DNA from: Catellatospora coxensis
GTDB taxonomy: Bacteria; Actinomycetota; Actinomycetes; Mycobacteriales; Micromonosporaceae
Assembly (NCBI RefSeq): GCF_016862635.1
Contig: NZ_BONI01000007.1
Location: 62,001-126,000 of the forward strand
DNA: 64,000 nt
Direction of reading: 5' to 3'
Shown: positions 1 through 64,000 of the stretch, one piece after another
Position numbering within the stretch: the stretch's first letter is position 1
How the letters are laid out: each line of letters begins with the position of its first letter
Notes under the pieces: generated by a model
Database searches by the model: none
Told to the model about the DNA's origin: nothing
Seen by the model: only the letters and a program-made list of their open reading frames with translations
Translations under genes and position numbers: made by a program

Positions 1-1677
1 CACGTACCCGACGAGGTTGGAGACCTCGGCCTTGACGTTGGTGGTGATGACGTCTTCCATCACGCCGTCCACGGAGACGTGGGCGAGCTGGACCTTGACG
101 TCCGGTCCGGCGCTGGCCACGACGAGGGTGTCCTCCCGCAGGAAGCCGACGCCGCGCAGTGCGGGCAGGCTCGTGTACAGCTCGCGCGGTTCGCCGATCA
201 CGAACGAGCCCAGCGCGTTCTCCTGCCGCAGCAGCGGGGCGATGGACAGCTTGTTGCCACTCACCAGGGCGATCCGCCGGCCGTCCGGCGCGACGGCGAC
301 AGCGGTGATGGCCCCCTTGACCGAGGAACTGTCGACCTGGACCGCCTTGCGATCCCCGACCTTGACCGCCCACAGGCGACCGTTGCCGAGCACCATCACG
401 ACCTCCGCAGACCGGTCCAGCCAGAAAGGCATGCCGAGGGACGGGTTCTTCAGGTCGCCGAAATCGACCTCGTGCAGCTCGCTGTCGCGACGGCCGACCC
501 ACAGCCCTTCCCGGCCCTTGGCGTCGACGCGCACGAGCGCGAACGCCGCTTCGCGCGCGGCCACACCAGCCGACTTCACCCTGTTGTTGGACTCGGCGGC
601 CAGCGGCAGCTGGCCCTTGTCATCCGGGCTGCTGACACGCCGGAGCACACCGGTGGCACGTTCCACCGCGTACCGGCCCGGCTCCCGGATCTCGCCGGTG
701 CCCGCAGCCCGGTTGGCCGCCAGGAAGTTGCCCGACGTCGGATAGACCCGGGACTCGACCCGCAGCTCCAACTGGCCCTTGGGCAGCAGCGTCCAGTAGA
801 GCTGGGCCGCGAGCGAGTCCCGCACGTCACCCTCGCCCATGTCGGCGATACCGGCGAGGCTGACAACCGTCTTCTGGTCGTCCGTGACGATGTTGTTCAA
901 GCGCCTGGTGCCGCTCGGCAGACCGTTGACCTTTATCGCGGGGGCGAGCCAGGGCGACGGGCCTTTCAGCAGCCAGTCGAGCAGCCGGTTGTCCCGCTGC
1001 TCCAGTGCCTTCGGCACGTAGCGCAGGTCCGGCACCAGCGAGGTGCCGTCCTTGTTCCAGAAGTAGATCGGCACCTGGTCGTAGTACCGCTTCAGACCAT
1101 CCCTCGACAGGAGGAGTTCGCTCGGCAGCCTGGACGGCTGGCCGGTGATGAACAGACCCAGCGAGCCGACCTGCTCCACCTTGAACGTGAGCTTCGTCTG
1201 GCCGCTGCGCGGTTCGATACGGCCGTCGACGGTGAGCACGCCGAGGTAACGGACCTTCACCTCGACGGTGTGCTCAATGGAGTTCTCCGTCGGCTCCTCG
1301 GCCCAGTCGACGAGGGTCAGTTCGCCGTCACCGCTCGGCTTCCAGTCATCGCGCAGGTTCGGAGCCAGGTAGCTGCGCACGACGTTGCTCATGATGTCCT
1401 CGTGGGAGGCGGGCAGGCCGTGATCACCGGCTGCCGACTCGAGGAAGTTCTTGACGAGCTGGCTCGGGTTCGTCACGTTGACGTCGCGCGGCCGCGGACC
1501 CGACTTCCCCGAAGGCGCCTGCCCGGGAGCCGCCGTCGGGCCGGCGCCGTCGCGTACCACGCCGCTGTCGATCCCGATGCCGCAGCCGGCGACGGCGAGC
1601 CCGGCGAACGCCGCCACCAGTACACGCGTCAGCCAGCTCCTACCCGCCGCGCGGGCTCGTCCGGTCCGCTTGCTCAT
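1..1677 (-). CDS. lpqB: Lipoprotein LpqB, partner of the MtrAB two-component system (3' end beyond window)
   Basis: The gene enters from the left edge, so only the first 559 codons are visible. The ATG at 1675-1677 gives a lipoprotein signal peptide: a basic N-terminus, a hydrophobic stretch and the lipobox LAVAGC with Cys32 as the lipidation site. The mature part contains a GerMN-like region, with LpqB-like motifs such as YLGVLTVDGR and VPIYFWN, then the start of a beta-propeller-like C-terminal part. LpqB is known to interact with the extracellular part of MtrB and to modulate MtrA phosphorylation. The order mtrA-mtrB-lpqB on one strand, with a 58-base gap after mtrB, is the conserved actinobacterial arrangement and supports the call. 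Confidence 0.93.
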   Translation of the reverse strand, partial: MSKRTGRARAAGRSWLTRVLVAAFAGLAVAGCGIGIDSGVVRDGAGPTAAPGQAPSGKSGPRPRDVNVTNPSQLVKNFLESAAGDHGLPASHEDIMSNVVRSYLAPNLRDDWKPSGDGELTLVDWAEEPTENSIEHTVEVKVRYLGVLTVDGRIEPRSGQTKLTFKVEQVGSLGLFITGQPSRLPSELLLSRDGLKRYYDQVPIYFWNKDGTSLVPDLRYVPKALEQRDNRLLDWLLKGPSPWLAPAIKVNGLPSGTRRLNNIVTDDQKTVVSLAGIADMGEGDVRDSLAAQLYWTLLPKGQLELRVESRVYPTSGNFLAANRAAGTGEIREPGRYAVERATGVLRRVSSPDDKGQLPLAAESNNRVKSAGVAAREAAFALVRVDAKGREGLWVGRRDSELHEVDFGDLKNPSLGMPFWLDRSAEVVMVLGNGRLWAVKVGDRKAVQVDSSSVKGAITAVAVAPDGRRIALVSGNKLSIAPLLRQENALGSFVIGEPRELYTSLPALRGVGFLREDTLVVASAGPDVKVQLAHVSVDGVMEDVITTNVKAEVSNLVGYV

Positions 1678-1735
1678 GCCCGCTCCTCGTCACGCCGATC
1701 GGCGGCCCCGACCCGCACGACCGGCCTGGCCCGCG

Positions 1736-3532
1736 TCACGCCGACACCCCCGGTTGCTCCACGCGCTGACGCACCACCACCGGCTCGACCGGGATCAGCG
1801 GCAGCGGCGAGCCCGCCAGCCGGCCCCCGGCCCGGACCGGCAGCGTGAGCCGGAACTGAGCGCCGTTGCCCGGCGCGCCCCACGCCTCCAGCCAGCCGCC
1901 GTGCAGCCGGGCGTCCTCCAGGCTGATCGACAGCCCGAGTCCCGTGCCGCCGGTCTGCCGGGCGCGGGACGGGTCGGCCCGCCAGAACCGGTTGAACACC
2001 AGCTTCTCCTCGCCCGGCTTCAGGCCCACCCCGTGGTCCCGCACGGTGACGGCGACCGCACGCGCGTCCATGCCCAGAGTGATCGTCACCGGCTGCCCCT
2101 CGCCGTGGTCGACCGCGTTGCCCACCAGGTTGCGCAGAATCCGCTCCACCCGGCGCGGGTCGATCTCGGCGATGATCGGGGGATCCGGCGAGACCAGCTC
2201 CAGGCTCACCCCGACCCGCTCGGCCACGGATTCCAGCCGCTCGGTCACCCGGCGCACGACGGTGACCAGGTCGGTCGGCTCGGAGTCCAGCATCGCGAAT
2301 CCGGCGTCGAACCGGCTGATCTCCAGCAGGTCGGTGAGCAGCTCCTCGAACCGGTCCAGCTCCGCCTGCAGCAGCTCGGCGCTGCGCGCCGAGGCCGGGT
2401 CGAAGTCCTCGCGCTGGGAGTAGAGCAGGTCGGCGGCCATCCGCACGGTGGTCAGCGGGGTACGCAGCTCGTGGGAGACATCCGAGGTGAACCGCCGCTG
2501 CAGGCGCGACATCTCCTCCAGCCGTACGATCTGGCGCTGCAGGTTGGCCGCCATCTGGTTGAACGCGTCGGCGAGCAGCGCCATCTCGTCCTCGCCCTTG
2601 ACGACCATCCGCTGGTCGAGCAGGCCGGCGGACAGGCGCTGGGCGGTGCGGGCCGCCACCCGTACCGGGCTGACCGTCGCCCGGGTCACCAGTGCGGTGA
2701 CCATGCCGAGCAGCAGCACCAGCGCGACGCCGACGAAACTCACCGTCGACTGGATGTCTCCGGCGACCTCTACCTCGGTGTCCACGGGGAAGAGGTAGTA
2801 GAGCTCGACCGAGCCGCCCGACAGCTTCGGCGCGGGCACCGGGGAGCCGTAGACGAGGTAGGTACGGGTCCTGCCGTGTCCGGTGGCCGCGTCGCCCAGA
2901 TTCGCCGAGACGTACTGGTGGTAGTAGTCAGGGGTGTTCCGGACCGACTCCTTCAGCTCCTGGGTGATCACCTGGCTGAGGTCCGGGCCCTGCGGCCAGG
3001 ACAACCCCTCGCTGCCACCGGGCACGTTCGAGGTGAGCTCCTTGCTGAACTGCATCGATACCACGACGCTGCCCTGGCCGGGGCCCGCCAGGGTGCCCAG
3101 CAGCCCGGTCACCTGGCGCGGCATGTCCGGGCTCTCCGCGCTCGGAATGGTTCCGAGCTGTTCGGTGGCGTCCTGGACACCCTTGAGGAACTGGCTCTCG
3201 GCGTCCTCTTCCGCCCCGCTCAGCAGGCTCTTGGTGCTGCTGTCGGCGATCAGGTAGCCGAAGCCGCCGACCAGCACGCTGGAGCAGAGCAGGGTGATGG
3301 TGACCATGCGCAGCTGCAGCGAGCGCCGCCAGATCCGCCGGGCCTGGCGGACTCCCGGGGCCAGCCGCCGCGCCGCGGGGCGCAGTGCGGGAACCCGGGC
3401 CGTCCGCTTCACCAGCCGCTTGAGCGCCGCATTCGCCTGAGCGGCGCGTCCGGGCACGCCCAAGGGCTGCCCGCCGGCTCCCGCCTCGCGGGGTTCGGGC
3501 AGCTCAACAGGGGTGGGGGTGGGGGTGGTCAC
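1736..3532 (-). CDS. mtrB: Sensor histidine kinase MtrB
   Basis: A 598-residue membrane sensor kinase. A Pro-rich cytoplasmic N-terminus of about 75 residues precedes the first membrane helix (76-96). An extracytoplasmic domain follows, then the second helix (263-285), a HAMP linker, the HisKA domain with the phosphoacceptor in DVSHELRTPL (His354) and a HATPase domain with an N-box (RNLVGNAVDHG) and a glycine-rich lid (GGTGLGLSI). It phosphorylates MtrA and links cell-wall and division status to gene expression in actinobacteria. It begins 12 bases after the mtrA stop, so the two are probably co-transcribed, with lpqB downstream. Confidence 0.95.
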   Translation of the reverse strand: MTTPTPTPVELPEPREAGAGGQPLGVPGRAAQANAALKRLVKRTARVPALRPAARRLAPGVRQARRIWRRSLQLRMVTITLLCSSVLVGGFGYLIADSSTKSLLSGAEEDAESQFLKGVQDATEQLGTIPSAESPDMPRQVTGLLGTLAGPGQGSVVVSMQFSKELTSNVPGGSEGLSWPQGPDLSQVITQELKESVRNTPDYYHQYVSANLGDAATGHGRTRTYLVYGSPVPAPKLSGGSVELYYLFPVDTEVEVAGDIQSTVSFVGVALVLLLGMVTALVTRATVSPVRVAARTAQRLSAGLLDQRMVVKGEDEMALLADAFNQMAANLQRQIVRLEEMSRLQRRFTSDVSHELRTPLTTVRMAADLLYSQREDFDPASARSAELLQAELDRFEELLTDLLEISRFDAGFAMLDSEPTDLVTVVRRVTERLESVAERVGVSLELVSPDPPIIAEIDPRRVERILRNLVGNAVDHGEGQPVTITLGMDARAVAVTVRDHGVGLKPGEEKLVFNRFWRADPSRARQTGGTGLGLSISLEDARLHGGWLEAWGAPGNGAQFRLTLPVRAGGRLAGSPLPLIPVEPVVVRQRVEQPGVSA

Positions 3533-3544
3533 GGTCGGACAAGG

Positions 3545-4234
3545 TTAGCTGGTGCCGGCTTTGTAGCCCACGCCGCGCACGGTCAAGATGATCTCCGGGC
3601 GCTCGGGATCGGGTTCGATCTTGGCGCGGAGCCGCTGCACGTGCACGTTCACCAGGCGGGTGTCCGCCGAGTGGCGGTAGCCCCACACCTGCTCCAGCAG
3701 CACCTCGCGGGTGAACACCTGGCGCGGCTTGCGGGCCAGCGCCACCAGCAGGTCGAACTCCAGCGGGGTCAGCTTCACCTCGGCCCCGTTGCGGGTCACC
3801 GTGTGCGCCGGCACGTCGATGATGATCTGGTTGTCCGGCGGCCCGATGGTCAGCAGCTCGGGCGTGACGTCCTCGCCCCGGCGCAGCCGGGCCCGCACCC
3901 GGGCCACCAGCTCCTTGGGCTTGAACGGCTTGACCACGTAGTCGTCGGCCCCGGACTCCAGGCCCAGCACCACGTCGACGGTGTCGCTCTTGGCGGTCAG
4001 CATCACGATCGGCACGCCGGACTCGGCCCGGATGGCACGGCAGACGTCCAGCCCGCTCATGCCGGGCAGCATCAGGTCCAGCAGCACCACGTCGGGGCGC
4101 GCCTCACGGAACGCGGCCAGGGCCCGCTCGCCGTCGGCGACGAACGCGGGCACGAACCCCTCGCTGCGCAGGACGATGCCGAGCATCTCGGCGAGCGCGG
4201 GATCGTCGTCCACCACCAGGACACGGGCCCTCAT
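3545..4234 (-). CDS. mtrA: Response regulator MtrA (OmpR family)
   Basis: With the ATG at 4234 the protein is 229 residues, close to the usual MtrA length of about 228. Earlier in-frame ATGs up to 4300 add a 22-residue tail with no family match, so I reject them. The receiver domain has the acidic pair VDDDPA, the phosphoacceptor Asp53 in LLDLMLPGM, the Thr of MLTAKSD and the Lys of VKPFKP. The winged-helix effector domain ends in HVQRLRAKIE and VRGVGYKAG, typical of MtrA. It is a DNA-binding regulator of cell-wall, division and osmotic genes. It heads the mtrA-mtrB-lpqB operon and is divergent from the cluster starting at 4476. Confidence 0.96.
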   Translation of the reverse strand: MRARVLVVDDDPALAEMLGIVLRSEGFVPAFVADGERALAAFREARPDVVLLDLMLPGMSGLDVCRAIRAESGVPIVMLTAKSDTVDVVLGLESGADDYVVKPFKPKELVARVRARLRRGEDVTPELLTIGPPDNQIIIDVPAHTVTRNGAEVKLTPLEFDLLVALARKPRQVFTREVLLEQVWGYRHSADTRLVNVHVQRLRAKIEPDPERPEIILTVRGVGYKAGTS

Positions 4235-4475
4235 GCGGTAAACCTCGGCGTCATCGGCTCGCTCATGCCGTCCAATATCCCATCCCACCCGCCGAGACAC
4301 GAACCCGCTTCACCGATCTCGTCCGATCGGCCAGGGTAGGGGCCACGTATGTGGCCACGCCGTGCCAGGATGGCGGCGGCCTCCGCCACCCCCGGAACAT
4401 GGTCCCGTCCCCGCCGCGCTCCCGCGCCGTGCGAGGGACTCCCCCACGGTCCGCCGACACCCCCCGGAGCGACGA
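4235..4475. promoter_or_regulatory. Divergent intergenic region between mtrA and the DUF4129/MoxR cluster
   Basis: These 241 bases separate mtrA (leftward) from the rightward membrane-protein cluster, so promoters for both should lie here. I see no clear -35/-10 pair for the rightward operon and no obvious repeat. The rightward gene is preceded by a GGAG at 4465-4468. Confidence 0.4.
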
Positions 4476-5330
4476 TTGGAACGCGCCGCGCCCTCGGCCG
4501 CGCGCCGGCTGCCGCGTGACGAAGCGCTGCCGCTGCGCCCGCTCACCCTGGGCGAGCTGCTGGACACCGCTTCCGAGCTGGTCCGCCGCCGCGCCGCCGC
4601 GCTGCTGGTCACCGCCGCGGTGCTCGCCCTGCTGGAGCAGGCGGTGCTGGTGCCCGGCCGGCTGAGCCTGGACCTCCGCCTCAGCGAGGGCGTACCCGAC
4701 CTCAGCGGCGGCTACTGGCTGCTGCTGGCGGCCGGTGCGGGCCTGGAGGCTCTGATCATCGCCTGGCTCGGCGCGCCGGCGGGCCGGGCCGCGGTCGCCG
4801 CCGTCACCGGCAGGCCCGTGCCCCGGGCCCCGTGGCGCGACCGGCGGCGGCAGGGCGCGGCGATCGCGCTGGTGGGCCTGGTCGCGGCGGTGCCCGCGGC
4901 GCTCGGGGCGTTCCTCGGCCCGGTGTGGCTGCTCGGGTACCCGCTGTTCGGGCTGGCGGCGGTCGCGGTGACGATCGAGCGGCGCGGGCCGTTCGGCGCG
5001 CTCAAGCGCGGGGCCGGGCTGGCCTTCCGCGGCGGCATGCGCGGGGCCGCGGTCCGGATCATCGGGTACGCCTCCTGGCTGCTCATCCGCTTCGCCTTCT
5101 ACCTCGGCCTGCTGGCCGGGCTGAAATACCTGCCGCTGTCCGCCGAGGCGGCGGAGTGGCTGGTGGTGCCGCTGATCGTCGCGGCCAACACGCTGGCGTA
5201 CGCCAGCCTGGCGGCGCTGGACGCCGCGCTGCTGATCGAGTCGCGGGTCCGGCAGGAGGGCCTCGACCTGTGGCTGACCGGAGCGGCCCGGCACCGCGAG
5301 CCCGGTCCCGAGATGCTGGCGGCCCGCTGA
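4476..5330 (+). CDS. Polytopic membrane protein of the MoxR/DUF58 cluster
   Basis: A hydrophobic protein of about 284 residues. I place the start at the TTG at 4476, which follows GGAG at a good distance and gives LERAAPSAARRLP, then PLTLGELLDTASELVRRR. An in-frame ATG at 4362 would add 38 Pro/Arg-rich residues with no family character. About six hydrophobic segments follow, with a cytoplasmic Arg-rich loop (PWRDRRRQ) between them. The PLTLGELLD opening is common in actinobacterial membrane proteins next to DUF4129 genes. Its stop overlaps the next start (TGATG), so it is translationally coupled. Its function is unknown. The neighbours suggest a role in assembling or regulating an envelope ATPase complex. 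Confidence 0.75.
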   Translation: MERAAPSAARRLPRDEALPLRPLTLGELLDTASELVRRRAAALLVTAAVLALLEQAVLVPGRLSLDLRLSEGVPDLSGGYWLLLAAGAGLEALIIAWLGAPAGRAAVAAVTGRPVPRAPWRDRRRQGAAIALVGLVAAVPAALGAFLGPVWLLGYPLFGLAAVAVTIERRGPFGALKRGAGLAFRGGMRGAAVRIIGYASWLLIRFAFYLGLLAGLKYLPLSAEAAEWLVVPLIVAANTLAYASLAALDAALLIESRVRQEGLDLWLTGAARHREPGPEMLAAR

Positions 5331-5896
5331 TGCGCTGGTGGAACGAAACTGTCGCGGTCTTCGACGACGTCGTCCCGTTCGGGCTGGCGGCGCCGCTGCT
5401 CCTGCTGCTCGCGGCCATCGTCGCGGTGCTGTGGTTCAGCTACCCGGGCTGGCTGCCCAGCCGCTGGCGCATGCGCCGGGCGAAGCGGTCCGACGAGCCG
5501 GTGTCGTACACCGAGCAGGCCGACGACCGGCCCGACCCGGATGAGGACGAGCCCGGGGTGGAGGAGCTGCCCGCGCTCGCGCCGGAGGTCTACCTGTCCC
5601 AGGCCGACCGCTACGCGGCCGAGGGCCGCTGGGCCGAGGCCGTACGCGAGCGCCTGCGGGCCATCGTGCGGGAGCTGGTCGACCGGGGCGTCGTCGAGCA
5701 CGTGCCCGGCTGGACGGTGACGGAGCTGGCGCGCGCCGCCGGCCAGGCCCGCCCCGAGCTGGGGCCCGCCCTGCAGAGCGCGTCCGGCGTCTTCTCCGGC
5801 ATCTGGTACGCCCAGCGCCCGGCGACCGCCGGGGACGACGAGCAGATGCGGGGCCACCTGGCCACCGTGAACGCACTGGTGCGAGGTGGACGATGA
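5330..5896 (+). CDS. DUF4129 domain protein
   Basis: A 188-residue protein starting at the ATG at 5330, which overlaps the previous stop. It has one N-terminal membrane helix (about residues 20-40, AAPLLLLLAAIVAVLWF), an acidic linker (EQADDRPDPDEDEPG) and a C-terminal helical DUF4129 domain. The core of that domain reads YAAEGRWAEAVRERLRAIVRELVDRGVVEHVPGWT, then TELAR and FSGIWYAQRPAT. DUF4129 proteins are usually encoded beside MoxR ATPases and DUF58 proteins. Some are fused to transglutaminase-like domains, but not here. The domain's precise role is not established. The next start lies inside the last codons, again indicating coupling. Confidence 0.85.
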   Translation: MRWWNETVAVFDDVVPFGLAAPLLLLLAAIVAVLWFSYPGWLPSRWRMRRAKRSDEPVSYTEQADDRPDPDEDEPGVEELPALAPEVYLSQADRYAAEGRWAEAVRERLRAIVRELVDRGVVEHVPGWTVTELARAAGQARPELGPALQSASGVFSGIWYAQRPATAGDDEQMRGHLATVNALVRGGR

Positions 5897-7116
5897 CCGC
5901 TCGGGTGCGACGCCGCCGCTGGCGGCTGGTGCTGCCGTTCCTGCCGGTGCTGGCGCTGCTCGGGTTCTCGGTGATCGCGCACGGGATCGAGGAGCCGTCG
6001 CCGTCCGATCCGGCGTACCTGTCGCCGGCCGGCAGCGGCCCCGACGGCGCGGCCGGGCTGGCCGAGCAGCTGCGCGCCCGGGGCGTGACGATCCACCGGG
6101 TCGCCGGCAGCGACGCGGCCCTGGACGCGGTGGAGGCCGCCGGTGGCGACGCGACGCTGTTCGTGCCCACCCCGGGCTACCCGTACCGGGGCCAGCTGAG
6201 CCGGCTGTCCCTGCTGCCCGACCGGACCCGCGTGGTGCTGGTGGAGCCGGACGACAGCGAGACCAGGCAGGCCGTCGACGCGCTCGGCGCGACCCGGCGG
6301 CGCTGGGCGACCGGCGTGACCGGCCGCGGCGCGGGCTGCCGGCTGACCGACGCCGGGCCGGCCGCCGTGGTGCGGACCCGCTACGGGCAGTGGGAGGGAT
6401 CGGACGCCACGGTCGAGAGCTGCTACGGCGGCGCCGTGGTCCGGGTCGTCGAGTACGGCAAGGAGTTCGTGCTCGTCGGCAGCGCCGACCCGTTCCGGTC
6501 GGTCCGGGCCGGTGAGCACGACAACGCCGGGCTCGCGGTGGACCTGCTCAGCGCGAAGAGCACCCTGGTCTGGCTCGACCTGCACGAGCGGGAGGCGGTC
6601 CCGCCGCGGCCGCCGCGGCCGCGAGCCGAGGTGAGCCCCCGGCCGGAAGCCGAGCAGCCGGAGCGGAGCGAGGGACCCAGCCCGTTCCCGGACTGGCTGT
6701 TCTGGGTGGTGGTGACGCTGCTGGCGGCGACGCTGGCGATCGTGCTGGCGCGCGGCCGCCGGCTGGGCCCGCCCGTGCCGGAGGCGCTGCCGGTCGAGGT
6801 GCCGGCCGCCGAGACCGCGGCCGGGCGGGGCCGGCTCTACCGGAAGGTCCGGGCCCGCGGCCCGGCGCTGGAGACGCTCCGGGCGGCCGCCCGGCGCAGG
6901 CTGGCCGTGGCGCTGGGCCTGCCCGCCACGGCGGAACGCGACACCCTGCTGCCGGCGCTGCAGGCGCGCACCGGCGAGCAGCCGCACCGCCTCGGCGAGA
7001 TCCTCTACGGGCCGCCGCCGGAGACGGACGAGCAGCTGCACACCCGCGCCGTGGAGCTGCGGGACCTGGTCGAATACGTGACCGCACGACCTGTCGAAGA
7101 AGGAGAGCACCGGTGA
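5893..7116 (+). CDS. DUF4350 domain membrane protein
   Basis: A 407-residue protein. An N-terminal membrane anchor (about residues 12-30) is followed by an extracytoplasmic domain with SDPAYLSPAGSGPDGAAGLAEQLRARGV, the DUF4350 signature region related to glutamine-amidotransferase-like folds. A Pro/Arg/Glu-rich stretch and a second membrane helix (about 270-290, LFWVVVTLLAATLAIVLA) lead to a cytoplasmic helical tail. The start overlaps the DUF4129 stop, and the stop overlaps the MoxR start. The tight coupling of all these genes suggests one complex. No enzymatic residues are evident. Confidence 0.82.
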   Translation: MTARVRRRRWRLVLPFLPVLALLGFSVIAHGIEEPSPSDPAYLSPAGSGPDGAAGLAEQLRARGVTIHRVAGSDAALDAVEAAGGDATLFVPTPGYPYRGQLSRLSLLPDRTRVVLVEPDDSETRQAVDALGATRRRWATGVTGRGAGCRLTDAGPAAVVRTRYGQWEGSDATVESCYGGAVVRVVEYGKEFVLVGSADPFRSVRAGEHDNAGLAVDLLSAKSTLVWLDLHEREAVPPRPPRPRAEVSPRPEAEQPERSEGPSPFPDWLFWVVVTLLAATLAIVLARGRRLGPPVPEALPVEVPAAETAAGRGRLYRKVRARGPALETLRAAARRRLAVALGLPATAERDTLLPALQARTGEQPHRLGEILYGPPPETDEQLHTRAVELRDLVEYVTARPVEEGEHR

Positions 7117-8090
7117 CCGAGCCGTTGACGACCGAGTACGCCGAACCCGCCCGCGAGGCGCTCGGCCGGCTGCGCGCGGAGGTGGCCAAGGCGGTGGTCG
7201 GCCAGGACGGCGTCGTCGCCGGGCTGGTCATCGCCCTGCTGTGCCGCGGGCACGTGCTGCTGGAGGGCCCGCCCGGGGTCGCCAAGACGCTGCTGGTCCG
7301 CAGCCTCGGCGCGGCCCTGGACCTGGAGATGAAGCGCATCCAGTTCACCCCGGACCTGATGCCCGGTGACGTGACCGGCTCGGTGATCTACGACCCGCGC
7401 AGCGCGGAGTTCCAGTTCCGGCCCGGCCCGGTCTTCACCAACCTGCTGCTCGCCGACGAGATCAACCGGACGCCGCCGAAGACCCAGTCCTCGCTGCTGG
7501 AGGTCATGGAGGAGCGCCAGGTCTCCGCGGACGGGGTGACCCGGGCGCTGCCCGAGCCGTTCCTGGTCGCCGCGACGCAGAACCCGATCGAGCACGAGGG
7601 CACGTACCCGCTGCCCGAGGCGCAGGTGGACCGCTTCCTGCTGAAGCTGACCGTGCCGCTGCCCGCCCGCGACGAGGAGCTGGGGGTGCTGCGCGCGCAT
7701 CACGCCGGCTTCGACCCGCGCGACCTCGGCGCGGTCGGCATCAAGGCGGTCGCGGGCCGGGCGGAGCTGGCCGCGGCCCGGGAGGCGGTCGGCCGGGTCA
7801 CCGTGACCGAGCCGGTGCTGGGATACATCGTGGACGTCTGCCGGGCCACCCGGGCCACCCCGTCGGTCGAGCTGGGCGCCTCGCCCCGTGGCGCGACGTC
7901 GCTGCTGGCCACCGCCAAGGCCTGGGCCTGGCTGGGCGGGCGCGACCACGTGACCCCGGACGACGTGAAGGTGATGGCCCGGCCCACGCTGCGGCACCGG
8001 CTGCGGCTGACGCCCGAGGCGGAGCTGGAGGGGGTCACCGCCGAGTCGGTCCTCGACGCCGTGCTCGCCTCCGTGCCCACCCCGCGGTAG
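7113..8090 (+). CDS. MoxR-family AAA+ ATPase
   Basis: A 325-residue AAA+ ATPase starting at the GTG at 7113. Walker A is GPPGVAKT and Walker B is LLADEINR, followed by PPKTQSSLLEVMEERQVS and the sensor-1 segment FLVAATQNPIEHEGTYPLPEAQVDRFLLK, all diagnostic of MoxR proteins. A C-terminal helical lid ends at LRLTPEAELEGVTAESVLDAVL. MoxR ATPases act as chaperone-like remodellers, typically with a DUF58/VWA-like partner, which is the next gene here. It sits in the middle of the coupled cluster between DUF4350 and DUF58 and is probably cytoplasmic, acting at the membrane. Confidence 0.94.
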   Translation: MTEPLTTEYAEPAREALGRLRAEVAKAVVGQDGVVAGLVIALLCRGHVLLEGPPGVAKTLLVRSLGAALDLEMKRIQFTPDLMPGDVTGSVIYDPRSAEFQFRPGPVFTNLLLADEINRTPPKTQSSLLEVMEERQVSADGVTRALPEPFLVAATQNPIEHEGTYPLPEAQVDRFLLKLTVPLPARDEELGVLRAHHAGFDPRDLGAVGIKAVAGRAELAAAREAVGRVTVTEPVLGYIVDVCRATRATPSVELGASPRGATSLLATAKAWAWLGGRDHVTPDDVKVMARPTLRHRLRLTPEAELEGVTAESVLDAVLASVPTPR

Positions 8091-8096
8091 GGCGAC

Positions 8097-9410
8097 GTGC
8101 CCACCGCCCGTGCCGCCCTGCTGGCCGCGCTGTGCGCGCCGATCGTCGGCGTGCTGTCGGCGCTGTACGGCGTCCCGCCGTGGGCGCTGTCCGGCGTGCT
8201 GCTGGCGCTCGTCGCGGCCGCCGTGCTCGCCGACTGGGCGCTGGCCGCCGACCCGCGCCGGATCACCGTGCGGCGGGAGACCCCGGGCGCGGTGGTGCGG
8301 CTCGGCGAGGAGGTCGCCGCCGCGCTGACCGTGGCCAACCGCAGCGGCGTCGACGCGCGGCTGCTCGTGCGCGACGCCTGGGTGCCCTCGGCCGGGGCCG
8401 CGCCGTACGCCCACCCGCTGGCGCTGGCCGCAGGCGAGGCGGCGACGCTGACCACGACGCTGACCCCCACCCGGCGCGGCGACCGCTCCGCCGAGCAGGT
8501 CATCGTGCGCAGCCACGGCCCGCTCGGGCTGGCCGTGCGCCAGAGCGGCCACCGGCCGCCGTGGACGCTGCGCGTGCTGCCCCGCTTCACCTCCCGCAAG
8601 CACCTGCCGGAGAAGCTGGCCCGGCTGCGCACCGTCGAGGGCGCGACCGCGATCCGGGGCCGCGGCCAGGGCACCGAGTTCGACGTGCTCCGCGAGTACG
8701 TGCCCGGCGACGACGTGCGCTCGATCGACTGGCGGGCCACCGCCCGGCGGCGCGACGTCATGGTGCGCACCTGGCGGCCCGAGCGCTCCCGGCGCATCGT
8801 GTGCGTGCTGGACACCGGCCGCACCAGCGCGGTCCGGGTCGGCGACGAACCCCGGCTCGACGCCGCGATGGACGCCGCGCTGCTGCTGGCCGCCGTGGCG
8901 CAGGAGGCCGGCGACCAGGTCGACCTCATCGCGGCCGACCACCGGGTACGCGCGGTGGTGGCCGGCTCGCACGGCCGCGCCACCCTGCCCCGCCTGATCA
9001 ACGCGGTGGCCCCGCTGCACCCCGCGATGGTGGAGACCGACTTCGAGCTGATCACCAGCGAGGTGCTGCGCCGGGAGCGCAAGCGCTCGCTGGTGGTGGT
9101 GTTCACCGCGCTGGAGCCCGGAGCACTCGGCGAGGGGCTGCTGCCGGTGCTCCCGCGGCTGGCCGCGCGGCACAAGGTGCTCATCGCCGCGGTGCACGAC
9201 CCGGCCCTGAACGCGCTGGCCGCCACCCCGCTGCACGGCGCGAACGAGGTCTACGCCGCCGCGGCCGGCACCCGGGCGCTGGCCGAGCGGGAGAAGCTCA
9301 GCGGTGCCCTGGCCAGGTACGGCGTGGAGGTGCTGGACTTCCCGGCGGACACGTTCGCCGGCCAGGTCACCGACGTCTACCTCGCTTTGAAGGCCACCGG
9401 CAGGCTCTGA
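8097..9410 (+). CDS. DUF58 protein, partner of the MoxR ATPase
   Basis: A 437-residue protein starting at the GTG at 8097, six bases after the MoxR stop. Two N-terminal membrane helices (residues about 5-45) are followed by a beta-rich region and the DUF58 core, GRGQGTEFDVLREYVPGDDVRSIDWRATARR. A VWA-like fold follows, with LDTGRTSAV in place of a canonical MIDAS. DUF58 proteins are the common partners of MoxR ATPases. The last 34 bases overlap, tail to tail, the SpoIIM-like gene on the opposite strand. This is the last gene of the rightward coupled set. Confidence 0.9.
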   Translation: MPTARAALLAALCAPIVGVLSALYGVPPWALSGVLLALVAAAVLADWALAADPRRITVRRETPGAVVRLGEEVAAALTVANRSGVDARLLVRDAWVPSAGAAPYAHPLALAAGEAATLTTTLTPTRRGDRSAEQVIVRSHGPLGLAVRQSGHRPPWTLRVLPRFTSRKHLPEKLARLRTVEGATAIRGRGQGTEFDVLREYVPGDDVRSIDWRATARRRDVMVRTWRPERSRRIVCVLDTGRTSAVRVGDEPRLDAAMDAALLLAAVAQEAGDQVDLIAADHRVRAVVAGSHGRATLPRLINAVAPLHPAMVETDFELITSEVLRRERKRSLVVVFTALEPGALGEGLLPVLPRLAARHKVLIAAVHDPALNALAATPLHGANEVYAAAAGTRALAEREKLSGALARYGVEVLDFPADTFAGQVTDVYLALKATGRL

Positions 9411-10399
9411 CCGGCGGGGCCCCGGGCCGGGCCGTCGACGGCGAGCAGGAGCTCGCCCGCGCGCTCGGCGCGGCGGCCCAGCACGAAGACGTACGCCAGG
9501 AACAGGGTCCACACCACCAGGCCGATCGCGTCCCGCACGATCAGCGGCAGGAACGACGGCGTCACGAACGCCTCCAGCAGGCCCGCCACGGCGAGCACGC
9601 CGACCAGCCCGACCGCGCCGGTGATGCCCTGCCGGGCGGCCGCGGCCAGCGACTGCCCCCGGGTCAGCAGCGGTCCGGGCACGACCCACGCCCAGCCGAC
9701 CCGCAGGCCGACCCCGGCCGCCACGAAGATCGCGGTCAGCTCCAGCAGGCCGTGCGGGGCGATCAGGCCGAAGAAGAGGTCACCGCGGCCGTTGTCGATC
9801 ATCAGGCCGGCGACCATGCCGATGCTCAGCGCGTTCTGCCACAGGATGAACGCCACCGGCAGCAGCAGCACCCCGGCGGCCAGGCACTGCGCGGCGATCC
9901 AGGCGTTGTTGGTCCACACCAGCAGGCCGAAGTTCGGCGCGAAGTTCTCGCTGTAGTAGCTCTCGAAGTCGTGGTTCACCAGGCTGTCGATGTCCGCCTC
10001 GGACATGCCGAACGCCCTCGGCAGGGTGGGGTCCTGAATGACCCAGGCCGCCACCGCCGCGGCCACCAGCAGGAAGCACATGGCTGACGCGATCCACCAG
10101 CGGCGGGCCTGGTAGAAGGCGAGCGGCAGGTCGTGGGCCAGGAAACGGGGCACCCGCCGCCAGTCCACCGGCTGCGCCCCGGTGATCGCCGCGCGGGCCG
10201 ACAGCACCAGCCGGGACAGCTCGGCCACCAGCGCCGGGTCCGGCGTGCGGCTGCGCACCACGGACAGGTGGGTGGCCACCCGCTGGTAGAGCAGCACCAT
10301 CTCGTCGGCCTCGGCCGCGGTGGGCTTGCGCCGCCGGCTCAGCACCTCCAGGCGCCGCCACTCACCGCGGTGCTCGGCCACGTACGCGTCCAGGTCCAC
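9377..10399 (-). CDS. SpoIIM-like (stage II sporulation protein M family) membrane protein
   Basis: A 340-residue protein. I start it at the GTG at 10397-10399 (VDLDAYVAEHRGEWRRLE), the conserved opening of this family; upstream in-frame sequence is non-coding in character. A helical cytoplasmic N-terminal domain of about 110 residues is followed by five or six membrane helices, with motifs typical of the DUF95 family (NNAWIAAQCLAAG, LFFGLIAPHGLLELTAIFVAAG). It is encoded beside RDD, DUF58 and MoxR genes in many actinobacteria. It does not imply sporulation. It is divergent from the RDD gene, with 75 bases between, and converges with DUF58. Confidence 0.87.
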   Translation of the reverse strand: MDLDAYVAEHRGEWRRLEVLSRRRKPTAAEADEMVLLYQRVATHLSVVRSRTPDPALVAELSRLVLSARAAITGAQPVDWRRVPRFLAHDLPLAFYQARRWWIASAMCFLLVAAAVAAWVIQDPTLPRAFGMSEADIDSLVNHDFESYYSENFAPNFGLLVWTNNAWIAAQCLAAGVLLLPVAFILWQNALSIGMVAGLMIDNGRGDLFFGLIAPHGLLELTAIFVAAGVGLRVGWAWVVPGPLLTRGQSLAAAARQGITGAVGLVGVLAVAGLLEAFVTPSFLPLIVRDAIGLVVWTLFLAYVFVLGRRAERAGELLLAVDGPARGPAGQSLPVAFKAR

Positions 10400-10474
10400 C
10401 CGTTCGTCCTCTCCCCGGTCGTCCGCCGTGCAGCCTAGCTGGGACAGTCGCGGGGCGCGGGGCTGTGATTCACT

Positions 10475-11443
10475 GTGCCGATGCGGCAGGGGCGGGACAC
10501 GATCGAGAGCACGGCGGGGCTGGTCAGCGGCGAGGCCGTACACCTGGAGGTCCGGCTGGCCCGGGCGGGTTCGCGGGTGCCCGCCCTGATGATCGACATC
10601 GTCGCCCAGGTCGTGCTGTTCTTCGGGCTGGCCCTGGCGCTGCTGGCGTTCTTCGGCCTCACCGGGCTCGCCGACGCGGCCAGCGGCGGCGCCTCGCAGA
10701 TCATCGCCCTGGTGCTGACGGCCGTGGGTTATCCGACCCTGATGCTGGTGCTGACCAGGGGCCGGTCGCTGGGCAAGCTGGCGATGGGCCTGCGCGTGGT
10801 ACGCGACGACGGCGGCCCGATCACGCTGCGCCAGTCGTTCACCCGCGCGCTGGTCGGGGCGACGCTGGAGTGGCCGGGCATGCTGCTGATCGTCAACTGG
10901 GCGGTGAGCCTGGTGGTGCTGACCGGCTCGCCGCGCGGCAAGCGCCTGGCCGACGTGGTCGCGGGCACCATCGTCATCCACGACCGCACCCCGGAGGGCT
11001 GGGGCTGGATCCCGACGACCCCGCCGCCGCTGGCCCGCTGGGCGGCCACCCTCGACCTGACCGGTCTCGACGACGAGCTGGCGCTGGCGGCCCGCCACTT
11101 CCTGGCCCGCAGCCGCGGGCTGAGCGAGCCGTACCGCACCCGGCTGGGGCACGCCCTGGCCACCGAGATCGCCGCCTGCGTCACGCCCGGTCCCCCCGCG
11201 GACACCCCCGGCTGGGCCTACCTCGCCGCCGTGATCGGCGAGCGGCACAGCCGCGCGGCCCGCCGCCTGGCCCGCGACCGCGCCAGCCACGCCATGCTGT
11301 GGCCGGAGCTGTTCGCACCCACCCCGGCGCCCTCCACCGTCCCCGGTGGAACCACGCCCGGCGGCTCCGCACCGCTCATCCCCGGCCAGCCGACCGGCCC
11401 GGCCGTCGACCCGCGTTCGCTGCGGCCGGCCGCCCCGGCCTGA
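10475..11443 (+). CDS. RDD family membrane protein
   Basis: A 322-residue protein starting at the GTG at 10475; the ATG two codons later (10481) is equally possible. The RDD domain covers residues about 20-165. It opens with LARAGSRVPALMIDIVAQ, has two hydrophobic helices, then the signature RGRSLGKLAMGLRVVRDDGG and PRGKRLADVVAGTIVI. The C-terminal half is a soluble helical domain ending in a Pro-rich tail. RDD proteins are small membrane proteins of unclear function, and some are linked to ion exchange. The divergent SpoIIM-like neighbour and the nearby MoxR/DUF58 set suggest a shared envelope role. Confidence 0.87.
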   Translation: MPMRQGRDTIESTAGLVSGEAVHLEVRLARAGSRVPALMIDIVAQVVLFFGLALALLAFFGLTGLADAASGGASQIIALVLTAVGYPTLMLVLTRGRSLGKLAMGLRVVRDDGGPITLRQSFTRALVGATLEWPGMLLIVNWAVSLVVLTGSPRGKRLADVVAGTIVIHDRTPEGWGWIPTTPPPLARWAATLDLTGLDDELALAARHFLARSRGLSEPYRTRLGHALATEIAACVTPGPPADTPGWAYLAAVIGERHSRAARRLARDRASHAMLWPELFAPTPAPSTVPGGTTPGGSAPLIPGQPTGPAVDPRSLRPAAPA

Positions 11444-11502
11444 CGGGGCAGCCTTTCCCACAGCACCCGACAGCGGTCGGCCGGCGACGGTGCCGGGTCA
11501 AT

Positions 11503-11548
11503 CGGCTACATCTTTTTTGGTGTGGCCACATCAAAAAAGATGTAGCCG
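11503..11548. terminator. Long palindrome, likely bidirectional terminator
   Basis: A near-perfect 46-base inverted repeat. Two 17-base arms at 11503-11519 and 11532-11548 pair exactly and flank an inner palindrome. Each arm contains a six-base T or A run. It lies between the convergent RDD (+) and EfeB (-) genes, where it can stop transcription from both sides. Confidence 0.75.
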
Positions 11549-11576
11549 CCCACCGCGATACCTTGCTGAGCCCAGG

Positions 11577-12845
11577 TCAGGCGAACAGCGCCCGGCCCCA
11601 GTGGTCGCCGTCGCCGGTGACACCGGGCGGGCAGGCCCACAGGCCGCTGGAGACGTGCCGGATGTACTCGTTGAGGATGTCGGCGCGGGCCAGGCTGCGC
11701 TGCACGGGCACGAACTGCTTGCGCGGGTCGCGCTGGTACGCGATGAAGAACAGCCCCGCGTCGAGCCGGCCCAGGTTGTCGGACCCGTCGACGAAGTTGT
11801 AACCCCGGCGCAGCAGGTGCGCGCCGTTGTTGAAGTCCGGGTGCGCCAGCCGGATGTGCGCCTCCTTGGCGATGGCCGGCTGGCCGTCGGGGCCCTTGGC
11901 GTCGAAGTCCGGCTCGTCGAACTCCTTGGCCCGGCCCAGCGGCGCGCCCTCGCCCTTGTCCCGGCCGAAGATCGCCTCCTGCTCGGCGAGCGGGGTGCGG
12001 TCCCAGGTCTCGACGGTCATCCGGATGCGCCGGGTGACCAGGTAGCTGCCCCCCGCCATCCACGCCGCGCCGTCCTCGGCCCGCGCCCACAGCTGCTCGC
12101 GCAGCAGGTCGGTGTCCTCCAGCTTCATGTTGCGGGTGCCGTCCTTGAAGCCCATCAGGTTGCGGGCCGTGGTCTGCTCCCGGGAGGTGCTGGAGGTGCG
12201 CCCGAAGCCGAGCTGCGAGTAGCGGATGGAGACCACGCCGAAGCCGATCCGGGCCAGGTTGCGGATCGCGTGCACCGCCACCTGCGGATCGTTGGCGCAG
12301 GCCTGCACGCACAGGTCGCCGTCGCTGATCTCGGGGCGCAGCGCGTCGCCCGGGAAGTGCGGCAGCGCCTCCAGCGCGGCCGGCAGCCGGTCGGCGATGC
12401 CGAACCGGTCGGCGCCCGCCGCGTCGCGGAACAGGGTCCGGCCGAAGCCGATGGTGAGGGTCAGCCCGGAAGCGGGCAGCCCGAGCGCCTCGCCGGTGTC
12501 GTCCGGCGGGGCCTCGGCCTGGCCGCCGACCGCGCCGAGCAGTCCGGCGTCGCGGCCCTGGGTCATCCGGGCCGCGGCGGCGGTCCACTCGCGCAGCATC
12601 TCGACGAGCTTCGCGCGGTCCTTGGTGATCACGTCGAAAGCGGCGAAGTGCAGCCGGTCCTGCGCGGGCGTGACGATGCCCGCCTGGTGCTCGCCGTAGA
12701 ACGCCACGGCGTCGCCGGGCGAGGCCGATGCGGGCGACCGCTCGTCGTCCATCATCGCCGCGCCGACGGCGGCCGCGCCGGCCACGCCCGCGATGCCGAC
12801 ACCGGCCGCGGTCAGGGCAACCCGTCGCGAAACCATCTGCTCCAC
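11577..12845 (-). CDS. efeB: Dyp-type haem peroxidase / deferrochelatase EfeB
   Basis: A 422-residue protein with a twin-arginine-type signal (SRR followed by a hydrophobic Ala/Gly stretch), consistent with Tat export. The Dyp fold shows the GFKDGTRN motif, whose Asp is the distal catalytic residue, and a C-terminal region with HPDFNNGAHLLRRGYNFVDG and FFIAYQRDPRKQF. Two starts are possible: the ATG at 12845, or the ATG three codons later at 12836. EfeB works with EfeO and EfeU in elemental iron uptake, using peroxide chemistry or releasing iron from haem. It is the last gene of an efeU-efeO-efeB operon, 74 bases after efeO. Confidence 0.93.
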   Translation of the reverse strand: MEQMVSRRVALTAAGVGIAGVAGAAAVGAAMMDDERSPASASPGDAVAFYGEHQAGIVTPAQDRLHFAAFDVITKDRAKLVEMLREWTAAAARMTQGRDAGLLGAVGGQAEAPPDDTGEALGLPASGLTLTIGFGRTLFRDAAGADRFGIADRLPAALEALPHFPGDALRPEISDGDLCVQACANDPQVAVHAIRNLARIGFGVVSIRYSQLGFGRTSSTSREQTTARNLMGFKDGTRNMKLEDTDLLREQLWARAEDGAAWMAGGSYLVTRRIRMTVETWDRTPLAEQEAIFGRDKGEGAPLGRAKEFDEPDFDAKGPDGQPAIAKEAHIRLAHPDFNNGAHLLRRGYNFVDGSDNLGRLDAGLFFIAYQRDPRKQFVPVQRSLARADILNEYIRHVSSGLWACPPGVTGDGDHWGRALFA

Positions 12846-12861
12846 CTCTTCTGCTGTCCGA

Positions 12862-12910
12862 CGCCGGTCCGGCGGGCATGCCCGGTGATCGGGGGCCTGC
12901 CGGACCGGCG
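12862..12910 (-). other. Strong hairpin between efeO and efeB
   Basis: Perfect 12-base arms at 12862-12873 and 12899-12910 flank a 25-base loop in the efeO-efeB gap. There is no U-tract, so it may stabilise the upstream mRNA or partly attenuate efeB rather than fully terminate. Confidence 0.5.
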
Positions 12911-12919
12911 GACGGGTGA

Positions 12920-14047
12920 CTACTTGGCGACGACCGCGGCGACCTTGCTGATCGGCTCGGCGAGCGCGTTGATCACGTCGCTGAGCTCCTTCAGCTCAGC
13001 CTGGGTGAGCTGGTTGTGCAGCTTCCAGCCGTCACCGGCGCGGTGCTTGCCCAGCGCGGTGTCCACGTCGGCGAACGCCTTGTCGAGCGCGGTGACGAGG
13101 TCCGGGGCGCGCTCCTCCAGGGTCGGGCGCAGCGCCTGCACGGCGGCCTTGGAGCCCTCGACGTTGGCGGCGAAGTCCCACAGGTCGGTGTGCGAGTAGC
13201 GGTCCTCCTCGCCGGTGATCTTGCCGGAGGCGACCTCGTCCAGCAGCTCCTTCGCGCCGTTGGCCAGCTGCAGCGGGGACAGCTTCTCCGCGTTGGCCTT
13301 GGCGACGATCTCCTTCACGTCGACCAGCAGCTGGTCGGCGATCGGGCCGGACTTGGAGATGTCCTTCTTCTCCCACAGGTCCTGCTCCAGGCGGTGGAAA
13401 CCGGTGAAGGCCATGCCCTCCTCGATCACCTCGGCCCGGCCGTCGATCTTCGGGTCCAGGTCGCCGAAGATCTCGGCCACCGGCTCGATGCGCTCCCAGT
13501 AGGTGCGGGCGATCGGGAACAGCGCCTTGGCCTTCTCGGCGTCGCCGGCCTTGACCGCGGCGACGAACTCCTCGGTCTTGGGCAGCAGCGCCGCGGTCTG
13601 GCTCTGGATGTAGCGCTGGTAGTTCGCGGTGGCCTCGGCGAGCTTCGCGTCGGCGGTCAGCGGCGCGGCCGACCCGGTGACCTTGAAGGCGCCCCGGATG
13701 CCCTTGCCGATCATGCCCGGCTTGCAGGCGGTCTCGTACGTGCCGGCGGCCAGCTCGACCTTCAGCTCGCGGGTCAGGCCGGGCGCGATGTTCTCGACCT
13801 CGCCCATCACCCGGTCGCCGGCCGCGTACACGTAGAACTCGGTGACCTTGGCGCCGCCGTTGGCGATGGTGAAGGTGACCGTGCCGGCGGCGGTCTCGGC
13901 CCGGCCGACCTCGCAGGCCGTGTCGGTCGCCTTGACCGCGATCGGGCCGGTGGTGTCGCCGGGGGCGGCCGGCTCGGGGTCGGTGGTGCAGGCCGACATG
14001 CCCAGGCCGAGCACGGCGGTCGCCGTCAGCACGGAGAGCTTGCGCAT
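12920..14047 (-). CDS. efeO: Iron uptake lipoprotein EfeO (cupredoxin plus M75 domain)
   Basis: A 375-residue lipoprotein with a signal peptide ending in GMSAC (Cys20). Residues about 38-125 form an EfeO-type cupredoxin-like domain (AAGTVTFTIANGGAKVTEFYVY, then AGTYETACKPGMIG). From about 130 onward lies the imelysin-like M75 domain with the HXXE metal motif in FHRLEQDLW. EfeO is the periplasmic or surface iron-binding component that hands iron to the EfeU permease. The gene sits between efeU (25 bases upstream) and efeB in one operon. Both domains are present, so this is the full-length type. Confidence 0.94.
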   Translation of the reverse strand: MRKLSVLTATAVLGLGMSACTTDPEPAAPGDTTGPIAVKATDTACEVGRAETAAGTVTFTIANGGAKVTEFYVYAAGDRVMGEVENIAPGLTRELKVELAAGTYETACKPGMIGKGIRGAFKVTGSAAPLTADAKLAEATANYQRYIQSQTAALLPKTEEFVAAVKAGDAEKAKALFPIARTYWERIEPVAEIFGDLDPKIDGRAEVIEEGMAFTGFHRLEQDLWEKKDISKSGPIADQLLVDVKEIVAKANAEKLSPLQLANGAKELLDEVASGKITGEEDRYSHTDLWDFAANVEGSKAAVQALRPTLEERAPDLVTALDKAFADVDTALGKHRAGDGWKLHNQLTQAELKELSDVINALAEPISKVAAVVAK

Positions 14048-14072
14048 GGGTGACTCCTGTGTTTCGAGGGTT

Positions 14073-14945
14073 TCAGCGGTCGCCGCCGGTGGCGACCGGC
14101 GCGGGAGCGGGAGCGGGGGCGGTCGGCGGCGTCGCCGGCCGGGGCGGCAGCAGGAAGAGCACGAGCACCGGCACCGCGTACGCGACCCAGGCGACGGTCT
14201 CCAGCACGGTCGGCGCGGGGGTGAAGTTGAACGTGCCGCGCAGCAGCTCGGCGTACCAGGTCGTCGGCGGCAGGGCGGTCGAGATGTCGAAGGCCAGCGT
14301 GTTCAGGCCGGGCAGCACACCCGCTTCGAGCAGGTCGTGCACGCCGTACTTGAGGATGCCCGCGGCGACCAGCACCAGCAGCACCCCGGTCCAGGTGAAG
14401 AACTTCGTCAGGTTGATCTTCAGGGCGCTGCGGTACATCAGGAAGCCGAGCGCGACCGAGGTGGCGATGCCGGCCAGGATCGCGACCACCGACCAGGTCG
14501 AGGTGGCGCCCTGCACGGTCGCGAAGAAGATCAGCGACGTCTCCAGCCCCTCCCGCGCGACGGCGAGGAAGGCGGTGACGACCACGGCGAGCGGCCCGAG
14601 CGCGATGGCGGCGTCGAGTTTGGCGCGCAGGTCACCGGAGATGGAGCGGGCGGCCCGGCGCATCCAGAAAATCATCCAGGTGACGAACACCACGGCCAGG
14701 ATCGAGGTGATCGCCTCGAACAGCTCCTGGCGCTCGAACTCCAGGTGCGCGCTGGTGTACTGCAGCACCGCCGCGAAGCCCACGGACAGCGCCGCGGCCA
14801 CGGCCACGCCCAGCCAGACGAAGCGCAGCCGGTCCCGGCGATCGGTCTTGACCAGGAACGCCACCAGGATGGTGACGACGAGCGTCGCCTCCAGGCCTTC
14901 CCGCAGCCCGATCAGGAACGTGGGGAGGAAGACGTTGGCGTCCAT
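14073..14945 (-). CDS. efeU: High-affinity iron permease EfeU (FTR1 family)
   Basis: A 290-residue polytopic membrane protein with about seven helices. It carries the two REGLE motifs of FTR1-type iron permeases: REGLEA near residue 15 in the first helix and REGLET near residue 131 in the fourth. A Pro/Ala-rich tail follows the last helix. It is the first gene of the efeUOB operon. A 19-base palindrome resembling an IdeR/DtxR operator lies 36 bases upstream of the ATG, so iron repression is likely. The system imports iron across the membrane with EfeO and EfeB. Confidence 0.95.
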   Translation of the reverse strand: MDANVFLPTFLIGLREGLEATLVVTILVAFLVKTDRRDRLRFVWLGVAVAAALSVGFAAVLQYTSAHLEFERQELFEAITSILAVVFVTWMIFWMRRAARSISGDLRAKLDAAIALGPLAVVVTAFLAVAREGLETSLIFFATVQGATSTWSVVAILAGIATSVALGFLMYRSALKINLTKFFTWTGVLLVLVAAGILKYGVHDLLEAGVLPGLNTLAFDISTALPPTTWYAELLRGTFNFTPAPTVLETVAWVAYAVPVLVLFLLPPRPATPPTAPAPAPAPVATGGDR

Positions 14946-14981
14946 GGCACCACCTCAGTTGATAGACCAGCCTTGCCTAAG

Positions 14982-15000
14982 TAAGGCGAGGCGTACCTTA
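14982..15000 (-). promoter_or_regulatory. Candidate IdeR/DtxR iron box upstream of efeU
   Basis: Read toward efeU the 19-mer is TAAGGTACGCCTCGCCTTA. By eye it agrees with the actinobacterial consensus TWAGGTWAGSCTWACCTWA at 16 of 19 positions, including both conserved outer arms. It lies 36 bases before the efeU start, where an operator over the promoter would be expected. Confidence 0.65.
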
Positions 15001-15063
15001 GCGTAGGTGTCCATCAGCTGAGAAGTCGATCCCCGTCGTTTCATTGGAGCGGGTCCAGAACAT

Positions 15064-15095
15064 GGAAAAGGGCGCCCGAGCGGGGCGCCCTTTCC
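15064..15095. terminator. Bidirectional terminator between ahcY and efeU upstream region
   Basis: Eleven-base arms at 15067-15077 and 15083-15093 pair perfectly around a five-base loop, with A and T runs on the outer edges. It lies 12 bases past the ahcY stop and gives a U-rich end on the minus strand. Confidence 0.75.
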
Positions 15096-15107
15096 GGTGA
15101 GCAGGTG

Positions 15108-16559
<1,452 letters not shown>

Positions 16560-16942
16560 AGATGAACTCCCAATCGGTCGGCTGACCAGTGCGAGGTACA
16601 GCGTACTTCTCCGCGTCCCAGGGTCCGAGAACCGGCTCCACCGGAGGGTCGGCCCAGGGTCATACGTGTGGCCCGGTCTCCGGACGGACCCTCCGCCTCG
16701 AAGACCGGGCCACACTCCCCCCGGTTTGGTTCCCCCGCGCGTGGCTCGGACTGAAATGATCCCGATAACGCTGCGTGAGTAAAAGGCTACACTCCGCACT
16801 TCCACTGTCAAGCAGAACCCTCAAGTCGCGCGCGTCGCCGTGTCGCGCCGGGCCCCGGGTACACGAAAAGGCCTGCCCGGCCGAGAAATGGGGTTCATTT
16901 TCAACCAGGCAGGCCAACGTCTGTTGTGGAGCAGGGCAGCGC
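16560..16942 (-). promoter_or_regulatory. Long structured leader upstream of ahcY
   Basis: 383 bases without a credible gene. Nearest manA lies an intrinsic terminator (16866-16915). Between it and ahcY is a strong hairpin: perfect 13-base arms at 16667-16679 and 16702-16714 around a 22-base loop, built from TGTGGCCCGGTCT and its complement. Upstream of the hairpin, read toward ahcY, is CGGGGGAACCAAACCGGGG. This faintly recalls the GGGGGAACC segments of ydaO-type c-di-AMP riboswitches, but the rest of that consensus (CCGTCAGCTAAC) is missing. I cannot match it to the SAH riboswitch either. A regulatory leader is plausible but unproven. Confidence 0.4.
16866..16915 (-). terminator. Intrinsic terminator downstream of manA
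   Basis: On the minus strand, 11-base arms (16905-16915 and 16870-16880, one mismatch) form a GC-rich stem followed directly by TTTT. It lies 27 bases past the manA stop. Confidence 0.75.
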
Positions 16943-18106
<1,164 letters not shown>

Positions 18107-18108
18107 GC

Positions 18109-19047
18109 TCAGCCCTTCTGGTGGTAGATGTCCGGTTCGATGTAGATCAGCTTGGCGATCGGCACCGCCTCGCGGATCCTCCGCTCGGTGGCGTCGATGC
18201 CCCTGGCCACGTCGTCCGCCGTCTTGTCGTGCTTGACGGCGATCTTGGCGGCGACGAGCAGCTCCTCCGGCCCGAGGTGCATGGTGCGCATGTGGATCAG
18301 GCGCTCCACCTCGGGTCCGCTCTCGATCGCCGAGGCGATCGCCTTCACGTGCTCGTCGGTGGCCGACTCGCCGAGCAGCAGGCTCTTGGTCTCGATCGCC
18401 AGCACCACGGCGATGACGACGAGCAGGAGACCGATCATCATAGTGCCGACGGCGTCCCAGACACCGTTGCCGGTGATCAGGGTCATGCATACGCCGAACA
18501 GGGCGAAGATCAGACCCACCAGCGCGCCGAGGTCCTCCAGGAGGATCACCGGCAGCTCGGGCGCCTTGGCCCGCCGGATGAACTCCTTCCAGGAGGCCTT
18601 GCCCCGCACCGCGTTGGACTCGACGATCGCGGTCCGGAACGAGAACGACTCCAGGATGATCGCGATGACCAGCACCGTGACCGGCAGCCACTGCCAGCTG
18701 GTGATGGCTCCCTTGTCCGGCGAGGTCGTGGCCTCGTGGAACTTGTGGTACGCCTCATACAGGGCGAACAGGCCACCCACGCTGAACAGGACGATCGACA
18801 CGATGAACGCGTAGATGTACCGCTCCCGGCCGAAGCCGAACGGGTGCAGCGGGGTCGCCTCGCGCTGGGCCCGGCGGCCGCCGAACAGCAGCAGCACCTG
18901 GTTGCCCGAGTCGGCGACCGAGTGGATCGCCTCCGCCAGCATCGACGACGACCCGGACAGGGCCCACGCGATGAACTTCGTGATCGCGATTCCCACGTTC
19001 GCCAGCAGCGCGGCGACGATCGCCTTGGTGCCGCCGCCCGCGCTCAT
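18109..19047 (-). CDS. Cation diffusion facilitator family transporter
   Basis: A 312-residue CDF transporter with six predicted membrane helices and a cytoplasmic C-terminal domain. Helix II contains SSMLAEAIHSVADSGNQVLLL, with the His/Asp pair that forms the metal site in this family. Helix V has WDAVGTMMIGLLLV. The long insert between helices III and IV (YHKFHEATTSPDKGAITSWQW) resembles the ZnT9/SLC30A9-like branch. The likely substrate is zinc or another divalent metal, exported with proton exchange. It lies between the SIS gene and manA. The role of a metal transporter here is unclear, although class I ManA is a zinc enzyme. Confidence 0.9.
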   Translation of the reverse strand: MSAGGGTKAIVAALLANVGIAITKFIAWALSGSSSMLAEAIHSVADSGNQVLLLFGGRRAQREATPLHPFGFGRERYIYAFIVSIVLFSVGGLFALYEAYHKFHEATTSPDKGAITSWQWLPVTVLVIAIILESFSFRTAIVESNAVRGKASWKEFIRRAKAPELPVILLEDLGALVGLIFALFGVCMTLITGNGVWDAVGTMMIGLLLVVIAVVLAIETKSLLLGESATDEHVKAIASAIESGPEVERLIHMRTMHLGPEELLVAAKIAVKHDKTADDVARGIDATERRIREAVPIAKLIYIEPDIYHQKG

Positions 19048-19090
19048 GCTCGTGTCCCGGTGATGTAGTTGTTGAGCTTGCCTCGCTCGC

Positions 19091-20293
19091 TCACTTGCGC
19101 AACTGCTCCTTCAGCTCCGTGACGGCCGGCACCGCCATCGGATCCAGGCCATGCCCGAGGCCGAGGTAGACCGAGGCGAAGTCCGTCGCCGCGACCAGTG
19201 AGGCGAACCGCTCCAGCGCCGATCCGCCTTCGGCGGTGAGCACGTCCACCTCGATCCCGCGCCTCGCCGCGATGTCCTGCACCACCTCGGCTCGCCGGTC
19301 CGTCGTCTGCGCCGCACTGTTCTCGTCGGCGAGCCCACCGTCGCACAGCAGCACCACCCGCAGACGAGGGGGGTCGGCCGTCACGTCGTCGAGCTCCGGA
19401 TCAGCGAAGATGTCCCGTTCCAGCGCGGCGAGCGCGCCGAACACGCCGTCGAGCAGACCGACCCGGCCGCGGCCGGCCTCGCCGAGCGCGTCGGTGACGA
19501 CCGGGTAGCGGGCGTTGGCGGACAGCATGTCGCCGTACCGGACCGCGGCGACCGCGGCCAGCGGCGAGTCGCCCCAGATGACCGGCACCGAGCCGGCCAT
19601 GTTCAGGGCCAGGGTCTTGGAGAGGTTGACGAAGGTCTCGGCGGTCGGCCGGCAGCGGTCGGCGTCCTGGTCCAGGCGCACCGCCGTCTCGGCCAGGTCC
19701 GCCTCGTTGACCTTGACCAGGCCCAGCGCACGGGCGGTGAGCAGCACCGGCACGGTCAGGCCCCACAGGTTGGCCCGCGCGGCGCCGCGCCGCGGCACCG
19801 GGATGAACGGGGCGCGGTAGCGCTCGGCCACCGACTGCAGCGGCGAACCCGGCGCGCCGATGGCGACCAGCCGCGCACCACGGCGGCCCGCCACCTCGGC
19901 CACGGCCAGCGCCTCGGGCGAGCGGCCCGACGCCGACACGGCGATCACCACGTCGGCCGCGCCGATCCAGCCCGGCACCTCCACGCTGCGGTGGGTCAGC
20001 ACGGGCACGAGACAGCGCGGCCCCGCGATGGTCGTCAGGATGTCACCGGTACGCGCGGCCGTGCCCGCGCCGACCACCACGACCGCCCGGGGCCGGCCCT
20101 CGTCGGCGAGGTGGCTCAGGTCGGTCTCGGCGGTCAGCGTGGTGGCCTCGCGCACCTGCGCGCCCGCCGACGCGATCGCCCGGAGCATGCCGCCGGGATC
20201 CCGCGCGGCCAGCGCCGGCGCGTTGTCCAGCAGGGCCTCGTCGAAGAAGCGGTTGCCGCGCACACCCGCGGCGCCGTCGATCGGGCCGCCCAT
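19091..20293 (-). CDS. SIS-domain protein, phosphoglucose/phosphomannose isomerase-like
   Basis: A protein of about 400 residues from the ATG at 20293; a GTG one codon upstream is also possible. Two SIS folds are visible. The first contains AVVVVGAGTAARTGDIL and VVIAVSASGRSPEALAVAEVAGRRGARLVAI, with the Ser/Gly phosphosugar-binding loop. The second begins near VPVIWGDSPLAAVAAVRYGDMLSANARYPV. This resembles the bifunctional PGI/PMI family, but orthologues in this actinobacterial position are often of unproven activity. The start overlaps the Trm112-like stop (TGATG), so the two are coupled. The context between manB and manA suggests sugar-phosphate metabolism. Confidence 0.82.
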   Translation of the reverse strand: MGGPIDGAAGVRGNRFFDEALLDNAPALAARDPGGMLRAIASAGAQVREATTLTAETDLSHLADEGRPRAVVVVGAGTAARTGDILTTIAGPRCLVPVLTHRSVEVPGWIGAADVVIAVSASGRSPEALAVAEVAGRRGARLVAIGAPGSPLQSVAERYRAPFIPVPRRGAARANLWGLTVPVLLTARALGLVKVNEADLAETAVRLDQDADRCRPTAETFVNLSKTLALNMAGSVPVIWGDSPLAAVAAVRYGDMLSANARYPVVTDALGEAGRGRVGLLDGVFGALAALERDIFADPELDDVTADPPRLRVVLLCDGGLADENSAAQTTDRRAEVVQDIAARRGIEVDVLTAEGGSALERFASLVAATDFASVYLGLGHGLDPMAVPAVTELKEQLRK

Positions 20294-20475
20294 CACTCAC
20301 CCGCCGGAGCGGTGAGCACCTCGTCGAGCAGCAGCACCGGCAGCCCGTCCCGCACCGGGTAGACCCGGCTGCAGGAGGTGCAGGTCAGCGTCTGCGCCGC
20401 GGCGTCGTGGGTCAGCGGCGCATGATCCTCCGCCGGGCAGGCGAGGACTTCGAGCAGTTGCGGGGCGAGCGACAC
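20293..20475 (-). CDS. Trm112 family protein
   Basis: A 60-residue protein opening with LLEVLACPAEDHAPL and ending in a compact beta domain, CTSCSRVYPVRDGLPVLLLDEV. This is the Trm112/YcaR-type fold. Three cysteines are visible: one in ACPAED and two in TCTSC. Such proteins often act as small partners of methyltransferases, but no methyltransferase lies next to it. In actinobacteria this gene is typically found between manB and the SIS gene, exactly as here. Its stop overlaps the next start. Confidence 0.88.
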   Translation of the reverse strand: MSLAPQLLEVLACPAEDHAPLTHDAAAQTLTCTSCSRVYPVRDGLPVLLLDEVLTAPAGE

Positions 20476-20519
20476 GTAAGGCTCCTTCAGATCGCCGGCT
20501 GAGCTCCGAACACGGCGCG

Positions 20520-20545
20520 CCGCGACGCGCCGGGGCGCGTCGCGG
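20520..20545 (-). other. Strong hairpin between manB and the Trm112-like gene
   Basis: Perfect 11-base arms at 20520-20530 and 20535-20545 close a CGGG loop between the manB stop (20570) and the Trm112 start (20475). There is no clear U-tract. It may be a partial terminator, setting a lower level for the downstream genes. Confidence 0.5.
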
Positions 20546-20569
20546 GCTCACCACGTTCCGCGAAGCAGC

Positions 20570-21949
20570 CTACCCACGGACCAGCTTCAGTACCTCGTCG
20601 CGCAGCTCCGACATCCGCTCCGGCGTCGGCGCCTCGACGTTGAGCCGCAGCAGCGGCTCGGTGTTGGAGGCGCGCAGGTTGACCCAGCTGCCGTCGGCGA
20701 AGGCCACGGTCAGGCCGTCCAGCTCGTCCTGCTGCTCCCCGGCGAAGTGCTCGCGCACCTGCGCCAGCTTCGCGCCCTGATCGGCCACCACCGAGTTGAT
20801 CTCGCCCGAGGAGGTGTACCGCTCGAACTGCGCGCCCAGCGCCGACAGCGGTCCGGACTGCTCGCCGAGCGCCGCCAGCACGTGCATGGCGGCCAGCATG
20901 CCGGTGTCGGCGCCCCAGAAGTCGCGGAAGTAGTAGTGCGCCGAGTGCTCGCCGCCGAACACCGCACCCGTGGTCGCCATCTCCGCCTTGATGAAGGAGT
21001 GGCCCACCCGCGTGCGGACCGGGGTGCCGCCGTGCTCGCGTACGATCTCCGGCACCGCCGCCGAGGTGATCAGGTTGTGGATGATCGTGGCCCCGGGGTG
21101 CTTGGCCAGCTCCCGCGTCGCGACCAGCGCCGTCACCGCCGACGGGGACACCGGCGCGCCGTCGGCGTCGACCACGAAGCAGCGGTCGGCGTCGCCGTCG
21201 AAGGCCAGGCCCAGGTCGGCCCCGTGCTCGCGCACCGCGGCCTGCAGGTCCACCAGGTTGGCTGGCTCCAGCGGGTTGGCCTCGTGGTTCGGGAACGAGC
21301 CGTCCAGCTCGAAGTACAGCGGCACGATGTCCAGCGGCAGCGGGTCCAGCACCGCGTCGCCCAGCACCGCGGGCACGGTGTACCCGCCCATGCCGTTGCC
21401 GGCGTCGACGACCACCTTCAGCGGCCGGATCCCGCGCAGGTCCACCAGCAGGCGCAGGTGCGCCGCGTAGTCGGCCAGCAGCTCCCGGGTCTCGATCTCC
21501 CCCGCCGGGGCGGGCATCTCCGCGCGCGTGTCCAGCAGCTCCTGCGCCCGCTCGCGGATCGCGGCCAGCCCGCTGGCCTGCCCGACCGGCTTGGCCCCGG
21601 CGAAGCACAGCTTGATGCCGTTGTACTGGGCCGGGTTGTGGCTAGCCGTGAACATGGCACCGGGCAGGTCGAGGATGCCGGAGGCGTAGTACAGCAGGTC
21701 GGTCGAGCCGAGACCCGCGTTGATCACGTTGATCCCCTCGGCGCGTACGCCGTCGGTGAAGGCCTTGACCAGCGACGGCCCGGAGTCGCGCATGTCGTGC
21801 GCGACCACGACGGTCCCGCGGTCCTCCCCCAGCGCCCGCAGCGTCTGCGCGAACGCCCGGCCCAGCGCACCGGCCACCGGCTCGTTCAGCTGGTCCGGCA
21901 CGGTGCCGCGGACGTCGTACGCCTTGACGATCTGGGACAGGTCAGACAC
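20570..21949 (-). CDS. manB: Phosphomannomutase / phosphoglucomutase
   Basis: A 459-residue member of the alpha-D-phosphohexomutase family, converting mannose-6-phosphate to mannose-1-phosphate. The catalytic serine is Ser103 in TASHNP. The metal loop DGDADR lies near residue 245, the sugar-specificity loop is GGEHSAH, and the phosphate-binding loop is RASNTEP near the C-terminus. All four are intact. Together with manA (16943-18106) and manC (59991-61091) it completes the GDP-mannose pathway. It is the first gene of the leftward mannose block. Confidence 0.95.
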   Translation of the reverse strand: MSDLSQIVKAYDVRGTVPDQLNEPVAGALGRAFAQTLRALGEDRGTVVVAHDMRDSGPSLVKAFTDGVRAEGINVINAGLGSTDLLYYASGILDLPGAMFTASHNPAQYNGIKLCFAGAKPVGQASGLAAIRERAQELLDTRAEMPAPAGEIETRELLADYAAHLRLLVDLRGIRPLKVVVDAGNGMGGYTVPAVLGDAVLDPLPLDIVPLYFELDGSFPNHEANPLEPANLVDLQAAVREHGADLGLAFDGDADRCFVVDADGAPVSPSAVTALVATRELAKHPGATIIHNLITSAAVPEIVREHGGTPVRTRVGHSFIKAEMATTGAVFGGEHSAHYYFRDFWGADTGMLAAMHVLAALGEQSGPLSALGAQFERYTSSGEINSVVADQGAKLAQVREHFAGEQQDELDGLTVAFADGSWVNLRASNTEPLLRLNVEAPTPERMSELRDEVLKLVRG

Positions 21950-22047
21950 AACATCTCCTTAAGCCTCAGCTATCTGCTTCACCCTAACCACCGCACGTTA
22001 CGTACCCGGGCCGGGCGCGCACGTATCCCGCATGAACGATCGACCAA

Positions 22048-22122
22048 GATCGCCCGACTTGCCGGGCACTCGTGCGTATCTTGAACAACGATTCGCACAG
22101 GTGCCTGGCAAGTCGAACGATC
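22048..22122. repeat. Long imperfect inverted repeat
   Basis: Arms of 21 bases at 22056-22076 and 22094-22114 pair with three mismatches around a 17-base loop. An outer GATCG/CGATC pair (22048-22052, 22118-22122) extends the structure. It lies between the manB start and the aldehyde dehydrogenase stop and looks like a dispersed intergenic palindrome, though I see only one copy in this window. Confidence 0.6.
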
Positions 22123-22142
22123 AACGACGGCCGTCGGACGTG

Positions 22143-22176
22143 CGCGCGCCCCGGGGCCGAGGCCGCCGGGGCGCGT
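22143..22176. terminator. GC-rich hairpin after the 22208 aldehyde dehydrogenase gene
   Basis: CGCGCCCCGG pairs with CCGGGGCGCG, about 30 bases past the stop of the leftward dehydrogenase gene. This GC-only stem is probably a terminator of the U-poor type common in actinomycetes. Confidence 0.5.
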
Positions 22177-22207
22177 TTCGCGATCACTGTCGGTTGTGGC
22201 CCGATCG

Positions 22208-23641
22208 TCAGAGTTGCAGCCCGGTGAGGACGAGGACGCGGGGGTCGGTGTAGTCGTCCATGGCGCTGCGCAGGCCCTCGCGGCCGGTGCCGGAGCCCTT
22301 CACGCCGCCGTACGGCATCTGGTCGGCCCGGAACGACGGCACGTCGCCGACGATCACGCCTCCGACCTGCAACGTCGCGTGCGCGGCGAACGCCGTCTGC
22401 AGGTTGCTGGTGAACACGCCGGCCTGCAGGCCGAAGGCCGAGTCGTTGACCGCCGCGAACGCGGCGGCGTCGGAGTCCACCGTGGAGACCACCAGCACCG
22501 GCCCGAACACCTCGTCGCAAGCGACCTTGGCATCGGCGGGCACGTCGGCCAGCACCGTCGGTGCGTAGGTGGCACCGGCGCGTGTACCCCCGGTCAGCAC
22601 CTTCGCACCGGCCGCGACCGCCTCGTCGACCCAGTCCTGCACCCGCTCCGCGGCCGCCTCGCTGATCATCGGACCGACCTGGGTGTCGGCGGCCGCCGGA
22701 TCCCCGGTCTTCAGCGCCTGCACAGCCGAGACCAGCATCGGCACGAACGCCGCGGCCTGGTCGCGGTGCACGATCACCCGCTGCACCGCGATACAGCTCT
22801 GCCCGGCCTGGTAGTTGCTGAACAGGGCGATGCGCTGGGCGGCCCAGGCCAGGTCGGCGTAGTCGCCGCAGACCACCGCGGCGGCGTTGCCGCCCAGTTC
22901 CAGCGTCACGTGCTTGTGCGGCACCGCGGCCTGGATCGACGCCCCGACCGGCCCGGACCCGGTGAACGACACCACCGGCAGCCGCGGGTCGGCGACCAGC
23001 GCGGCGGCCCGGTCGTTGGGCACCGGCACGACCGAGAACATGCCCGCGGGCAGCTCGGTCTCGGCCAGCAGCTCGCCGAGCAGCAGCGCGGACAGCGGGG
23101 TCGCCGGAGCGGGCTTGACGATGATCGGCGCGCCGACCGCGATCGCCGGGGCGACCTTGTGCGCGACCAGGTTCAGCGGGAAGTTGAACGGGCTGATGCC
23201 CAGCACCGGGCCCTTCGGGAAGCGCCGTACGACGGCCATGCGCCCGGCGGCGGCGGGGTCGGTGTCCAGCCGCATCAGCTCGCCGGAGAAGCGGCGCGCC
23301 TCCTCGGCGGCCCAGCGGAACGTGGAGACCGCGCGGCCCAGTTCGGCCTTGGCCCACATGAGCGGCTTGCCGTTTTCGGCGCTGATGAGCGCGGCGACCT
23401 CGTCACCCCGTTCGGCCAGCCGGCGGCTCACGTGGTCGAGGGCCGCGGCGCGCGCCGCGGCGGGCAGCCGGGCCGCGTCGGGCGCGACCTTCGCGGCGGC
23501 CGCTACCGCGTTTTCGACCTGCTCAGGCGTAGCGTTGGCGGTCTGACCGACCACGCGCCCGTCGTAGGGGTTGCGAACATCAACGAGATCATCACTGGTC
23601 TCCGGGGAACCGGCGATCCAGTACGGGGTCCGATCGGCCAT
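22208..23641 (-). CDS. NAD(P)-dependent aldehyde dehydrogenase
   Basis: A 477-residue aldehyde dehydrogenase. The cofactor and active-site motifs are present: SFTGSGPVGASI, the general-base Glu in TLELGGNAA, the catalytic Cys in NYQAGQSCIAVQR, and the late EVFGPVLVV. The sequence branch (SPFNFPLNLVAHKVAPAIAVGAPIIVKPA) is that of succinate-semialdehyde, phosphonoacetaldehyde or non-phosphorylating glyceraldehyde-3-phosphate dehydrogenases. I cannot fix the substrate. It is divergent from an aminobutyraldehyde dehydrogenase-gabT pair, so succinate semialdehyde is an attractive guess (inference). Between the divergent starts lie only about 75 bases, which must hold both promoters. Confidence 0.88.
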   Translation of the reverse strand: MADRTPYWIAGSPETSDDLVDVRNPYDGRVVGQTANATPEQVENAVAAAAKVAPDAARLPAAARAAALDHVSRRLAERGDEVAALISAENGKPLMWAKAELGRAVSTFRWAAEEARRFSGELMRLDTDPAAAGRMAVVRRFPKGPVLGISPFNFPLNLVAHKVAPAIAVGAPIIVKPAPATPLSALLLGELLAETELPAGMFSVVPVPNDRAAALVADPRLPVVSFTGSGPVGASIQAAVPHKHVTLELGGNAAAVVCGDYADLAWAAQRIALFSNYQAGQSCIAVQRVIVHRDQAAAFVPMLVSAVQALKTGDPAAADTQVGPMISEAAAERVQDWVDEAVAAGAKVLTGGTRAGATYAPTVLADVPADAKVACDEVFGPVLVVSTVDSDAAAFAAVNDSAFGLQAGVFTSNLQTAFAAHATLQVGGVIVGDVPSFRADQMPYGGVKGSGTGREGLRSAMDDYTDPRVLVLTGLQL

Positions 23642-23715
23642 ACGCCCACCCTAACGCACGGAAACAGTTGCTCAAGACCCTTGCTCGACACGGATTTCGT
23701 CGCGAGGATAGCTCT

Positions 23716-25155
23716 ATGCCACCGATGACAGAGAAACTTGCCAACTTCATCAACGGAAAGTACGTAGCTCCCGTCGACGGCGGCTACGCCGACCTCATCG
23801 ACCCGTGCACCGGGGAGGTCCTCGCCCAGACGCCGGTCTCCGGCAAGCAGGACGTCGAGGACGCCATGGCCGCGGCCGCCGCCGCCTTCGAGGCCTGGCG
23901 CGACACGACGCCCAGCGAGCGCCAGAAGGCCCTGCTGAAGATCGCCGACGCGGTCGAGGCGCGCGCCGATGAGCTGGTCGCCCTGGAGAGCCGCAACACC
24001 GGCAAGCCGCTGCACCTGACCGCGAGCGAGGAGCTGCCGCCCGCGATCGACCAGATCCGCTTCTTCGCCGGGGCCGCCCGGCTGCTGGAGGGGCGCGCGG
24101 CGGGCGAGTACATGGCGAACCTGACCAGCTACGTGCGCCGCGAGCCGATCGGGGTCTGCGCGCAGGTCACGCCGTGGAACTACCCGCTGATGATGGCGGT
24201 GTGGAAGTTCGCGCCGGCGATCGCCGCGGGCAACACCGTCGTGCTCAAGCCGTCGGACACCACGCCGATGTCGACGCTGCTGCTGGCCGAGATCGCGGCC
24301 GAGTTCCTGCCCCCGGGTGTGCTCAACGTGGTCTGCGGTGACCGGGACACCGGCCGCGCCCTGGTCGCGCACCCGACCCCGGCCATGGTCTCCATCACCG
24401 GCTCCACCCGGGCCGGGTCCGAGGTCGCCGCGTCGGCCGCGCCCGCGCTCAAGCGCACCCACCTGGAGCTGGGCGGCAAGGCCCCGGTGCTGGTCTTCGA
24501 CGACGCCGACATCGCCGCGGCCGCCGAGGGCATCGCGATCGCCGGGTTCTTCAACGCGGGCCAGGACTGCACCGCTGCCACCCGCGTGCTGGTCACCGAG
24601 GGAGCGTACGACGCGTTCGTCGAGGCCCTCACCGAGCAGGCCCGCAACCTCAAGACCGGCGCACCCGACGACGAGGACGTGCTCTACGGTCCGCTCAACA
24701 ACGCCAACCAGCTCACCAAGGTCACCGGCTTCATCGAGCGACTGCCCGCGCACGCCCGGGTCACCACCGGCGGCGAGCGCGTCGGCGAGCAGGGCTACTA
24801 CTTCGCGCCGACCGTGGTCGCCGACCTGGTCCAGGGCGACGAGATCGTCACCGACGAGGTGTTCGGCCCGGTCATCACCGTGCAGAAGGTCGCCGACGAG
24901 GCCGAGGCGCTGAGCTGTGCCAACGACTGCCGGTACGGGCTGGCCTCCAGCGTGTGGACCGCCGACCACGGGCGGGCGATGCGGCTGAGCAAGCGCCTCG
25001 ACTTCGGCTGCGTGTGGATCAACACCCACATCCCGCTGGTCGCGGAGATGCCGCACGGCGGCTTCAAGCAGTCCGGGTACGGCAAGGACCTGTCCGCGTA
25101 CGGCCTGGAGGACTACACCCGGGTCAAGCACGTCATGCACAACATCGGAGAATGA
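23716..25155 (+). CDS. Gamma-aminobutyraldehyde dehydrogenase-type aldehyde dehydrogenase
   Basis: A 479-residue enzyme from the ATG at 23716, preceded by GAGGA. Another ATG at 23725 is possible, and longer frames upstream are unlikely. Motifs are SITGSTRAGSEVAASA, the Glu in HLELGGKAPVLVF, and the Cys in FNAGQDCTAATR. The NAGQDCTA form is characteristic of aminobutyraldehyde and betaine aldehyde dehydrogenases. It would oxidise 4-aminobutyraldehyde to GABA. The next gene, gabT, overlaps its stop (ATGA), which supports a putrescine-to-GABA-to-succinate route. A second enzyme of this type lies at 42094-43578. Confidence 0.9.
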   Translation: MPPMTEKLANFINGKYVAPVDGGYADLIDPCTGEVLAQTPVSGKQDVEDAMAAAAAAFEAWRDTTPSERQKALLKIADAVEARADELVALESRNTGKPLHLTASEELPPAIDQIRFFAGAARLLEGRAAGEYMANLTSYVRREPIGVCAQVTPWNYPLMMAVWKFAPAIAAGNTVVLKPSDTTPMSTLLLAEIAAEFLPPGVLNVVCGDRDTGRALVAHPTPAMVSITGSTRAGSEVAASAAPALKRTHLELGGKAPVLVFDDADIAAAAEGIAIAGFFNAGQDCTAATRVLVTEGAYDAFVEALTEQARNLKTGAPDDEDVLYGPLNNANQLTKVTGFIERLPAHARVTTGGERVGEQGYYFAPTVVADLVQGDEIVTDEVFGPVITVQKVADEAEALSCANDCRYGLASSVWTADHGRAMRLSKRLDFGCVWINTHIPLVAEMPHGGFKQSGYGKDLSAYGLEDYTRVKHVMHNIGE

Positions 25156-26438
25156 CCTTGAGCGCGTCCTCTGAGATCCACGCCCGCCGCGTGGGCGCGG
25201 TGGCCCGCGGCGTCGGCTCGACGCTGTCCTCCTACGTGGACCGGGCGAGCGGTGGCACGCTGACCGACGTCGACGGGCGGGAGTGGATCGACTTCGCGGC
25301 CGGCATCGCCGTCACCAACGTCGGCAACAGCGCCCCCGCGGTCGTCGCGGCAGTGCGCGAGCAGGTCGAACGCTTCACCCACACCTGCTTCATGGTGACG
25401 CCGTACGAGTCGTACGTGTCGGTGTGCGAGCAGCTCAACGAGCTGACGCCGGGTGACTTCGCGAAGCGCTCGGCGCTGTTCAACTCCGGCGCCGAGGCCG
25501 TCGAGAACGCCGTGAAGATCGCCCGGTACGCCACCGGGCGGTCCGCGGTGATCGTGTTCGAGCACGGCTACCACGGCCGGACCAACCTGACCATGGCGCT
25601 GACCGCGAAGAACATGCCGTACAAGCACGGCTTCGGCCCGTTCGCGCCGGAGGTCTACCGGGCCCCGATGTCGTACCCGCTGCGCGACGGCCTGACCGGC
25701 GAGCAGGCCGCCGCCCGCGCCATCGACACGATCACGACGCAGGTCGGGGCGCAGAACGTGGCCGCGATCGTGATCGAGCCGATCCAGGGCGAGGGCGGTT
25801 TCGTGGTGCCCGCGCCCGGGTTCCTGCCCGCGCTGGCGTCCTGGGCCGCGGCGAACGGGGCGCTGTTCGTCGCCGACGAGATCCAGACCGGCTTCTGCCG
25901 CACCGGCGACTGGTTCGCCGCCACGCACGAGCAGGTCGTCCCGGATCTGATCACGACGGCCAAGGGCATCGCGGGCGGCCTGCCGCTGGCCGCGGTCACC
26001 GGCCGCGCGGAGGTCATGGACGCGGTGCACGCCGGCGGCCTCGGTGGCACGTACGGCGGCAACCCGCTCGCCTGCGCCGCCGCCCTCGCCTCGATCCAGA
26101 CCATGCGCGACCTGGACCTGCCCGCGGCGGCGCGCCGCATCGGCACCGTGCTCACCGACCGCCTGTCCACCCTGGCCGACAAGTACCCGCAGATCGCCGA
26201 GGTCCGCGGCCGAGGCGCGATGATCGCCATCGAACTGATCAAACCCGGCACCCTCCACCCCGACCCCATCCTCACCGGCGCGGTGAACAAGGCCTGCCAC
26301 GCCGCCGGCCTGCTCACCCTGACCTGCGGCACCTGGGGCAACGTCTTCCGCTTCCTGCCGCCCCTGGTCATCTCCGACGAGGACCTCGACCGCGGCCTCA
26401 CCATTCTCGAACGGGCATTCGACACGTCCGCGAGCTGA
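25152..26438 (+). CDS. gabT: 4-aminobutyrate aminotransferase (GABA transaminase)
   Basis: A 428-residue class III, PLP-dependent aminotransferase. The ATG at 25152 overlaps the preceding stop. The PLP-binding features are NSGAEAVENAVKIARYATGR, the Asp in FVADEIQTGFCRTG and the Schiff-base Lys in ITTAKGIAGGLPLAAVTGR. It transfers the amino group of GABA to 2-oxoglutarate, giving succinate semialdehyde. Coupling to an aminobutyraldehyde dehydrogenase argues for GABA over other omega-amino acids. A strong hairpin terminator follows at 26445-26486. Confidence 0.93.
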   Translation: MTLSASSEIHARRVGAVARGVGSTLSSYVDRASGGTLTDVDGREWIDFAAGIAVTNVGNSAPAVVAAVREQVERFTHTCFMVTPYESYVSVCEQLNELTPGDFAKRSALFNSGAEAVENAVKIARYATGRSAVIVFEHGYHGRTNLTMALTAKNMPYKHGFGPFAPEVYRAPMSYPLRDGLTGEQAAARAIDTITTQVGAQNVAAIVIEPIQGEGGFVVPAPGFLPALASWAAANGALFVADEIQTGFCRTGDWFAATHEQVVPDLITTAKGIAGGLPLAAVTGRAEVMDAVHAGGLGGTYGGNPLACAAALASIQTMRDLDLPAAARRIGTVLTDRLSTLADKYPQIAEVRGRGAMIAIELIKPGTLHPDPILTGAVNKACHAAGLLTLTCGTWGNVFRFLPPLVISDEDLDRGLTILERAFDTSAS

Positions 26439-26444
26439 TCCGGC

Positions 26445-26486
26445 GACGGCGTCCGCCCGTTTCACCACGGACGGGCGGACGCCGTC
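26445..26486 (+). terminator. Terminator after gabT
   Basis: Perfect 16-base arms (26445-26460 and 26471-26486) flank a 10-base loop seven bases past the gabT stop. The stem is very GC-rich with no U-tract, as is often seen in actinomycetes. Confidence 0.75.
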
Positions 26487-26602
26487 ATCGCCGAATCCAC
26501 CGGACGGCGGGCGTGGCTTGAATACGTACCACACACCCTCGCTCAGGCCGATCAGGAGAACGTCTCCTTGCCAGGCCGCCGCACTGCTGCACAATTAAAT
26601 GT

Positions 26603-27598
26603 GTGAATAGACCGCGGACCGCCGAAGCACAGGACGCGCTACGCCGCTACGTGGTCGGTCAGGAACGCGCGAGCGTGTCCCTGAGCCGCCTCATCGACAT
26701 GCACCTCGCCTGGTTCCGGGATCGCAATCCGCTGCACCGCGCGCCGAACGCATTGCTGATCGGCCCCACCGGAACAGGCAAGAGCCACGCCATCCGGATG
26801 GTGGCCAACGCCATGAAGATCCCGCTTATCGTGGTCGACTCCACCCGGCTCGTCTCCGCAGGCGCCAACGATCATCTGACGTTGGAGGGCGTACTCATCA
26901 ATCTGGTCAAGAAGGCCCGCCAGTCGCAGTCCACCGATGCGCCGGAACTCCAGGCCGAACGCGGCATCGTGTTTCTCGACGAATTCGACAAGCTGCGCTA
27001 CGACACGCCGTTCAGCGAGTCCGCGAGCATCCAGCGCCGGCTGCTCCAGTTCATCGAGGGCGACACGCTCGACCTGTCGGTCTCGGAGGAGGACGGGCCC
27101 CGCTCCATCGTGACGAACGGGATCCTTTTCATCGCGGCCGGCGCGTTCTCGGGCATCGAACGGCTGCAGTCGAGACGCCCGATGACCGGCGTGGAGGACC
27201 CGGTGAGCGTCGACGTCATCCACCCGCGCGACGTGCGCGAGTACGGCTTCCTCCACGAGCTGGTCGCCCGGCTGCCGGTGATCATCCGCTTCGCGCCGCT
27301 GCGGGCCGAGGAGCTGATGGCGATCCTGGAGCACGAGGACGTGTCGCCGCTGAAGTTCTACCGCAGCTACTTCGAGCAGCACGGCTTCAACATCCACCTG
27401 CCCGAGGCGACGCTGCGCCTGGTGGCCAAGCAGGCCGAGCAGATCGAGCTGGGCGCACGCGGGCTGCACCAGGAACTGTTCCCGGCCCTGAGCACCCTCG
27501 CCGACCACGTCATCGGCAGTCCCCCGACCGACATCGTCATCACCGCGGCCATGTACCGGGACCTGCGCAACAACCGGTACAAGCCGCCCTACCCGTGA
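26603..27598 (+). CDS. ClpX-like AAA+ ATPase without a zinc-binding domain
   Basis: A 331-residue AAA+ protein starting at the GTG at 26603. Walker A is GPTGTGKS (residues 54-61), Walker B is GIVFLDEFDK (121-130), and the arginine and sensor-2 regions are EYGFLHELVARLPVIIRF and ELGARGLHQEL. The layout follows ClpX/HslU: RRYVVGQERASVSLSRL at the start, a DEFDK box, then GEGDTLD-like and SGIE-like segments. There is no N-terminal Cys4 zinc domain and no obvious IGF loop for docking ClpP. It may therefore be a stand-alone unfoldase or remodeller. The next gene's GTG overlaps its stop, making it the first gene of a coupled module with a VirD4-like ATPase. Confidence 0.82.
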   Translation: MNRPRTAEAQDALRRYVVGQERASVSLSRLIDMHLAWFRDRNPLHRAPNALLIGPTGTGKSHAIRMVANAMKIPLIVVDSTRLVSAGANDHLTLEGVLINLVKKARQSQSTDAPELQAERGIVFLDEFDKLRYDTPFSESASIQRRLLQFIEGDTLDLSVSEEDGPRSIVTNGILFIAAGAFSGIERLQSRRPMTGVEDPVSVDVIHPRDVREYGFLHELVARLPVIIRFAPLRAEELMAILEHEDVSPLKFYRSYFEQHGFNIHLPEATLRLVAKQAEQIELGARGLHQELFPALSTLADHVIGSPPTDIVITAAMYRDLRNNRYKPPYP

Positions 27599-28638
27599 GG
27601 ACCCCCATGGAGGACCTGCAGGCAGCCCGGATCAGCCGCGACTACTCAGGCTTTCTACTCAGGGAGGTCGACTGGTCCCTGATCGAGGAGGGCACGGAAT
27701 TCGTCTCCCGGATCGACTACATCCGCAGGTTCACCTTCACGGCCCACCTGTCCGGGATCGGCAAGTGGACCGGCATGAGCACCGAGGTCGTCGACGCCGA
27801 CCGGGTCGCCCTGCGCCTGCACGCGGCCATCGAGGAAGCGCTGGTGTCCGCGCAGTTCCTCAACCTCACCGAGCTCACCACGTCCATCTCCACCGACCGG
27901 CTGGCCTTCCAGTACCGCGACCCGGACTACGAGTTCGACCTGACCTTCCTCGGTGACGGCACGGTCGTGCTGGAGCGGCGCGGCTCGCGCATGCGGGCCT
28001 TCCACGACTGGTACACCTCGTTCATGCCGTACGTGCCGCAGATCCTGCGGCGGGCGATGGCGGCTTTCGACACCGAGCTGCACCACCGGCTGATGCCCCC
28101 GCACCCGACCCCGGCGGACACCGTGAACGCCATGGGCACCGATGTTCCCGAGCGGGTCAAGCTGCTGAGCTCGTCGTTCAACTTCGAGGTGGTCTGCCAC
28201 CGCCTCGCGCACGAGGACTCCGCCAAGATCAGCACCAACCTCGAGGTCATGCGCGACAACGTCGCGGTGCGCCTGCCCGACGCCGGCGGCGTCATGACCC
28301 GGCAGGAGGGGGAGCCGCACGTGGCCGACTACGGCCGGATGGACTACCGGATCGGGCTGCGGCACCCGAAGCGCAACTACGTGACCCAGTTCCTCACCGT
28401 GATGGCGCCCTCGAACGCGAAGTGGTCCGGGCTGTTCTTCACCTTCGCCTACGTGGGCGAGAACTCCACCGACTGGGGAGAGGGCCACCGGGTGGCGATC
28501 AACCCGCGGTTCTTCCTGTCCCCCGAGGCCTGCGCGGACGCGTACATCTCCTTCTTCCTCGACATCGGCCTGGTCGGCTTCGTCGCCTCGGTCACCAAGG
28601 GCTACACGTTCACCACCACGGCATCGACACTGGACTAG
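27595..28638 (+). CDS. Unrecognised protein of the ClpX-like/VirD4-like module
   Basis: A 347-residue protein from the GTG at 27595, which overlaps the previous stop; an ATG at 27607 is possible. I recognise no family. It has no membrane helices, signal peptide or clear catalytic motif. It appears alpha/beta with many aromatic and charged segments (YIRRFTFTAHLSGIGKW, RNYVTQFLTVMAPSNAKWSGLFFTFAYVGEN). The C-terminal part is the most hydrophobic (AYISFFLDIGLVGFVASVTKG). Its strict coupling between two ATPases suggests it is an adaptor or substrate for one of them (inference). The coding signal is strong, with high GC at third positions like its neighbours. Confidence 0.75.
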   Translation: MRTPMEDLQAARISRDYSGFLLREVDWSLIEEGTEFVSRIDYIRRFTFTAHLSGIGKWTGMSTEVVDADRVALRLHAAIEEALVSAQFLNLTELTTSISTDRLAFQYRDPDYEFDLTFLGDGTVVLERRGSRMRAFHDWYTSFMPYVPQILRRAMAAFDTELHHRLMPPHPTPADTVNAMGTDVPERVKLLSSSFNFEVVCHRLAHEDSAKISTNLEVMRDNVAVRLPDAGGVMTRQEGEPHVADYGRMDYRIGLRHPKRNYVTQFLTVMAPSNAKWSGLFFTFAYVGENSTDWGEGHRVAINPRFFLSPEACADAYISFFLDIGLVGFVASVTKGYTFTTTASTLD

Positions 28639-28652
28639 CGGAAGGATCGGAC

Positions 28653-29999
28653 GTGGCCGCAGACGAGTTCGCCACGGTGCGGACGCCCCGGGGAGCAGCC
28701 GAGCAGGACAGACCGGCGGCCGACGCGTCCCGGTTCCGGGTCGCGATGGGGCAGACCGGGGACAGCGTCTTCCGCTGTGAGCAGTTCCGGCCCCTCATCG
28801 TGTTCGGGCCGCAGCGCAGCGGCAAGACCACCGGCATCGTCGTGCCGGCCGTGCTGGAATGGGCGGGTCCCTGCCTGACCACCTCGGTGCGGCTCGATGT
28901 GATCGAGCAGACCATCGCGCATCGGTCCACGCTCGGGCGGACGTTCATCTTCGACCCCGGCGGGCTCATCGGCTCGGCGAGCGAGGCGCTGGCGCCGCAC
29001 AGCGTGGGCTGGAGCCCGCTGGACAACGTCAACACCTTCGGCGACGCCGTCCGCCGGGCCTACGGCCTGACCGAAGGCGCCGAGACCGGAGGCATGACGA
29101 ACGCGGCCTTCTGGAACGTCCAGGCGCGCAGCCTGCTCGCCCCGCTGCTGTTCGCGGCGGCCAACAGCCAGGGAACCATGGGTGACGTGCTCTCGTGGCT
29201 CGCCCTCACGGCCGGTGACCTGATCGACGAGATCCGCGGCAGGTGCCCCGAGCCCATCCTCGACGCGAACTCCGCCGACCCGACCGACTGGGGGCGCTGC
29301 CTGCGCCAGATCATCGGGTTCGAGGGCATGTACATGGAGACCTTCAGCATCGTCGAGGCGACCGCCCTCAACGCGCTGGCGGTGTTCAGCTTTCCCGAGG
29401 TCGAGCGCCGGTGCAGGGCGGGCGGGCTGCAGCTGGACACGTTCTTCGACGGCGGTGCGCACACGCTGTACATGTGCGCGCCGCCGCAGGACCAGCAGAA
29501 CTTCCTGCCGCTGTTCACCGCGCTGGTACGCGAGGTGCTGACCCTCGCCTACCAGCGCGCCCAGAACGCGACCGACGAGCACGCGCCCCTGATGCTGTGC
29601 CTGGACGAGGCCGGCAACATCGCCCGGCTGGACAACCTCGACACCATCGCCACCACCGCCGCGGGCAGCCGGATCCAGCTGGTCTCGGTCTTCCACGACA
29701 TGAGCCAGCTCCAGGCGTGTTACGGCCAGGACCGCAGCCGGCTCATCGTCAACAACCACTCCGGAAAGCTCTTCCTGCCGGGCAACAGCGATCCGCTGAC
29801 CAACGAGTTCCTGATGTCGCTGCTGCGCGACAGCGACGTCCGGCTGCTGCCGCACAAGGGCTGGAACTTCTCGGACCTGCGGCGGCTCGACGACGACCAG
29901 CTGCTCTGCGTGTACGGGAAGCTGCCCCCGATCATCCTGCGCCCCCGCCGGAGCTGGGAGCCGGACTCGTACCTGGCGAGGCTCAGCAATGTGGCGTAG
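28653..29999 (+). CDS. Soluble VirD4/TraG-like ATPase with a TraM-recognition-type domain
   Basis: A 448-residue ATPase starting at the GTG at 28653, preceded by GGAAGGA, 14 bases after the previous stop. Walker A is FGPQRSGKTT (51-60) and Walker B is LMLCLDEA (313-320). The stretch after it (GNIARLDNLDTIATTAAGSRIQLVSVFHDMSQL) matches the C-terminal motor part of type IV coupling proteins. Unlike VirD4 or TraG, it has no N-terminal membrane helices. No relaxase or type IV secretion gene lies nearby. It may pump or remodel DNA or protein in the cytosol. Its stop overlaps the next start by 11 bases. Confidence 0.82.
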   Translation: MAADEFATVRTPRGAAEQDRPAADASRFRVAMGQTGDSVFRCEQFRPLIVFGPQRSGKTTGIVVPAVLEWAGPCLTTSVRLDVIEQTIAHRSTLGRTFIFDPGGLIGSASEALAPHSVGWSPLDNVNTFGDAVRRAYGLTEGAETGGMTNAAFWNVQARSLLAPLLFAAANSQGTMGDVLSWLALTAGDLIDEIRGRCPEPILDANSADPTDWGRCLRQIIGFEGMYMETFSIVEATALNALAVFSFPEVERRCRAGGLQLDTFFDGGAHTLYMCAPPQDQQNFLPLFTALVREVLTLAYQRAQNATDEHAPLMLCLDEAGNIARLDNLDTIATTAAGSRIQLVSVFHDMSQLQACYGQDRSRLIVNNHSGKLFLPGNSDPLTNEFLMSLLRDSDVRLLPHKGWNFSDLRRLDDDQLLCVYGKLPPIILRPRRSWEPDSYLARLSNVA

Positions 30000-30834
30000 G
30001 CGTGCCCGGGCCCGGGACCGGATCGAGCAGCTCGAAGCGCGGGTGAGGTCCCTGGAGCTCGACGCGGAGCTGCACGACATGGCAGCGGCCGGGCTGCGGG
30101 ATCGGCTCGACCGCCTCGACGCCTACCTCCAGCCGGCGCCGGCCGACCAGCCGGTCGAGTTCGGCTCCGGCGTGCACGACATCACCGACTTCAACCCGGA
30201 TCTGGAGGTGCTGGGCCGGTTCGTCGACGAACTCGTCTCGGACATGGGGCTGCGCCAGCAGCTGCTGCACTGCTGGTATCGGCACCCGTCCGCCGTGCTC
30301 CTGCTGGAGGCCCTGCGCGAGCAGCAGGACGTGCGTGAGAGCAACTACGGCCGCTGGGTGTGGGACATGGAGGTGAACAAGGCCGAGCTGCGGACCGTCT
30401 TCCGCCGGTGCCGGGCCGGGCACGTCGAGGAGGTGAACTCGTGGCACGACGAGGCCTACCGCGAGGCGTACGCGCGCCACTCCGCGGCGCTCCGGGCCGC
30501 CGGACGGGAGCAGCTCGCGGCCACGATCGACTCGATCAGCCCGTTCGTCGAACACCTCGTCCTGCTGTTCGGCCTGCAGCACGACGTCCTGCACTGCTGG
30601 ATCAAGCACGCCCAGGTGATCTCCACGCTTCGCGCGCTGCGCAGCACCATGCGGATGCACAACCTCCAGGGCTGCGTCCACACGGTGCGGGAGTCCAGGC
30701 TCGACCTTCGCCTGGCGTTCCGCCGCTGCCGGGCCGGGCACATGGACGACCTCGCCGGCTGGCGCGAGAGCACCTACCGGGAGGACTTCGCCGGGTACGT
30801 GCGCGGGCTGCCGGCCGCTCAGGAGGAGGACTGA
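29989..30834 (+). CDS. Coiled-coil protein with two Cys/His repeats
   Basis: A 281-residue protein starting at the ATG at 29989, inside the end of the previous gene. Residues about 5-45 are a charged coiled coil (RIEQLEARVRSLELDAELHD). Two related domains follow, roughly 78-165 and 186-271. Each has LHCW-x2-H (93-99 and 201-207) and the near-identical FRRCRAGH (138-145 and 244-251), then W-x5-YRE. The conserved His and Cys residues could bind metal in each repeat. I know no family with this pattern. Its position as the last gene of the coupled module suggests an adaptor or nucleic-acid-binding subunit (inference). Confidence 0.7.
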   Translation: MWRRRARARDRIEQLEARVRSLELDAELHDMAAAGLRDRLDRLDAYLQPAPADQPVEFGSGVHDITDFNPDLEVLGRFVDELVSDMGLRQQLLHCWYRHPSAVLLLEALREQQDVRESNYGRWVWDMEVNKAELRTVFRRCRAGHVEEVNSWHDEAYREAYARHSAALRAAGREQLAATIDSISPFVEHLVLLFGLQHDVLHCWIKHAQVISTLRALRSTMRMHNLQGCVHTVRESRLDLRLAFRRCRAGHMDDLAGWRESTYREDFAGYVRGLPAAQEED

Positions 30835-31658
30835 TCCTGCCCGGCCCGGTCCCGGCCGCCGATGCTGAGGTAGCGCCGTTCCCGCACGGCGACGGGGTCG
30901 GAGTGGTCGAGGATGTCGGCGACGCGCGCCACGCCCTCCCGCGTGAGCGGAACGACCTCGGCGGACCAGACGTGCATGTCCTCGACGTCGCGGCCCAGGT
31001 CCCGCACCGAGACCTCGATCGTGCACGTCAGCGGCGGCCCGCTCGACCACTCGCCCGCCGGGCGCCGGTGGAGCCGGGAGAACTCGACCCGATCGCCGGG
31101 GATGAGCTGGCGGGACGTCACCCCGTCCGCGCCGTCGGGGTGGCTGAGCAGCACGGGCTCCTCGCCCCAGTTCACGACGCGCCAGGTGAGCTGGAGGATC
31201 AGCCGCCGGGCGCTGCCCTCGGCGAAGCGCGTGTTCGGCTGCACCTCCGACGAGATCCTGTCGTCGTACTGGAGCTGCGCCCCGACCAGCGTGACGCTCA
31301 CCCGCGGCGCGGACTGGTCGAGCCGCGCCTTGATCGACTCTTCGTACGACCTGACCGCGGTGGCGTACTCCTGTGTCCACGCCTTGCGCTGCTCCTGCGC
31401 CTCGGCGCGCAGGTAGGAGAGCTGGGCCTGGCCCGCGCTGAACACCGCCCAGGTGAAGATGACGAACGCGATGTTCGCCGCCGCCACGACCGCGTTGACG
31501 ATGTTGCCCGGCTGGGACTTCGGATCGACGTGCCAGGTCAGCACCAGGAGCACGAGTCCGGCCAGGGTGAGGGCGCCCAGCACGGTCGCGGCGACCGTGA
31601 CGAGCCGGCCCCGACGTCGGAAGTCATCCACACATGCAAGTATGAATGCATCACGCAC
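30819..31658 (-). CDS. Two-helix membrane protein, function unknown
   Basis: Up to 279 residues from the ATG at 31658; a GTG at 31631 (VDDFRRRGRLVTV) gives a more natural start just before the first helix. Two membrane helices lie at about 20-41 and 52-75. They are followed by a coiled, charged linker (RAEAQEQRKAWTQEYATAVRSYEES) and a cytoplasmic beta-rich domain (PRVSVTLVGAQLQY, then RLILQLTWRVVNWGEEPVLLSHP). No enzymatic motif is seen. Its end overlaps the end of the Cys/His repeat gene by 16 bases, tail to tail. It could be a membrane partner of that module or an unrelated gene. Confidence 0.65.
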   Translation of the reverse strand: MRDAFILACVDDFRRRGRLVTVAATVLGALTLAGLVLLVLTWHVDPKSQPGNIVNAVVAAANIAFVIFTWAVFSAGQAQLSYLRAEAQEQRKAWTQEYATAVRSYEESIKARLDQSAPRVSVTLVGAQLQYDDRISSEVQPNTRFAEGSARRLILQLTWRVVNWGEEPVLLSHPDGADGVTSRQLIPGDRVEFSRLHRRPAGEWSSGPPLTCTIEVSVRDLGRDVEDMHVWSAEVVPLTREGVARVADILDHSDPVAVRERRYLSIGGRDRAGQDQSSS

Positions 31659-31740
31659 CCCGGGTCACCTGGCTTCCGCACCGGGCGCCGGGCGCGGAAA
31701 GGCGCCCACCCGGGCCGTAGCCCCGGCAGGCGCCGTCCGT

Positions 31741-33270
31741 CTAGAAGGGCCAGGCGGCCGACTCGCCGGACTCGATGAGACCGATCATCGAGAACGCCGC
31801 GTCGGTGAGCCCGCCGAAGGTGTGCCGCCTCCCCGCGACAGGCGTGTGCCCGAGGCGGTGGCCCGCGAGGTTCCAGGTGTAGACGGGGACCGCGGCGGGC
31901 ACGGCGGCCGCCACGTCGGCGCTACCGTGCCAGTGGGCCTGCTCGTCGGTCAGGATCAGGACCCGGTCGTGGCCCGCGTAGTGCTTGCGGACCGCGTGCT
32001 CGGTCGAGGTGCCGCCGCCGAAGAACCAGCCACCCTCCTTGAACCGCTGTACGGCCTTGAGCACCGACTCGCCGGGCCGCAGGTCGAACAGCTTGGTGTC
32101 GTTCGAGAACGACACGACCGTCGCGGCGGCCGCGCGGGCCGCCAGGGCCAGGCCGAACATGGTCGCGGCGTCCCAGCAGCGCAGCGAACCGTCGCGGCTG
32201 AACGAGCTGTTCATCGAGCCCGAGGTGTCGATCAAGATCAGCGTGCGACCGCCGAGCCGGGGCACGTTGCCCAGCGCGAACTGCAGCGCCTGCTCCAGCG
32301 GGTACGCCCAGCGCAGGCTCGGCGCCGCGTTGTACGCCGACAGGAAGCGCATCGGCAGCACCCGCGACCGGTCCACCTCGTCCGGGTCGGACAGCTTCGC
32401 CGCCACCACGGCCGCGACCTCGTCGCCGACCCCGGCCTGGTCGAAGTTGCGCAGGTTGCGCAGCAGCGCGAGGTAGCCCATCGACGGGATCACCGCGGAC
32501 CACGCCGCCGCGTCCAGCGGCCCCTGCCGCCAGCCCGCCAGCGCCTCCCACGTCATCCCCGCCGCGGCCAGCGCCTGCGGGTCGAGCACCGCGGCCCGCT
32601 GCTCGACCGGCAGCGCCATCAGCTGCTCCCGGGCGCGCAGCACCCGCAGCGCCTCCGGGATCGGGTTGTCCCGCTGGTGGCGGCGGTCCAGCGCGTGCTG
32701 GAACAGCTCACCCTGGGCCGCGTCGCGCGGGCTCGGGTGGGTCAGCTCCAGCACGTCCGCGAAGCGCAGCGCACGGCCCTCCGAGTCGTACTTGAGCAGG
32801 CTGCGCTCGTGGTAGAGCCGCACTGCCGCGTCGGCGATGCCGCGCTTGACCGGCTTCGGCAGCGCCCGGCCGTGCACCGACAGCCAGTAGGCCAGGGCCT
32901 CCCCGGGCTCGTCGGCCCGCTGCAGCGCCGCGTCCACCACCGCGCGCGACCCGGGGATACCCGCCGCTACCTGCGCCTTCGCACCCTCCAGCGCGGCCAC
33001 CACCGAGGCGCTGCGCAGGTTGGCCCCGAGCCGCAGCCACGGCACGAACCGCGCGAACCATTCCGGGTCCGCCACGGCGACCTTCGCCACCAGCGCCCGG
33101 AACCGGGCGTCACGCTCGTCGGCAAGCTCGTAGAACGTCTGCTCGCCGACCATGTTGGACACGGCCAGCAGGAACAGCTCCAGCTTCGGCTCCCGGGCGA
33201 ACCCGGGCGCGCCCTCGGCGGTCACCCCGGCCGGGCGCTTGACCAGCGTCGACAGGTTGAACCTCGCCAT
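31741..33270 (-). CDS. rsr: Ro60/Rsr orthologue (TROVE plus vWA domain), Y RNA-binding protein
   Basis: A 509-residue protein from the ATG at 33270, preceded by GGAGGGG. Fourteen upstream codons to 33312 are probably untranslated. It has an all-helical TROVE repeat domain (about 1-330) with RFVPWLRLGANLRSASVVAALEGAKA and MTWEALAGWRQGP. A von Willebrand A-like domain follows, with the MIDAS DTSGSM (348-353), the Thr of GGGTSTEHAV and the Asp of LILTDEQAHW. Ro proteins are ring-shaped and bind Y RNAs on their outer face and misfolded RNA ends in the central hole. In bacteria they can tether PNPase. Four Y-RNA-like genes lie just upstream on the same strand. No rtcB or rtcA is present. Confidence 0.93.
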   Translation of the reverse strand: MARFNLSTLVKRPAGVTAEGAPGFAREPKLELFLLAVSNMVGEQTFYELADERDARFRALVAKVAVADPEWFARFVPWLRLGANLRSASVVAALEGAKAQVAAGIPGSRAVVDAALQRADEPGEALAYWLSVHGRALPKPVKRGIADAAVRLYHERSLLKYDSEGRALRFADVLELTHPSPRDAAQGELFQHALDRRHQRDNPIPEALRVLRAREQLMALPVEQRAAVLDPQALAAAGMTWEALAGWRQGPLDAAAWSAVIPSMGYLALLRNLRNFDQAGVGDEVAAVVAAKLSDPDEVDRSRVLPMRFLSAYNAAPSLRWAYPLEQALQFALGNVPRLGGRTLILIDTSGSMNSSFSRDGSLRCWDAATMFGLALAARAAAATVVSFSNDTKLFDLRPGESVLKAVQRFKEGGWFFGGGTSTEHAVRKHYAGHDRVLILTDEQAHWHGSADVAAAVPAAVPVYTWNLAGHRLGHTPVAGRRHTFGGLTDAAFSMIGLIESGESAAWPF

Positions 33271-33332
33271 GTTGTCCCCTCCCCCGGGGGTTTTCGGGCG
33301 CGCGAAACCCATCCGGGGGTACGGGAGGGAGA

Positions 33333-33428
33333 CGCGCCTCCCGAGATCGATGTGGCCACGGACCGAGATCGGCTTGCGCCGTCTTCAATACCAGTGAAGT
33401 AGCCGTGGCCTGCGCACCGGGAGGTGCG
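33333..33428 (-). ncRNA. Y RNA-like gene 1 (YR1), adjacent to the Ro gene
   Basis: About 96 nt, ending 62 bases before the Ro ATG on the same strand. The closing stem pairs 33418-33428 with 33333-33343 (11 pairs, one mismatch). Next comes the conserved asymmetric core shared by all four RNAs, 5' CCCGGTGCGC facing 3' TCGATCTCGGG. A perfect eight-pair inner stem follows (GGCCACGG with CCGTGGCC). The head carries two small hairpins: CTTCA/TGAAG with a seven-base loop, and CGGC-GCAA-GCCG with a GNRA loop. There is no tRNA-like module. A promoter sits at the right distance upstream. Confidence 0.75.
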
Positions 33429-33434
33429 GAGATC

Positions 33435-33464
33435 AATGTAGGCGCGGTTCGTCATGGCGGGCAA
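33435..33464 (-). promoter_or_regulatory. Promoter of Y RNA-like gene 1
   Basis: Minus-strand TTGCCC (33464-33459), an 18-base spacer, then TACATT (33440-33435). The predicted start falls about seven bases on, at the first paired base of the RNA. The element overlaps the possible early start of the divergent phosphopantetheinyl transferase gene. Confidence 0.6.
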
Positions 33465-33504
33465 AGGGTTTGTCGCCGTGCGCGTTCGTGCCATCGTGGT
33501 CGTC

Positions 33505-34083
33505 ATGTCGGGCATCCGGATCTGGCTGGCCCCCGCCGTGGACGCCACCGCCCTGGCCCGCCACGCCGCGGGCGAGATGCTCGGCATCGACCCCGCGCCG
33601 ATCGAGATCGGCCGCGAGCCGGCGGGCCGGCCCTATGTGGTCGGCGCTACCGGTATGCACCTGGCCATCAGCCACACCCGGGAGCTGTCAGCCGTGGCCG
33701 TCACCGGTCTCGGCCCGCTGGGCGTGGACGTCGAGCCGCTCCGCCCCCTGCCCGCGGCCGAGCTGGCCCGGCGCTGGTTCTCCGCGCCGGAAGCCGACTG
33801 GGTCGCCCGCCACCCGGACGACTTCCTGCTGCTGTGGACCGCGAAGGAGGCCGTCGGCAAGGCACTCGGCATCGGGCTGCGCGGCGACGGCCTGCGCCGT
33901 CCCATGCCGCTGCCCCCGGCCGCGACCCTGATCGCGACGATCCCAGGGTTGCCTTCGATGGCGGTCGCCGCATGGGCGCAGGATGGAATCGTGCTCGGCC
34001 TGGCCTGCGACTCCGCTGCGGCACTCGGCGCCTCGGTCACCGTCTCGGTCGCCGCTCCGCCTGCGCGGGCCGACAGCCGATGA
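33505..34083 (+). CDS. 4'-phosphopantetheinyl transferase superfamily protein (Sfp type)
   Basis: A 192-residue protein from the ATG at 33505. An ATG at 33454 is in frame but overlaps the Y RNA promoter and adds a non-conserved tail. Family motifs are present: GRPYVVGATGMHLAISHTREL, the Mg2+-binding GVDVE (73-77) and WTAKEAVGKALG (111-122). It would transfer phosphopantetheine from CoA to a carrier-protein serine. No polyketide or peptide synthetase is encoded in this window, so its partner lies elsewhere. The gene is isolated on the plus strand inside the Ro/Y RNA locus, facing Y RNA-like gene 2, whose 3' end is about 20 bases away. Confidence 0.88.
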   Translation: MSGIRIWLAPAVDATALARHAAGEMLGIDPAPIEIGREPAGRPYVVGATGMHLAISHTRELSAVAVTGLGPLGVDVEPLRPLPAAELARRWFSAPEADWVARHPDDFLLLWTAKEAVGKALGIGLRGDGLRRPMPLPPAATLIATIPGLPSMAVAAWAQDGIVLGLACDSAAALGASVTVSVAAPPARADSR

Positions 34084-34102
34084 CGTCCACCATGCAGAAA
34101 CG

Positions 34103-34268
34103 CGGCACGCCCGAGATCGAGTCGGTGACGGCGTGGTGGTCCCGTCGCCGGGACCTGGCGCTCTTGGCCGCTGAGCTACCGCCGTCCTGACGGACGGCGA
34201 GCGGGATTCGAACCCGCGACCTCCCCGTTATCAGCGGAGTAGCCGTAACCTGCGCACCGGGCGTGCCG
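34103..34268 (-). ncRNA. Y RNA-like gene 2 (YR2) with a tRNA-mimic module
   Basis: About 166 nt. The closing stem pairs 34258-34267 with 34104-34113 perfectly. The same core follows (CCCGGTGCGC / TCGATCTCGGG), then an inner stem GGTTACGGC with GCCGTCACC. The head reads as a circularly permuted tRNA. First comes an anticodon-arm-like hairpin with loop CTGATAA, as in tRNA-Ile(GAT), then a variable-loop-like AGGTC. A canonical T arm follows, GCGGG-TTCGAAT-CCCGC. The seven-pair acceptor stem is closed by a four-base loop where a tRNA has its ends, and a D arm GCTC...GAGC comes after it. An extra hairpin (GGTCCCG-GCGA-CGGGACC) follows the D arm. The real 5' and 3' ends are in the Ro-binding stem, so this is not a tRNA gene. 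Confidence 0.8.
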
Positions 34269-34274
34269 TGTTCC

Positions 34275-34405
34275 TCTCCCGAGATCGAGGTCGCGGCGGT
34301 GTAGCCATTGCTCTGCCGGCTGAGCTACCGGACCCGAAGGTCCAGGCGGGGCTCGAACCCGCGACCCATGGAGGAAGAAGTATCCGCTGCCTGCGCACCG
34401 GGAGA
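34275..34405 (-). ncRNA. Y RNA-like gene 3 (YR3), YrlA-type tRNA mimic
   Basis: About 131 nt, ending only six or so bases before YR2. The closing stem pairs 34399-34405 with 34275-34281, followed by the shared core. The head is a compact permuted tRNA. It runs CCAT (anticodon-stem 3' strand), GGGTC (variable loop) and T arm GCGGG-TTCGAGC-CCCGC. The acceptor stem CTGGACC/GGTCCGG is closed by a UUCG tetraloop, then TA, D arm GCTC-AGCCGGCA-GAGC, and AATGG pairing back to CCAT. This is the architecture described for bacterial YrlA RNAs, in which the Ro-binding stem takes the place of the anticodon arm. A promoter lies directly upstream. Confidence 0.85.
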
Positions 34406-34414
34406 CGTATGTCC

Positions 34415-34443
34415 AACCTAGATCCGCCCGCCCTCCGCGGCAA
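34415..34443 (-). promoter_or_regulatory. Promoter of Y RNA-like genes 3 and 2
   Basis: Minus-strand TTGCCG (34443-34438), a 17-base spacer, then TAGGTT (34420-34415). The predicted start is near 34408, two or three bases before the YR3 closing stem. No separate promoter fits between YR3 and YR2, so both are probably made as one transcript. Confidence 0.6.
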
Positions 34444-34479
34444 CGGATTTCCGGCTGGCGCACATGTGCAGTCGACCGC

Positions 34480-34519
34480 TCACCTCATCTTTGCTGTGCC
34501 AACAGCAAAGATGAGGTGA
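34480..34519. terminator. Long hairpin between Y RNA-like genes 4 and 3
   Basis: Perfect 18-base arms (34480-34497 and 34502-34519) close a GCCA loop. It lies about 20 bases past the 3' end of YR4 and before the YR3 promoter, so it probably ends the YR4 transcript. Its AT-rich inner stem resembles the palindromes at 11503 and 44379. Confidence 0.65.
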
Positions 34520-34539
34520 ACTCGCACAGACCGTGGTGC

Positions 34540-34672
34540 CGGCGCGGCCCGAGATCGAGGTGGCGACGGAGTCCCGTCTCCGGGAGCACTTCACAGGCCG
34601 CGCCGCGCTCAGCGAGAGCCCGGCCGAAGCGGCCTCCATGGTGTATCCGTCACCGGCGCACCGGGCGCGCCG
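34540..34672 (-). ncRNA. Y RNA-like gene 4 (YR4) with a different head
   Basis: About 133 nt. The closing stem pairs 34662-34672 with 34540-34551 with one bulged base. The core CCCGGTGCGC / TCGATCTCGGG is conserved. The inner stem is long (GGTGACGGA with TCCGTCGCC, one G-U pair). The head shows GGCCG-CTTC-GGCCG, a GCTC/GAGC hairpin and TCCCG-GAGA-CGGGA. There is no T-loop TTCGA, so it is not an evident tRNA mimic, although the GCTC/GAGC pair could be a D-arm relic. It has its own promoter (34681-34710) and a terminator. Confidence 0.7.
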
Positions 34673-34680
34673 CGGAGATC

Positions 34681-34710
34681 ATCGTATGATCCGCCAGGCC
34701 GGCCTTGCAA
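34681..34710 (-). promoter_or_regulatory. Promoter of Y RNA-like gene 4
   Basis: Minus-strand TTGCAA (34710-34705), an 18-base spacer, then TACGAT (34686-34681), followed by GATCTCCGC. The same GATCTCCGC follows the -10 of Y RNA-like gene 1, so the two promoters share more than the core hexamers. Confidence 0.6.
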
Positions 34711-34765
34711 CAGGTTTGGCCTCGCCGTGCCCGCTGCTACGAGACTTGCCGTCGAGGTAGGTCAC
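34700..34765 (-). pseudogene. Possible VapC toxin remnant
   Basis: A GTG at 34765 overlaps the vapB-like stop (GTGA), as in intact vapBC pairs, and reads VTYLDGKS. After a one-base frame change it continues as LVAAGTARP. This loosely resembles the VapC opening (T-Y-L-x-D-x-S-A). Nothing longer follows, because the Y RNA-like gene 4 promoter occupies the site. The call rests on a very short stretch. Confidence 0.25.
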
Positions 34766-34971
34766 CGCCAGGCGGCCTGCTCGACGTCGGTCTCTGCGAG
34801 CCGATCCGCGGTGAGCAAGGCGACCTTCATGAACCGAGCCGCTCGCACCTGACGTCGCTGGGCGATCTCGCGCAACGCACGGTTGACGGTCTCCGCCTTG
34901 GTCGAGGTGCCCAGCTCCGCCATGGCGAGGGCCAGTGCTTCCTCGTCGATGTCCACCAGCGTCTTGGCCAT
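34762..34971 (-). CDS. VapB-like type II antitoxin, apparently without its toxin
   Basis: A 69-residue protein opening with MAKTLVDIDEEALALAMAELGTSTKAETVNRALREIAQRRQ. This is the compact DNA-binding start typical of actinobacterial VapB antitoxins, where KAETVNRALRE is the family signature. The C-terminal tail (ARFMKVALLTADRLAETDVEQAAWR) would wrap a VapC toxin. No full PIN-domain toxin follows, only a possible short remnant at 34700-34765. It lies just upstream of Y RNA-like gene 4 on the same strand. Its present role may be DNA binding only, or neutralising a toxin encoded elsewhere. Confidence 0.75.
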   Translation of the reverse strand: MAKTLVDIDEEALALAMAELGTSTKAETVNRALREIAQRRQVRAARFMKVALLTADRLAETDVEQAAWR

Positions 34972-35048
34972 GGTCGTCCTCCGTGGCGGCGTGCCCGCTC
35001 GGGTATTTCCCGGCTCTCGAAGATATCCGAGCGGGCGCGCCGACGATG

Positions 35049-36311
35049 TCAGGCGGCGATCTGCTCGCGGGCCGCCTGGGTCACCGCACGAAAGGGCTGC
35101 TGGTCACGCATGCCCCAGGGCGAGCCGTACGCGGTCAGCAGGTCCAGGAACGGCACCGGGTCGAGCGCCTCCGGGCCGAGCACCCCGGCGCCCTTCCACA
35201 CGCCCTGCGCCAGCAGCTCCAGCGCGACGACGGGGTTCACCGCGGTCTGCCACACCACCGCCTGGTGGCCGTACTCGCGCATGGACCACTCGTTGTCGAC
35301 GACGTGGTAGAGGTACATCTCCTTGGCCCGGCCGTCGAGGCCCTTGCCCTTGACCCAGGTGCCGGCGCAGGTCTTGCCCTTCATCCGGGAGCCCAGCGTG
35401 GCGGGGTCGGGCAGCTGCGCGGCGAGCACGTCGCGCGGCGAGACCATGACCTGCGACCTGCCCCCGCCGATGGCGACCGGCCGGGTGGAGTCGAGGCCGA
35501 GCTTGTGCACGGTCTTCAGGATCTCGATGAACTCGGTGCCCAGGCCGTACTTGAAGGTGACCCGCTTCGCGTCGACCCAGCGCGGGATGAGCAGCACCTC
35601 CTCGTGCTCCACGTTGACGCACTCGACCGGGCCGATGCCCTCGGGGAAGTCGAACACCTCGGGTTCGCTGAACGGGGCGGTGGTGAACCAGCCGCGCTCG
35701 CGTTCCCAGATGATCGGCGGGTTGAGGCACTCCTCGATGGTGGTCCAGATGGAGAACGACGGGGCGAAGTCGAAGCCCTCGACGGTGATGTTGGAGCCGT
35801 CCCGCACGCCGATCTCGTCGATCTCGGAGAACAGGTGGTCGGCGGCGTACCGGGCGAAGATGTCGGACAGGCCGGGCTCGACGCCGATGCCGACGAGCGC
35901 GAGCCGGTCGGCCGCCTCCCAGGCGACGGCCTTGCCGAACTGCTCCTCGCCGAGCATCACGCCGGTCTTGGCGTACGGATCGGTGGGGTGCGGGTGGGAC
36001 AGCGACATGGCCATGTCGAGGTAGTCCGCCCCGGCCGCGTACGCCCCGTCGAAGATCGGCATGACGAAGCGGGGGTCCACCGCGTTGAGCACGTGCGTGA
36101 TCTCGTGTTCGCGGCACAGTCCGGCGACGTCGGCGGCGCGGGAGGCGTCCAGGCGCGCCGCGACGAACCGGTCGTCCAGCCCGGAGACGGCCCGCTGGGC
36201 GCGTTCCAGGGAGTAGTCGGCCACCACCATGAGCTGGAAGAAGTCACGGCGAGCGGCGATGGCGGCTGCTGCACTGCCGACGCCACCAGCGCCGACCAGC
36301 AGGATACGCAT
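35049..36311 (-). CDS. Saccharopine dehydrogenase family oxidoreductase
   Basis: A 420-residue protein with an N-terminal Rossmann fold (MRILLVGAGGVGSAAAAIAA). NAVDPRFVMPIFDGAYAAGADYLDMAMS and GIGVEPGLSDIFARYAADHLF are typical of the saccharopine dehydrogenase/carboxynorspermidine synthase group. The substrate cannot be set from sequence alone. Members act on lysine-derived or polyamine-derived secondary amines with NAD(P)H. It lies on the same strand downstream of a FAD-dependent amine oxidase-like gene and the polyamine transporter operon, so a polyamine-related substrate is plausible (inference). About 90 bases with a small hairpin (CGTGGC/GCCACG near 36331-36350) separate it from that gene. 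Confidence 0.85.
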   Translation of the reverse strand: MRILLVGAGGVGSAAAAIAARRDFFQLMVVADYSLERAQRAVSGLDDRFVAARLDASRAADVAGLCREHEITHVLNAVDPRFVMPIFDGAYAAGADYLDMAMSLSHPHPTDPYAKTGVMLGEEQFGKAVAWEAADRLALVGIGVEPGLSDIFARYAADHLFSEIDEIGVRDGSNITVEGFDFAPSFSIWTTIEECLNPPIIWERERGWFTTAPFSEPEVFDFPEGIGPVECVNVEHEEVLLIPRWVDAKRVTFKYGLGTEFIEILKTVHKLGLDSTRPVAIGGGRSQVMVSPRDVLAAQLPDPATLGSRMKGKTCAGTWVKGKGLDGRAKEMYLYHVVDNEWSMREYGHQAVVWQTAVNPVVALELLAQGVWKGAGVLGPEALDPVPFLDLLTAYGSPWGMRDQQPFRAVTQAAREQIAA

Positions 36312-36400
36312 AAAAGTCCCTTCAACATCGTGGCGGCTGATGCCACGAGACGACTTGATTCAGGTGTGTTCCCGCGTCCCGAAGGCCGGGGACGGAGGTG

Positions 36401-37813
36401 TCAGGAGTCGAAGCCCAGCCCGGCGTGGTCCAGCGTGCGCAGCCACAGGTTGCGGCGGCCCTGGTGCTCGTCGGCGCGGGCCAGCGACCAGCGGGTCAGC
36501 TGGATGCCGAGCGAGCGCAGCGGCTCCGGCGGCAGCGGCCAGGGCTTGGACCGTACGAAGTCCAGCCTGGTGCGCTCCGTGGACGCGCCTTCGAGGTGGT
36601 CGAGCATCACCTGCGCGCCGAAGCGGGTCGCCCCGACGCCCAGCCCGGTGTAGCCGGCCGCGTAGGCCAGCCTGCCGCCGAAGGCGGTGCCGAAGAAGGC
36701 GCAGAAGCGGGTGCAGGTGTCGATCACCCCGCCCCAGCTGTGGGTGAACCGAAGTCCCTCCAGCTGCGGGAACGTGGTGAAAAAGTGCTCGGCCAGCCGG
36801 GTGAAGGTGTCCTGGCGCTGTTCGAGGGTCGGTGCGATCCGGTTGCCGAAGTGGTAGATCGCGTCGTAGCCGCCGAACAGGATCCGGTTGTCCGCGGTGA
36901 GCCGGTAGTAGTGGAACTGGTTCGCCGAATCGCCCAGCCCCTGCCGGTTACGCCAGCCCAGGTCCCCGAGCTGGGTCGCGGTCAGCGGCTCGGTCATCAG
37001 GGCGTAGTCGTACACCGGGATCAGGTAGCGCTTGAGCTTGCGCACCAGCGGACCGAAGGCACTGGTCGCCAGCGCGACCCGGGCCGCCCGGACCTCGCCG
37101 TGCGGGGTGCGCAGCAGCAGTCCGTCGCGCCCGCTGCTCACCCCGAGCACCGGGGTGCCCTCGTAGATGCGCACGCCCAGGGTCAGGCACGCCTGCCGCA
37201 GGCCCCAGGCCAGTTTCGCCGGGTCGACCATGGCCACCCGGTCGCGGTCCCACCAGCCGCCCAGGTACGTGGGCGAGTCGACCTCGGCCCGCACCTGCTC
37301 GGCGTCGAACACCTCGGCGCGGTAACCCATGGACCGGGTCAGCTCCGCCGACTCGTGCAGCCAGTCCAGCTGGTACGCGGAGGTGGCCACCTCCAGCTCA
37401 CCGGTGCGCTCGAAGTCGCAGTCGATGCCGTACCGGGCCAGCGTGTCCTCGATCTGGTCGAGGTTCTCCCGGCCGAGCCGTTCCAGCTCGGTGATCTCGT
37501 CCGGGAAGCGGTCCACCCCGTTGGCGAGCCCGTGCGTGAGGCTCGCGGAGCAGAATCCGCCGTTGCGTCCGGAGGCGGCGTGGCCGCACACCCCCGATTC
37601 GAGCACCACCACGTCGGTCGACGGGTCGCGCTCCTTGGCCAGCAGCGCCGTCCACAGGCCGCTGTAGCCGCCCCCGATGACTGCCAGCTGCGCGGTGGTC
37701 GCGCTGGTCAGCGGGGGCACGGGTGCCGGCCGGGAGGGCCGGTCCGTCCAGTACGGCGTCGGCGACGTGTCTGACAGCGCCGACGCCCACAGTTTTGATC
37801 CTTTGGCCCGCAT
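36401..37813 (-). CDS. FAD-dependent amine oxidoreductase (DAO family, PuuB-like)
   Basis: A 470-residue flavoprotein from the ATG at 37813, preceded by GGAGGAG. An earlier in-frame ATG lies inside a terminator-like region. The FAD-binding motif is AQLAVIGGGYSGLWTALLAKERDPSTDVVVLE, followed by CGHAASGRNGGFCSASLTHGLANG. FTHSWGGVIDTCTRFCAFFG and YAAGYTGLGVGATRFGAQ complete the DAO fold. This is the type that oxidises amines such as gamma-glutamylputrescine or other secondary amines. It lies downstream of the polyamine ABC transporter genes but behind two terminator-like hairpins, so it probably has its own promoter. A paralogue is at 47316-48659. Confidence 0.88.
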   Translation of the reverse strand: MRAKGSKLWASALSDTSPTPYWTDRPSRPAPVPPLTSATTAQLAVIGGGYSGLWTALLAKERDPSTDVVVLESGVCGHAASGRNGGFCSASLTHGLANGVDRFPDEITELERLGRENLDQIEDTLARYGIDCDFERTGELEVATSAYQLDWLHESAELTRSMGYRAEVFDAEQVRAEVDSPTYLGGWWDRDRVAMVDPAKLAWGLRQACLTLGVRIYEGTPVLGVSSGRDGLLLRTPHGEVRAARVALATSAFGPLVRKLKRYLIPVYDYALMTEPLTATQLGDLGWRNRQGLGDSANQFHYYRLTADNRILFGGYDAIYHFGNRIAPTLEQRQDTFTRLAEHFFTTFPQLEGLRFTHSWGGVIDTCTRFCAFFGTAFGGRLAYAAGYTGLGVGATRFGAQVMLDHLEGASTERTRLDFVRSKPWPLPPEPLRSLGIQLTRWSLARADEHQGRRNLWLRTLDHAGLGFDS

Positions 37814-37870
37814 GAGCCGATCTCCTCCTTCTACTACCGGGGAGCCAGATTTCAGCTCCTTTTTCCCTAT

Positions 37871-37959
37871 AAAAGCCCAGACAAACGAAATGTCTGGGAA
37901 TGCCAAACGGCCGCCGAACCGGGAAGCACGATCAGGCGTGCTCCGGGTCGGCGGCCGTT
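37871..37959 (-). terminator. Double terminator downstream of potC
   Basis: Two hairpins follow the potC stop. The first (arms 37906-37917 and 37948-37959) is GC-rich with a nested small stem. The second (arms 37876-37883 and 37891-37898, seven-base loop) is followed on the minus strand by CTTTTAT, a classical intrinsic terminator. Together they isolate the transporter operon from the oxidase gene. Confidence 0.75.
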
Positions 37960-37966
37960 CGGAGAA

Positions 37967-38800
37967 TCAGGACGTCGCGGCGCGGCGGGCGGAGCGGCGA
38001 CGGGTGCGCAGCTGGCCCGCGATGACGAACGCGAACGAGATCAGGAACATCGCGGTGGCGATCGCGTTGACCTGCGGCGGGATGCCGCGCAGGTTGGAAC
38101 CCCAGATGAACATGGGGAAGGTGGTGTAGTCGCTGGTGCCGGTGACGAAGTTGGTGATGATGAAGTCGTCGAAGCTCAGCGAGAACGCCAGCAGGGCGGC
38201 GGCCATGATGCCGGGCAGCACGAGCGGCAGGATGACCAGACGGAACGCCTGCCACGGCGTCGCGTACAGGTCCATCGCCGCCTCCTGCAGCCTCGGGTCA
38301 AGCCCGGCCAGCCGTGCCTTCACGGTGACCACCACGAACGATATGCAGAACATGACATGCGCGATGAGGATCGTCAAGAAGCCCATCGGAATCTGCAGCC
38401 CTATGAACAGGGTCAACAACGAGGTGCCCATCACGATTTCCGGGGTGGCCATCGGCAGGAAGATCAGCGTGTTGGTGCTGCCCCGGCCGATGAACCGGTA
38501 GCGAACCAGGGCAAACGAGATCAAAGTGCCCAGGATGGTCGCGATCACCGTCGCCGACAGGCCCACGTAGATGCTGCGCAGCAGCGAGTCGCAGATGCCC
38601 GCCGCCCCGCACATGTCGGTCCAGTTGTTCCAGGTGAACTGGAACGTCTCCAGGTCCAGCACGTACGTCGTGTTGCGGCTGGCCGGCTGGTTGAACGACA
38701 GCAGCATGACCACGGCGATCGGCACGAACAGGTAGGCCAGCAGCACGAACCCGAGCAGCAGCACCCACTTCTCGGCGAGCCAGCGCCAGAACCCGTGCAT
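37967..38800 (-). CDS. potC: Polyamine-type ABC transporter permease (PotC-like)
   Basis: A 277-residue permease from the ATG at 38800, whose ATGA overlaps the potB stop. Six membrane helices are predicted. The EAA loop that docks the ATPase is EAAMDLYATPWQAFRLVILPLVLPGIMAAALLAFSLSFDDFIITNFVTG. The SFDDFIITNF segment is typical of the PotC/PotI branch. It forms the membrane channel with PotB for spermidine/putrescine-type substrates. The extracellular loop contains two cysteines (DMCGAAGICDS), an uncommon detail. It is the last gene of the transporter operon. Confidence 0.92.
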   Translation of the reverse strand: MHGFWRWLAEKWVLLLGFVLLAYLFVPIAVVMLLSFNQPASRNTTYVLDLETFQFTWNNWTDMCGAAGICDSLLRSIYVGLSATVIATILGTLISFALVRYRFIGRGSTNTLIFLPMATPEIVMGTSLLTLFIGLQIPMGFLTILIAHVMFCISFVVVTVKARLAGLDPRLQEAAMDLYATPWQAFRLVILPLVLPGIMAAALLAFSLSFDDFIITNFVTGTSDYTTFPMFIWGSNLRGIPPQVNAIATAMFLISFAFVIAGQLRTRRRSARRAATS

Positions 38801-39720
38801 CAGACCACCTCCTCCGTGCCCGCGGTGCTGACGTAGATCGTCACCAGCACCAGGATCGTCACCATCAGCATCACCGACAGCGCGGACGCGATCGGGTAGT
38901 CGTTGACGACCAGGAAGCGCGACTGGATCACGCTGCCGATCATCTGCGTGTTCGGCCCGCCCAGCAGCTGCGCGTTGACGTAGTCGCCGGCCGACGGGAT
39001 GAAGGTGAGCAGCGTGCCCGCGATGACGCCCGGCATGGACAGCGGCAGCGTCACGCGGAAGAAGCTGCGCACCGGCCCGTGGTACAGGTCGCGGGCGGCC
39101 TCCAGCAGCCGTACGTCCAGCTTGTCGAGGCTGGCGTACAGCGGCAGCACCATGAACGGCAGGAAGTTGTAGACCAGGCCCGCGATCACCGCGAACTCGG
39201 TCGCCAGCAGGCGGCCGTCCGGCCCGAGGAGGTGCGCCCACTTCAGGAAGTCGACCACCGGCCCGCTGTCGGACAGAATCGCCTTCCAGGCGTAGGTGCG
39301 CACCAGGAAGCTGGTGAAGAACGGCGCGATCACGCCGACCAGCATCAGGTTCTTCCAGCGCCCACCCTTGATCGCGATCGCGTACGCCAGCGGGTAACCG
39401 AGCAGCAGGCAGACCACCGTGGTGATCAGCGCGTACCCCAGCGAGCGCAGGAACTGGACGTGGAACATCTCCCACGCGTCGGCGTAATTGGAGAACGCCC
39501 AGGCGAACGTGTAGCCGGTCTCCACCGAGCCGCTCGGGTCCCACAGGCTCGCCATGACCAGCTGGAACACCGGGTAGACGAAGAACACCGCGAGCCAGAG
39601 CAGGCCGGGGGCGAGCAGGGCGTACGGGATCCACTTGCGCCGCCGCATCCCGGCCGGGGGTTCGACCGGGATCTCGGTGGCGGCGGGGGTGCCCGACGCC
39701 GTGGGCAGCAGGGCGGCCAC
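38800..39720 (-). CDS. potB: Polyamine-type ABC transporter permease (PotB-like)
   Basis: A 306-residue permease starting at the GTG at 39718-39720, one base after the potA stop. It has a cytoplasmic N-terminus and six membrane helices. The EAA loop reads EAARDLYHGPVRSFFRVTLPLSMPGVIAGTLLTFIPSAGDYVNAQLLGG. IPSAGDYVN is the hallmark of the PotB/PotH branch. It pairs with PotC in the inner-membrane complex powered by PotA. Overlap with potC and abutment to potA indicate one translationally coupled operon. Confidence 0.92.
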   Translation of the reverse strand: MAALLPTASGTPAATEIPVEPPAGMRRRKWIPYALLAPGLLWLAVFFVYPVFQLVMASLWDPSGSVETGYTFAWAFSNYADAWEMFHVQFLRSLGYALITTVVCLLLGYPLAYAIAIKGGRWKNLMLVGVIAPFFTSFLVRTYAWKAILSDSGPVVDFLKWAHLLGPDGRLLATEFAVIAGLVYNFLPFMVLPLYASLDKLDVRLLEAARDLYHGPVRSFFRVTLPLSMPGVIAGTLLTFIPSAGDYVNAQLLGGPNTQMIGSVIQSRFLVVNDYPIASALSVMLMVTILVLVTIYVSTAGTEEVV

Positions 39721-39721
39721 G

Positions 39722-40807
39722 TCAGCTCCCCACGAGGAACGAGTGCGCGGGCGACCAGTGCACCGCCACCTCGGTCCCGGGCAGCGCCGGGTTCGCGATG
39801 CCGGAGTTGGGCACGAACACCGTCAGCTCGCTGCCCCACGGGGCGCGGACCAGGTACTGCGTGGAGACGCCGGTGAAGGACGCGTCGGTGACGACGCCCT
39901 GCACCGCCGCGTGGCCCGAGGGCACCGCGTCCGGGCCGTCGGCCAGGTGCAGCTTCTCCGGGCGTACGCCCAGCAGGGCCGTGCCCGACGTGACCCGGCA
40001 CCGGCCCGCCGGCACCGCCAGCCGGTTGCCGTGCGCGTCGACCGTGACGTGGCCGTCGGCCTGCCCGGTGACCTCCGCCTTGATCAGGTTGGACTGGCCG
40101 AGGAAGTTGGCCACGAACGCCGAGGCGGGGAACTCGTACATCTCGGCCGGCGCGCCCAGCTGCTCGATCCGCCCCGCCTGCATCACGGCGACCGTGTCGG
40201 CCATGGTCATGGCCTCCTCCTGGTCGTGCGTGACGTGCACGAAGGTGATGCCGACCTCGGTCTGGATGCGCTTGAGCTCGATCTGCATCTGCCTGCGCAG
40301 CTTGAGGTCGAGCGCGCCGAGCGGCTCGTCGAGCAGCAGCACCTCGGGGTTGTTGACCAGGGCTCGGGCCAGCGCCACCCGCTGCTGCTGCCCGCCGGAC
40401 AGCTGCGCCGGGCGGCGCGACCCGTACTGGCCGAGCTGGACCAGGTCGAGCATCTCGGCGACCTTGCGGCGGGTCTCCGCCCGGTTCTCGCCCTTGCGGC
40501 GCAGGCCGAACGCCACGTTGTCCTCGACACTCATGTGCGGGAACAGCGCGTAGCTCTGGAACACCGTGTTGACCGGCCGCTTGTACGGGCGCATCCGGGT
40601 GATGTCCAGCCCGCCGAGCGTGATCCGCCCGGCGTTCGGCTCCTCCAGCCCGGCCACCATGCGCAGCGTGGTGGTCTTCCCGCAGCCCGACGCCCCGAGC
40701 AGCGCGAAGAACGAGCCGTCCGGAATGGTCAGGGTGAGGTCGTCGACGGCCGTGAAGCCGCCGAACGTCTTGGTGACGTTCTCGATGCAGAGGTCCTGGT
40801 CGGTCAA
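39722..40807 (-). CDS. potA: Polyamine-type ABC transporter ATPase (PotA-like)
   Basis: A 361-residue ATPase. Walker A is GASGCGKTT (38-46), the signature is LSGGQQQRVALARAL, Walker B is LLLDEPLGALD, and the switch His is in FVHVTHDQEEAMTMAD. The C-terminal third is a TOBE-like regulatory domain (LLGVRPEKLHL, VTDASFTGVSTQYLVRA), as in PotA and other importer ATPases. It energises uptake through PotB and PotC with the lipoprotein encoded immediately upstream. The four-base gap to that gene and the coupling to potB place it in the same operon. Confidence 0.94.
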   Translation of the reverse strand: MTDQDLCIENVTKTFGGFTAVDDLTLTIPDGSFFALLGASGCGKTTTLRMVAGLEEPNAGRITLGGLDITRMRPYKRPVNTVFQSYALFPHMSVEDNVAFGLRRKGENRAETRRKVAEMLDLVQLGQYGSRRPAQLSGGQQQRVALARALVNNPEVLLLDEPLGALDLKLRRQMQIELKRIQTEVGITFVHVTHDQEEAMTMADTVAVMQAGRIEQLGAPAEMYEFPASAFVANFLGQSNLIKAEVTGQADGHVTVDAHGNRLAVPAGRCRVTSGTALLGVRPEKLHLADGPDAVPSGHAAVQGVVTDASFTGVSTQYLVRAPWGSELTVFVPNSGIANPALPGTEVAVHWSPAHSFLVGS

Positions 40808-40811
40808 CCTG

Positions 40812-42047
40812 TCACGCCCCGATCGCTGCCTGGAACTTGCCCTGGTACTCCTTCTCCTCAGCCTCGGTCAGCGGCTTGAAGATCTTGATCTTCGACTGCA
40901 TCGCGGCGTCGGGGAAGATGAGCGGGTTCTGCGCGAGGTCCGGGTCGATCTTGACCATCTCCTCCTGCGCGCCCGCCACCGGGCAGACGTAGTTCACGAA
41001 CGCGGCCAGCTCCGCGGCCACCTTCGGATCGTAGTAGTAGTCGATCAACGCCATCGCGTTCGCCGCGTGCGGCGAGGTGATCGGGATCATCATGTTGTCC
41101 GACCAGAGCATCATGCCCTCGTCCGGCGTGACCAGCTTGATCTTGTCGTTCTCGAAGCCGAGCTGGATCACGTCGCCGGACCACGCGATGCATGCGGCGA
41201 TGTCGCCCTTGGCCAGGTCCTGCACGTAGTCGTTGCCGGTGAAGCGGCGGATCTGGCCCGACGCCACGGCGCCCTTCAGCTTCTCCAGCGCCTGGTCGAA
41301 GTCGGCGGTGGTGAAGTTGCCCGGGTCCTTGCCGATCGACAGGAGCATGAAGCCCATCGTGTCGTGCATCTCGGTGAGGCAGGTGACCTTGCCCTTCAGG
41401 TCGGGGCGGGTCAGCAGCTCGTCGACCGTGCGCACCTCCTTGGTCACCGCGGTGTTCACGCCGATGCCGGTCAGGCCCGACTGCCACGGCGCCGCGTACT
41501 CCATGTTCGGGTCGAACTGGCGGCCGCGCAGGGACGGGGCCAGGTTCTTCAGGAACGTCGCGACCTTGTCGGCGGTGAACTTGGCGGCGAAGCCGTTGCG
41601 GATGAACGTGGCCGCCATCCAGTCGGTGAAGACCACGAGGTCGCGGTCGATCGGCTGGCACGCCGCGAGCTGCGTACGGATCTTGCCGTAGTACTCGTTG
41701 TTGTCGTTGATGTCGGCGGTGTAGGTGACGTCGATGCCGGTCTTCGCCTTGAAGGCGACCAGCGTGGGGTGGACCTCGGGGTTCTTCTCGTCCTCGTCCA
41801 TGTAGGCGGGCCAGTTCGAGAAGGCGACCTTGCGCTCGGTGGCCGAGACGTCGGCGACCGTGCAGAGCGGGCCGGCCGACGGGCCGGCGCTGCCGTTGTT
41901 GGTGCCCTTGGTGCCGCAGGCGGCGAGCGCACCGCCGGCCACCGCGAACGCCCCGCCGGCGAGTGCCCCGCGCAGCACGGTCCGGCGCGACGGCATGGCC
42001 GCCAGCACTGCCTGAGCCTGCGGGGAGAGTGGTATACGACGAGCCAT
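40812..42047 (-). CDS. potD: Polyamine-binding lipoprotein of the ABC transporter (PotD-like)
   Basis: A 411-residue substrate-binding protein from the ATG at 42047. It has a Tat-like twin arginine (residues 21-22, SRRTVL) followed by a lipobox (GGALAAC, Cys44), so it is probably exported folded and lipidated. The mature domain matches PotD/PotF-type binding proteins: FSNWPAYMDEDEKN, DINDNNEYYGKIR, NYVCPVAGAQEEMV. It delivers putrescine or spermidine-like amines to PotABC. It follows the aminobutyraldehyde dehydrogenase gene by 46 bases, so uptake and catabolism are probably co-expressed. A close paralogue is at 44466-45704. Confidence 0.92.
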   Translation of the reverse strand: MARRIPLSPQAQAVLAAMPSRRTVLRGALAGGAFAVAGGALAACGTKGTNNGSAGPSAGPLCTVADVSATERKVAFSNWPAYMDEDEKNPEVHPTLVAFKAKTGIDVTYTADINDNNEYYGKIRTQLAACQPIDRDLVVFTDWMAATFIRNGFAAKFTADKVATFLKNLAPSLRGRQFDPNMEYAAPWQSGLTGIGVNTAVTKEVRTVDELLTRPDLKGKVTCLTEMHDTMGFMLLSIGKDPGNFTTADFDQALEKLKGAVASGQIRRFTGNDYVQDLAKGDIAACIAWSGDVIQLGFENDKIKLVTPDEGMMLWSDNMMIPITSPHAANAMALIDYYYDPKVAAELAAFVNYVCPVAGAQEEMVKIDPDLAQNPLIFPDAAMQSKIKIFKPLTEAEEKEYQGKFQAAIGA

Positions 42048-42093
42048 CGAACGTTCCTTCACTGCCAGAGGGGTTTACAGGCGCAGATATCAC

Positions 42094-43578
42094 TTACCGA
42101 CTGAAGACGGTGCGGTGCCACGGCTTCGCGGCGACCGCGGTGGTGTCGTACATGACGTGCTTGATCTGGGTGTACTCGTCGAACGAGTACGTGGACATGT
42201 CCTTTCCGAAGCCGGAGCGACGGTAACCCCCGTGCGGCATCTCGCTGATGATCGGGATGTGGTCGTTGACCCACACACATCCGGCGCGCAGCTCGCGCGT
42301 GCCCCGCAACGACCGGTGCACGTCGCGCGTCCACACGCTCGCCGCCAGGCCGTACGGAGTGTCGTTGGCCAGCGCCACACCCTCGTCATCGGTGTCGAAC
42401 GGCAGCACGACCAGCACCGGGCCGAAGACCTCCTGCTGGACGATCTCGCTGTCCTGCGCGGCGTCGACGACCAGGGTGGGCGCGTAGTAGGCGCCGTGCG
42501 CCAGCCCTTCGGGCACCCGGCCACCCGCCACGATCTTGGCACCCGCCGCGCGGGCCCGGTCGACGAACCCCGCCACCCGGTCCCGCTGGGCGAGGCTGAT
42601 CAGCGGGCCGATGTCGGTCGCCGGGTCCCGCGGGTCGCCGGGGCGTACGCCCTCGAACAGCTCCGCGACCCGGGCCACGAAGCGGTCGTAGAGCGGGCGC
42701 TGCACGTAGGCGCGGGTCGCCGCGGTGCAGTCCTGCCCCGAGTTGATCAGCGAGCCGGCCACCGCGCCCTGCGCCGCGGCCTCCACGTCGGCGTCGTCGA
42801 ACACCAGGAACGGGGCCTTGCCGCCCAGCTCCAGGTGCACCCGCTTCACCGCGCCCGCGGCGGTCGCGCCGATGCCCCGGCCCACCGCGGTCGAGCCGGT
42901 GAAGCTGACCATGTCCACCTCGGGGTGCGCGACCAGTGCCGCCCCGGCCACCGGGCCACGCCCGGTGACCACGTTGACGACCCCGGCCGGGATGCCCGCG
43001 TCCAGGCAGGCCTGCGCGAACATCACGCTGGTCAGCGGGGTCAGCTCGGCGGGCTTGAGCACGATGGTGTTGCCCGCCGCGATGGCGGGCAGGATCTTCC
43101 AGGCCGCCATCTGCAGCGGGTAGTTCCACGGCGAGATCGAGCCGACCACCCCGATCGCCTCGCGGCGCACGTAGCTGGTGTGGTCGGCGGAGTACTCCCC
43201 CGCCGCCTTGCCCTGCAGGTCGCGGGCCGCCCCGGCGAAGAAGGCGGTGTTGTCGATGGTGCCCGGCACGTCGAACTCGGTCGCCAGGCGCACCGGCTTG
43301 CCGGTCTGCGCGACCTCGGCCGCCACGAAGTCCGCGGCCCGCTCGGACAGCAGCCCCGCCAGCCGGTGCAGCGCGCCCGAACGCTCGCCCGGCGTCGCGC
43401 CCGACCAGCCCGGGAAAGCCGCCCGCGCGGCCGCGACGGCCGCGTTCACATCTTCCTGACCAGCGAGTCCGTACTCGGCGACGGTGCTACCGTCGGCGGG
43501 GTCGACCACGGTGAACCGCTCACCCGACGTCCCGTCGGCGATTCGATCACCGATGACATTCGGCGAAAAGCCGGTCAT
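42094..43578 (-). CDS. Gamma-aminobutyraldehyde dehydrogenase-type aldehyde dehydrogenase
   Basis: A 494-residue dehydrogenase from the ATG at 43578, preceded by GGGAGG. Motifs are SFTGSTAVGRGIGATA, the Glu in HLELGGKAPFLVF, and the Cys in INSGQDCTAATR. This is the same branch as the enzyme at 23716-25155, with NSGQDCTAATR in place of NAGQDCTAATR. It should oxidise 4-aminobutyraldehyde, formed from putrescine, to GABA. It is the first gene of the leftward operon that continues with potD, potA, potB and potC, and is divergent from an Lrp/AsnC regulator that probably controls it. Confidence 0.9.
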   Translation of the reverse strand: MTGFSPNVIGDRIADGTSGERFTVVDPADGSTVAEYGLAGQEDVNAAVAAARAAFPGWSGATPGERSGALHRLAGLLSERAADFVAAEVAQTGKPVRLATEFDVPGTIDNTAFFAGAARDLQGKAAGEYSADHTSYVRREAIGVVGSISPWNYPLQMAAWKILPAIAAGNTIVLKPAELTPLTSVMFAQACLDAGIPAGVVNVVTGRGPVAGAALVAHPEVDMVSFTGSTAVGRGIGATAAGAVKRVHLELGGKAPFLVFDDADVEAAAQGAVAGSLINSGQDCTAATRAYVQRPLYDRFVARVAELFEGVRPGDPRDPATDIGPLISLAQRDRVAGFVDRARAAGAKIVAGGRVPEGLAHGAYYAPTLVVDAAQDSEIVQQEVFGPVLVVLPFDTDDEGVALANDTPYGLAASVWTRDVHRSLRGTRELRAGCVWVNDHIPIISEMPHGGYRRSGFGKDMSTYSFDEYTQIKHVMYDTTAVAAKPWHRTVFSR

Positions 43579-43829
43579 ATCGCCTCCCAATGTCAGGTCG
43601 TCAACAACCCGTGGCGCGACGATCGTGACATGACGTGCGCCACATGACAAGGGATTCCGTGGCGATTAAGAGATGCGACTACGAATTCCGGCACCGAACA
43701 TCGCGAGTTGATGACGTTTCCGTTACGAGGGTGGCGACCAAGTGCCGGAATCGTCTGCCTCGTAGCGATACGATGCCCGGGCCGGATCATCTCCCCCGAT
43801 CCCCTCTGCGTACGCCCCAGGAGGCCTCA
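43579..43829. promoter_or_regulatory. Divergent control region between the polyamine operon and lrp-like gene
   Basis: 251 bases between the leftward dehydrogenase/pot operon and the rightward Lrp/AsnC gene. Two 10-base sites in exact inverted orientation, ATTCCGGCAC at 43685-43694 and GTGCCGGAAT at 43742-43751, lie 57 bases apart centre to centre. A related half-site (ATTCCG) occurs near 43648. Paired and phased sites are what a multimeric Lrp-type regulator would use. Confidence 0.5.
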
Positions 43830-44348
43830 TTGCCGACGCCCGCCGACTCCGCCGCACCACGCGCTGTCATCCGCCGACACCCTCAACTCAACCACGCCAA
43901 CCACGCGCTACTCGACGACATCGCGAAGCAGATCATCGAGCAGCTGCAGGAGGACGGGCGCAGACCGTACGCGACCATCGGCCGCGCGGTCGGCTTGAGC
44001 GAGGCGGCCGTGCGGCAACGCGTGCAACGGCTCATCGACGCGGGCGTCATGCAGATCGTGGCGGTCACCGACCCGCTCCAGCTGGGGCTGGGCCGCCAGG
44101 CGATGATCGGCGTGAAGACCACGGGTGACCTGGACGGCATCGCCGACCGGATCTCGGCGATCGAGGAGGTCGACTACGTGGTGATCACCGCCGGCTCGTA
44201 CGACCTGCTGCTGGAGGCGGTCTGCCGCAACGACGACCACCTGCTGGAGATCCTGCACGAGGTCCGCGCGGTCGACGGCGTCATCGGCGCCGAGGTCTTC
44301 GTCTACCTCAAACTCCGCAAGCAGACGTACTCCTGGGGCACCGCCTGA
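43830..44348 (+). CDS. Lrp/AsnC family transcriptional regulator
   Basis: A 172-residue regulator. I choose the TTG at 43830 because AGGAGG ends five bases before it; an ATG at 43773 would add 19 unrelated residues. An N-terminal winged HTH (about 30-80, IIEQLQEDGRRPYATIGRAVGLSEAAVRQRVQRLIDAGVMQIVAV) is followed by a RAM effector domain (MIGVKTTGDLDGIADRISAIEEVDYVVITAGSYDLLLEAVC). Such proteins sense amino acids or related small molecules. It sits between two divergently placed polyamine gene sets and probably regulates both (inference). Confidence 0.9.
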   Translation: MPTPADSAAPRAVIRRHPQLNHANHALLDDIAKQIIEQLQEDGRRPYATIGRAVGLSEAAVRQRVQRLIDAGVMQIVAVTDPLQLGLGRQAMIGVKTTGDLDGIADRISAIEEVDYVVITAGSYDLLLEAVCRNDDHLLEILHEVRAVDGVIGAEVFVYLKLRKQTYSWGTA

Positions 44349-44378
44349 TCCGGCGCCGGCCGCCCACACCCCGCTTTA

Positions 44379-44445
44379 CATAGACGTTGGCCTATTACAT
44401 CGAATCCGGGCGACGGAAACTCGACGTAATAGGCCAACGTCTATG
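44379..44445. terminator. Long inverted repeat between convergent genes
   Basis: Perfect 20-base arms (44379-44398 and 44426-44445) around a 27-base loop, between the Lrp-like gene (+) and the second PotD-like gene (-). It is AT-richer than its surroundings and is a likely bidirectional terminator. Confidence 0.7.
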
Positions 44446-44465
44446 ACGAACGGAGTCGGGCAGCG

Positions 44466-45704
44466 TCAGACACCCATGACGGCGGAGAACTTCGCCTGGT
44501 ACTCCTTCTCCTCGGCCTCGCCGAGCGGGGCGAACGCCTTCACGCCGGCGAGCATGGCGTCGTCGGGGAAGATCAGCTTGTTCTCGGCCAGCTCGGGGTC
44601 GATCTTGACCATCTCGTCCTGCGCGCCGGCCACGGGGCACACGTAGTTGACCCACGCCGCCAGCTCGGCGGCGACCTTCGGGTCGTAGTAGTGGTCGAGC
44701 AGCGACATCGCGTTGCTCGCGTGCGTCGCGGTCACCGGGATCACCGCCGCGTCCGACCAGATCAGCAGGCCTTCGTCCGGCGATACAAACTTGATCTTTT
44801 CGTCGTTGAGGCCCAGCTGGAGCGCGTCGCCGGACCAGGCGATCGCCGCCGCGACGTCGCCCTTGGCCAGGTCCTGGACGTACTCGTTGCCGGTGAAGCG
44901 GCGGATCTGCCCGGCCTCGACGGCCTTGCGCAGCTTCTCCAGTGCGGCGTCGAAGTCCTCAGGCGTGAACGCCGCCGGGTTCTTGCCGAGCGACGCGATG
45001 AGCAGGCCCATCGTGTCCGGCATCTCCACCGGCACGCTCACCTTGCCCTTGAGGTCGGGGCGGGTGAGCAGCTCGTCGACGGTGCGCACCTCCTTGGCGA
45101 CGCGGGTGTTGACCGCGAAGCCGGTCAGCCCCGACTGCCACGGCACCGCGAAGCGCAGCTCCTGGTCGTACGGGCGGGCCTTCAGCGAGGGCAGCAGGTT
45201 GCGCCGGTAGTTGGGCGTCTTCGCCGGGTCCAGCTCCTGCGCGAAGCCGTTGCGGATGAACTTGTTGACCATCCAGTCCGAGAACACCACGATGTCGCGG
45301 TCGATGCTCTGGCAGGCTCCGAGCTGCGCGCGGATCTTGCCGTAGTACTCGTTGTTGTCGTTGATGTCCTCGGTGTAGGACACGTCGATGCCGGTCCGCG
45401 CCTTGAAGGCGGCCAGCGTCGGGTGGCGCTTCTCGTCGTTCTCGTCGACGTCCAGGTACTGCACCCAGTTGCCGAACGACACCTTGCGCTCGCTCGCCGA
45501 GGCGTCTGCGGCCTTGCAGGCGGGCCGGGTCGACGCCCCGGCCTGGGGAGCCATGCCGCTGGGGCTGCACGCGGCCAGGACCCCGCCGGTCGCGGCGAGC
45601 GCGCCGCCGGCCAGGGCGCCGCGCAGCACGCGCCGGCGCGAGGGGGTCGCGGTGGTGGCCGCGAGCAGGGCACGGGCCGGAGCCGACAGAGGACGAGCGC
45701 GCAA
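44466..45704 (-). CDS. Second polyamine-binding lipoprotein (PotD-like paralogue)
   Basis: About 412 residues from the TTG at 45702-45704; a GTG at 45713 is possible. Like its paralogue at 40812, it has an Arg-rich Tat-like signal (SRRRVLRG) and a lipobox (GGVLAAC, Cys46). The mature domain shares long identical blocks with that protein (DINDNNEYYGKIR, TVDELLTRPDLKGKV, NYVCPVAGAQDEMVKIDP). It is not accompanied by its own permease or ATPase genes, so it probably feeds the same PotABC complex with a different substrate or affinity. It is divergent from the class III aminotransferase gene and converges with the Lrp-like gene. Confidence 0.88.
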   Translation of the reverse strand: MRARPLSAPARALLAATTATPSRRRVLRGALAGGALAATGGVLAACSPSGMAPQAGASTRPACKAADASASERKVSFGNWVQYLDVDENDEKRHPTLAAFKARTGIDVSYTEDINDNNEYYGKIRAQLGACQSIDRDIVVFSDWMVNKFIRNGFAQELDPAKTPNYRRNLLPSLKARPYDQELRFAVPWQSGLTGFAVNTRVAKEVRTVDELLTRPDLKGKVSVPVEMPDTMGLLIASLGKNPAAFTPEDFDAALEKLRKAVEAGQIRRFTGNEYVQDLAKGDVAAAIAWSGDALQLGLNDEKIKFVSPDEGLLIWSDAAVIPVTATHASNAMSLLDHYYDPKVAAELAAWVNYVCPVAGAQDEMVKIDPELAENKLIFPDDAMLAGVKAFAPLGEAEEKEYQAKFSAVMGV

Positions 45705-45972
45705 TCTAGGCACCTCTCGCTGGGCAGGCTGAGAGCCTGGAGGGGTAACGGGGTGACCCGCAATTGTGCCCAAAACGACCGGCCGGATGCCCGCTGAGGT
45801 GCGCCAGCTCACAAACCGCCCGTTACCGCCCAACGATGTCGGCCCGGTTGCCGACTCACTACGAAATCCGTAGCCGCCGTGCGAAAATACTACGGAGAGG
45901 GTTGCTGCATCTCGACTACGTGTGCGATAACCGTAGGCAACGCCGCAACGTACGGATGAGTGAGGCCTCACG
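45705..45972. promoter_or_regulatory. Divergent control region of the second PotD-like and aminotransferase genes
   Basis: 268 bases between divergent genes. An inverted repeat TCCGTAG (45867-45873) and CTACGGA (45890-45896) lies near the middle. A further CCGTAGG occurs near 45932. The repeated CCGTAG element is a candidate operator, perhaps for the Lrp-like protein. No clear promoter hexamers stand out. Confidence 0.4.
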
Positions 45973-47319
45973 ATGGGCAACGGAACCGACCACCTCTGGA
46001 TGCACTTCACCCGCATGGCCGCCTACCGCGAGGGCAGCGTGCCGACGATCGTCCGCGGCGAGGGCACGTACGTCTGGGACAGCAACGGCAAGCGGTACCT
46101 CGACGGCCTCGCCGGCCTGTTCACCGTCAACGCGGGCCACGGCCGCGCCGAGCTGGCCGAAGCGGCCGCCAAGCAGGCCCACGAGCTGGCGTACTTCCCG
46201 CTCTGGTCGTACGCCCACCCGAAGGCCATCGAGCTCGCCGACCGGATCGCCGAGCTGACCCCCGGCGACCTGAACCGCGTCTTCTTCACCACCGGCGGCT
46301 CCGAGGCCGTGGAGAGCGCCTGGAAGCTCGCCCGCTCCTACTTCAAGAAGACCGGCCAGCCGCTGCGCCACAAGGTCGTCAGCCGCTACCTCGCCTACCA
46401 CGGCACCTCGATGGGCGCGCTGTCCATCACCGGCGTGCCCGCCTTCCGGGCCGAGTTCGAGCCGCTGGTGCCCGGCGGCATCAAGGTGCCGAACACGAAC
46501 TTCTACCGCGCCCCCGAGCACGGCGACGACTACGCGGCGTTCGGCGTGTGGGCGGCCGACGAGATCGCCCGCGCCATCGAGCGCGAAGGGCCCGAGACCG
46601 TCGCCGCGGTGTTCCTGGAGCCGGTGCAGAACGCGGGCGGCTGCTTCCCCGCCCCGCCCGGCTACTTCCAGCGGGTACGCGAGATCTGCGACCGCTACGG
46701 CGTGCTACTCGTGTCCGACGAGGTCATCTGCTCCTGGGGCCGGCTCGGCGAGTACTTCGGCGCCCAGTACTACGGCTACCAGCCCGACATCATCACCACC
46801 GCGAAGGGCATGACCTCGGGATACTCCCCGCTCGGCGCGATGATCGCCAGCGACCGGCTGATCGAGCCGTTCCTGGCCGACGGGCAGATGTTCGCCCACG
46901 GCATCACCTTCGGCGGCCACCCGGTCAGCTGCGCGGTCGGACTGGCCAACCTGGACGTGTTCGAGCGCGAGGGCCTGGTCGGCCACGTACGCGAGAACGC
47001 GCCCGCGTTCCGGGCCACCCTGGAGAAGCTGTACGACCTGCCGATCGTCGGCGACGTGCGCGGCGAGGGCTACTTCTACGGGATCGAGCTGGTCAAGGAC
47101 AAGGCGACCCGGGAGACGTTCAACGCCGAGGAGTCCGAGCGGCTGATCCGCGGCTTCCTGTCCACGGCGCTGTTCGACGCGGGGCTGTACTGCCGGGCCG
47201 ACGACCGGGGCGACCCGGTCATCCAGCTCTCCCCGGCGCTGACCGCCACCCAGCAGCAGTTCGACGAGATCGAGCAGATCCTGCGTGACGTGCTGACCCG
47301 GGCCTCGTCACTGCTGTGA
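45973..47319 (+). CDS. Class III aminotransferase (putrescine/diamine-pyruvate type)
   Basis: A 448-residue PLP enzyme. Features are FFTTGGSEAVESAWKLARSYF, YLAYHGTSMGALSITG, the Asp in LLVSDEVICSWGRLGEYFG and the Schiff-base Lys in ITTAKGMTSGYSPLGAM. The sequence resembles the SpuC group (polyamine:pyruvate aminotransferases), annotated in many genomes simply as aspartate aminotransferase family. It would convert putrescine or similar diamines to the aminoaldehyde, which the dehydrogenases here oxidise. The following FAD oxidase gene starts inside its last codons. The neighbouring PotD-like gene supports a polyamine substrate. Confidence 0.88.
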   Translation: MGNGTDHLWMHFTRMAAYREGSVPTIVRGEGTYVWDSNGKRYLDGLAGLFTVNAGHGRAELAEAAAKQAHELAYFPLWSYAHPKAIELADRIAELTPGDLNRVFFTTGGSEAVESAWKLARSYFKKTGQPLRHKVVSRYLAYHGTSMGALSITGVPAFRAEFEPLVPGGIKVPNTNFYRAPEHGDDYAAFGVWAADEIARAIEREGPETVAAVFLEPVQNAGGCFPAPPGYFQRVREICDRYGVLLVSDEVICSWGRLGEYFGAQYYGYQPDIITTAKGMTSGYSPLGAMIASDRLIEPFLADGQMFAHGITFGGHPVSCAVGLANLDVFEREGLVGHVRENAPAFRATLEKLYDLPIVGDVRGEGYFYGIELVKDKATRETFNAEESERLIRGFLSTALFDAGLYCRADDRGDPVIQLSPALTATQQQFDEIEQILRDVLTRASSLL

Positions 47320-48659
47320 CCTCCCTGTGGTTCGACACCGCGGGCGGGGCCGCCACGCCCCGCCCGCCCCTGCCCGGCGACGTCGACGTCGACGTGGCGA
47401 TCGTGGGCGCCGGCTACACCGGCCTGTGGACGGCGTACTACCTGCGCCAGGCCGACCCCGGGCTGCGGATCGCGATCGTGGAGGCCGAGCAGGCCGGGTT
47501 CGGCGCGTCCGGGCGCAACGGCGGCTGGTGCTCCGGGCTGCTGCCCACACCCCTGCCGAAGCTGGCGAAGCTGCACGGCCGGGGTGCGGCCGTCGCGTTC
47601 CAGCAGGCGATGATCGACACCGTCGACGAGGTCGGCCGGGTCGCCGCCGCCGAGGGCATCGACTGCCACTGGGCCAAGGGCGGCACGCTGGGCCTGGCCC
47701 GGTCCGCCGCCCAGTGGCGCGGGGCGCGGGCGGAGGCGGAGCTGGCCGCGTCGTACGGGTTCGAGCTGGCGCTGCTCGACCGGGCCAAGGCACTGGAGCG
47801 CTGCGGCGCGACCGCGGTGCACGGGGCGACCTGGTCGCCGCACTGCGCCGCCCTGCATCCGCTGCGGCTGGCCCGCGGGCTGGCCGCAACCGTCGAGCGG
47901 CTCGGCGTCCCGATCCACGAGCAGACCCGGGTACTGGAGATCATGCCGGGCGCGGGGCGCACCGCGGTCGGCGGGCACCGGGTCGCGGTGCGCACCGGCC
48001 ACGGCACGGTGCGGGCCGAGGTGGTCGTCCGGGCCACCGAGGGCTACACGGCCGGCCTGCCCGGTCACCGGCGTGCGGTGGTGCCGATCTACTCGCTGAT
48101 GGTCGCCACCGAGCCGCTGCCGCAGTCCTTCTGGGACACCGCCGGACTCGCCCGGCGAGAGACCTTCACCGATCACCGGCGGCTGGTCATCTACGGCCAG
48201 CGCACCGCCGACGACCGGCTCGCCTTCGGCGGGCGCGGCGCGCCGTACCACTTCGGCTCCGCGGTACGCCCGTCCTTCGACATCGAACCCTCGGTGCATC
48301 TCGCGCTCCGGAACACCCTGGTCGAACTCTTCCCCGCCCTGGACGGCGCGAAGATCACCCACGCCTGGGGCGGCCCGCTCGGCATCGCCCGGGACTGGCA
48401 CCCCTCGGTCGGCCTCGACCGCTCCACCGGCCTGGCCTGGGCCGGCGGCTACGTCGGCGACGGCGTAGCCGCCGCCAACCTGGCCGGCCGCACCCTCGCC
48501 GACCTGATCACCGGCACCGAGTCCCCGCTGACCGTCCTGCCCTGGGTCAACCACCGCTCCCCCCGCTGGGAGCCCGAACCCCTCCGCTGGCTCGGCATCA
48601 ACACCGCCCTGCGCACCGTCGCCGCCCTCGACCGGCTTGAAGGAAGGGCACCTTCTTAA
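47316..48659 (+). CDS. FAD-dependent amine oxidoreductase (DAO family), second copy
   Basis: A 447-residue flavoprotein starting at the GTG at 47316, overlapping the aminotransferase stop. The FAD motif is VDVAIVGAGYTGLWTAYYLRQADPGLRIAIVE, followed by GFGASGRNGGWCSGLLPT. The C-terminal part has ITHAWGGPLGIARDWHPSVGLDRSTGLAWAGGYVGDGVAAANLAGRTLADLI. It belongs to the same family as 36401-37813 but is diverged. It may oxidise a polyamine or related amine. The last six residues (EGRAPS) and the stop codon are encoded by an intergenic repeat element that runs into the gene at 48644. Confidence 0.86.
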   Translation: MTSLWFDTAGGAATPRPPLPGDVDVDVAIVGAGYTGLWTAYYLRQADPGLRIAIVEAEQAGFGASGRNGGWCSGLLPTPLPKLAKLHGRGAAVAFQQAMIDTVDEVGRVAAAEGIDCHWAKGGTLGLARSAAQWRGARAEAELAASYGFELALLDRAKALERCGATAVHGATWSPHCAALHPLRLARGLAATVERLGVPIHEQTRVLEIMPGAGRTAVGGHRVAVRTGHGTVRAEVVVRATEGYTAGLPGHRRAVVPIYSLMVATEPLPQSFWDTAGLARRETFTDHRRLVIYGQRTADDRLAFGGRGAPYHFGSAVRPSFDIEPSVHLALRNTLVELFPALDGAKITHAWGGPLGIARDWHPSVGLDRSTGLAWAGGYVGDGVAAANLAGRTLADLITGTESPLTVLPWVNHRSPRWEPEPLRWLGINTALRTVAALDRLEGRAPS

Positions 48660-48820
48660 CGCTCCGCGTTATAGAAGGTGCCCTTGTTAACGCTGCCCAG
48701 GTTCTGACCTGCGCGGTCGCCGGCGAATGCCGGAAGCCGAGCAAAAGCCCAGCCGGGCGGCCTCTGATGTTAAGAAGGTGCCCTTCCTCTACCCATAGCG
48801 ATGGGAAGGTGCCCTTCCTT
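48641..48820. repeat. Cluster of AAGGGCACCTTC-type palindromic repeats
   Basis: Four copies of a GAAGGTGCCCTT element or its complement. The first two (48644-48656 and 48673-48685) form a 13-pair stem continued by TAACGC/GCGTTA, a strong hairpin that also covers the end of the preceding gene. Two more copies in direct orientation lie at about 48774-48787 and 48804-48818. I recall similar GTTAAGAAGGGNCCCTTCC elements as common intergenic repeats in Micromonosporaceae. They probably serve as terminators here between convergent genes. Confidence 0.65.
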
Positions 48821-48823
48821 TGG

Positions 48824-49186
48824 TCAGGACGGGGGGATGACGCGGAGGTGGCCGCGGCGGCCGGGGGTGGGCGGGCCGTTGTGGGGCGGTTCGGGGCTGG
48901 GCTGGCGGGGGGCGGGGCGGGCTGCCTCGCGGACCGCTTCGGCCAGGGCGACGAGGTCGTCGGTGGTGGGCGGCGGGGGCTCGAACTCGCCGTCGTGGCG
49001 GACGAGGTCCCAGCCGCGCGGGGCGGTCAGGCTCAGGGCGTGGGGTTCGCACAGGTCGTACGTGTGCGGCTCCTGGTACGCGGCGAGCGGGCCGACCACT
49101 GCCGTGGACTCCGCATAGACATAGGTCAGCGTTGCAACCGCCTGCCGGGGGCAGCCGTTACGAGAGCAACGCCGTGGAGACCTCAC
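48824..49186 (-). CDS. DUF3499 family protein
   Basis: A 120-residue protein starting at the GTG at 49184-49186, giving VRSPRRCSRNGCPRQAVATLTYVYAESTAVVGPLAAYQEPHTYDLCEPHALSLTAPRGWDLV, the DUF3499 signature. Two N-terminal cysteines plus DLCEPH may form a zinc site. The tail is Pro-rich. It is conserved across actinobacteria between manB and the metallopeptidase-like/whiB genes (Rv3258c position in M. tuberculosis, from memory). Its function is unknown. Here it is separated from manB by nearly 27 kb of accessory genes. Confidence 0.9.
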   Translation of the reverse strand: MRSPRRCSRNGCPRQAVATLTYVYAESTAVVGPLAAYQEPHTYDLCEPHALSLTAPRGWDLVRHDGEFEPPPPTTDDLVALAEAVREAARPAPRQPSPEPPHNGPPTPGRRGHLRVIPPS

Positions 49187-49306
49187 GGCGTGTGACGTTA
49201 GCGCCCCGCCGCGCACCGGCACGCCGGTTGCGCCGCGACACGCCGAGGGAAGGATCACGGCCCCGTACCGGGTACCGGCACTGGCGCTCGGGGATACATT
49301 TGCCGG

Positions 49307-49753
49307 GTGACCAGTCCCGCCCGCCGCCGCCCCACCGCCGCCCGCCGCCGACGCGACCGCCACGGCCGGGGTATGCGCGGTCGGCTGGTGCCGGCCAGCG
49401 TGCCCCTGGCCCGGACGAAGGCCGAGGTCTTCGACGAGCTGGTGCTGGACACGGTGGAGTCGCTCGAGGCGCGCTTCGCGACCGAGCTGGCCGGGGTGGA
49501 GTTCGCGGTCGAGGACGTGCCGCCGGACCTCAACGTCTACGACTCGGACGTGCTGGAGGACGGGCGGGTGCCGCTGGCGCGGCTGCTGCCGGGACGGCCG
49601 GGCAGGCACGGGGTGCCGCCGCGGATCGTGGTCTACCGGCGTCCGCTGGAGTTCCGGGCCTCAGATCGGGACGACCTGGGCGAGCTGGTGCGGGACGTGA
49701 TCGTGGAGCAGGTCGCCAACCTGCTGGGCCTGAACCCGGACGATCTGGCATAG
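49307..49753 (+). CDS. Metallopeptidase-like protein lacking the HExxH motif
   Basis: A 148-residue protein from the GTG at 49307. An Arg-rich N-terminus (TAARRRRDRHGRGMRG) precedes a domain of the zincin-like metallopeptidase family (EVFDELVLDTVESLEARFATELAGVEFAVEDVP, then PPRIVVYRRPLEF). Where active members have HExxH, this protein reads VIVEQVANLLGLNP, so both zinc-binding histidines are missing. Actinobacterial orthologues in this position appear similarly altered. It is probably a structural or regulatory derivative, not a protease. It is divergent from DUF3499 and converges with whiB. Confidence 0.85.
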   Translation: MTSPARRRPTAARRRRDRHGRGMRGRLVPASVPLARTKAEVFDELVLDTVESLEARFATELAGVEFAVEDVPPDLNVYDSDVLEDGRVPLARLLPGRPGRHGVPPRIVVYRRPLEFRASDRDDLGELVRDVIVEQVANLLGLNPDDLA

Positions 49754-49764
49754 CCGTTGCCGGC

Positions 49765-49800
49765 ACGCTGCCGAACCCGCCCCCACGGGCCCGGCAGCGT
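49765..49800. terminator. Bidirectional terminator between metallopeptidase-like gene and whiB
   Basis: Nine-base arms (49765-49773 and 49792-49800) with an inner CCCG/CGGG pair. It lies 11 bases after the rightward stop and 10 bases after the whiB stop on the opposite strand. Confidence 0.65.
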
Positions 49801-49809
49801 CCGAAAGTC

Positions 49810-50067
49810 TCAGATCGCGCGGCGCTTGAGCTTGCGTCGCTCGCGCTCGGACAGTCCGCCCCAGATGCCGAAGCGCTCGTCATGCGACAGCGCGTACTCC
49901 AGGCACTCGGACTTGACCTCGCAGCGCGAGCAGATGCGCTTGGCCTCGCGGGTAGAACCACCCTTCTCGGGGAAGAACGCCTCCGGGTCAGTTTGGGAGC
50001 ACAGGGCGTGCTCCTGCCACTCGGGCGCGTTGCCCAGCAGATCCGCCACGACGGGGCGACCGTCCAT
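49810..50067 (-). CDS. whiB: WhiB-family iron-sulfur regulator (WhiB/WhiB2 type)
   Basis: An 85-residue protein with the four cluster cysteines Cys23, Cys46, Cys49 and Cys55 in the C-x22-C-x2-C-x5-C pattern. The GIWGG turn (67-71) and the basic tail SERERRKLKRRA follow. WhiB proteins carry a 4Fe-4S cluster and act with the principal sigma factor. The position beside DUF3499, the metallopeptidase-like gene and the F420 genes matches WhiB of Streptomyces and WhiB2/WhmD of mycobacteria, which control sporulation septation or division. A strong ribosome site (AAGGAGG) and a well-matched promoter (50180-50209) precede it. Confidence 0.93.
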   Translation of the reverse strand: MDGRPVVADLLGNAPEWQEHALCSQTDPEAFFPEKGGSTREAKRICSRCEVKSECLEYALSHDERFGIWGGLSERERRKLKRRAI

Positions 50068-50387
50068 CTCCGCTGCCTCCTTATTGCGCGCCGGTCACGA
50101 CCGGCGCAACCCCCCACCTGGAGAGCGTTTGTCCACATAGGCGGTTTTGTGGATGCCGCTACCTCCAGCCCCACGCAAAATTACACGCGTGTCCTACGTG
50201 CACCGTCAAGCTGACTCTGGTACACGCCCGGCAGGGCCGTTCGGTTCGGTTTCTCACCGTCCCGCCACTGCCCTATCGATTCAGACCCGAAACCGGTGAC
50301 GGCATGTCGGGCGTGTCGTGGCGAAATTCTGCTGGCGTGTCGGGCTTGACGGCAGGGTGCTGACTACCTTCGGACAGGAGTGAGCTG
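50068..50387 (-). promoter_or_regulatory. whiB upstream region: promoter, DnaA-box-like sites, leader palindrome
   Basis: 320 bases without a gene. A promoter reads TTGACG (50209-50204), 18 bases, TGTAAT (50185-50180). Downstream lie a TTGTCCACA match to the actinobacterial DnaA box (50129-50137) and a partial inverted match TGTGGATGC (50148-50156). A palindrome with nine-base arms (GCGCCGGTC at 50088-50096, GACCGGCGC at 50099-50107) sits just before the ribosome site. The left portion near 50300 repeats GGCGTGTCG twice and otherwise shows nothing. Confidence 0.55.
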
Positions 50388-52961
50388 CTAGCGCACGTAA
50401 CTCGTGGTGCGCTGGCGGGCGGGCCGCCCGGCGGCCGCGGCGATGGCGTGCAGCTGTTCCACCGTACGGGCCGAGCCGTGCGCCGATCCGGCCATCCGGG
50501 AAATCGTCTCCTCCATAAGAGTGCCCCCGAGGTCGTTGCAGCCGCCGTCGAGCATGGCCACGGTGCCCTCGTCGCCCAGCTTCACCCAGGAGCACTGGAT
50601 GTTGGGGATGCGCCCGTGCAGCAGCAGCCGGGCCATCGCGTGCACCACCCGGTTCTCCCGCCAGGTCGCCCCCGCGCGCGAGATGCCGGCCAGGTAGATC
50701 GGGGCGTTGGTGTGCACGAACGGCAGCGCCACGAACTCGGTGAAGCCGCCGGTGCGGTCCTGCAGCCCGGCCAGCACCCGGAAGTGGCCCAGCCAGTGCC
50801 TCGGGTGGTCGACGTGGCCGTACATCATCGTGGAGCTGGACCGGATGCCCAGCCGGTGCGCCGTCTCGACGGTCTCCACCCAGGCCGAGGTGGGCAGCTT
50901 GCCCTTGGTCAGCACCCAGCGCACCTCGTCGTCGAGGATCTCCGCGGCGGTGCCCGGAATGGTGTCCAGGCCCGCGTCCCGCAGCCGGGCCAGCCAGTCC
51001 TGCACGGACACGCCCGCCTTCGCGGCGGCGGTGACGATCTCCATCGGCGAGAAGGCGTGCACGTGCATGCCCGGCACCCGCGCCTTCACCGCGCGGACCA
51101 GGTCCGGATACACCGACACGGGCAGCTGCGGGTCGATGCCGCCCTGCACGCAGATCTCGGTCGCGCCGTCGTTCCAGGCCTCCTCGGCCCGGTCGGCGAC
51201 CTGTTCGACACTCAGCCGGTACGCGTCGGCGTCGCGTTCACGCTGCGCGAACGCGCAGAACCGGCAGCCCACGTAACACACGTTCGAGAAGTTGATGTTC
51301 CGGTTGACCACATAGGTGACGTCGTCCCCGACCGTGTCCCGGCGTACGTCGTCGGCGATGCGGCACAGCTCGTCCAGCGCCGCCCCGTCGGCGTGCAGCA
51401 GGGCCAGCGCCGCCTCCTCGTGCTGCGCCTCCAGCAGCGCCGCGGGGTTCTCCCGGGCGATCCGCAGCCCGGCCGCGAGCGCACCCAGACTGACCGCGGG
51501 ACCCGCCCCGGCGTCCACGCCACCGGTCCCCGCGCCGGCCTGCGCGGCGTCGACCGAGTCCCCGCGCCGGGCAGCGCCCACGGCCGCCTCGCCGACCGCG
51601 GACCAGTCGCCGTACACCGTGTCGAAGTCGCCGCGGCGGTCGCCGGTGCGCCCCTCGGCGTCGATCTCCCGGTGCAGGTCGATCCGGCCGACCCCGCCCT
51701 CCACCTCGGGCTCCTGCCACGGGCGGCCGGTCACCGGCGCGTCCGCGACGGCCATGCCCTGCCCGTCGGCCAGCGCGAGCACGTGCGGGTGCAGCCGCGG
51801 GTCGAGCCACCGCTCCGCGCCGCGCACGTACCCCGGATACACCGTCAGCCGCTCCCGCAGCTCGAACCCGGCCGCCTCGGTCAGCGCCGCCAACTCGTCC
51901 AGATGCGGCCAGGGCCGTTCCGGGTTCACATGGTCGGGCGTCAGCGGCGACACCCCGCCCCAGTCGTCGATCCCGGCCTTGACCAGCAGCTCGAACGACG
52001 CGTCGATCAGATTCGGCGGGGCCTGGATGCGCATGCCCGGGCCCGTCAGCAGCCGCGTCACCGCGACCGTGGCGGCCAGGTCGAGCACGGACGCGTCGGG
52101 AGTGGAGCGCATCGCCGTGTCCGGCTTGGCCCGGAAGTTCTGCACGATGATCTCTTGCAGGTGCCCGTACTCGCGGGCGCTGCGCCGCATCTCGAAGATC
52201 GCGTCGACGCGCTCGGCGTGCGTCTCGCCGATGCCGATCAGGATGCCGGTGGTGAACGGCACCCCCACCCGGCCCGCGTCGGCCAGCACCCGCAGCCGCA
52301 CCGCGGGCTCCTTGTCCGGCGAGCCGTAGTGCGGGCCGCCCGGCTCCGACCACAGCCGCGTCGCGGTCGTCTCCAGCATCATGCCCATGCTCGGCGCCAC
52401 CGGCCGCAGCCGCTGCAGATCCGCCCAGCTCATGACACCCGGGTTCAGATGCGGCAGCAGCCCGGTCTCCTCCAGCACCGCGATCGCCACCGAACGCAGG
52501 TAGTCGATCGTGGAGGCGTACCCCCGCTCGGTCAGCCACTGCTGCGCCGCCGGCCACCGCTCCTCCGGCCGGTCGCCCAGCGTGAACAGCGCCTCCTTGC
52601 AGCCCAGCGCCGCGCCCTGCCGGGCGATCGCCAGCACCTCGTCCCGGTCCAGGTAGGCCGCGGGCAGCCGGTGCGGCACCGTCGCGAACGTGCAGTAGTG
52701 GCATCGGTCACGGCACAGCCTGGTCAGCGGGATGAACACCTTCTTCGAGTACGTGATCACGCCCGGCCGCCCGGCGTCGCGCAACCCCGCGTCGCGTACC
52801 CCCGAAGCCAGCGCCAGCAGCTCGTCGAACGCCTCCCCCGAGGCGCTGAGCAGGGCCGTCGCCTCGGCTGCGTCCAATGCCCTCCCCGCCGCCGCGCGCT
52901 TGAGCGCACGGTTGATCTCCGCGGAACCGACCACCGGCTGGGCAACGACCTCGCTGGACAT
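50388..52961 (-). CDS. fbiC: FO synthase, fused CofG-CofH (FbiC)
   Basis: An 857-residue bifunctional radical SAM enzyme that makes FO (7,8-didemethyl-8-hydroxy-5-deazariboflavin), the chromophore of F420, from a riboflavin-pathway intermediate and tyrosine. I start at the ATG at 52961; the length matches FbiC of M. tuberculosis (about 856). The N-terminal CofG half has the cluster motif CRDRCHYC (Cys83, Cys87, Cys90). The C-terminal CofH half has CYVGCRFC near residue 550. An Ala/Gly-rich linker joins them. It is divergent from fbiA with 58 bases between, so the F420 genes may share a control region. Confidence 0.95.
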
Positions 52962-53019
52962 GGAGGCCAGCCTACGACCCTGGCCTCGCCGTCCTCCCGC
53001 GGTGCGGGAGGATGTCGCC

Positions 53020-53985
53020 ATGCGGATCGTGGTGCTGGCAGGTGGCATCGGCGGCGCGCGTTTCCTCGCCGGGGTACGGGCCCACGCCCGCGCCACCGGC
53101 GACGAGGTGACCGCCGTCGTCAACGTGGGCGACGACGTGTGGATGCACGGGCTGCGCATCACCCCCGACCTCGACTCCGTCATGTACACCCTCGGCGGCG
53201 GCATCGACCCCGACCGCGGCTGGGGCCGAGCCGGCGAGACCTGGACCGTCAAGGAGGAGCTCGCCAAGTACGGTGCCGAGCCCACCTGGTTCGGTCTCGG
53301 CGACCGCGACATCGCCACCCACCTGGTGCGCACCCGCATGCTCAACGCCGGCTACCCGCTGTCCGCCGTCGTCGCCGCGCTCTGCGACCGCTGGCAGCCC
53401 GGCATCACCCTGCTGCCCGCCACCGACGACCGCCTCGAAACCCACGTCGTGGTCGCGGCCGAGGACGGCAGCGGCGACCAGGCGATCCACTTCCAGGAAT
53501 GGTGGGTACGCCACCGCGCCGCGCTGCCCGCCAAACAGTTCCGCTTCGTCGGCGCCGACACCGCCAAACCCGCGGCAGGCGTGCTCGACGCGCTCCAGGC
53601 CGCCGACATCGTGCTGCTCGCCCCCAGCAACCCCGTCGTGTCCATCGCGCCCGTGCTGGCCGTCAGCGCCCTGCGCGACGCCCTCGTCAACGGCCCCGCC
53701 CCCGTCGTCGGCGTCTCCCCCATCATCGGCGGCAGCCCCGTCCGCGGCATGGCCGACAAGTGCCTGTCCGCCGTGGACGTCGAATGCTCCGCCCAGGGCG
53801 TCGGCCGCCTCCTCGGCGCCCGCACCGCCGGCGGCGTGCTCGACGGCTGGCTCGTCGACGAGACCGCCGACGCCGCCACCGACGTCCCCGGCGTACGCGT
53901 ACGCGCCGTACCCCTGTGGATGACCGACGACGACGCCACCGCCGCCATGGTTCGCGCAGCCCTGGAGTTGGGCGGCGTCGCGTGA
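53020..53985 (+). CDS. fbiA: 2-phospho-L-lactate transferase-type F420 enzyme (CofD/FbiA)
   Basis: A 321-residue enzyme from the ATG at 53020. It joins a phosphoenolpyruvate- or lactate-derived guanylated donor to FO, giving dehydro-F420-0 or F420-0. The opening [20 protein letters not shown] and the segments [46 protein letters not shown] and [14 protein letters not shown] are characteristic of CofD. It is followed by a tiny 16-codon reading frame and then fbiB, with start/stop overlaps at both joints. Confidence 0.95.
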
Positions 53986-54032
53986 ACGAGCACACTGGTC
54001 ACGGCAGCGAGCGTTACGAGGTGGCGGCATGA
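53982..54032 (+). CDS. Possible 16-codon coupling peptide between fbiA and fbiB
   Basis: A GTG at 53982 overlaps the fbiA stop (GTGA), and the frame ends in a TGA that overlaps the fbiB ATG (ATGA). The peptide would be [16 protein letters not shown]. It could let ribosomes pass from fbiA to fbiB by reinitiation. It may equally be chance, since no ribosome site is obvious and the peptide has no known relatives. Confidence 0.3.
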   Translation: MNEHTGHGSERYEVAA

Positions 54033-54796
54033 TCGACGGTTTCAGCGTGCACCCGGTCCGCGGCATCCCGGACGTGCAGCCCGGTGACGACCTCGCCAAG
54101 CTCATCGTCGGCGCGGCCCCGTGGCTCGCCGACGGGGACATCCTCGTCGTCACCAGCAAGATCGTGTCGAAGTCGGAGGGTGCGCTCGCCTCGGTGCCCG
54201 TCGGGGGGCCTGAGCGGGAGGCTGCCCGGGAGCAGGTGCTGCGGTCCCAGACGGCGCGGCCGGTGGCCACGCGGGGGCATACGCGGATCGTGCAGACCCA
54301 TCACGGGTTCGTGATGGCGTCCGCCGGAATCGACAACTCCAACGTCGACCGGTCCCAGCTCGTGCTGCTGCCCGTGGATCCGGACGCGTCGGCGCGGGGG
54401 CTGCGTGAGGCGCTGCGGGAGCAGTACGGGCTCGACGTTGCCGTGATCGTCAGCGACACCATGGGGCGGCCGTGGCGTAACGGGCTGACCGATGTCGCCC
54501 TGGGGTGTGCGGGGATCGAGCCGTTGCGGGACCACCGTGGGGAGACGGATCCGTACGGCAACGAGCTGCAGATCACGCAGATGGCTGTCGTGGACGAGAT
54601 CGCGGCTGCTGCGGAGCTGGTGAAGGGGAAGGTGGATCGGGTGCCGGTCGCGGTCGTACGCGGGCTGCTCACGTCCACGCGGGACAGCAGCGGGGTCGTG
54701 CCGACGTTGGTACGGGATGCGGAGCACGATCTGTTCTCGCTCGGCACTGCGGAGGCGCGGGAGCAGGGACGGGTGGAGGCGCTCGGGCAGGCCTGA
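54029..54796 (+). CDS. fbiB: Coenzyme F420-0:L-glutamate ligase (CofE/FbiB N-terminal type)
   Basis: A 255-residue ligase adding glutamates to F420-0 with GTP. Motifs are GDILVVTSKIVSKSEG, HGFVMASAGIDNSNVD, VIVSDTMGRPWRNGLTDVALGCAG and DEIAAAAELVKGK. It consists of the CofE domain only. Mycobacterial FbiB (about 448 residues) carries an extra C-terminal nitroreductase-like domain that reduces dehydro-F420-0, and it is absent here. A separate reductase elsewhere in the genome would then be needed. Codon use becomes less GC-extreme toward its 3' end, next to the atypical locus that follows. Confidence 0.93.
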   Translation: MIDGFSVHPVRGIPDVQPGDDLAKLIVGAAPWLADGDILVVTSKIVSKSEGALASVPVGGPEREAAREQVLRSQTARPVATRGHTRIVQTHHGFVMASAGIDNSNVDRSQLVLLPVDPDASARGLREALREQYGLDVAVIVSDTMGRPWRNGLTDVALGCAGIEPLRDHRGETDPYGNELQITQMAVVDEIAAAAELVKGKVDRVPVAVVRGLLTSTRDSSGVVPTLVRDAEHDLFSLGTAEAREQGRVEALGQA

Positions 54797-54815
54797 TCCA
54801 CAGGCGCTCGCCGAG

Positions 54816-54824
54816 TTATCCACA
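54816..54824 (+). other. DnaA-box-like 9-mer
   Basis: TTATCCACA is a perfect match to the classical DnaA box. A related TGATCCACAGG lies 20 bases upstream. With only one or two sites, an origin is not indicated. Confidence 0.3.
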
Positions 54825-54951
54825 GGTGGCCCGGTAAGGGCTGTGCTCAGCGTGGTCAATCCGTTACCCTGCCCGCAGACGTGACTCCGGCGGGTGTGGA
54901 TCGATCGGTGCCGGAGACGTCCCCATTGCGCGCTTCTTTGGGGAGGGAAGC

Positions 54952-55377
54952 ATGCCTGAACGACGCGTACCGGAACGACTCACCGTGGACCTGGCCGGGC
55001 TGCGAGAGGTCCGTACGGATCTGCGCCGCGATACCGACGAAGCCTTGCGCCCAGGCCTGACTACCGCACGGCGTCAGCTGGATTATGGAGTTCGATTCTG
55101 TCTGGCCCTGGACTGCGCCGAAGGACGAGCCGCGCGGGCTTCAGTCGGTCACGTACTGGCTCAACACCGGAAGAACGCGGAGTACCAACTTCGGGTAGCC
55201 GAAGGCCTCGCCCTTGCGCTTGAACGGATTGTCGAGAACTACTCTAACGCAGACATGCGGGCCGCGGCACGCATCACCGAGGTTGAGTCTGAACTCAGTA
55301 GAGCGATCGCCCAACTAGAGAAGGCCGACCATGACAAGCAGGGTCCGCCGGCGCCACAGCGCGGGATGCTCCGATGA
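54952..55377 (+). CDS. Small helical protein of a type VII secretion-like locus
   Basis: A 141-residue helical protein from an ATG preceded by GGGAGGGAAG. It contains no clear family motif. Long amphipathic helices (LRRDTDEALRPGLTTARRQLDYGV, HRKNAEYQLRVAEGLALALERIVENYSNAD) and the absence of a signal peptide resemble WXG100/ESX-like proteins. The canonical WXG turn is not evident. It precedes a proline-rich protein and a mycosin in a tight operon (the next start overlaps its stop), which is the main reason for the call. Base composition here is less GC-rich than its neighbours. Confidence 0.6.
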   Translation: MPERRVPERLTVDLAGLREVRTDLRRDTDEALRPGLTTARRQLDYGVRFCLALDCAEGRAARASVGHVLAQHRKNAEYQLRVAEGLALALERIVENYSNADMRAAARITEVESELSRAIAQLEKADHDKQGPPAPQRGMLR

Positions 55378-56618
55378 ACACCGGACCTTCAGGAATGCTG
55401 CGTCACGAAGGCGGCTACACCGCAACGTCCCAGGACGCGTTGACGAGATGGCCCACTCAGGGACGTACGAACTGGGTGGCGGTGGACCCTCCACGAGTCT
55501 GGGACATGCTTCGCCACGAAGACGATGAACTCGGCTGGGAGCAGGTTAAAGGTCTCAGAGCGATGGCCAGCCTACTGATGGCACAAGCGGACAAGCTAAC
55601 CCGGCAACGCGACACGCTCGCCCGAATGTGGCCAGCCGATCAGAGCCAAGCAGCCGCAATGGCGCTCAGACGACTCGACATTTTGATCGCAAGCATGCGC
55701 CAAGACAGTGAAGACGCGATCCAGAACGCTTTGGCGATTGACGGCATCATGGCGGCCACTGCCAAAGCGAAGCGCGAGGTTCACAAGATCGTACAGGCAT
55801 GGGAATTGACGACGAACGACGGCGGACCCGAGTGGTGGGACCGCGAGGCGACGCGACTCAGCTACCTAACTGAACAAACTATGGATGCCACTGAGCGCGC
55901 GATCCGCGAACACAGGTCACAAATAGTTAGTCCCGCACCGCAATCAATCCAGACGTCCGCAGGCCTAGAAGCGCCCCCGCCCCCGCCCCCGCCAACAACG
56001 AGCACCACGACTCGCGATAGCACCGTGGGCCCGCCACGCCCTCGCGCGTTAATCGTTCCGCCACCAGTGCCTGGTCGCCCGCCATTTATCGAGCCCTTGC
56101 CGTCGGATACCGGCCCGGACCTCCAAGGCTATATTCCACCAGCGCCCGCGTTGCCTGGCCAGCCGGTTTCCATGTTGCCCATATCACCCGGAAGTCCGTA
56201 CGCGCCTTATGGCGGCGCATACGTTCTGCCCGGACCTGGGGTTGGTCAGAATGGCTATGTCGTGGCGCTTCCTCCCGCCGGCTCTGGAGCGGCGGCAACG
56301 GTGTACACGCCCCCTCGCACAAGTTCAGCAGGCATGCCAGGAATGATGCCAATTCCCATGGGCGGACCAGGTCAGACGACCCAAAGCGGAGATGGAGCTT
56401 ACCGGCGTACTGCTAACACACGCTGGGAGATTGCATACGGAGTTTCGCCAGTGATTCAGCCGGGCCATTCGACCGAAACGCGTGAGCCTTCCGCACAGGA
56501 GACCGAGGAAACGTTCCGTCAGTGGTTCACTCAGTCTGCCATGCCGTGGCGACTCGACAGCGAGCCAATGGCGCAAGCACCTATCGTCACCATCCGCCGA
56601 GGAGTTCCTCACTCGTGA
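55374..56618 (+). CDS. Proline-rich protein of the type VII secretion-like locus
   Basis: A 414-residue protein. The N-terminal 180 residues are helical (LGWEQVKGLRAMASLLMAQADKLTRQRDTLARMWPADQSQAAAMALRRLD), resembling the helical bundle of large ESX/PPE-type substrates. The rest is Pro/Gly-rich and disordered (eight consecutive prolines near residue 205, then PGSPYAPYGGAYVLPGPGVGQNGY). There is no signal peptide. Codon use and AT content differ from the surrounding genes, suggesting recent transfer or relaxed selection. Its start and stop overlap the neighbouring genes. It may be a substrate or adaptor processed by the mycosin next door. Confidence 0.65.
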   Translation: MNTGPSGMLRHEGGYTATSQDALTRWPTQGRTNWVAVDPPRVWDMLRHEDDELGWEQVKGLRAMASLLMAQADKLTRQRDTLARMWPADQSQAAAMALRRLDILIASMRQDSEDAIQNALAIDGIMAATAKAKREVHKIVQAWELTTNDGGPEWWDREATRLSYLTEQTMDATERAIREHRSQIVSPAPQSIQTSAGLEAPPPPPPPTTSTTTRDSTVGPPRPRALIVPPPVPGRPPFIEPLPSDTGPDLQGYIPPAPALPGQPVSMLPISPGSPYAPYGGAYVLPGPGVGQNGYVVALPPAGSGAAATVYTPPRTSSAGMPGMMPIPMGGPGQTTQSGDGAYRRTANTRWEIAYGVSPVIQPGHSTETREPSAQETEETFRQWFTQSAMPWRLDSEPMAQAPIVTIRRGVPHS

Positions 56619-57682
56619 ATCTCCAGATACGCCTTGCGCACCTCGCGGTAGCAGCATTGATGTCGGCGCTAATAAATCCACTCCCTTCAGTTGCCGCCAC
56701 CGATGAAGTAGCCGACGGCCAGTGGTTTCATGGATTCCTTCGAACGGCCGAAGCCCACAAGACCTCCGACGGGGCTGGAGTCAAAGTCGCAGTTATAGAT
56801 ACAGGCGTCGATGCCACGCATCCTGACCTAAGCGGCTCAGTTCTCCCCGGTGCGGACTTCAGTCCTGAGGGACCGAGCAAGGGAACCGTGGACAAGGACG
56901 GGCACGGCACGGGCATGGCAAGCCTCATCGCCGGCCATGGACGAGTAATGGGCATTGCCCCAGGGGCAAAGGTGGTCCCAATCCGACAGTCAATTCACGG
57001 GCGGGGTGCCACAGCCGACATCGCGAGGTCGATCGAATGGGCTGTCGCGCAGGGCGACATCCAGATAATCTCCATTTCGCTGGCCGACGGCTTCGATGAT
57101 CCATCAGTCAGAACGGCCGTTAAGGCAGCGCTTGACGCCGACATCGTCGTCGTCGCGGGCGTCGGCAACGACCCTCAACAGCCGGTCGGCTACCCCGCTG
57201 CCATTCCGGGAGTCGTGGCAGTCTCTGGGGTCGACAGGAACGGCCAGAACTCCAAGGCATCGGCTACAGGTTCAGCTGTTGTTATCTCTGCGCCCAGCGA
57301 CGGCATCACAAGCGCCAGTTTGAGCCACCTCTGGCAGATAGGTACCGGAACGTCCGCTGCGACGGCGATCGTCGCTGGCGCAGCGACGCTAGTACGGGCA
57401 ACCCACCCGGAACTTTCTGCCGCTGAGGTTTTTCACCGACTGACGGCTACAGCGACCGACAAGGGCCCACCAGGCCGAGATTCTGCCTATGGCCACGGAT
57501 TATTGAACCTCGTCGCTGCGCTAACGGCCGACGTTGCGCCCATCGGCCCCGACTCGCCGTCCTCAACCGAAAACGCGCCCTCAACACCAGCTAACCGGAC
57601 AGCCTTGGCTCTAATCGTGGGTGCCGTAGCGATGCTCGGAATGTTAGTCCTTCTCATCCTCAGATCAAGAAGGCGTAGGTGA
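56615..57682 (+). CDS. Mycosin-like subtilisin protease (S8, MycP type)
   Basis: A 355-residue membrane-anchored protease from the GTG at 56615, which overlaps the preceding stop. A signal peptide (about 1-28) is followed by the catalytic triad: Asp62 in VAVIDTGVDATHPDL, His97 in DGHGTGMASLIAG and Ser247 in GTGTSAATAIVAGAA. Asn185 is in the oxyanion position. A C-terminal membrane helix (about 334-351) ends in RSRRRR. Mycosins are essential parts of type VII secretion systems. Here no eccB, eccC, eccD or eccE is visible, so it is an orphan copy or serves a system encoded elsewhere. Confidence 0.88.
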   Translation: MNLQIRLAHLAVAALMSALINPLPSVAATDEVADGQWFHGFLRTAEAHKTSDGAGVKVAVIDTGVDATHPDLSGSVLPGADFSPEGPSKGTVDKDGHGTGMASLIAGHGRVMGIAPGAKVVPIRQSIHGRGATADIARSIEWAVAQGDIQIISISLADGFDDPSVRTAVKAALDADIVVVAGVGNDPQQPVGYPAAIPGVVAVSGVDRNGQNSKASATGSAVVISAPSDGITSASLSHLWQIGTGTSAATAIVAGAATLVRATHPELSAAEVFHRLTATATDKGPPGRDSAYGHGLLNLVAALTADVAPIGPDSPSSTENAPSTPANRTALALIVGAVAMLGMLVLLILRSRRRR

Positions 57683-58663
57683 GCGGCCGGCGAGCATCGC
57701 GTGACCAAGGGGGGTGAGCGTATGCAGGACGGTGTTCCGGTCGCGGAGGCTGTGCACCAAACCGGCCTCGCGCAGCACCGCCACGTGCTGGCTCGCCGCC
57801 GCAGGCGACACGTCGAGCCGCCGCGCGAGCTCTGTCGTCGTACTCCCGTCCGCCAGCAGTTCCACCACCGCAGCCCGCGTCCGCCCGAGCAACGCCGCCA
57901 ACGCCTCCGGACTCCGTACAACGGCAGCCCGCGCCTCGTGATGAACCGAGTACACCAGCACCGGCGGCAGTTCCGGGTCGAACAGGCAGACCGGCTTGCT
58001 GGGCGTCTTGAAGTACGACGGCACCAGCTGCAGCCCGCGCCCTTCGAGGTAAACATCCCGATTCGACGGATACTCGGAGATCTCCAGCACGCTGCCGTCG
58101 AACCGCACCGTCGGGTGCAGCGTGTTCAGCAGCCCTTCCGTACCGGATTCGAGCATGGTGCGGGCGCGCAGCCCGCGGTCGGCGTCGACGGCGGTCCGCA
58201 CCCGGTCCCACATCGGCGCGATGGCCGTCTCGTGATACCGGCTGATGGCCGTGCCAAGTTCGCCGAGCGCCCGGGTCGCTCCCCCGCCGACGTCGTCGAT
58301 GATGCCGGACAGGGACCCCTGCGCGTCACCCAGCGCGTTGATCTCTTTGCGCAGCCGCTCCTTGGGGGTGGACAGCACGGCTTCGAGGCCGGGCCCGAAG
58401 CCGGCGGCGGCCTCGGGCGGGGTGAGGAAGTCGGGGAAGTAGCCGACCGGCGGGTTCAGGGCGAGCAGCAGGCCGACCTGGTCGCGCAGGGCCCCGCCCG
58501 GTTTGAGGTCGGTGATCATGCGGTTCTTCCAGCCGCCCAGCAGCGGGTCGGTGCCGCGGTATCGCAGCAGGTGGATGCTGAGCGCGAGTTCCCACATCGG
58601 GTCCGGCGTCGACGAGATCCGCGTTCGGACCAGGTCGGCACTGGTGAAGTGGATACGCAGCAT
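57665..58663 (-). CDS. ArsR-type winged-helix regulator with a long N-terminal domain
   Basis: A 332-residue protein. The C-terminal 90 residues are an ArsR-like winged helix (LAALLGRTRAAVVELLADGSTTTELARRLDVSPAAASQHVAVLREAGLVHSLRDRNTVLHTLTPLG). The N-terminal 230 residues open with MLRIHFTSADLVRTRISSTPDPMWELALSIHLLR. This arrangement is common in actinobacterial regulators with a DUF5937-like sensor region. No metal-binding cysteines are seen, so metal sensing is unlikely. Its end overlaps the mycosin gene by 18 bases, tail to tail. Confidence 0.85.
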   Translation of the reverse strand: MLRIHFTSADLVRTRISSTPDPMWELALSIHLLRYRGTDPLLGGWKNRMITDLKPGGALRDQVGLLLALNPPVGYFPDFLTPPEAAAGFGPGLEAVLSTPKERLRKEINALGDAQGSLSGIIDDVGGGATRALGELGTAISRYHETAIAPMWDRVRTAVDADRGLRARTMLESGTEGLLNTLHPTVRFDGSVLEISEYPSNRDVYLEGRGLQLVPSYFKTPSKPVCLFDPELPPVLVYSVHHEARAAVVRSPEALAALLGRTRAAVVELLADGSTTTELARRLDVSPAAASQHVAVLREAGLVHSLRDRNTVLHTLTPLGHAMLAGRSPTPS

Positions 58664-58925
58664 GGGCTCTCCGGGCTAGGGGTCGGCGCTGACTCTACCG
58701 GCCGAGGTGACCTGGGTCTTTAAGTCACAACCGAAAGACGTAGACCCTTCGCCGTTCGGTGGATGATCCTTGGCGCAGCCTGGGGAACCGAGGCGGCACC
58801 TCTTTACGGGGAGCGAACTCGGCCGTACGGGGGCGTACGGGGCGATGCGGTAGCGGCTGATCGGTTTGCCGGGGGGCAGGTCGATCGGCCGCTCCGTACG
58901 TGGGGCGAGGCTACGGAACCCCAGT
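58664..58925. other. Intergenic region, nothing recognised
   Basis: 262 bases between the ArsR-like gene start and the stop of the 58926 gene. It should hold the promoter of the ArsR-like gene. I see no RNA gene, repeat or clear terminator, and the small open frames here have no coding character. Confidence 0.4.
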
Positions 58926-59951
58926 TCAAAGCCATAGCGCGATGCGGTGATCCTCATCGGCCACATAGAGCGGAGCGCCCTCGCGTTCGCTGACGCCTTC
59001 GACGTGGTGCAGCGGCGCCAGGTCGGCGACCAGGGTCGGGGCGATCAGCGCCGGGCCGGTGCCGTCGGGCAGCCGGAAGCGCAGGTGACGGCAGGTGGCG
59101 TCGCGGGCGTCGGGGTGCTGCTCCAGCAGGATGGAGCCCTTGTCGAGGGCGTCGATGGAGCCGACGACGATGTCGTAGGCCCCGTCGTCGCGGGCCGAGA
59201 GGGCCCGTACGCCGAGCGGCCCCTGGCCGATGCCGGTGAGCGCGTACACCCCGGTCACGCCGAGGGTTTCCGCGCCGCTGAACAGGCCGGGCACGCCGGA
59301 CAGCTCGACCAGGATCGGCTCGCCGGCGGCGGTGACGGGCCAGCGGAGCCCGGCCAGCAGCGTGCCCCGGGCGGTGAACGCGGCTCCCTCGATGTTTACC
59401 GGGTGGTCGCCGGGGGCGAGCTGGCTGGTCCAGCGTTTGCCTTTGGCGGTGCCGCGGCGTACGGCCTCGGTGACGAAACCGGCGTGCACGACGTCCCGGA
59501 CGGGTTCGGGGGCGGCCGGGTGCCCGGTGGCGGCCAGGGCGGCGAGGGCGTCGTTGACGGCCCGGTGCAGGGCGAACCGGTGCCTGATGATCTGCAGCTG
59601 CGGCCGGGCAGATTCGCGGAAGCGGGCGACGAAGGCCCGTTTGGGCTGGAGCGGGCCGGCCTTGGAGCCGAAGTGCGAGCCGAGCACGTACACCCAGCCG
59701 TCGAGCCGGGCGAGCGCCTCCGCGTCCTCGGTGCGGCCCTCGTGCTCGCCCGCCGTCGCTTTGACGTGTTCGGCCCGCCAGCCGCCGTCGTACTGCTCGA
59801 CGAGCAGCGCCAGGCATTCCTCGGCCGGCCCTTCGTCGAGCACGGTCCAGTAGGCCCGGCGGGCGCCGAGTTCGGCGAGAAGACCTTCGTCGTGTACGGG
59901 TAGCAGGTCGCTCGCCTCGTTGCCCGCCGCGGACAGCTCCACCAGTCGCAT
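58926..59951 (-). CDS. Conserved hypothetical protein, possibly beta-propeller (DUF3616-like)
   Basis: A 341-residue protein with no signal peptide or membrane helix. Segments such as HPVNIEGAAFTARGTLLAGLRWPV, YALTGIGQGPLGVRALSARDDGAYDIVVGSIDALDKGS and VLGSHFGSKAGPLQPKRAF suggest repeated beta blades, as in DUF3616/esterase-like phytase proteins. I am not certain of the family and assign no activity. The GLR and IGQGPLGVRALS blocks look conserved. It is encoded on the same strand as manC, which begins upstream, but the 39-base gap and different theme give no functional hint. Confidence 0.6.
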   Translation of the reverse strand: MRLVELSAAGNEASDLLPVHDEGLLAELGARRAYWTVLDEGPAEECLALLVEQYDGGWRAEHVKATAGEHEGRTEDAEALARLDGWVYVLGSHFGSKAGPLQPKRAFVARFRESARPQLQIIRHRFALHRAVNDALAALAATGHPAAPEPVRDVVHAGFVTEAVRRGTAKGKRWTSQLAPGDHPVNIEGAAFTARGTLLAGLRWPVTAAGEPILVELSGVPGLFSGAETLGVTGVYALTGIGQGPLGVRALSARDDGAYDIVVGSIDALDKGSILLEQHPDARDATCRHLRFRLPDGTGPALIAPTLVADLAPLHHVEGVSEREGAPLYVADEDHRIALWL

Positions 59952-59990
59952 GGAGATCAGCGTAGGCAGTCGAGGCGAGCGGCGACCCGG

Positions 59991-61091
59991 TCAGATGCGG
60001 CTGTCGCCGCGCTCCTTGAGTTCGTCGACGAGCTTCTTGACGTCCTGCGCCCGGTCGCGCGGGCAGACCAGCACGGCGTCCGGGGTGTCGACCACGATCA
60101 CGTCGCGCATGCCGAGGGCGGCGACGAGCCGGCCGGACTGCGGCACGACGACGGTGCCGGCGGAGTCGTGCAGGAGCACCTCGGGCTTGCCGCCGTCGAG
60201 GGTGGCGCTGTCGCCGACGATCACGTTGCCGGCGTCGTCGGCGGGCAGCACGTCGCCGAGGGTGTGGAAGTCGCCGACGTCGTTCCAGCCGAAGTCGCCG
60301 GGCACGGTCGCGACGAGCCCGGCCGCGGCCGCGCCCTCCATGACCGCGTAGTCGACGGAGATCTTGGGCAGGGTCGGCCAGATCTCGCCGAGCACCCGGT
60401 CGCGGTCGGCGGTGTCCCAGGCGGCGGCGATGCGGATCAGCCCGTCGTGCAGCTCGGGCTGCTGGCGGCGCAGCTCCTTGAGGAACACGTCGACCCGCCA
60501 GACGAACATGCTGGCGTTCCACAGGTAGCGGCCGGAGCGCACGTACTCGGTCGCCACGTCGAGGGAGGGCTTCTCCTTGAACTCGTCGACGGTGCGGATC
60601 GGGCCGTCGACGGTCTTGCCGCACTGCAGGTAGCCGTACCCGGTCTCGGGGTGGGTGGGCGTGATGCCGACGGTCATCAGCAGGCCGCGGCGGGCGCCGG
60701 CCTCGGCGTCGCGCAGCACCTCGACGAACCGGGCGCCGTCGCGGACCAGGTGGTCGGCGGCGAACGAGCCCATGACGGCCTCGGGGTCGCGCTGGGCGAT
60801 GACCGCGGCGGCCAGGCCGATGGCGGCGCAGGAGTCGCGCGGGCTGGGCTCGATGAGGATGTTGGAGTCCGGCAGATCGGGCAGCTGCCGCGCGATGCCG
60901 GGCGCGTGGGCGACCCCGGTCACCACGTACGTGTCGCCGAGCGCCGCCACCGGGGCGAGCCGGGCCACGGTCGCCTGGATGAGCGTCTCGGCGGTGCCCG
61001 TCAGGGGGTGCAGGAACTTCGGGTTCGTGGCGCGCGACAGCGGCCAGAGACGGGTTCCACTTCCACCTGCGGGAATGACGGCGTGCAGCAT
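59991..61091 (-). CDS. manC: Mannose-1-phosphate guanylyltransferase
   Basis: A 366-residue nucleotidyltransferase from the ATG at 61091; a longer frame to 61130 adds unrelated residues. The nucleotide loop is AVIPAGGSGTRLWPLSR. Further motifs are FAADHLV, TGYGYLQCG, VDEFKEKPSLDVA and YLWNASMFVWRVD, diagnostic of GDP-mannose pyrophosphorylases. It makes GDP-mannose from mannose-1-phosphate and GTP, the step after ManA and ManB. There is no C-terminal isomerase domain, which is consistent with a separate manA in this window. The glycosyltransferase gene upstream on the same strand may use the product. Confidence 0.94.
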   Translation of the reverse strand: MLHAVIPAGGSGTRLWPLSRATNPKFLHPLTGTAETLIQATVARLAPVAALGDTYVVTGVAHAPGIARQLPDLPDSNILIEPSPRDSCAAIGLAAAVIAQRDPEAVMGSFAADHLVRDGARFVEVLRDAEAGARRGLLMTVGITPTHPETGYGYLQCGKTVDGPIRTVDEFKEKPSLDVATEYVRSGRYLWNASMFVWRVDVFLKELRRQQPELHDGLIRIAAAWDTADRDRVLGEIWPTLPKISVDYAVMEGAAAAGLVATVPGDFGWNDVGDFHTLGDVLPADDAGNVIVGDSATLDGGKPEVLLHDSAGTVVVPQSGRLVAALGMRDVIVVDTPDAVLVCPRDRAQDVKKLVDELKERGDSRI

Positions 61092-61183
61092 CCGCCCATT
61101 CTGCCTGACGAGTGTGAACGCGAGCCGCACCCCGCCCGCGACACCAGCCGCATTCGCCTGCTAGTGCGCGGGGTGCGGGCAGC

Positions 61184-62332
61184 TCAGCGCTGGTGCCTCA
61201 TCGACCGCTGCCAGGCGGTGACGTGCGCGTCGGCGCTGGAGCTCCAGCTGAACTCCTTCGCCCGGGCCAGGCCGGCCGCGGCCAGCGCGGACCGGCGCGC
61301 CTCGTCGTCGAGCAGGCTGGCGAGGTCCTTGGCGATGTGGTCGGCGTCCTGGCCGGTGTAGGCGACGGCGTCGCCGCCGACCTCGGGCAGCGACAGCCGC
61401 GGCGTGGTCAGCACCGGCGCGCCGCAGGCCATGGCTTCCAGGATCGGCAGGCCGAAGCCCTCCCCGTGGCTCGGGTACGCGCACAGCACCGCGCCGCCGA
61501 GGAAGCCCGGCAGGTCGGCGTACCGCAGATAGCCGGGGCGCACCAGCCGCAGGTGTGCGGGCACCTCCGCGGCCACCCGGTCGATCTCGTCGTCGTGGCC
61601 CTGGCCGCCGGCCAGCACCAGGGCGGGCGGGTCGACCCGGTCGCGCACGGCCGCGATCCAGCCCCGGACCAGGTTCGGGACGTTCTTGCGGGGCTCCTTC
61701 GCGCCCAGGAACGCGATGTAGCTCTGGTCGCCAAGGCCGAGCCGGGACCGCACCCTGGCCTTCTCCTCCTCGCCGGGCACGTGGAAGGCCGTGTGGTCGA
61801 CACCGTGGTAGGCCACGTCGATGCGGGTCGGGTCGGCGTCGAGCAGCCGGATCAGCTCGTCGCGGGTGGCCTTGCTGGGCACGATGACGCGCTCGGCCCG
61901 GCGCAGCGAGGTCTTGATCGCGGACCGGAAGAACGTGCCGCGGGACTTCTCGTAGTGCTCCGGCTCGGTGAAGAAGGTCGCGTCGTGCACCGTCACCGTC
62001 ACCGGGCAGCTGGCCCGCAGCGGGCAGGTGTAGAACGGCGAGTGCAGCACCTGCGCGCCGACCTGCTGGGCGAGCAGCGGCAGGCCGGTCTGCTCCCAGG
62101 CGAGCCGGGCCGGGCGGTGGGCCACCGCGGCGGGCGCGGCGACGACCTGCGCGTGCGGCAGGGTGCGGGCGTACCGCTCCTGGTCGGTGCGCTGGGAGAC
62201 CACGACCAGGTCGATGTCGGAATGGTCGGCGAGGGCGCCGAGCAGGCCGTCGAGGTACCTACCCACGCCGCCGCGGTCAGCGGGGACGCTGGTGGCGTCG
62301 ACAAGCACCCGGGGAGAGCGAGCGATCGTCAC
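61184..62332 (-). CDS. Family 4 glycosyltransferase
   Basis: A 382-residue GT-B enzyme from the GTG at 62332, eight bases after GGAG; a GTG at 62341 is possible. The N-terminal half has RVLVDATSVPADRGGVGRYLDGLLGAL. The C-terminal half has IAFLGAKEPRKNVPNLVRGW and the GT4 catalytic signature HGEGFGLPILEAMACGAPVLTT, with the Glu residues that hold the nucleotide sugar. It probably transfers mannose or another sugar to a cell-envelope acceptor, since manC follows 92 bases downstream. The acceptor cannot be read from the sequence. Confidence 0.9.
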   Translation of the reverse strand: MTIARSPRVLVDATSVPADRGGVGRYLDGLLGALADHSDIDLVVVSQRTDQERYARTLPHAQVVAAPAAVAHRPARLAWEQTGLPLLAQQVGAQVLHSPFYTCPLRASCPVTVTVHDATFFTEPEHYEKSRGTFFRSAIKTSLRRAERVIVPSKATRDELIRLLDADPTRIDVAYHGVDHTAFHVPGEEEKARVRSRLGLGDQSYIAFLGAKEPRKNVPNLVRGWIAAVRDRVDPPALVLAGGQGHDDEIDRVAAEVPAHLRLVRPGYLRYADLPGFLGGAVLCAYPSHGEGFGLPILEAMACGAPVLTTPRLSLPEVGGDAVAYTGQDADHIAKDLASLLDDEARRSALAAAGLARAKEFSWSSSADAHVTAWQRSMRHQR

Positions 62333-62489
62333 GGTGAACACTCCTTGTGGGGGTGTGCAGCGCAGCCCAGCCGACCGCCGCTCTGCGGTTGTGAGACTGT
62401 GCGCTGTTTCACAGCAGTCACGCTTCAGACTACGCCCGACATGCCCCATGGCAAGGTCCACGACGCGGCAGTGTCGGTAGCCTGACCAC

Positions 62490-63203
62490 GTGTCCACTAT
62501 CGGTCAGCTTTTCGCCGCGACGGTCGCCACCGATCCGGCAAAACCGCTTCTCACCTGGTACGACGACGCCACGGGCGAGCGTACCGAGCTCTCCGGCGCG
62601 ACCCTGGCCAACTGGGTGGCCAAGACGGCGAACCTGCTCGTCGACGGGTGCGGACTCGGCCCCGGCAGTGTCGCCTCGATCTCGCTGCCGCCGCACTGGC
62701 AGACCGCTTCGATCATGCTGGCCTGCTGGACGGCAGGGCTGGCCGTGTCACACAGCGCGGACGTGCAGGCCGACGTGGCCTTCGTCGAACCCGAGGCCGC
62801 TTCGGCCGCCCCCGACACGTACGCGGTGAGCCTTCACCCGTTCGCGCTACCGCTGCGCGGGCTGCCGTCGGGTGTGTCGGACTGGGTCAGCTCGGCGCGC
62901 GCCCACGGCGACTTCTACGGCGGCCCCGCCGCCGACCCAGGCGCGCCGTCGCTGGTCGGCCTGCCCGGTGGCGGCGGTTCGATCACGCACGCCGAGCTGG
63001 CGGAGCGCTCGCTGGCCCGCGCGAAGGAGCTGGAGATCGCCAAGGGCGACCGGGTGCTGATCGACATCGGGGCACACCCGCGCCCCCTGGACTGGCTCAC
63101 CGCCCCGATCGCCGCCGGCGCGTCCCTGGTCCTCTCCCACCGCACCGCCGCAGGCATCCTCGACACCCGCGCGACAACGGAACACGCCCGCCTCATCCCC
63201 TGA
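62490..63203 (+). CDS. TIGR03089 family protein (short AMP-binding-like)
   Basis: A 237-residue protein from the GTG at 62490. MSTIGQLFAATVATDPAKPLLTWYDDATGERTELSGATLANWVAKTANLL resembles the start of acyl-CoA synthetases, but the protein ends long before the adenylate-forming motifs. This is the actinobacteria-specific TIGR03089 family, usually found near manC and rhamnose or mannose glycosyltransferase genes, as here. Catalysis is not expected without the C-terminal half. It is divergent from the GT4 gene, with 157 bases between. Confidence 0.85.
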   Translation: MSTIGQLFAATVATDPAKPLLTWYDDATGERTELSGATLANWVAKTANLLVDGCGLGPGSVASISLPPHWQTASIMLACWTAGLAVSHSADVQADVAFVEPEAASAAPDTYAVSLHPFALPLRGLPSGVSDWVSSARAHGDFYGGPAADPGAPSLVGLPGGGGSITHAELAERSLARAKELEIAKGDRVLIDIGAHPRPLDWLTAPIAAGASLVLSHRTAAGILDTRATTEHARLIP

Positions 63204-63289
63204 CGTCCGACCGATCAGCGGCCCGCGCCCCCTCCCTGATCGACGCGCGCCCCTCCCTGTCGATGACAAACGGGGTGTTGCGGGTGGTG

Positions 63290-64000
63290 TCAGCGGGACT
63301 TGGCGAGGGTTTCGAAGGCGAGGAGGGAGTCGGGGTTGGCGAGGGCGCCCTTGGCGGCGGCGGACTCGACGGGGGTGCCGGTGAGGATGCGCTTGACCGG
63401 GACTTCGAGCTTCTTGCCGGACAGGGTGCGGGGCACCGCGGCCACCTGGTGGATCACGTCGGGGATGTGGCGGGGCGACAGGGCGGTACGCAGCTCGCGG
63501 GCGATCTTCGACTTGAGCGCGTCGTCCAGCTCCAGGCCGGGCTGGAGCACCACGAACAGGAGCAGCTCCCCCGCGCCGCCCTCGTCGTCCTCCAGGTGCA
63601 CCACGACCGAGTCGGCGACCTCGCTCATGCCCTCGACGACCGAGTAGAACTCGGCGGTGCCGAGGCGTACGCCGCCGCGGTTCAGGGTCGCGTCGGAGCG
63701 GCCGGTGATCACGCAGGTGCCGCGTTCGGTGACGGTGATCCAGTCCCCGTGCCGCCAGACGCCGGGGAACACGTCGAAGTACGCCTCGCGGTAGCGGGAG
63801 CCGTCGGCGTCGCCCCAGAAGCCGACCGGCATGCTCGGCATCGGCGCGCTGATGACCAGCTCGCCGAGCGCGTTGTCGAGCGGCCGGCCGGTCGGGTCGT
63901 ACGCCTCGACCTTCGCGCCGAGGCAGCGGGCCGCGATCTCGCCGGGGTAGACCGGGTTGAGCGGGGTGCCGCCGACGAAGCCGGTGCACACGTCGGTGCC
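63290..64000 (-). CDS. aacS: Acetoacetyl-CoA synthetase, C-terminal part (5' end beyond window)
   Basis: Only the last 236 codons are visible. The gene continues past the right edge. GTDVCTGFVGGTPLNPVYPGEIAARCLGAKVEAYD and GDWITVTERGTCVITGRSDATLNRGGVRLGTAEFYSVVEG are typical of acetoacetyl-CoA synthetases of the adenylate-forming family. The catalytic lysine of the mobile C-terminal domain lies in TLSGKKLEVPVKRIL. It activates acetoacetate with ATP and CoA. It converges with the TIGR03089 gene. The 86-base gap contains two near-identical GCGCCCC-CTCCCTG stretches and no classical terminator. Confidence 0.92.
   Translation of the reverse strand, partial: GTDVCTGFVGGTPLNPVYPGEIAARCLGAKVEAYDPTGRPLDNALGELVISAPMPSMPVGFWGDADGSRYREAYFDVFPGVWRHGDWITVTERGTCVITGRSDATLNRGGVRLGTAEFYSVVEGMSEVADSVVVHLEDDEGGAGELLLFVVLQPGLELDDALKSKIARELRTALSPRHIPDVIHQVAAVPRTLSGKKLEVPVKRILTGTPVESAAAKGALANPDSLLAFETLAKSR

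Follow-up and report, generated by a model that had tools for sequence, protein, structure and literature searches.

Four Y RNAs in an array at the rsr (Ro60) locus of Catellatospora coxensis: a common stem, a predicted set of exchangeable heads and two probable permuted tRNA mimics

The stretch of DNA analyzed here (the window) comprises 64,000 nt of Catellatospora coxensis, positions 62,001-126,000 of the forward strand of contig NZ_BONI01000007.1 (assembly GCF_016862635.1). On its minus strand the rsr gene (31741..33270) encodes a bacterial ortholog of Ro60 of 509 residues, which includes a TROVE domain and a vWA-like part. The TROVE domain is recognized by PF05731 with 48.5 bits, above the cut-off of 23, and the product matches the TROVE proteins of PDB entries 9L5Y/9KOP with an E-value of 2.9e-31. 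The vWA_Ro60 model PF25045 gave 19.5 bits, under its cut-off of 27.7, and the Rsr equivalog model of NCBIfam, NF041674, which is narrower than Ro60 orthology, gave 37.9 bits, far under its cut-off of 900. The ATG at 33270 is more likely to be the start of the gene than position 33312. Upstream of rsr and on the same minus strand, from which they would be transcribed, lie four Y RNAs: RNA1 (33333..33428), RNA2 (34103..34268), RNA3 (34275..34405) and RNA4 (34540..34672), at the coordinates proposed in a preliminary description of this DNA. A phosphopantetheinyl transferase gene (33454-34083, plus strand) is located between RNA1 and RNA2, a VapB-type antitoxin gene adjoins RNA4, and near position 34500 there is an inverted repeat, of which three copies were found.

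The common core that had been described for these RNAs, CCCGGTGCGC on the 5' side and TCGATCTCGGG on the 3' side, is present in each of the four, and the outer stems pair as reported, except that the 3' arm of RNA4 contains one additional C. This bulged stem core, which we take to resemble the Ro-binding core of the vertebrate RNAs, is the predicted handle for the binding of Rsr, as suggested by the known Y RNAs and by its own conservation. Compared with 200 dinucleotide shuffles, the folding energy gave z values of -4.0 for RNA1, -5.3 for RNA2 and -3.6 for RNA4, and only -1.8 for RNA3, for which 9 of the 200 shuffles folded as well or better. On the plus strand RNA1 and RNA4 reached -4.3 and -3.0, and for RNA2 a single strand was folded; folding energy gives no choice of strand. 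No match was obtained in the window with Rfam at its gathering thresholds. R1, a covariance model with 67 rows that represents the complete-tRNA type described below and includes RNA2 itself as one row, recovered all four RNAs with 109, 94, 41 and 30 bits (RNA2 109.4, RNA1 41.2, RNA4 29.6), and no further match below an E-value of 0.8 in the rest of the window.

The heads carried by this stem are different in each RNA. The head of RNA1 is a pair of plain hairpins, the first CUUCA-CUGGUAU-UGAAG and the second CGGC-GCAA-GCCG; in four other Catellatospora loci (L002, L003, L004 and L007) a T arm occupies the site of this second hairpin, and its loop, UUCGANN, stands where RNA1 has the GCAA tetraloop. 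A stem with a two-hairpin head is also the form of the Y RNA of Deinococcus radiodurans (RF01053), which RNA1 matches weakly (17.5 bits, E-value 0.41); both have the motif CACGG-N-UAC-UUC, as judged by eye, given that the program aligned its first part only. RNA4 has a hairpin head that is not tRNA-like, in which one hairpin is capped by GAGA.

The preliminary description overlooked that the other two heads look like circularly permuted tRNAs, one of them with a full anticodon arm. As parsed, RNA2 carries, together with an extra hairpin, all the parts of a tRNA in permuted order: an anticodon arm (34223..34239, minus strand; CUCCG CUGAUAA CGGGG) with the triplet GAU at 34230-34232, a variable loop, a T arm (34201..34217, minus strand; GCGGG UUCGAAU CCCGC), an acceptor stem capped by a short closing loop and devoid of a CCA end (34179..34200, minus strand), and a D arm (34160..34176, minus strand; GCUC AGCGGCCAA GAGC). 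The stem homologous to that of its anticodon arm covaries among related RNAs; the minimum free energy fold of RNA2 has a hairpin at the anticodon position, but in a different register.

The head of RNA3 is a permuted tRNA of the YrlA type, without anticodon arm. It has a T arm (34346..34362, minus strand; GCGGG UUCGAGC CCCGC), which does not appear in the minimum free energy fold, an acceptor stem capped by UUCG, and a closing stem, CCAU/AUGG. The Rfam model of YrlA (RF02553; Salmonella YrlA, PDB 6CU1) aligns over its whole length with positions 34290-34390 (43.4 bits, E-value 1.4e-7) and matches RNA2 partially (27.5 bits); unlike YrlA, no RNA of the window reaches the gathering score of 69, and the model had no match in the loci of 11 relatives or in 14 phage loci. 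Like the RNAs of the window, YrlA is found beside a Ro60 ortholog and has an end-to-end stem, and like RNA2 and RNA3 it has a tRNA-like head in circularly permuted order, which includes D and T arms and a capped acceptor arm; its description as a circularly permuted tRNA appears in passages of PMC11472068 and PMC8394870. RNA1 and RNA4, in contrast, have no tRNA-like head. RNA3 would be the known YrlA form, in which the anticodon arm is replaced by the Y stem, here represented by CCAU/AUGG. RNA2 differs, given that it has an anticodon hairpin, absent from the consensus structure of RF02553, and that its Y stem is joined elsewhere; it would represent a second form in which the opening lies between the D and anticodon arms, so that a whole tRNA with its anticodon arm and tertiary core would hang on the Y stem.

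For the comparison with other bacteria, 434 relatives of rsr were found among genome contigs and the best 80 of them were used. A detector built from the stem core was run on the Rsr strand, on the opposite strand and on Markov shuffles. At a score of at least 24 it identified 193 RNAs on the Rsr strand of these 80 loci, with no detection either on the opposite strand or among the shuffles; at 14, the laxest score listed, the counts were 202, 8 and 7, respectively. That the RNAs are chance inverted repeats in GC-rich DNA is thus practically negligible as an explanation: the region is indeed GC-rich and the folding of RNA3 is modest, but this reading is refuted by the detections at score 24 and by the covariation described below. 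Judged by sequence comparison, the evidence for these RNAs is decisive. In the window plus its 80 best relatives (81 loci, including L006, a duplicate of L005 that was left out of all later head counts), there are no Y RNAs in 3 loci, one in 13, two in 30, three in 17, four in 17 and five in 1. The stem and core are therefore conserved next to the Ro genes of relatives, with at least one RNA in 78 of the 81 loci. The preliminary proposal of a conserved RNA family with one common, presumably Rsr-binding, stem and differing heads, in which several RNAs, its putative adaptors, serve one Ro protein, is supported by the core detector, the counts per locus and the alignment; its notion that one or two Y RNAs are usual and four special fails for this group, in which it overestimated the rarity of four.

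The heads were classified with our own parser, which produced some misparses (e.g. L036 5832 and L067 5294) and joined two RNAs as one in each of L003 and L007; with it, 79 of the 193 RNAs show the complete permuted-tRNA form. This form occurs in 61 of the 77 loci with a Y RNA, tRNA-like heads are mixed with other heads in 45 of the 77, and in 16 there are at least two complete-type RNAs, whose loops differ within each locus. A T arm, an acceptor and a D arm are present in 117 heads (120 minus 3 with implausible acceptor loops), and an anticodon stem was observed in 88 of these (mean 19, maximum 33 in 1000 shuffles), accompanied by a YUNNNRA loop in 63 (shuffle mean 0.28, maximum 2). By topology, 86 of the 117 have only the anticodon hairpin, 14 only the YrlA-type closing stem, 2 both and 15 neither, that is, the two topologies barely overlap. 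In the alignment of 67 complete-type RNAs (12 of the 79 were not included), 93.1% of the cells pair versus 75.1% after shuffling, cells that are not independent events given that the loci are phylogenetically related; both sides change in 28 of 43 pairs, and covariation was 0.489, versus 0.163 in shuffled and at most 0.121 in slid alignments. At the tertiary 15-48 pair, 48 of the 67 aligned RNAs have C-G and the other 19 have U-A; in the unaligned complete type (n = 79) this pair was read as 58 G-C, 19 A-U, 1 A-C and 1 U-C.

ARAGORN called a tRNA in 88 of 93 de-permuted heads and in none of 465 full shuffles; nevertheless, it was rejected as proof of the anticodon arm, because 363 of 465 heads in which only that arm was shuffled were still called tRNA. 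No single ancestral tRNA is claimed for any head, given that in a comparison with 50 of the 55 tRNA matches of its own genome the nearest tRNA varies and the margins are small. Matches to R1 at an E-value of 1e-6 or lower were found in 15 of 296 Actinomycetota genomes (28 matches); of the 26 outside the window, 13 each fall on a pair of adjacent ordinary tRNA genes, a tandem arrangement that mimics the permutation, and therefore no prevalence is given. A candidate second Y RNA locus in the same genome (contig C29) was discarded, since neither of its matches has the Ro core.

One explanation is that the heads need only the tRNA elbow, which would link Rsr with PNPase in the manner of the Deinococcus RYPER complex (Ro60/Y RNA/PNPase). 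The anticodon arm would then have no function by itself, whether it is a remnant of the ancestral tRNA or just a stable hairpin. In the sections of PMC8394870, PMC6181284 and PMC7790460 considered here, RYPER is the best-tested function of bacterial Ro60; the first two present a ring-shaped Ro protein and a Y RNA head able to recruit an enzyme, and the first also reports that YrlA of other species is modified by TruB and DusA and tethers PNPase. Unlike RYPER, loci of the present type have several differing heads per locus, whose binding to Rsr is predicted. In favor of the tether, few parts are as constant as the D and T arms and the triplet varies freely, with 29 types in 79 complete-type RNAs. 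Free drift of the arm, however, would not be expected to preserve C32, U33, R37 and A38 (entropies of 1.04, 0.61, 1.19 and 0.56 bits, versus 1.77-1.88 for the triplet) or the association of G36 with G37 (7/3/4/33 over 47 distinct loops, p = 0.0005), nor to maintain an anticodon stem of 5 bp whose loop-closing pair occurs in four types. A role of the elbow alone is somewhat doubtful in our opinion.

A different proposal is that the heads act as decoys for, or sensors of, enzymes attacking the anticodon loop. Varied triplets and body types would cover different targets, and through Rsr the heads would be connected with RNA repair or decay. Loops that are kept while triplets change fit this idea, also between Micromonospora orthologs, in which the minor counts at the triplet are 4, 5 and 5 of 10 and the rest of the loop is nearly fixed; so do the different D-stem classes within one array. 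Complete-type heads are also present in some phages with Ro genes (in eight actinophage loci, 20 of 36 R1 rows, ordinary tRNA genes or weak matches, were left unparsed), and in one phage an RNA ligase gene adjoins a Ro gene that has a Y RNA-like match. According to PMC7790460, Hughes et al. proposed competitive inhibition of an anticodon nuclease by Salmonella YrlA, but the nuclease studied left this RNA uncut. The target enzyme is, moreover, putative, and the 29 triplet types have no obvious target; the VapB-type neighbour of RNA4, which would suit a decoy, was not found at the other loci with the one motif used for the search; and no repair gene was found among the scanned neighbours of rsr, the RtcB gene of this genome being on another contig. 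We regard the decoy proposal as rather unlikely, and as quite unlikely its extended version, in which Ro60 of actinomycetes and some phages would carry a panel of permuted whole-tRNA mimics of varied body types, whose anticodons change freely; in host-phage conflicts over tRNA damage and repair these would serve as baits for, or reporters of, enzymes by which anticodon loops are cut or handled.

The locus is probably best described as an rsr gene accompanied by four Y RNAs in an array, in which a common Rsr-binding handle carries exchangeable effector heads, two of them permuted tRNA mimics. Most likely, the tRNA-like RNAs are putative Ro60-bound mimics that engage tRNA-handling enzymes: through these heads, enzymes of decay, modification, cleavage or repair that recognize the tRNA body may be held or recruited by Rsr, and the plain-hairpin heads of RNA1 and RNA4 may serve other partners. 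The recurrence of the whole-tRNA head in related bacteria suggests that Ro60 displays tRNA look-alikes. Mimicry of tRNA by Y RNAs is already known, and the anticodon arm and the mixed panels look like a new variant of it. In the portions of the literature consulted, the partners of bacterial Ro60 and Y RNAs come mainly from Deinococcus and Salmonella; as a clue to the binding partner, a full anticodon arm combined with a tertiary pair that covaries and a triplet that varies is precise and testable. A role in the surveillance, damage or repair of tRNA can likewise be tested directly on the arrays of differing tRNA-like heads, which some phages also have.

Permuted tRNA parts are also found in the circularly permuted tRNA genes that are the subject of the review PMC3978253, and RNA2 and its relatives could be such genes, or tRNA genes, that mature into working tRNAs. 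Unlike those genes, the tRNA-like heads are embedded in a Y RNA and their acceptor end is capped, and they lack the free acceptor ends and the acceptor-D-anticodon-T-acceptor order of a tRNA; a loop of 3-6 nt closes the acceptor end in 68 of the 79 complete-type RNAs. With this permuted order and capped end, the heads of RNA2 and RNA3 are therefore unlikely to be charged as tRNAs. The triplets differ between orthologs, and the genome already has an ordinary tRNA-Ile(GAT), the identity that ARAGORN assigned to part of RNA2; maturation into working tRNAs is thus very improbable. In phage records three Y RNA-like heads are annotated as tRNAs, and the heads of Y RNAs account for some false tRNA annotations.

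The Rsr/Ro60 gene, recognised by its TROVE domain, and its RNA array occupy 31741-34710 on the minus strand. As the preliminary description had proposed, four RNA-like stretches lie upstream of the gene on the same strand, RNA1 (33333-33428), RNA2 (34103-34268), RNA3 (34275-34405) and RNA4 (34540-34672); both the 5' and the 3' part of the described core are present in the four RNAs, and the outer stems are paired in each. Just 6 bases separate RNA3 from RNA2, and the end of RNA1 lies some 60 bases ahead of the probable rsr start codon, an ATG at 33270. Between RNA4 and RNA3, positions 34481-34518 form a perfect inverted repeat that has two more copies in the genome (contigs C6 and C37), with two mismatches; given that these preserve the pairing, it is a small dispersed palindrome. 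About 90 bases upstream of RNA4 there is an ORF for a VapB-type antitoxin (34762-34971, minus strand; PF09957, E 1.5e-8). VapC was absent among the scanned neighbouring genes, and the pattern used for a VapB-like motif gave no match in the loci of 80 relatives.

These relatives are the best 80 of 434 kept from an Rsr protein search of genome contigs, all of them actinomycetes by record titles. A detector that combined outer-stem pairing with a two-sided weight matrix for the core picked up 193 RNAs scoring at least 24 on the Rsr strand of these loci, and none on the opposite strand or in Markov shuffles; at a score of 14 the figures were 202, 8 and 7, respectively. Over 81 loci, the window included, 3 carry no RNA, 13 carry one, 30 two, 17 three, 17 four and 1 five, the counts for L003 and L007 being too low given that two RNAs were joined in each. 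Four Catellatospora loci (L002, L003, L005 and L007) contain the window's four kinds of head in unchanged order, so the distinct heads have been kept apart over time; L002, L003 and L007 have an extra RNA of the YrlA type, and L004, also from Catellatospora, is missing the RNA2 kind. A second rsr gene is present in Catellatospora vulcania and C. methionotrophica, in both cases accompanied by one Y RNA that bears a minimal head of 40-41 bases.

The heads of the window are of different kinds. RNA3 matches the Rfam YrlA family over its full length at 43.4 bits (E 1.4e-7), short of the gathering score of 69, and its arms follow the order of a circularly permuted tRNA, that is, T arm, UUCG-capped acceptor stem and D arm, with the closing stem CCAU/AUGG; this is the published YrlA design (excerpts of PMC11472068 and PMC8394870). 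RNA2 has the same arms plus a 17-base arm, CUCCG-CUGAUAA-CGGGG, directly before the variable loop AGGUC, and its loop at the anticodon position matches that of the host tRNA-Ile(GAU). The head of RNA1 consists of two plain hairpins, the second of which is a T arm in the RNA1 kind of four other Catellatospora loci, and RNA4 carries other hairpins.

The additional arm of RNA2 recurs in related loci. Of the 193 RNAs (L006 left out as a duplicate, window included), 120 were parsed as having a T arm, an acceptor and a D arm, and testing covered the 117 whose acceptor loop was plausible. At least four of five stem pairs were formed at the anticodon position in 88 of the 117 heads (1000 shuffles: mean 19.0, maximum 33), and the stem together with a YUNNNRA loop in 63 (mean 0.28, maximum 2). 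The anticodon hairpin occurs alone in 86 heads, the YrlA-type closing stem alone in 14, both in 2 and neither in 15. These 14 heads use 8 different Watson-Crick stems, and by chance about 2 closing stems would be expected among the 29 hairpin-less heads; both topologies are present in the window. An alignment was made of 67 out of 79 RNAs of the complete type, i.e. permuted tRNAs that keep the anticodon arm; 93.1% of its cells are paired versus 75.1% after shuffling, and both partners vary in 28 of 43 pairs. The loop-closing pair is A-U in 32, G-C in 13, U-A in 7, C-G in 5 and unpaired in 10, some of the latter being alignment shifts. The contact between tRNA positions 15 and 48 (the Levitt pair) is, without exception, C-G (48) or U-A (19) in the aligned RNAs; for all 79 it is G-C in 58, A-U in 19 and other in 2, and the remaining 38 heads show a similar, less clean trend (13, 15 and 10).

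Across 60 distinct arms, positions 34-36 have an entropy of 1.77-1.88 bits, compared with 0.56-1.19 at 32, 33, 37 and 38, and 29 different triplets occur among the 79 RNAs. In ten Micromonospora orthologs the triplet is CAT (5), TCC (4) or CCG (1), with stem and loop frame almost constant. The triplet is free to vary and the frame of the anticodon loop is fixed. G36 associates with G37 (7/3/4/33 over 47 distinct loops, p 0.0005), an association also seen in real tRNAs, and the D-stem class with the length of the variable loop (42/7/4/26, p 1.3e-10). Some D arms are like that of the host tRNA-Glu(UUC) and others Gln-like, these labels being our own; of the 16 loci that hold more than one complete head, 13 combine two or more D-stem classes, L036 being among these by virtue of a misparsed head. 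By eye, heads at L050 5820, L178 2303-2459, L180 2049-2204 and L181 1921-2083 resemble a permuted tRNA-Leu with a long variable arm.

In 68 of the 79 RNAs a loop of 3-6 bases closes the acceptor end, which makes charging unlikely. The heads are likely mimics of the tRNA body displayed on Rsr. The constant loop frame argues that this body, anticodon arm included, is recognised as a whole by some partner. In known Y RNAs the stem is the part that binds Rsr, and the Deinococcus head tethers PNPase (excerpts of PMC8394870 and PMC6181284); by analogy, several heads would serve one Rsr. Candidate partners would be decay (PNPase) or modification enzymes, or anticodon nucleases together with repair. 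For Salmonella YrlA, Hughes et al. propose, in an excerpt of PMC7790460, a possible competition with an anticodon nuclease; that the present heads act as bait for such a nuclease is one option, albeit a rather unlikely one.

That YrlA is a permuted tRNA mimic is already published (excerpts of PMC11472068 and PMC8394870). Also in print are the occurrence of Y RNAs close to Ro60 in numerous bacteria, a tRNA-like RNA as partner of TROVE proteins in phages, and a Salmonella operon with two Y RNAs. Since our literature search, over partial texts and with the founding papers outside its reach, turned up no Y RNA described as having an anticodon arm, we consider it an apparently undescribed variant, which may prove already described in those papers. 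The work of Chen et al. 2014 is reportedly also part of the prior work on bacterial Y RNAs.

A Ro-like match was found in 58 phage records, of which 14 loci were examined with R1, a covariance model of the complete type built from bacterial RNAs only. Y RNA-like matches adjoin the Ro-like gene in 12 of the 14, and no R1 match was obtained in the loci of Thermus phage phiLo and halovirus HGTV-1; at the gathering score, Rfam YrlA matched none of the 14. For the eight actinophage loci the parser was applied to 16 of 36 R1 rows: each has a T arm and 6 have an anticodon stem, 4 of these with a NUNNNRA loop. For the remaining six loci it was applied to all 16 rows, of which 15 have a T arm and 4 an anticodon stem, in every case with the loop. 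The shuffle expectations are 0.1 and 0.05. Examples are CUUCUAA in Gordonia phage VanLee and CUGUUAA in Xanthomonas phage Olaya; the majority of parsed phage heads have no clear anticodon arm. Three phage Y RNA-like heads are annotated in their records as tRNAs: tRNA-Arg(cct) (L142 2769-2843), tRNA-Ser(gct) (L143 2774-2847) and tRNA-Arg(tct) (L146 2644-2715). ARAGORN makes the same kind of mis-call in the window. The Ro-like gene of Streptomyces phage JustBecause has an RNA ligase gene immediately upstream (L148 2160-2912).

Neighbouring ordinary tRNA genes present their arms in the order seen in the permuted heads, and R1 gives them about 49-62 bits; they account for 13 of 26 matches (L156, L158-L163, L168, L169, L172-L175). 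This shared order and these scores suggest that the permuted heads derive from a tandem tRNA pair. The genome itself also contains two permuted tRNA-like elements devoid of the Ro core (C29:49034-49176 and 49195-49336; L140 6035-6177 and 6196-6337), located after a DUF7873 gene (C29:48276-49004). This gene was absent from 10 of 10 relatives outside the genus; the gene and the element pair occur in 11 of 11 searched genomes of the genus, with 22 R1 matches, two per locus.
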